Part shown: positions 1 to 7,086 of the stretch, one piece after another | Layout: every line of letters starts with the position of its first letter | Numbering within the stretch: the stretch's first letter is position 1 | Assembly: GCA_016839845.1 (NCBI GenBank) | Contig: JAEOTL010000148.1 | Coordinates: forward strand, 1-7,086 | Length of the DNA stretch: 7,086 nt | Direction: 5' to 3' | Origin: Promethearchaeota archaeon | GTDB lineage: Archaea; Asgardarchaeota; Lokiarchaeia; Sigynarchaeales; SOKP01 | Translations under genes and position numbers: made by a program | The notes under the pieces: generated by a model | Seen by the model: the letters and a program-made list of their open reading frames with translations, nothing else | What the model was told of the DNA's origin: nothing | The model's database searches: none

Positions 1-3000
1 ATCTAAAAGAATCAAGTGGATTTACTCTGGATTCTACTTCTTACAATCAGAATGGTTTAATTACAGGAACAGTAATACGGCCATCTGCAGGTCAAATCAG
101 TAATGCATATAATTATGGAACTGATGGTACTTTCAATGTGGGAGATCCTGCTGATGGTCATCTTGATTTTGGTATAGAAAGTTTTATGGTTAGTATGTGG
201 ATAAATGTTGATATAAATACGGGGGCAGTACAAATTCCTCTTTATAAGGGTGCCTCTAGTACTTTTGACCCGGGGTATTGTTTTGGAACTACAACGGCAG
301 GTGATAGTATGTCATTTCATATTACTGATGGAAGTAGTAATGTTGGTAGCCCTAGCGCCAGTGTAACTTTCGATTCTTGGATATATATCGTTGGAATAGT
401 TGATAGAACTAATGATCGAATTCGGATCTATAAAAATGGTACCGAAGTTCAAACGGGAACAGATATAAGCACAATCCTTAGCATAGATGGTGATATAGAT
501 TTTCAATGTGCTAATCCTAGTTATGATTTCGACGGACTTCTGGATGAAGTGAGGGTTCTAAATGAAACTCGTTCATCTACTTGGATTAAGACGGAATATT
601 ATAATCAATATGATCCTAATTCTTTTTACTCCATAGGAGCAGAACAAGGCTTACCGGGAGTAAAGTATAGCAATCTTCAAGTTAATACGATTGATCTGTA
701 CGGAAATTCCCTCCCTTTTACAAATGTTTCAATATACAATCAAACTAAACGAATAAGAAGTAACCTTACTGATTCTAATGGTAATGCTTCATTCATGAAT
801 TTAATTCAGGGAGAATATAACTTTACGGCAACAATAATATCAGATATAGGAAACCATATAGAAACCGTAAATGTTACATCTAAAGCTATTTCAATTAATC
901 AATCGTCTCAAATTGTCACCCTGATTTGTGATGTAGGATCAAATTTCATCAAAGTTGTTGATATTGATGGCACATTCATTGATAGTGGGTGGATTGTAGT
1001 TGGCAATAGCAGTCATGAACTGCAAAATTGCACGATTGATAGTAATGGAAACGCACGATTTTGGTGGGTAGAAACCCTTCCATATCAATATAATTACACA
1101 ATCTTCTATCAAGATATTAATTATGAACCACAAATTATTCGAGTTGGTTCAGGGGATATAACAACTCCAAATTCTTCAATTCAAGTCCAAGTGAGTTTAA
1201 CAACAATTAACTTTGATATTCAGACCCTTATCACTAAAGAAGCGGTTGGTGGTGTTAAATTACTATTAACTGCTACTAATACGGGGAAAAGTATTGTTAA
1301 CCTAACTTCAGATAACGATGGGAAAGCAACATTAAGATGGTTGAATTCTTCAGGGATAAATGGGAATTATTCTTTACAACTTGTATTCTTTGGTGCTTTG
1401 AGGTTGTTTAATATGACATCTATCACTAAAACGTTAGTTTCAGAAGTTAATTTTACAGTGTCTGCCACTGAGGACTTTTCGATATACATTCAAGTTTCAT
1501 TAGAAAATTATGAGACAGAACTTATCTCTTTAAATCCAACAGATTATATTTCTGTTAAATGGGGCTCTCAGTTGATTCTAAGGATGTTATTTAATGTCAG
1601 TAAAGCAATAGGTGCTGAAAGCTTATTAGGGCCTACTTATAGCGATGTAATGTTATATGAAATATATAAGGGCGCAGATCTTATTCATTCTGGAAATCTA
1701 GGCATTGAAACAGATTACACAGGAACTCACTATTCACTTATCAACACAGAAAGTTTGGAAAGTGATATAACTTATTTGATTTTTATCTCAGCTCAGAAAT
1801 CAGGGTATTCAATCCCTCAAGATTTCCTTCTGCAATTAAGTATATTGAAAAACCAATTAATTCTAAACCAATCGCAAAATGATGATTCAGTTCAATCAGT
1901 TTATTGGGCAGACAGTATCGATTTCTCGGTAAAACCTTACGGTGAAATTTCTGAAAGCTTTACTACTGAAACTAACATTTATCAAAGTATAGATCATAAT
2001 TTTAAGTTCTCTCTCCCAGATATTAAGACTAATTGGAATCTATCCCAAATTATATTCAATATTTATAACATTTCATGGAATGTCAATATGTCTGATATTA
2101 ATTTATCCATTTTAGATCCCTTTGGTGTTAATAGAGTATTTAACGTTTCCAATCATGCAGGATGGGATTATAATCTTGGTGTTTGGGAAGGCATAACCTT
2201 AAATTTGAACCAAGGTAGCCCAAGCGCTAACAATAATTTTGAGTTTTTGATTAGTGGTACATTTGATAACACGATAGATGTTATTGCCGATGCATGCTTT
2301 ATTAGAGATCATATTAATATTCAATATGTAAAATACAACATTTCAAACTCAATTTCCATTTTATCAGAATCTGAAGGGTGGGCAATTAAAAATATCACTT
2401 TTCTTATTCAAAATTGCTACAATACCACTTCCTGGCAAAAAGTCAATTTATCAACTCTCACGAATTTAAATATTTCTACTGTTGAGGGAGTTAAATATTC
2501 GCTTTTTTCTGGGGATTCTGAAGGGAATGGGGTATTAATTATAGATGACAGAATAATTTATCCGGAGGATAATCAATATTTATTTACAGTCGAGAGTAAT
2601 CCATCCATTATCTTTGAAGCAATGATAACGGTTGAGTATGTTCAAGTATTTTACCAAAATCAATATTTAGAAACTTTAAATACAACAAATATACACCAAA
2701 ACATATCTAATGGAGGAAGTTGTTTATTAAGCTTAAATGATCATGAATGGGAGGAGAGTTATGCACAACTTCTAATTAATGGAGTAAGAAATGGGAGTCA
2801 ATACTTCCTTCCCTCTCAAGTTGCAATGAATGTTACGATTGGTGGTCAGATATTTCAAATTTCGAATACTCTTATAGGTCAGGGGACATTTTCCTTAAAT
2901 AACTTAACCAAGGATACATTGTATACTTCTGTTATAGAAACTAATCAACCAGTTAACTTTACTCTTTCCTTTAAAATTAGTTATTCACGAACAGTATATT

Positions 3001-5285
3001 ATGAGACTTTGGGTGTGGTCACATATAAAATAAGAGAAGCACCTAATATATATGGAGCAGTTGAATACTATCCTGATTTGGGGTATTATTGGGAAGCAAT
3101 AGACACTTCATTGATCGATTCAGACCATTACACCATACAATTTTCCGTAAATAAAGAAAGTTATATTTCAGCAATAAAAAATTTGGATTTCATAATAATG
3201 AACCGTTTAACCTTAATAAATGGAGAATCGACAATAGCTAAAGTGATCGAATCCATGTACGTTAGAGATTATATCAACTTTACATTCTTATATACGGATA
3301 CTTTAACAAGGGCGAGGATTACAGATTTAACAACACAAAATTACATGTGGGAGAGATATGATCAAGAAGGGAATGTAACCCATCGAGGGGAAGGGACATT
3401 AATTCAAAAATATGATGGGGCTGTTGTTTTAGATTTTGACTCTGAAAACAGAATCATTGGGGAGTACCTAATAATATTAACACTGGATAAGGATAACTAT
3501 GAGTATAAAAATGCTATGCTTCGTTTATCTATTAAGAAACGAGAACTTGAATATTCTTTAAGTAATGCTTTTGATAATTATCAAACCAGGGTTGTTCAAG
3601 GGAATATAATCCCAATCAAAATAAACTTAACTGATCCTACGAGAGAAGGGATCCCTCTGTTAAATGCCTCTATAATATTGACAATAAAAGGAAATGAATA
3701 TCAATTTATTGAACTTACCAATGGTATTTACGGACTTAATTACTCTACAAGCAGCGTAAATGCATTTTTCAGCTCAACAACTCTTACGGGAATTATCAAT
3801 ATCTCAAGAGAAGATTATTTCTCAGAAGAATTATTTATCACGCTTGTAGTAGAAATGGAAGAAATTTTCCCTGGTATGCCTACATTTTACTTTTTAATAA
3901 TCGTATTTGCTATTATTGCTGTTGTCGGGAGCATCGTTGGGTATCGAGTCTATAAAAATGCGACTATCCCAATCTTTGTTAAAAATGTAAGAGAACTAAA
4001 AAAGAGAATTAAAGACGGCAAAGAAGTCTCAGAATCGCTCCTATATTCCCCAAAAGAAGTATTTGTGGGGGAGATAGTGAAAGATAAATGGAGCAATATA
4101 GGGCTTTCGATGGAAGATATCTTGGGTCTTGAAATTAAAAAAAGCAAAAAGATCCCAAAAATAACGCGTATCGAGAAGGAACATGAATTTAAACCATTGG
4201 GACTAATATTAATGAAATGGGATGAGAGAATAGGAGCAGAACTCTTAGGGAAATATCCTGAAGATGTAGATGTGTCTGACAAAACTTTGATGCAAATCTA
4301 TGGAACCCATGAATACAGTGGGGAAAAAGGTTTAATTACATTGTTAAGGGGGAACTTAAGTGTCTTATCATATTATACTGGCCCCGAAACAGGTTATTAT
4401 ATCATCTTAATTTTAAGTGAAGAGGATGATCCTGATATGTACGAAGGAGCAATGGCAAATGTCGCACCAATAATACTACACAACCTTGAAGATGACCTTT
4501 ATCTAGAAATGGTGCCCCTAATTTTCCAACGGCTGTCAGTCTATCCCTCTCTTTCTTACGAACAAAATCTTATCTATTATTATCAGGATTCCATCAAACT
4601 AATGATCATCAATATCTTAAGAGATTATGGCGTAATTACTAAGTCGGAATTGAACATATGGGTGAAAGATAGAGAATTAGAAGGTATCATTGACTTAGAA
4701 TCGATATTGGCTGAACTTATAAAAATTGAAATGATTAGAGTGGCTTCGGTAAAAGGAATTCCGTCTGAAGTAATCTTTCTTACAAAAGATATTTTTATGC
4801 TCCGTGTTCCACCAGACAAACTATTTAGAGATCCAACGAATAATGGTCTCCCAGCTCAGTTAGCTAAGTCATATCAAGATGAGGTTAAGAAATTCTTCAA
4901 CACATATTATCCAACGGAAGAAGATACGATTAAGCTTCTTGATAGGTTAATTGAACCAGAAGTTTATGAAACAGTACGATTATTGAGAACAGCGATAGTT
5001 ACGATGAAAGATTTCGAGAAATTAAAAAATAAAGGAGTTAGTGATATTTATAGCGTATTGAGAAAGTTATGGGATATAAATTTGATAAAAGTCTTTAAAG
5101 ATGAGAAGGGAGTAGAGTATTATACCCTCCTTACCGACTTTCATATAAATATCATTTTTCCAAAATACTTGTTAAACGTAATTAAGGTTTTGAACGAACA
5201 AAAATCTAAATCCGACAAAGTTCTAATCCAGTATCTTAATATACTTGAAGAAACCTATTTCAACTTAAAATCAGAAGAAAAGTAA
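1..5285 (+). CDS. Giant single-pass surface receptor-like protein: LamG, Ig-like stalk, TM helix, longin-like and winged-helix cytosolic tail (5' partial)
   Basis: The frame is open from the first full codon (nt 3, residue 1 here) to TAA at 5283-5285, giving 1760 residues, so the true start is upstream. The GTG at 138 lies inside the LamG fold and is not a credible start. Residues 1-32 match the DUF2341-LamG linker of the downstream gene. LamG runs to about 212 and ends with FDGLLDEVRV (176-185) and WIKTEY. Three small beta units with DSNGNA, DSNGNA and DNDGKA turns follow (about 226-465). A beta-rich stalk with degenerate repeats extends to about 1288. The membrane helix is about 1295-1314. 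The cytosolic tail has a basic juxtamembrane stretch, a longin-like domain (about 1399-1520) and winged-helix-like domains (about 1529-1604 and 1654-1715). About 41 sequons lie before the helix and two after. LamG and DUF2341 modules are known in adhesion and glycan-binding surface proteins; a role in sensing or adhesion with cytosolic signalling is inferred. I do not recognise the full-length protein as a named family. Confidence 0.9.
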   Translation, partial: LKESSGFTLDSTSYNQNGLITGTVIRPSAGQISNAYNYGTDGTFNVGDPADGHLDFGIESFMVSMWINVDINTGAVQIPLYKGASSTFDPGYCFGTTTAGDSMSFHITDGSSNVGSPSASVTFDSWIYIVGIVDRTNDRIRIYKNGTEVQTGTDISTILSIDGDIDFQCANPSYDFDGLLDEVRVLNETRSSTWIKTEYYNQYDPNSFYSIGAEQGLPGVKYSNLQVNTIDLYGNSLPFTNVSIYNQTKRIRSNLTDSNGNASFMNLIQGEYNFTATIISDIGNHIETVNVTSKAISINQSSQIVTLICDVGSNFIKVVDIDGTFIDSGWIVVGNSSHELQNCTIDSNGNARFWWVETLPYQYNYTIFYQDINYEPQIIRVGSGDITTPNSSIQVQVSLTTINFDIQTLITKEAVGGVKLLLTATNTGKSIVNLTSDNDGKATLRWLNSSGINGNYSLQLVFFGALRLFNMTSITKTLVSEVNFTVSATEDFSIYIQVSLENYETELISLNPTDYISVKWGSQLILRMLFNVSKAIGAESLLGPTYSDVMLYEIYKGADLIHSGNLGIETDYTGTHYSLINTESLESDITYLIFISAQKSGYSIPQDFLLQLSILKNQLILNQSQNDDSVQSVYWADSIDFSVKPYGEISESFTTETNIYQSIDHNFKFSLPDIKTNWNLSQIIFNIYNISWNVNMSDINLSILDPFGVNRVFNVSNHAGWDYNLGVWEGITLNLNQGSPSANNNFEFLISGTFDNTIDVIADACFIRDHINIQYVKYNISNSISILSESEGWAIKNITFLIQNCYNTTSWQKVNLSTLTNLNISTVEGVKYSLFSGDSEGNGVLIIDDRIIYPEDNQYLFTVESNPSIIFEAMITVEYVQVFYQNQYLETLNTTNIHQNISNGGSCLLSLNDHEWEESYAQLLINGVRNGSQYFLPSQVAMNVTIGGQIFQISNTLIGQGTFSLNNLTKDTLYTSVIETNQPVNFTLSFKISYSRTVYYETLGVVTYKIREAPNIYGAVEYYPDLGYYWEAIDTSLIDSDHYTIQFSVNKESYISAIKNLDFIIMNRLTLINGESTIAKVIESMYVRDYINFTFLYTDTLTRARITDLTTQNYMWERYDQEGNVTHRGEGTLIQKYDGAVVLDFDSENRIIGEYLIILTLDKDNYEYKNAMLRLSIKKRELEYSLSNAFDNYQTRVVQGNIIPIKINLTDPTREGIPLLNASIILTIKGNEYQFIELTNGIYGLNYSTSSVNAFFSSTTLTGIINISREDYFSEELFITLVVEMEEIFPGMPTFYFLIIVFAIIAVVGSIVGYRVYKNATIPIFVKNVRELKKRIKDGKEVSESLLYSPKEVFVGEIVKDKWSNIGLSMEDILGLEIKKSKKIPKITRIEKEHEFKPLGLILMKWDERIGAELLGKYPEDVDVSDKTLMQIYGTHEYSGEKGLITLLRGNLSVLSYYTGPETGYYIILILSEEDDPDMYEGAMANVAPIILHNLEDDLYLEMVPLIFQRLSVYPSLSYEQNLIYYYQDSIKLMIINILRDYGVITKSELNIWVKDRELEGIIDLESILAELIKIEMIRVASVKGIPSEVIFLTKDIFMLRVPPDKLFRDPTNNGLPAQLAKSYQDEVKKFFNTYYPTEEDTIKLLDRLIEPEVYETVRLLRTAIVTMKDFEKLKNKGVSDIYSVLRKLWDINLIKVFKDEKGVEYYTLLTDFHINIIFPKYLLNVIKVLNEQKSKSDKVLIQYLNILEETYFNLKSEEK
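3..641 (+). other. LamG / concanavalin A-like domain of the first gene (5' end missing)
   Basis: The translation opens in the linker that normally follows DUF2341 (ESSGFTLDST, then a GQISNAYNYG stretch equivalent to the usual GKIGxAxxFDG). It then shows the beta-sandwich pattern of Laminin_G_3-type domains: SFMVSMWIN (usual: sftvsaWvk), WIYIVGIVDRTNDRIRIYKNG (usual: WhHvagvyDg...lYvDG) and FDGLLDEVRV near nt 528-557. The closing WIKTEY...DPNSFYSIG matches the closing segment of the LamG in the downstream gene. Such domains bind glycans or proteins. No ligand can be read from the sequence. Confidence 0.82.
675..1440 (+). repeat. Three tandem Ig-like / carboxypeptidase-regulatory-like modules
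   Basis: Three beta-rich segments follow one another, each with a conserved turn before a beta strand: DSNGNASF (nt 771-794), DSNGNARF (nt 1038-1061) and DNDGKATL (nt 1311-1334). The spacing is 267 and 273 bases, or 89 and 91 codons. The D-x-(N/D)-G-x-A turn followed by a hydrophobic strand and an aromatic-rich strand (EYNFTATI, QYNYTIFY, NYSLQLVF) is typical of CarboxypepD_reg or bacterial Ig-like folds used as spacers in surface proteins. The exact family needs a profile search. Confidence 0.65.
1560..3866 (+). repeat. Degenerate beta-sandwich repeats forming the stalk
   Basis: The stalk repeats a closing hairpin four times: a strand, a K/E-x-x-Y turn, then an alternating hydrophobic strand. 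The copies lie at about nt 1767-1865 (QKSGYSIPQDFLLQLSIL), 3126-3218 (NKESYISAIKNLDFIIM), 3462-3554 (DKDNYEYKNAMLRLSIK) and 3786-3866 (SREDYFSEELFITLVVEM). Units containing the first, third and fourth copies span about 306, 294 and 273 bases. Between the first and second copies (about nt 1900-3020) lies a different beta-rich part. There, sequons are dense and strand patterns recur about every 111-116 codons. Family membership is not recognised; the repeat reading rests on alignment by eye. Confidence 0.5.
3885..3944 (+). other. Single transmembrane helix of the first gene
   Basis: About 20 uncharged, mostly hydrophobic residues (FYFLIIVFAIIAVVGSIVGY) are followed at once by R-V-Y-K-N and, a little further on, a basic stretch (KNVRELKKRIKDGK). 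The positive-inside rule places the C-terminal side in the cytoplasm. The sharp fall in sequons after this helix agrees. No other convincing membrane segment is visible in the 1760 residues of this gene present here. Confidence 0.92.
4197..4555 (+). other. Cytosolic longin-like domain
   Basis: The predicted order by eye is strand (LGLILMKWD), strand (GAELLGKYP), helix (DKTLMQIYGTHEY), three strands (GLITLLRG, LSVLSYYTG, GYYIILILS) and two helices (YEGAMANVAPIILHNLED and LYLEMVPLIFQRLSV). This beta-beta-alpha-beta-beta-beta-alpha-alpha order is that of longin domains. It differs from roadblock domains, which start with a helix. Longin domains in eukaryotes and Asgard archaea are linked to small GTPase regulation and membrane traffic. 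The fold call is an inference from strand order, and I cannot name a specific family. Confidence 0.5.
4587..5147 (+). other. Two cytosolic winged-helix-like domains
   Basis: The first (about nt 4587-4814) has helices SIKLMIINILRDYG, ITKSELNIWVKD and LESILAELIKIEMI, then a hairpin ending IFLTKDIFMLRVPP. The second (about nt 4962-5147) has YETVRLLRTAIV, MKDFEKLKNKG, DIYSVLRKLWDINLI, then a hairpin VFKDEKGVEYYTLLTDF. Each shows the three-helix plus beta-wing order of winged helix-turn-helix domains. They are separated by a charged, partly helical stretch containing YPTEED. Such domains can bind DNA or act in protein assembly. In a membrane-tethered tail beside a longin-like domain, protein contact is at least as likely as DNA binding. 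Confidence 0.55.
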
Positions 5286-5303
5286 AAAATTAATTTAGAA
5301 TTT

Positions 5304-5320
5304 AAGAAAATTTTTTTCTT
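5304..5320 (+). terminator. Likely T-tract terminator of the first gene
   Basis: Nineteen bases after the TAA stop there is a run of seven T followed by CTT. AAGAAAA (5304-5310) and TTTTCTT (5314-5320) form a weak A/T inverted repeat around it. Archaeal RNA polymerase commonly stops at T-rich tracts without a strong hairpin, so the T run is the main evidence. Confidence 0.5.
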
Positions 5321-5385
5321 CCTTATCTAGAAAGTTCCTCTAAAAATAAATACTCAAATTATCTATTGTTTTTTAAGAAGGTTTG

Positions 5386-5407
5386 ACATAAATATCAAAA
5401 TAAAGGG
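5386..5407 (+). promoter_or_regulatory. Possible TATA-like element and weak ribosome binding site of the second gene
   Basis: CATAAATATC centres near 5391, about 23 bases before the ATG at 5414. That is roughly archaeal TATA-box spacing if the transcript starts at or next to the start codon (leaderless). AAAGGG (5402-5407) lies six bases before the ATG and could instead be a weak Shine-Dalgarno site. A second A+T-rich stretch (TAAAAATAAATA, 5341-5352) is an alternative TATA element for a leader of about 40 bases. In such A+T-rich DNA none of these is strong. Confidence 0.25.
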
Positions 5408-5413
5408 TATGAG

Positions 5414-7086
5414 ATGATAGTTTATAGAAAAAGATTCAAAAGATTTAAAAATCGAACCAAATCTATTGGTTTTCTGCTAGTTTTGATAATTCTTCCATTG
5501 ATTTTTAATGCTCTTTTTTTTACCATATATAACAAAAACATTGATAAAGGATATACTGAGAAATTTCCCGATGAAGAAAATCCTATTACTTCTTCAAACC
5601 ATCCAAATAATGCTGATGATTATGAGTATTACAAAACATTAACGATTGATCATACACAAATCTCAGGGACTGAAAATCTTGTTGATTTCCCAGTATTAAT
5701 ATCACTTTTCGATGCGGATCTTCACGATAATACTCAAGCTGATGGGGATGACATTGCGTTTTCTAATGGTTTTCAGTGGCTAGATCACGAGATTGAATTA
5801 TTTAATCAAACCTATAATAGTACACATGCTCAATTGATTGCTTGGGTTCGTATCCCTGTTCTTTTTACATCTTTAGATACTATTATTCGGATGTATTATG
5901 GGAATCCCTTTATGGAAACTCAACAAAATTATGGAGTTTGGAATAATGGCTATGCTGCAGTTTGGCATCTAAGAGAATTTGGAACGGGTGTCTTTGGTGA
6001 ATTTAAAGATAGTTCCTCAAATGGTAATAATGGAAGAGGGGGAGGTGGGTTCCCTAGTTATGTTCCTACACAAATTTCTGGAAAAATTGGATATGCTCAA
6101 GAATTTGATGGGACTGATGATTTTATTAATGTTGTTAGTAGCTCTAGTCTCCGGATTACCGGAACTAGCGTGACAATAGAGGCTTGGGTGCAATTACAAG
6201 AAGATTTAGCTCCACAATGGGGAACAGGAATTGTGGGTAAGGGAAATTGTTACAAACTTTTTCAAGATTGGGATGGAAATAGAAAATTTTCTTTTAGTGT
6301 AGAAACATCAAGCCAAGTATGGGTAAGTGATAGTAACAAACAATTAACAACTTGGTATCATGTTGTAGGTGTATATGATGGGTCTAGTGCAACTATATTT
6401 GTTGATGGAAATGAAGTGTTAAGTAGCCCCCATTCGGGTTCAATTACAGGTAATTTTGATCCCGTCCGGATTGGGCTGGATGATCAAGAGTTTGATGGAC
6501 TTATTGATGAGGTTCGCATTTCTAATGTTGTTCGCTCTGCAGATTGGATCAAAACAGAATATACAAATCAAAATGATCCTGATAATTTTTATTCTGTTAG
6601 TGGGGCTAACAATGTCAATGTTCCCTCAATATTTGATTTTCAATACTTTAAAGAAATCACGATTGATCATACCCAAGTTGTCGGAACAACTGATCATATT
6701 AATTTCCCAATTCTTCTCTCTATTTATGATTCAGATTTGCATGATAATGTGCAACCAGACGGGGATGATATCGCGTTTAATAATGGAACTGCGTGGTTAC
6801 ATCATGAAATTGAGTTTTTTGATCAAAATTATAATAGCACGCATGCTCGATTAGCGGCTTGGGTGTGTATACCAATTCTATCACCTTCAGTTGACACAAT
6901 TATTCGTATGTATTATGGGAATGCTACTATGAGTGCCCAAGAAAATCCCCAAGGTGTCTGGAAATCAAATTATGTTGGTGTTTGGCACCTTGGTGAAAGT
7001 GGTGGTGATGCTCTTGACTCAACTCTGTTCAAGACAAACGGTACATTGATAGGAGGCGTTACTCAACGTGCTTCTGGTCAAATAAG
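5414..7086 (+). CDS. DUF2341-LamG tandem-repeat surface protein, paralogue of the first gene (3' partial)
   Basis: The frame is open from ATG 5414 to the right edge (557 full codons). The in-frame TGA at 5384-5386 has no ATG, GTG or TTG between it and 5414, so this is the first possible start. Residues 1-17 are strongly basic and residues 18-39 form a hydrophobic segment (SIGFLLVLIILPLIFNALFF) without a clear signal peptidase site, so it is a signal anchor or signal peptide. A DUF2341 domain follows (about 73-170; DGDDIAF, RMYYGNP at 159-165), then a LamG domain (about 183-397; VWHL, EFDGTDD at 230-236, FDGLIDEVRI at 360-369). A second DUF2341 comes next (about 412-510; RMYYGNA at 498-504), then the start of a second LamG linker (VWHLGES). 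DUF2341 with LamG is a common pairing in large secreted or cell-surface proteins of archaea and bacteria; binding or adhesion is the usual inference. By analogy with the upstream gene, a stalk, membrane helix and cytosolic tail may follow beyond the window. Confidence 0.92.
   Translation, partial: MIVYRKRFKRFKNRTKSIGFLLVLIILPLIFNALFFTIYNKNIDKGYTEKFPDEENPITSSNHPNNADDYEYYKTLTIDHTQISGTENLVDFPVLISLFDADLHDNTQADGDDIAFSNGFQWLDHEIELFNQTYNSTHAQLIAWVRIPVLFTSLDTIIRMYYGNPFMETQQNYGVWNNGYAAVWHLREFGTGVFGEFKDSSSNGNNGRGGGGFPSYVPTQISGKIGYAQEFDGTDDFINVVSSSSLRITGTSVTIEAWVQLQEDLAPQWGTGIVGKGNCYKLFQDWDGNRKFSFSVETSSQVWVSDSNKQLTTWYHVVGVYDGSSATIFVDGNEVLSSPHSGSITGNFDPVRIGLDDQEFDGLIDEVRISNVVRSADWIKTEYTNQNDPDNFYSVSGANNVNVPSIFDFQYFKEITIDHTQVVGTTDHINFPILLSIYDSDLHDNVQPDGDDIAFNNGTAWLHHEIEFFDQNYNSTHARLAAWVCIPILSPSVDTIIRMYYGNATMSAQENPQGVWKSNYVGVWHLGESGGDALDSTLFKTNGTLIGGVTQRASGQI
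5642..7086 (+). repeat. Tandem DUF2341-LamG repeat, 339-codon period (second copy cut)
   Basis: Unit one starts at TIDHTQISGT (nt 5642) and unit two at TIDHTQVVGT (nt 6659), exactly 1017 bases apart. The RMYYGN motif recurs at the same distance. Over the 89 residues from TIDHTQ to RMYYGN-P/A the two copies align without a gap and share about 60 residues by hand count. The second unit is cut by the right edge shortly after its VWHL linker. The longest identical blocks include DGDDIAF, YNSTHA and DTIIRMYYGN. Confidence 0.88.

Follow-up and report, generated by a model that had tools for sequence, protein, structure and literature searches.

Results

Layout of the surface protein

The window, the whole stretch of 7,086 nucleotides that was analysed, carries two genes on its forward strand. 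The first (3..5285, +) encodes a giant single-pass surface protein, of which the last 1760 residues are visible and the 5' end lies outside the window. Its nearest relatives are Lokiarchaeal, and the same C-terminal tail occurs in homologs of up to 2990 aa. The ectodomain contains a LamG (concanavalin A-like) domain (residues 57-195; 171..587, +; PF13385, E=6.1e-14, over the cut-off) and an excess of N-glycosylation sequons. It is followed by one predicted TM helix (residues 1295-1314; 3885..3944, +), which stands out as a single hydrophobic peak (KD 2.75) with inside-positive charge, and by a cytosolic tail of 446 residues, an arrangement that agrees with the initial annotation, where one TM helix had been placed between a sequon-rich ectodomain and a tail of this length. 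Several long homologs have N-termini that look signal-like by eye; the N-terminus of the protein itself lies outside the window. With signal, large glycosylatable ectodomain, one TM helix and cytosolic domain, the family has the layout of a single-pass surface receptor, the topology being predicted.

The tail begins with a juxtamembrane helical segment (residues 1315-1397; 3945..4193, +), which in two-gene relatives forms the C-terminal end of the membrane protein. According to structure prediction, it continues with a longin domain (residues 1398-1516; 4194..4550, +), a first winged-helix domain (residues 1519-1602; 4557..4808, +), a linker helix (residues 1618-1634; 4854..4904, +), a second winged-helix domain (residues 1639-1718; 4917..5156, +) and a C-terminal helix (residues 1738-1759; 5214..5279, +).

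Only the start of the second gene (5414..7084, +), which is of the same kind, falls within the window, its 3' end being outside. The gene product has a hydrophobic N-terminus that is signal-like by eye, a LamG domain and DUF2341, and shares 80.7% identity, across 508 residues, with the N-terminal part of P0002, a protein with the same longin-winged-helix tail as the window protein.

Fused and two-gene forms

In 60 gene pairs in relatives, the surface protein has a short cytosolic segment before its stop, and the longin-winged-helix unit is encoded by the next gene. The unit gene begins 1 nt inside or directly after the stop of the surface-protein gene in 51 of these pairs. The tail in the window is the fused form of this two-gene Asgard module; the fusion occurs in one group, to which the window belongs. 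The unit itself makes up a family spread across Asgards, present in 135 of the 195 genomes searched; phage records gave no tblastn match. It lies on or beside surface proteins with varied ectodomains (LamG, FG-GAP, PA14/DUF2341), and the tail thus recurs on other Asgard ectodomains, a point on which the initial annotation had made its receptor proposal depend. In the limited collection of papers searched, we found no description of the fusion of this tail to a surface protein.

Fold of the tail

The tail was predicted as a longin domain plus two winged helices with a pLDDT of 82 (93 for the winged part alone). The model contains the b2-a-b3-a2 fold of the longin superfamily and, twice, the three-helix core with beta wing of the winged-helix superfamily, so that structure prediction and fold search agree with the domain order originally read from secondary structure patterns. 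In domain order and best fold matches the tail is similar to NPRL2/NPRL3 (Npr2/Npr3) of GATOR1/SEACIT. These two longin-winged-helix proteins form, with DEPDC5, the complex GATOR1, a GAP for RagA. The likeness rests on domain order, the longin domain and the Foldseek rows for the whole tail, since GATOR1 was absent from the best 50 of 896 Foldseek matches of the winged part alone. The Foldseek tables list entries, not chains, and the chain identity of the GATOR1 hits is presumed; the whole-chain fit of the tail to GATOR1 chain 8fw5_C was poor (TM 0.20/0.22, rmsd 23).

Membership in NPRL2 by sequence was rejected. Pfam NPR2 (PF06218) had no match over the cut-off in any of 99 Asgard-phylum genomes (14 had weak matches up to E=1), and the Pfam search of 15 tails, read up to E=10, listed neither NPR2 nor NPR3 (PF03666). 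Two winged helices, not three, are seen in the predicted tail; the winged helices after the longin domain of the NPR2 family are counted as a triad in a passage of PMC3521125, and as two or more in passages elsewhere. In NPRL2, Arg78 is described as the catalytic arginine on a longin loop (PMC8534245, in part). R1409 of the window protein lies in the b1-b2 turn of the longin domain, a position with R in 81/94 and K in 12/94 family sequences.

The closest folds of the winged-helix domains are the ArsR and MarR repressors, and a distant family member has weak ArsR-type NCBIfam matches at two places, below the cut-off. The VIA lists for the winged part alone likewise show single repressor domains, and are uninformative on the absence of other families. 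These likenesses would fit a membrane-tethered transcription regulator, whose pair of winged helices would bind DNA and be either retained at the membrane or freed from it. We regard this as very improbable, as the presumed recognition helices have mean net charges of -0.87 and -0.83 over 94 sequences (although the helix preceding that of the second domain has +2.8), the C-terminal parts of NPRL2 and NPRL3 in GATOR1 make a contact surface, according to part of PMC8534245, and the longin domain and the GTPase neighbours described below would be left unexplained. It is more likely that the unit acts by GAP-like or recruiting action than by DNA binding.

Among the Foldseek matches of the winged part alone, the top row was ESCRT-II (2zme_A, E=4.5e-3), and Asgard multidomain longins are reported to be fused to Vps28-C and adaptin-like (adaptin-appendage) modules, which differ from the partners in the window tail; the portion of the source available (PMC10936438) makes no mention of such longins as tails of giant surface proteins. 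Both findings would suit a sorting or anchoring tail that ties the protein, as cargo or anchor, to trafficking or ESCRT-like machinery and has no regulatory effect on the GTPase, with the GTPase acting on the unit and not the reverse. The low TM to ESCRT-II (0.21/0.23) and the lack of an ESCRT gene among those unit neighbours, a minority, that were put to Pfam make this unlikely in our view.

GTPase neighbours of the unit

For 35 loci, fetched before any look at their neighbours and excluding L125-L128 (which overlap with loci already known) and L140 (measured before), one Arf-like GTPase family with an N-terminal extension of about 125 residues was the immediate neighbour of the unit gene in 14, and an adjacent GTPase motif was absent in 18. 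After thinning to 21 dissimilar loci, the family made up 6/42 adjacent ORFs versus 0/89 further off (p=8e-4). When the five excluded loci were included, 19 of 40 had a GTPase motif and 15 the family (family p=1.6e-4 at 70%). Coarser thinning of the Loki loci weakened the enrichment (p=0.018 at 70%, 0.07 at 62%), and rank 4 was GTPase-rich there as well (12/74), owing to one conserved gene order. GTPases in the rank counts were recognised by a P-loop and the spacing to [NTH]Kx[DE], a rule that overlooks a copy truncated by a contig end (L014); among the motif matches, L037 looks HypB-like by eye, L125 is MobB by Pfam and L137 is unconfirmed. In two Loki genomes, a GTPase domain lay within 1.5 kb of 4/6 close unit genes versus 0/7 distant or partial paralogs.

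At the level of the family, not of the window, the unit gene thus adjoins the Arf-like GTPases statistically more often than genes further off do, and the link to small GTPases raised at the outset holds in relatives. The likely GTPase partner is this specific Arf-like family with its N-terminal extension. In the window's subclade there was no GTPase neighbour among the visible ORFs (nine in L001, two in L004, one in L002, none in L003); the upstream side is outside all four contigs, because each begins inside the surface-protein gene.

Conserved gene order has to be weighed here. The split Loki loci have other constant neighbours, a RuBisCO-like cluster (34 loci) and a methyltransferase cluster (19 loci), so that some of the adjacency is plain conserved order. 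The protein might then serve in adhesion or in the envelope, with its cytosolic part as a structural anchor and with GTPases nearby by gene order only, as its LamG/Ig-like ectodomain, the equal or greater constancy of non-GTPase neighbours in one syntenic group and the abundance of GTPases in Loki genomes (58 and 81 domains as listed for the two genomes) would allow. However, GTPase adjacency is found in different gene orders, also without an adjoining TM protein (L104-L110), and it holds after thinning at 50% identity (5/30 adjacent versus 0/63 further off, p=0.003), so that we consider such a role quite improbable.

Of 39 copies of the Arf-like family, 10 had a unit gene within 1.5 kb, against an expectation of 0.65% of sequence, a count that gives no usable p-value because several genomes were picked after their GTPase neighbours had been seen. 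The other 29 copies lay beyond this distance or on other contigs, which favours the sorting or anchoring tail. A Rag-like GTPase (L016:992-1921) lies four genes away from the module, within a single conserved gene order, and was discounted as evidence. Kinship between the GTPase N-terminal extension and the unit's longin domain was not supported (hhalign P 0.048 when the set was narrow, 0.41 when it was broader), and a Roadblock N-terminus gave 12 aligned columns with the longin domain and no convincing match.

Discussion

Asgard archaea are rich in small GTPases, longin and roadblock proteins. What our data add is a concrete, testable pair: a surface protein that is fused to a longin-winged-helix unit or closely linked with it, and the unit, which often neighbours one Arf-like GTPase family. 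The best explanation, and in our judgement a fairly probable one, is that the surface protein is coupled to a platform for GTPase regulation. Where the unit is encoded separately, it would dock on the juxtamembrane segment of the surface protein. By analogy with the longin regulators NPRL2:NPRL3 and C9orf72:SMCR8, its longin domain could be the platform for the neighbouring Arf-like GTPase, and binding by the ectodomain would determine the place of action of the GTPase and perhaps also its nucleotide state.

The position of the unit gene beside this Arf-like GTPase family, which it has in a good share of Asgard genomes, suggests that the cell surface could be linked directly to GTPase switches. 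Ligand binding, recruitment by the tail and the designation "receptor" are our inference. Outside binding would alter the state or place of the GTPase, and one subunit, split or fused, would be common to many ectodomains. That the protein is an archaeal transmembrane receptor signalling directly to an Arf-like GTPase by way of an NPRL2/3-like longin-winged-helix subunit is a possibility that we put forward tentatively. If it is one, archaea would have had both a pathway from receptor to small GTPase and the longin-winged-helix design known from GATOR1 before eukaryotes. For the join of longin and winged-helix domains, Zhang et al. (2012; PMC3521125) suggested a possible origin on the eukaryotic stem. 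Should the similar architecture that is widespread in Asgards be homologous rather than convergent, it would date the join earlier.

The unit differs from NPRL2/NPRL3 in being fused to a giant surface protein or closely linked with its gene, and in adjoining Arf-like GTPases, whereas NPRL2/NPRL3 act with RagA-type GTPases. A figure legend in PMC9834061 names an asCOG category, "NPRL2-like longin domain", in which an Asgard longin class is already likened to NPRL2; fusion or linkage to surface proteins is unmentioned in the part of that paper available. In the longin-DENN Arf GAP C9orf72:SMCR8, paired longin domains are described as cupping the Arf GTPase (PMC8213707, in part). The window tail has winged helices instead of its DENN domains. 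We know of no transmembrane ectodomain in C9orf72:SMCR8. In Lokiarchaeota, PDB entry 8yqg is, by its title, the longin domain of a Roadblock-Longin protein. Clathrin adaptor small chains have the longin fold as well, and a further analogue is SRPR alpha/beta, with a longin-type SRX domain and an Arf-like GTPase.

Fusion and fission of the surface protein and its unit

The surface protein of the window (ORF 3..5285, forward strand, 1760 residues, 5' end cut by the window) has a LamG domain in its ectodomain according to Pfam. Hydrophobicity places a single TM helix at residues 1295-1314, with an inside-positive charge step across it. The 1290 residues ahead of the TM carry 42 N-glycosylation sequons, compared with a mean of 21.6 and a maximum of 33 in 500 shuffles. 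A second gene, of which the window contains the first part, begins at 5414 on the forward strand and encodes a related protein of this type, judging by similarity to the homolog P0002 (80.7% identity, 508 residues), which bears the same tail as the first gene.

This tail is a fusion of the surface protein with a unit of a longin and two winged-helix domains that is a separate gene in many relatives. A scan of genome contigs, taking the best 80 of 90 candidates, yielded 74 loci, every one titled Lokiarchaeota or Lokiarchaeia. Surface protein and unit form one ORF in 15 loci, and at least one split pair, with the unit as the next gene, occurs in 48. The remaining 11 are neither fused nor split by our rule: four (L036, L048, L053, L056) are truncated or ambiguous upstream, and the other seven (L067, L069-L074) have an upstream TM protein whose juxtamembrane part found no match. 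In the 60 split pairs, the unit start overlaps the surface-protein stop by 1 nt (35 pairs), follows it directly (16), lies 2-3 nt away (7), or is spaced by 14 or 20 nt (one each). Split surface proteins keep a cytosolic segment, mostly of about 80 residues and in a few loci of up to about 155. In a quickly built tree with 96 units, a single change separates fused (19) from split (74) forms (SH-aLRT 99, without bootstrap), and the window's unit groups with L001-L004. Tandem arrays also occur, with two fused genes in L018 and four proteins of the window's surface-protein kind on a single 793-kb contig.

The longin-winged-helix unit is an Asgard-wide family. A 20-member profile matched at least 428 proteins and, at E<=0.001, 135 of 195 genomes searched in the Asgard phylum. 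Members with E above 1e-70 are present in seven of 26 further loci from six genomes; four of the seven (L095, L097, L098, L100) have, before the unit, an ORF with a TM that starts 95-99 residues ahead of the C-terminus. The cytosolic unit is shared among different ectodomains: the split-type surface protein L067:5152-9993 has FG-GAP repeats (E=4e-14) without a LamG match, and L037:5591-10243 combines PA14 with DUF2341. No TM was seen in the gene preceding either of two distant unit paralogs (L072:18512-19546 and L073:18993-20033; 22-23% identity), the former of which has HEAT-repeat-like and PIG-L genes nearby.

GTPase genes next to the unit

Over the 74 loci, GTPase ORFs called by a P-loop and [NTH]Kx[DE] spacing make up 22/117 adjacent ORFs (rank 1), 6/96 at rank 2, 6/85 at rank 3 and 6/220 at rank 5 or more. 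The 12/74 at rank 4 are mostly the Rag-like gene of one conserved order (L016:992-1921, Gtr1/RagA-like, E=1e-23, beside a ThiS-like gene). The excess of rank 1 over rank 5 or more is found below 85% identity (12/55 vs 4/117, p=2.7e-4) and 70% identity (7/33 vs 4/75, p=0.018), with p=0.07 below 62% (4/15 vs 2/32). Among the 15 fused loci, 12 show a neighbouring ORF, and in 8 of them a GTPase lies within two genes. In two Loki genomes, a GTPase domain lies within 1.5 kb of 4/6 close unit genes (about 0.1 expected per gene) and of 0/7 distant or partial paralogs.

Both a Ras-type GTPase (L030:12496-13473, E=3e-40), whose N-terminus is weakly MP1/LAMTOR3- and Roadblock-like, below cut-off, and a double GTPase (L030:2623-4557, reverse strand) are examples of GTPases adjoining fused genes. 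The latter has 645 residues, its Arf-like and Ras-like domains being separated by a stretch that weakly resembles Roadblock. An Arf-type GTPase (L047:5117-6154, E=2e-19) adjoins a split gene.

Conserved gene order contributes to this adjacency, as a RuBisCO-like cluster (34/74 loci) and a methyltransferase cluster (19/74), each named from one member, also recur beside the module. The RuBisCO-like cluster includes L016:11505-12818, a large-chain family gene (E=2e-51). Another cluster, that of L030:11475-12332 (reverse strand, 286 residues, without Pfam match), supplies an immediate neighbour of the fused gene at five Loki loci.

An independent sample comprised 40 regions from genome matches to the unit profile, picked according to E-value range and distributed across genomes. 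The neighbours of five (L125-L128, L140) had already been seen, and the neighbour-blind count uses the other 35: an immediate neighbour is a GTPase-motif ORF in 17 and a member of the Arf-like family in 14. Below 70% identity (n=21), the family is adjacent in 6/42 vs 0/89 at rank 3 or more (p=8e-4), and the motif in 7/42 vs 0/89 (p=2e-4); below 50% (n=15), the family stands at 5/30 vs 0/63 (p=0.003). Over all 40 regions, 19 have an adjacent motif and 15 the family (7/50 vs 0/116 at the 70% threshold). Pfam, run on 10 of these 19 adjacent ORFs, returned nine Arf family members and one MobB. By BLAST, the adjacent GTPases largely form one family with L047:5117-6154, whose N-terminal extension is about 125 residues long. 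The extension of one member resembles the clathrin adaptor small chain (E=5e-4, under the profile's cut-off); profile comparison of the extension with the unit's own longin gave no significant match. A TM-bearing ORF lies on the same strand within 60 nt of the unit in 13/40 regions, several of these ORFs being cut or having only an N-terminal TM. Two short proteins near unit and GTPase genes (L126:3821-4207, L127:2947-3324) match the longin part only of the unit profile.

A model for the unit and its relation to known families

The anatomy of the tail (as a predicted fold), fusion and fission, family spread and GTPase adjacency in relatives are established. For their working, we suggest that the unit docks onto the juxtamembrane segment of the surface protein, and that its longin, possibly joined by the N-terminal extension of the GTPase itself, would be a platform holding or switching the GTPase. 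Contacts made outside the cell would in this way position or tune the GTPase. This probable mode of action has two analogues: the C9orf72:SMCR8 longin pair is described as a platform for ARF1 (PMC8213707), and NPRL2:NPRL3 as acting on Rag GTPases (PMC8534245). R1409, in the b1-b2 turn of the unit's longin, is a candidate for a catalytic or contact role, and 93 of 94 family sequences have R or K at its position; NPRL2 Arg78 is at most a possible counterpart.

The unit has its domain order, longin then winged helices, in common with NPRL2/3; the Pfam NPR2 profile gave no match over cut-off in 99 Asgard-phylum genomes. NPRL2 likeness of some Asgard longins is not new, since a figure legend names an 'NPRL2-like longin domain' category in Asgard archaea (PMC9834061, available text); our family may or may not coincide with this category. 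The literature searched, as far as its text was available, yielded no description of the fusion to a surface protein or of the Arf-like family beside the unit. DNA binding by the unit is less likely, because the helices presumed to recognise DNA carry a net negative charge.
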